From NCBI GenBank assembly GCA_024643305.1, contig JAHENE010000137.1:1-5761 (forward strand): DNA of 5,761 bases. Reading direction: 5' to 3'. Below are positions 1 to 5,761 of this stretch, piece by piece. Numbering within the stretch: the stretch's first letter is position 1; every line of letters starts with the position of its first letter. This stretch comes from Thiobacillaceae bacterium. GTDB lineage: Bacteria; Pseudomonadota; Gammaproteobacteria; Burkholderiales; Thiobacillaceae. Made by a program: the position numbers and the translations under genes. The notes below the pieces were generated by a model, which was not told where the DNA came from, searched no databases, and saw nothing but the letters and a program-made list of their open reading frames with translations.

Positions 1-812
1 CGCAAGGCCTCGATCAGATGCAGTTCGCGGGGGTCGAATTCGCAGAAATCCTCATAACCTGCCAGTACATCGCTCAGTTGCCGGGTCATGGCGGCACGGT
101 CGCCCGATAACAACATCCACAAATCCTGCACCGCAGGTCCGCTGCGGCAATCGTCAAAATCCACAAAATGGGGGCCGTCATCCGTCCACAGCACATTGCC
201 CATGTGGCAGTCGCCATGCAGGCGCAGCGTTTGAACCTTGCCTGCACGGCCAAAGCAATGCCGCACGCCTTCCAGCGCCTGCGCCGATACGCTTTCCCAG
301 GCGCTCAGCAACTCCGGCGGGAGCCAGTTGTTTTGCAGCAGATAGGTGCGCGGCTCGGTGCCGAAGCTTTCGATGTCGAGGGCAGGGCGATGGGAAAACG
401 GCTTGGTCGCGCCCACCGCGTGGATGCGTCCCATAAAGCGCCCCATCCACTCCAGGGTATCGGCATTGTCCAGTTCGGGCGGGCGTCCGCCCTGGCGCGG
501 ATACACCGCAAAACGAAACCCGGAAAACTCGTGCAAGGTTTTACCCTGCAATGCCAGTGGCGGCACGACCGGGATTTCATGCTCGGTCAGTTCATGGGTA
601 AACCTGTGCTCCTCCAGTATGGCCTCATCGCTCCAGCGCCCGGGACGATAAAACTTGGCAACCACCGGTAGCGCATCTTCCTGACCTAACTGGTACACCC
701 GGTTTTCGAAGCTGTTCAGCGCCAGCATGCGACCGTCGCACCTGAGACCAGTGCTTTCCAGGGCATCCAGAACCAGATCGGGGGCAAGAGCAGAAAATTG
801 GTGTTCTGACAT
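1..812 (-). CDS. srkA: Stress response serine/threonine protein kinase SrkA (YihE/RdoA), C-terminus cut off by the window
   Basis: 270 codons are present from the ATG at 812, and the frame is still open at base 1. Family members are about 325-330 residues, so roughly the last 55 are missing. The N-terminal lobe has the characteristic NSFENRVYQ stretch (residues 33-41) and the ATP-contacting VAKFYRPGRW segment (51-60). The catalytic loop reads HGDCHMGN (199-206), with presumed catalytic Asp201 and Asn206. The metal-binding segment is VDFDDC (217-222). These match the aminoglycoside-phosphotransferase-like kinase fold. In Enterobacteria SrkA is a cytosolic Ser/Thr kinase that protects cells under envelope and oxidative stress, in the Cpx context, where it lies upstream of dsbA. 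No dsbA is adjacent here; the DsbA-like gene at 3191-3876 is separate. The Shine-Dalgarno is weak. The gene is divergent from the DsrE-like gene, with 74 bp between them. Confidence 0.93.
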   Translation of the reverse strand, partial: MSEHQFSALAPDLVLDALESTGLRCDGRMLALNSFENRVYQLGQEDALPVVAKFYRPGRWSDEAILEEHRFTHELTEHEIPVVPPLALQGKTLHEFSGFRFAVYPRQGGRPPELDNADTLEWMGRFMGRIHAVGATKPFSHRPALDIESFGTEPRTYLLQNNWLPPELLSAWESVSAQALEGVRHCFGRAGKVQTLRLHGDCHMGNVLWTDDGPHFVDFDDCRSGPAVQDLWMLLSGDRAAMTRQLSDVLAGYEDFCEFDPRELHLIEAL

Positions 813-886
813 GTGGAATCTGGGGAAACAGGCAACAATCCGTTTTGACTGAAACCCGATAAACTAAACGTAGTTTTGGGGTCCCT

Positions 887-1393
887 ATGATACTTCTGCG
901 CGCCGCTTTATTGCTGTTCTTCCCATCGTTGTTGATGGGCACTGCCAATGCTGCATCGGATAAGCTGGACGAAATACTCGCCAGAAGCTTGCCGCCGGCC
1001 GGTGTCGTTTTCGAAATTGCCGACCGCGATCCGCAGGCGCTGGAATTTGCCCTGCCCTGGGTCAGGCAGGCCGCGGAAAAGATCAAACAGCGCTTTCCCG
1101 GCGTGCCCATGGCCCTTGTTACGCATGGCCAGGAAATGTTTGCCCTGCAAAGCAATCTCAAGGAGCGCAACGCCGCTGTGCACGAGCAGGTGCAAAGCCT
1201 GAAAGATGACCAGGGCATTCCCGTGCATGTCTGCGAAACTTACGCTGGCTGGAAAGGTCTAGGGCCGGAGGCGTTTCCTTCCTACGTGGACGTCGCGCCC
1301 AGCGGCCCATCGCAAATCAGGAATTATGAAGCGCTTGATTACGTGCGCCTTGTAGTGCCGAAAGCCGCATTATTGCGGAACACCGCCAAATAA
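887..1393 (+). CDS. Exported DsrE-like family protein
   Basis: 168 residues. Residues 1-22 form a signal peptide: a hydrophobic LLRAALLLFFPSLLMG core and a cleavage site after Ala-Asn-Ala (20-22), which points to the periplasm. The mature part fits the alpha/beta DsrE/DsrF-like fold (COG1416-type). It has VVFEIADRDPQ (40-50), a central LVTHGQEMFAL strand/turn (78-88), and a strand IPVHVCETYAGW (111-122) carrying the only cysteine, Cys116. In this family a cysteine at the equivalent place is common, and some members handle persulfide sulfur. Whether this one does is not shown. The fold assignment comes from recalled pattern similarity. The gene ends 18 bp before the PsiF-repeat gene on the same strand, so the two are probably co-transcribed. 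I found no convincing promoter in the 74 bp upstream: a TTGACT at 845-850 has no -10 at proper spacing. Confidence 0.62.
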   Translation: MILLRAALLLFFPSLLMGTANAASDKLDEILARSLPPAGVVFEIADRDPQALEFALPWVRQAAEKIKQRFPGVPMALVTHGQEMFALQSNLKERNAAVHEQVQSLKDDQGIPVHVCETYAGWKGLGPEAFPSYVDVAPSGPSQIRNYEALDYVRLVVPKAALLRNTAK

Positions 1394-1411
1394 ACACTTG
1401 TGGAGAATATT

Positions 1412-1729
1412 ATGAAGAAAACGCTTATTACCCTTATTGGCGCCCTGGTGCTTTCCCTGCCCGCATTTGCTTCCGACAGCGCTTGCATGACCACAGCAGC
1501 CCAGAAGAAGCTGGCTGGCGCGGCAAAAAACGCCTTCATCCGAAAATGTCAGCGTGAGAATTGCGAGACCATGTCGCAGGAGAAGAAGCTTGCCGGCGCC
1601 GCCAAGAACAGCTTTACGAAGAAGTGTGTGGCGGAAGGCTTGCTGGCTTACTGCGAAGCGCAAGCAACGGACAAGAAGTTGCGTGGCGCCGCCAAAACCA
1701 GTTTCATGAACAAGTGCCAGTCCCAGTAA
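1412..1729 (+). CDS. Exported PsiF-repeat protein with three repeats
   Basis: 105 residues from the ATG at 1412. This start is chosen because a GGAG Shine-Dalgarno (1402-1405) sits 6 nt before it and because MKKTLITLIG begins a clean signal peptide cleaved after AFA (residue 20). An in-frame GTG at 1400 would place the Shine-Dalgarno inside the gene. The mature protein is almost entirely three copies of a 22-residue unit, C-x6-KKLxGAAKxxFxxKC, at residues 25-46, 51-72 and 81-102. This matches the PsiF repeat family. E. coli PsiF is phosphate-starvation-inducible, but its biochemical role is unknown, and no Pho box is evident here. Paired cysteines at both ends of each unit suggest one disulfide per repeat in the periplasm (inference). 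It lies 18 bp after the DsrE-like gene, probably in one operon. Confidence 0.88.
   Translation: MKKTLITLIGALVLSLPAFASDSACMTTAAQKKLAGAAKNAFIRKCQRENCETMSQEKKLAGAAKNSFTKKCVAEGLLAYCEAQATDKKLRGAAKTSFMNKCQSQ
1484..1717 (+). repeat. Three PsiF repeat units in tandem (coding)
   Basis: Units lie at 1484-1549, 1562-1627 and 1652-1717, each 66 bp. They start and end with a cysteine codon and are separated by 4 and 8 residues. The invariant core is KKL-x-GAAK. The DNA of the cores differs mainly at third codon positions (for example ctggctggcgcg against cttgccggcgcc). This points to old duplications under protein-level selection rather than a recent expansion. Confidence 0.85.
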
Positions 1730-1735
1730 GTAATG

Positions 1736-1763
1736 GACTGACAGTTATCTTCGACTGTTAGTC
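1736..1763. terminator. Stem-loop between convergent genes, possible bidirectional terminator
   Basis: The arms GACTGACAGT (1736-1745) and ACTGTTAGTC (1754-1763) pair over 10 positions with a single G-T wobble and an 8-nt loop. The stem lies just after the PsiF-repeat stop and overlaps the last codons and stop of the opposing gene. There is no run of T on either side, so a classical intrinsic terminator is not established. Placement between convergent genes is the main support. Confidence 0.35.
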
Positions 1764-2087
1764 TGATCCGCCACACGGGTGACGATCCTGCCCGCAGTGG
1801 TGGAAATCGCCCAGCGGGCGATTGAAGGTGTATTCAGCTGGTTCGACGATCATTGCATGCGCAGCACTCCCGGCACTTCCGGTGGGCAGGGAAAACGGCA
1901 GCGTTACCACGGTAACTGCCGCACCCAGAACGGTGGCGACAATACCCAGCGGACGCAGCACTGCCGCGTCTACCAGTATGTCCATGCCTTTGTCGCCACT
2001 GACTGTGCCGGCTTCATCTGCAAGGACAGGGCAGGCTGCCGCCAGTAATACCAAGCCAAGCAGTCCGGTTATCAATCTGTTTGTCAT
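1758..2087 (-). CDS. Small exported membrane protein of unknown function
   Basis: 109 residues. The N-terminus is a signal peptide (hydrophobic 5-19, likely cleavage after VLA at 23). The cysteine at 19 is not in a good lipobox, so a lipoprotein is less likely. A second hydrophobic stretch, about residues 47-66 (LGIVATVLGAAVTVVTLPF), follows an RPLG motif and probably spans the inner membrane. Then come a glycine/alanine-rich turn, the segment VEPAEYTFNRPLGDF (81-95) and a short tail with two cysteines and three histidines (96-109). The RPLG-xx-AT-xLG-A and FNRPLGDF signatures resemble a widespread proteobacterial small protein family sometimes labelled as a transporter without evidence. An AGG element lies shortly before the ATG. 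It begins 13 bp after the HicA-like gene and is probably transcribed with it. Confidence 0.72.
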   Translation of the reverse strand: MTNRLITGLLGLVLLAAACPVLADEAGTVSGDKGMDILVDAAVLRPLGIVATVLGAAVTVVTLPFSLPTGSAGSAAHAMIVEPAEYTFNRPLGDFHHCGQDRHPCGGSD

Positions 2088-2100
2088 TTCTGCCTATGCT

Positions 2101-2355
2101 TTAGTTTCCTACGCCGGCGGACTTAAGGAAGTCACGCACATGCCTGACTTCATCCTTGGTGCAGGTGGTGCTGTTGTGCGGACGATGCAGAAAACCCTCC
2201 ACACCATTCAATACTATGCGGAAACTGGCACCATGGTGCGGCTCCACCGTTGCGCCCAGATGGACAAGAAAAGACTCCACCTCGCGCCAGTGCAAATTGC
2301 CACTTACCGGCCCGTCAAAAATCGCATGCATCAAACTTTCGTACTTGTGACTCAT
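2101..2355 (-). CDS. HicA-like solo protein, likely non-catalytic
   Basis: 84 residues, the length of a HicA toxin. The sequence fits the small dsRBD-like HicA fold: a first helix (WREVESFLVHLGA, 23-35), a strand region HHGASFRIVLN (40-50), the strand GFLHRPH (54-60) and a final helix DEVRHVRDFLKSAGV (68-82). In toxic HicA proteins the second strand carries a catalytic histidine in a GSH motif. Here the equivalent reads GASF, with no histidine in that position. No HicB antitoxin gene is next to it; the downstream neighbour is an unrelated membrane protein. A role other than mRNA cleavage is therefore plausible (inference). A GAGGTG Shine-Dalgarno lies before the ATG. The fold call is moderately secure, the lack of activity is inference. 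Confidence 0.66.
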   Translation of the reverse strand: MSHKYESLMHAIFDGPVSGNLHWREVESFLVHLGATVEPHHGASFRIVLNGVEGFLHRPHNSTTCTKDEVRHVRDFLKSAGVGN

Positions 2356-2385
2356 GGCTGCACCTCAGGATTAAGCTCACTTTTC

Positions 2386-2391
2386 ATTCTA
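2386..2391 (-). promoter_or_regulatory. Possible -10 box for the HicA-like / membrane protein pair
   Basis: Read on the minus strand this is TAGAAT, five of six matches to the sigma70 -10 consensus. It would start a transcript about 24 nt before the HicA-like ATG. No good -35 lies 16-18 bp upstream, so the call is weak. Confidence 0.28.
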
Positions 2392-2445
2392 GAGCCAGGT
2401 GACTGACTAAGCGAGTGCGCATTCATCCAGGTCAAACCAATTTCC

Positions 2446-2474
2446 TTGAAAAATCAATGATATTCGTGCATAAT
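2446..2474 (+). promoter_or_regulatory. Sigma70-type promoter for the infA operon
   Basis: A -35 box TTGAAA (2446-2451) and a -10 box CATAAT (2469-2474) are separated by exactly 17 bp. Each matches the consensus at five of six positions. Predicted transcription start is near 2481. It is the best two-element promoter in the window and faces infA. Confidence 0.65.
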
Positions 2475-2480
2475 GTTGAG

Positions 2481-2650
2481 CGAACTAGTCTTTTGGTCAG
2501 TCTTCCCCGCATCGCTAAAGTCGGCTTTCCTCATTGGCTCTCATGCCGCACCATTCTAAAGGCGCGGCGGTCGCAGCCCCCACTGCGTTTTCATTACAAA
2601 GTATCGGGCACCGGAATTTTTGTGCAGCGGTCAAATACGAGGAATCATGC
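2481..2650 (+). other. Long 5' leader of infA
   Basis: If transcription starts near 2481, the leader is about 170 nt, long for a small translation-factor gene. It holds no supported ORF. A possible small stem pairs GCCGC (2545-2549) with GCGGC (2564-2568). The ribosome site GAGGA (2639-2643) lies 7 nt before the start. An out-of-frame ATG at 2647 lies 4 nt upstream of the real start. I recognise no known riboswitch or leader family. Confidence 0.4.
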
Positions 2651-2911
2651 ATGGCCAAAGAAGAACTCGTCGAAATGGAAGGTGTCGTCAGCGAAGTGCT
2701 GCCGCAAACTCGATTTCGCGTCACCCTGGATAATGGCGTAGAGATCATTGCCTACGCCTCCGGAAAAATGAGAAAGCACCGCATCCGCATTCTTGCGGGT
2801 GACAAGGTCACCCTGGAAATGTCGCCTTACGATCTGACCAAGGGCCGCATCAATTTCCGCCACAAGGATGCAAATGCGCAGCCGCGTCCCGCCATGGCCA
2901 GAAGATACTAA
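2651..2911 (+). CDS. infA: Translation initiation factor IF-1, second-copy type with a C-terminal extension
   Basis: 86 residues against about 72 for standard IF-1. The S1/OB-fold is complete: [21 protein letters not shown] (9-29), the diagnostic [17 protein letters not shown] (37-53), and [14 protein letters not shown] (58-71). IF-1 binds the 30S A site and helps IF-2 and IF-3 during initiation. The extra tail (about 72-86, [14 protein letters not shown]) is rich in proline and ends in basic residues. Betaproteobacteria often carry two infA genes, and the divergent one has this kind of tail, so the canonical copy is probably in the ribosomal protein operon elsewhere (inference). The start is fixed by GAGGA at 2639-2643; an upstream in-frame extension to 2534 has no such support. 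The next gene begins 25 bp downstream on the same strand. Confidence 0.95.
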
Positions 2912-2936
2912 AGCTTAAAGCCACCTGGAAACCGGC

Positions 2937-3194
2937 ATGAGCGACGCGAAAAAAGCCCACCCTGTCGGCGTCTGCAAAATCTGCGGTGGTATCACCTACA
3001 GCATTGAACTGATCAACCAGCGTTGCGGCCGCAGCCCGCATGGCCGCCGTTGCAGCGGCAAGTTTGCCAATGCCTCGCGTGACAGCGACTGGAAAGCTTG
3101 CGAACCCTGCGATGGCACCGGAAAACTGGACTCTGCGCAATGCGTATACTGCCGCGGAATCGGCTGGAACCTGACGAAACCCTGGATTATTTAG
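2937..3194 (+). CDS. Small eight-cysteine, probably zinc-binding protein
   Basis: 85 residues, no signal peptide, so cytosolic. Eight cysteines are arranged as C13-x2-C16, C30, C39, C55-x2-C58 and C69-x2-C72. The last two pairs lie in CEPCDGTG (55-62) and CVYCRGIG (69-76). This closely resembles a CxxCxGxG zinc module of DnaJ, and both pairs would form one zinc site. The first four cysteines could form a second. There is no J-domain or other catalytic domain. It lies 25 bp after infA on the same strand, which suggests co-transcription and perhaps a role near the ribosome or RNA (inference). Only GGAA precedes the ATG as a possible ribosome site. Its TAG stop overlaps the stop of the opposing thioredoxin-fold gene by 4 bp. 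I do not recognise a named family. Confidence 0.75.
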   Translation: MSDAKKAHPVGVCKICGGITYSIELINQRCGRSPHGRRCSGKFANASRDSDWKACEPCDGTGKLDSAQCVYCRGIGWNLTKPWII

Positions 3195-3596
3195 GCGCGG
3201 GAATCCAACGCCCTGCGAATTTCATCCAGTGGCTGCCATCCGTTGGTAATGAGATGCAAATCATCGCCTTGCTGCAGCACAAGAGTCGGAAATCCGCTCA
3301 CCTTTGCCTGACGGGCATGTTTGAAGTGCGCCAAAGTCCGGGCGCGTATCTCATCTGATTCAAATACCTGCGTGAACTGGATGCGCTCCACGCCCATGGC
3401 AGCCGCAATGTCGGCCAGGGTATCCGCTTTCGTCACATCGCGGCCTTCGGCGTAAAACGCCGATTGGATCCCCTTCAGCATCGGAAAAACTTTTTCCGTA
3501 TCGATACTGCCCATGGCCAACACTGCACGGCTCGGAGGTTCAGTGTCATATACAAAACCTTCCGGCATTGCGCCCTCAAAATGGAACGGCTGCCCA

Positions 3597-3686
3597 GTGC
3601 GTTCATGCACCTGGCGCCAGTGATGCAGGATGTCCTCGCGCAATGAATCGGAAATCGTATCACTGGCGCCAGGTGCATGAACGCAC
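3597..3686. repeat. 28-bp perfect inverted repeat with 34-nt loop, overlapping the direct repeat
   Basis: The left arm is 3597-3624 (starts GTGCGTTCATGC, ends CCAGTGAT). The right arm is 3659-3686 (starts ATCACTGG, ends ATGAACGCAC). All 28 positions are complementary. The 34-base loop is 3625-3658. The left arm encodes the normal protein segment just after LHH; the right arm is its inverted copy, present only because of the insertion. Confidence 0.97.
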
Positions 3687-3729
3687 AGTGATGCAGGATG
3701 TCCTCGCGCAATGAATCGGAAATCGTATC
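3618..3729. repeat. 44-bp perfect direct repeat inside the thioredoxin-fold gene
   Basis: Copies at 3618-3661 and 3686-3729 are identical, beginning CAGTGATGCAGG and ending AATCGTATC. They are offset by 68 bp, which is not a multiple of three. Flanking bases differ (C/A on the left, A/G on the right), so the repeat ends are exact. Loss of one copy with the spacer restores the gene. Confidence 0.97.
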
Positions 3730-4028
3730 GGTCGTGCCTGGCCGCAGTCCGCCCATCACCAGCGCAATTTTCAGGCGCGGGCGGTATTCCTCGCGTATCC
3801 CTTCAATAACAGGCGAGAAACCCCAGCACCACGAGCACATCGGGTCGGCAAAATACCAGAGAACGGCTTCATTCATTGCATTACCTTGGTTGTCAGGCTT
3901 GACACCGCTGCCATAACATTGTCGTTAAGTTCGCTTCGAAAAAATAATCAAGCAATTATCCCCAAAGTCCGTTATAAATGAGGGGTGCATTTTCGAGATG
4001 CCCAAGGATCATATTAGGCGGAGACAAC

Positions 4029-4667
4029 ATGAGTACGAAACGAAATTATTTTTACTTTGCAGCTCTGATTTGTTTCTCAGGATTCTTTGGCTTGGCGCAG
4101 GCCTACGATGCACAATCTGTAGCGGTGGCCAAAACGGACAGCAAAGCAGCAACGGCTTCTAAAGCGAAAAAAATTGCAAAGTCGTCCAAAACGTCAAAAA
4201 CTGCAAAATCTTCCAAAGCGGCCAAGATAGCATCCAAAACCAAACCCGTTACGATTGCCAATGCTCCTGTGGCCGCCCAGTCGGTAAATCCGTACCTGGC
4301 TAACCAACCAGTCAATCCGTTCTTCGCCAGCCAGGCTTCAAACCCCTATTTGGCTTACCGGTATGAAAAACCGTATCAGCTGGCCCAAGCTTCAGCTTCG
4401 TCTGCCACCGCGCGTGCGGCAACGCCCTCTGTCGTACCGCAGCGCCCAGCCATATCCAAGATTTCCTTTGCGCCGATGCCGGTAACCATCTATCTGAATC
4501 CGAACCAGAAACCGACCATGGCCGTCAGCACACCCTGCTCGGCGATGGAAAAAGTTACCGGTAACAACCCGATGTTCAAGGCTTTCGAACAAATGGCGTT
4601 TGGAATGATCGGCAACGTGAACGAAGCCGGCTTCATGCCGATGATCATCGAGCCTGTTTGCACCTGA
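4029..4667 (+). CDS. Exported low-complexity protein with lysine-periodic and NPYLA repeat regions
   Basis: 212 residues from the ATG at 4029, which has a GGAG ribosome site (4020-4023) at 5 nt. A longer in-frame start at 3978 lacks one and would bury the signal peptide. Residues 1-25 are a signal peptide ending AQA. Next is a Lys/Ala/Ser/Thr-rich segment (about 38-72) with a lysine at every third position from 45 to 66. Then comes a nine-residue repeat (87-122) and an alanine/serine linker. The C-terminal domain of about 70 residues (from 143) looks globular, with motifs APMPVTIYLNPNQ (148-160) and GFMPMIIEPVC (201-211). Its two cysteines, C170 and C211, could form a disulfide. I do not recognise a family. 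A basic tail after export could bind polyanions such as LPS, DNA or peptidoglycan (inference). A possible -10, TATAAA, lies at 3973-3978 without a good -35. Confidence 0.78.
   Translation: MSTKRNYFYFAALICFSGFFGLAQAYDAQSVAVAKTDSKAATASKAKKIAKSSKTSKTAKSSKAAKIASKTKPVTIANAPVAAQSVNPYLANQPVNPFFASQASNPYLAYRYEKPYQLAQASASSATARAATPSVVPQRPAISKISFAPMPVTIYLNPNQKPTMAVSTPCSAMEKVTGNNPMFKAFEQMAFGMIGNVNEAGFMPMIIEPVCT
4161..4226 (+). repeat. Lysine-every-third-residue segment (coding)
   Basis: Residues 45, 48, 51, 54, 57, 60, 63 and 66 are all lysine, separated mostly by Ala, Ser and Thr pairs such as SS, TS, TA and AA. Both AAA and AAG lysine codons occur and the spacer codons vary. The periodicity therefore exists at protein level and is not a simple DNA triplet expansion. 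Confidence 0.85.
4287..4394 (+). repeat. Nine-residue tandem repeat, four units (coding)
   Basis: Units begin at residues 87 (NPYLA), 96 (NPFFA), 105 (NPYLA) and 114 (KPYQL, degenerate). The pattern is Asn-Pro-aromatic-hydrophobic-Ala followed by four polar or small residues. The period is exactly 27 bp. Confidence 0.8.
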
Positions 4668-4682
4668 CAGAGTTTCAATGAC

Positions 4683-4696
4683 CCCGGACAACCGGG
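4683..4696 (+). terminator. Short GC stem downstream of the low-complexity gene, weak terminator candidate
   Basis: CCCGG (4683-4687) pairs with CCGGG (4692-4696) around a 4-nt loop, 15 bp after the stop codon. The following bases are not T-rich, so termination is uncertain. Confidence 0.22.
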
Positions 4697-4711
4697 ATAG
4701 ACAGCGGTTTC

Positions 4712-4717
4712 TATAAT
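4712..4717 (+). promoter_or_regulatory. Perfect -10 box (TATAAT) for the L,D-transpeptidase gene
   Basis: TATAAT matches the sigma70 consensus fully and predicts a start near 4724. Sequence at the -35 distance (around 4688-4695) is CG-rich and does not match TTGACA. The promoter may therefore be weak without an activator, or use another sigma factor. Confidence 0.5.
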
Positions 4718-4724
4718 TGGTTTG

Positions 4725-4745
4725 TGTGGCCGAAGAACGGCCACA
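4725..4745 (+). promoter_or_regulatory. Hairpin at the predicted 5' end of the transpeptidase mRNA
   Basis: The arms TGTGGCCG (4725-4732) and CGGCCACA (4738-4745) are perfectly complementary over 8 bp with an AAGAA loop. The left arm starts 7 nt after the TATAAT box, so the transcript would begin with or just before the stem. The stem ends 14 nt before the start codon. It could protect the mRNA 5' end, affect initiation, or be a DNA operator. Confidence 0.55.
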
Positions 4746-4759
4746 GAAAATAATTCCGG

Positions 4760-5656
4760 ATGCTTTCTGTCGCGCGCTGCTTTTTCGCCTCTCTTCTCGT
4801 ATTCCTGAGTCTTGCTACTTCGGCGGGCGATATTCCTCCGCTTTCGCGACTGGTGATTGACGAGGAAATTCAATACACCATCCAGCCAGACGACATTCTG
4901 CTTTCCATCGGCGCCCGTTTTGGCATTGACTACAAGCTTGTTGCCCGGCAAAACAACATTCGTAATCCCGACCGTATTTATGCAGGCCGAACCTTGCATA
5001 TCCGCAATACCCATATCGTGCCGGAGGGGATGGAAGACGGCATTCTCATCAACATCCCGCAGCGCATGCTGTTTTACTTCGAGCCCGGTTATTTGATGGC
5101 CGTCTATCCAGTGGGTCTTGGCAAGCCCAGCTGGCCAACACCCACAGGCAACTTCAAGGTCTACATGAAAGAGGAGAACAAGGCCTGGAAAGTGCCCAAG
5201 TCTATCCAGGAAGAAATGCGACGTGAAGCCAGGGTTGTTCAGGAAGAAGTGCCGCCCGGTCCGGACAATCCCCTGGGCAAGCACTGGCTGGGCCTGACTT
5301 TGTGGGGTTACGGTATTCACGGTACCATTGCGCCTTCCAGTGTCTACGATTTTCGCAGCCATGGCTGCATCCGCCTGCATCCGGACGATGTGGCTGCTCT
5401 TTATGCCATGGTGGAAAGGGGTGTCATTGGCCGCATTATCTACCAGCCGGTTCTGCTGGCAGTGGACGAATCTGGCCGCATCATGCTTGAAGTACACCTC
5501 GATATTTACGAAAAGGACATCGACTACGCGCAAACCGTGCGCGAGATTGCCAAGGCCTACGGCTTAATTCATGACATCGACTGGCCGTTGGTAGAAGAAA
5601 TGATTGCCCTGCAGGAAGGGCAGGCCCGCGAAGTCGGGCATACAAGGATTTATTAG
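4760..5656 (+). CDS. LysM-containing L,D-transpeptidase (YkuD/ErfK family)
   Basis: 298 residues. A signal peptide (1-22, hydrophobic 8-20) sends it to the periplasm. Residues 38-82 form a LysM peptidoglycan-binding domain (YTIQPDDILLSIGARFGID, then NNIRNPDRIYAGRTLHI). Residues about 95-230 are the YkuD catalytic domain, with GIHGT (185-189) and SHGCIRL (200-206). Catalytic Cys203, His201, His187 and Arg205 are all present. Such enzymes make 3-3 cross-links in peptidoglycan or attach proteins to it through a meso-diaminopimelate-linked thioester intermediate. A C-terminal extension (about 235-298) follows the catalytic domain. In this frame a stop codon lies at 4751-4753, so this ATG is the earliest possible start. 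There is no good Shine-Dalgarno, only AATTCCGG, and translation may depend on the upstream hairpin leader. The next gene starts 7 bp after the stop. Confidence 0.95.
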   Translation: MLSVARCFFASLLVFLSLATSAGDIPPLSRLVIDEEIQYTIQPDDILLSIGARFGIDYKLVARQNNIRNPDRIYAGRTLHIRNTHIVPEGMEDGILINIPQRMLFYFEPGYLMAVYPVGLGKPSWPTPTGNFKVYMKEENKAWKVPKSIQEEMRREARVVQEEVPPGPDNPLGKHWLGLTLWGYGIHGTIAPSSVYDFRSHGCIRLHPDDVAALYAMVERGVIGRIIYQPVLLAVDESGRIMLEVHLDIYEKDIDYAQTVREIAKAYGLIHDIDWPLVEEMIALQEGQAREVGHTRIY

Positions 5657-5663
5657 GTCAAGA

Positions 5664-5761
5664 ATGAAGCATTCAATCAACCGGCGCGATTTTTTGAAAC
5701 TCGGACTGTTTGCAGCGGCCTTGCCATCATCTGTGTCAGCCAGTTTGGGGCGGCCTGACAT
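5664..5761 (+). CDS. Start of a Tat-exported protein, cut off by the window; possibly MepK/YcbK-like (DUF882)
   Basis: 32 codons from the ATG at 5664, open to the window end. The N-terminus has the twin-arginine motif NRRDFLK (residues 6-12) followed by a hydrophobic stretch LGLFAAALPSSVSA, a Tat signal peptide with likely cleavage after VSA. AGG overlapping the preceding stop can serve as ribosome site. The 7-bp gap implies co-transcription with the L,D-transpeptidase. In E. coli the L,D-transpeptidase gene ycbB is followed by ycbK (mepK), a Tat-exported peptidase that cuts 3-3 cross-links. The arrangement here suggests the same partner, but no catalytic residues are visible, so the identity is inference from context only. 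Confidence 0.72.
   Translation, partial: MKHSINRRDFLKLGLFAAALPSSVSASLGRPD

Follow-up and report, generated by a model that had tools for sequence, protein, structure and literature searches.

The window analysed here, a stretch of 5761 bp, is the entire contig C186 of assembly G000 (2,081,496 bp in 311 contigs, 83% complete and 3.5% contaminated), which we infer from the assembly figures and from its kin to be a metagenome-assembled genome (MAG). Its minus strand carries, at 3191..3876, a DsbM-like gene of the DsbA family that contains a 68-bp insertion and is divided into two open frames. The other genes of the window include infA, encoding translation initiation factor IF-1 (2651-2911, plus strand), a gene for an 85-aa cysteine-rich protein that has a weak, sub-cut-off match to anti-TRAP and adjoins the DsbA-like gene (2937-3194, plus strand), and, at 2101-2355 on the minus strand, a gene for a small HicA-like protein whose match to PF07927 (23.4 bits) lies under the cut-off of 27. 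A defence-gene setting was considered and rejected, the four neighbouring proteins having no match to PADLOC defence profiles at E <= 0.01, and a structured RNA was set aside as no Rfam match reached the gathering threshold within the window.

The N-terminal open frame (3475..3876, minus strand, 133 aa) is native for its first 63 residues and out of frame thereafter, and the C-terminal open frame (3191..3643, minus strand, 150 aa from an internal TTG start) is native, with 77% identity to the orthologue in G006 (UBA6918). The C-terminal piece matched the Pfam DSBA profile PF01323 at 42.9 bits (cut-off 25.6) as well as PDB 2in3 and DsbM, a cytosolic disulfide reductase (5hfi, 5hfg). The CxxC site, CSWC, is retained in the N-terminal piece, which matched PF13743 at 20.1 bits, under the cut-off of 27; neither piece matched NCBIfam. 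From the profile match and the CxxC site the interrupted gene is predicted to encode a DsbA-family thioredoxin-fold oxidoreductase. It measures 686 nt from start to stop (3876 to 3191), and an insertion of 68 bp, which does not divide into whole codons, puts it out of frame; subtraction of the 68 bp leaves 618 nt, or 206 codons including the stop, and the relatives' proteins are mostly 206-220 aa long (best 120 of each of two protein searches). The first-pass annotation had described a DsbA-family gene broken by the insertion and a 205-residue protein on its removal; the former is borne out by the two open frames, the DSBA profile match and CSWC, and the latter agrees with coordinate arithmetic and the lengths of the relatives' proteins, the two pieces having been compared separately. 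The match of the N-terminal frame ends at DILHH and the C-terminal frame begins just before those residues, a region that is contiguous in the seven orthologue rows of the protein alignment (7 of 11 relative rows, from 6 genomes, were used as orthologues; L007, L009, L011 and L013 were left out). The gene was without a match (E <= 0.001) in 4 of the 8 other genus genomes, three of these four being only 75-83% complete, and judging from these absences it may be dispensable.

The insertion is made up of an inverted repeat and a direct repeat that overlap. The left arm of the inverted repeat, which is the source of the inverted copy, lies at 3597..3624 (plus strand, 28 nt) and is followed by a loop of 34 nt (3625..3658) and by the inverted copy (IN) at 3659..3686 (minus strand, 28 nt), to which it is 100% complementary. 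The inverted copy includes 3 nt common to junction 1 and 1 nt common to junction 2, so that the inverted fragment measures 25-28 nt depending on how the junction bases are counted. The direct repeat consists of two 44-nt copies (DUP) without a mismatch, at 3618..3661 and 3686..3729 (both plus strand), 68 nt apart from start to start. From the repeat coordinates, the overlap leaves a 7-nt core in three copies, with the middle one inverted: direct at 3618..3624, inverted at 3659-3665 and direct again at 3686-3692. At junction 1 the common bases are ATC (3659-3661), complementary to GAT at 3622-3624, and at junction 2 a single C is shared (3618/3686). A perfect palindrome of 10 nt (3611..3620) lies within the copied segment. 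The 68 inserted bases, which can be placed at 3662..3729 as one possibility relative to the uninterrupted site of the relatives, are all templated by the adjoining 65 bases, and the copies run forward, then inverted, then forward again. The earlier description of a reverse-complement copy of the adjacent segment followed by a direct copy, with ATC at the left junction and one C at the right, was thus reproduced exact to the base. An insertion sequence or other mobile element was ruled out, the inserted letters all being copied from the adjoining sequence.

Repeats of this length are far above chance. The longest repeats within 200 nt of each other in the window were 28 nt (inverted) and 44 nt (direct), against maxima of 16 and 14 nt when the window was resampled 300 times under a first-order Markov model; on either side of the site (below 3580 and above 3740) the longest inverted repeat was 10 nt and the longest direct repeat 11 nt.

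The ancestral state was read from a DNA alignment of nine loci selected from those retrieved, three from the same genus and six more distant, all from other species. All nine run straight through the site, the 68 extra columns being present in the window only, and the insertion is therefore derived; this was the comparison with relatives' orthologues that the first-pass annotation had proposed. A DNA search of the nine genus genomes gave matches in five, including the window's own genome, and in two of these (G006 and G008) the flanks matched in two pieces overlapping by 38 and 24 nt on the side of those genomes, the pattern expected when the query carries a local direct duplication. By the broken gene, the closest relatives that have a name are Thiobacillus MAGs, with UBA6918 at 77% identity (C-terminal piece) followed by QR_Bin.5 at 66%, and the source of the window is probably a Thiobacillus-like bacterium.

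The most likely reading, held with moderate confidence, is that the insertion arose in the bacterial cell when DNA replication switched template twice in succession, producing a very short small inverted triplication. Read from left to right, synthesis would arrive at 3661, where the 3' end ATC would pair with GAT at 3622-3624, and copying would then proceed backward as far as 3597. The pairing may have been within the strand, by a fold-back round the loop of 34 nt, or with the sister strand. The freed end would return to its first template at 3618, with one base shared, after which normal synthesis would resume. A return 44 nt upstream of the departure point means that newly made duplex must be reopened, and it is this upstream return that places the event in the small inverted triplication class.

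The copy order, from which a double template switch had already been proposed, with a stalled replication fork as its putative trigger, matches the forward-inverted-forward order of the four-point template-switch model (PMC7954356). In the notation of that model the switch points are assigned here to the order 3-4-2-1 along the ancestral sequence. As point 2 lies before point 1, an intra-strand fold-back is allowed if the plus strand was growing; with the opposite direction of replication only an inter-strand switch would serve. Switches of the '4 before 1' kind are described as reopening the new duplex, leaving a direct repeat and appearing as one large insertion (PMC7954356), and the insertion resembles them in its order, in allowing intra-strand switching and in the direct repeat left behind; the catalogue given there, unlike the present case, is of great-ape genomes. 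Here the whole insert has a local origin, and the ancestral state comes from nine of nine relatives' loci, all from other species. In bacteria, quasipalindrome template switching in E. coli thyA and lacZ reporters (PMC7202029) likewise uses the nascent strand as template and then returns, but the switching described there corrects an arm of an imperfect palindrome, whereas the present site shows no strong imperfect palindrome beforehand and its return 44 nt upstream adds sequence. A strong pre-existing hairpin was considered as the trigger and is not supported. The pre-switch sequence folds no better than its shuffles (z of -0.24 and 0.01 for 3585-3661, and of -1.02 and -0.68 for 3585-3630), so that no strong earlier hairpin explains the site. 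The inverted similarity that predates the event past the first switch point is weak, at 7 of 12 nt, a value equalled or exceeded in 1.8% of background comparisons with the same 3 preceding nucleotides.

The small inverted triplication (SIT) was named in 2026 from rad27-delta yeast and human cancer genomes (PMC13334657). It is described as a DUP/IN/DUP arrangement with medians of 148/160/148 bp, a spacer of 30 and a junction of 6 bp, in which the flanking duplications range from 7 bp to more than 10 kb and the inverted fragment from 20 bp to several kb; 95 events were reported in rad27-delta yeast against 0 in the wild type, and the model offered is a fold-back or sister-strand switch (PMC13334657). 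The insertion in the window shares with this class the DUP/IN/DUP order, a similar spacer (34 against a median of 30), a reverse-complementary first junction and a predicted hairpin, and its duplications of 44 nt, inverted fragment of 25-28 nt and spacer of 34 nt agree with the size features of the class. It differs in being much shorter (44/28/44 against 148/160/148) with only 7 nt truly triplicated, in having 3 and 1 nt of junction microhomology against a 6-nt mode in the yeast class, and in coming from a bacterial genome, the published class being from yeast and cancer. Judged from the sequence by the order and size of its parts, the window insertion is a probable SIT and would be a new bacterial case of a known class. 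DUP-TRP/INV-DUP rearrangements (PMC4352052) are alike in that an inverted segment is flanked by two direct copies, but their inverted triplications are given as kilobases to megabases (PMC13334657). No natural bacterial SIT was found among the open-access papers surveyed, which is no proof of absence. The tandem inversion duplications of bacteria also place an inverted segment between two direct copies.

The main alternative, possible though doubtful, is an assembly or library artefact, in which two contigs overlapping by 44 nt were joined unmerged with a 24-nt fold-back read end between them, the gene in the cell being intact. The most telling point in its favour is found on contig C30 of the same MAG (L108, 1411-1502), where a tandem duplication of equal length, 44 bp (a 48-nt exact repeat, extending 4 nt past one unit), breaks a gene for a RelA-type GTP diphosphokinase into two frames; all eight other genus genomes lack it, their matches spanning 44 nt less than the part of the query covered. 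The same 44-bp length at the relA-like and DsbA-like genes makes a shared artefact conceivable, and two frame-breaking direct repeats of equal length in one MAG may reflect chance, biology or such an artefact. In addition, three of ten scaffold joins made with N runs have mutually repeating flanks: at the 10-N joins of L088 (6300-6441), L122 (4302-4490) and L182 (1159-1581) the flanks repeat 20, 34 and up to 32 nt, and these joins are either unmerged overlaps or strain variants placed in series. L082 (contig C4) opens with a 40-nt perfect palindrome (1-40), as a fold-back read end could leave, and inverted-repeat chimeras are reported for ligation-prepared nanopore libraries (PMC13141652), which would apply here if this MAG was sequenced in that way. 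Finally, no second contig carrying the site was found, and the protein matches listed (best 120 of 2820 and of 1412, from 5.8 billion proteins searched) include no allele from the same species, in either the inserted or the uninterrupted state; the sole identical match among them is the protein encoded by the window itself.

Against an artefact, the site has no N run, and the other joins have no fold-back copy (longest 9 nt). The sequence at the site also goes back to the forward strand after the inversion; fold-back artefacts usually stop after a single inversion. Five contig pairs (L217/L211, L211/L200, L186/L178, L183/L091 and L175/L103) share an exact 120-nt match at a contig end, and in two of them (L186/L178 and L211/L200) one mismatch after the 120 nt is followed by further match, an indication that the assembly k was about 120 and that strain variants were left unresolved by the assembly. 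The two junctions are 24 nt apart, and with k near 120 and a contig that is continuous at the site, single reads would need to have held both of them, one k-mer nearly spanning the event. Other contig pairs share 105, 41 and 29 nt at their ends, so this estimate of k is not firm.

Further counts were made in a sample of the MAG consisting of 140 contigs, three of them to 20,000 bases only, from which 16 all-N contigs were dropped, so that 124 and the window (125 contigs, 882,943 unmasked bp) were searched. A local inverted and a local direct repeat, both of at least 20 nt, coincide only at the window site in this sample. A second match to the same signature, in a relative (L048, 2503-2599), was rejected as a short tandem-type repeat of different structure. 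Inverted repeats of at least 16 nt with a loop of at least 15 nt numbered one, the window's own, in the first 61 contigs (413,460 bp), and the same count in the relatives' loci gave 4 in 206,496 bp and 3 in 97,839 bp, the two sets partly overlapping. As such repeats are no commoner than in the relatives' loci, the part of the MAG sampled is not rich in fold-backs, and the idea of a MAG full of them was not borne out in the sampled contigs. Exact tandem duplications with units of 10-250 nt numbered 5 in the 125 contigs (longest unit 44 bp), compared with 12 entries, several of them nested, in 74 control loci (350,758 bp), which indicates no excess in the MAG. We regard the insertion, with moderate confidence, as a real event.

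A staggered double-strand break, with 44-nt overhangs filled in on both sides and a 24-nt templated filler joined between them, would fit the geometry, in which a 44-nt duplication encloses a short inverted filler, and fold-back templated insertions, most of them shorter than 14 bp within a range of 2 to about 150 bp, are reported at breaks in yeast (PMC11724301). The yeast events, however, need end-joining proteins (PMC11724301), and Ku was without a match in all nine genus genomes, which makes classical end joining less likely; the point is limited, since Ku was present in only 1 of 14 control genomes and its absence is thus usual. The 44-nt stagger is an additional assumption, and the break is considered very improbable. 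A 65-bp tandem duplication with later inversion of part of the second copy could also yield inverted and direct copies, but no trace of the intermediate is seen and 68 bases, not 65, were added, so two events are extremely unlikely. A selected on/off switch, in which a repeat-hairpin element reversibly silences the enzyme, draws on the reversion of SITs on E. coli plasmids (PMC13334657) but is hardly credible, as the element is in none of the nine relatives' loci and a gene unmatched in 4 of 8 other genus genomes is better suited to a dispensable than to a regulated function.

The double template switch would have left an allele with a strong fold. As single-stranded DNA the inserted state is calculated at -41.1 kcal/mol (z -11.8), and none of 200 shuffles was as good. 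With its 28-bp hairpin between 44-bp direct repeats, the allele is predicted to be unstable and to be lost by replication slippage. On E. coli plasmids the reversion of SITs to the original sequence had come to about half by day 4 and stayed level thereafter, and in deletions of sbcC, sbcD or rep the SITs were retained up to day 15 (PMC13334657), although those SITs were longer than the structure in the window. Canonical SbcD (TIGR00619) had no match in any of the nine genus genomes; among 100 genomes of the family 4 scored over the cut-off, and among 250 of the order 46 did so, the order set having been requested at a completeness of at least 90%. Partial, weak SbcC matches were obtained in 6 of the 9 genus genomes with none over the cut-off, and the one in G000 (39.8 bits, in a 1167-aa open frame) is probably an SMC protein, judging from its length. 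Rep-type helicases were matched in all nine genus genomes, none over the Rep cut-off. The absence of SbcD agrees with tolerance of a hairpin, but the link is weak. SbcD is often absent in the order, so its absence alone cannot explain one event, and the yeast homologue of SbcCD is reported to spare inverted repeats with spacers of more than 8 nt in normal cells (PMC8053094), which weakens the link further given the 34-nt spacer here. A broader proposal, which we consider quite improbable, is that this Thiobacillus-like lineage, in whose genus neither canonical SbcD nor Ku was found, gathers small frame-breaking rearrangements through backward steps of the polymerase by a set distance of about 44 nt, taken plainly in relA and here by way of an inverted detour, and that SITs would persist in natural bacterial populations as reversible knock-outs.

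Should the insertion be an artefact, it would be a warning to seek read support for MAG pseudogenes that combine local inverted and direct copies. Interest in the site would rise if reads confirm the event and the 44-nt coincidence with the relA-like gene proves to be biological, and such events could be counted in genome collections by a simple search for split conserved genes in which a local inverted repeat overlaps a local direct one. In the 2026 paper the formation of SITs was studied in yeast and tumours, and E. coli was used to follow their loss (PMC13334657). If real, the window would provide a clean, junction-resolved SIT in a bacterial genome, and the same two-switch error would act in bacterial chromosomes and inactivate genes there.
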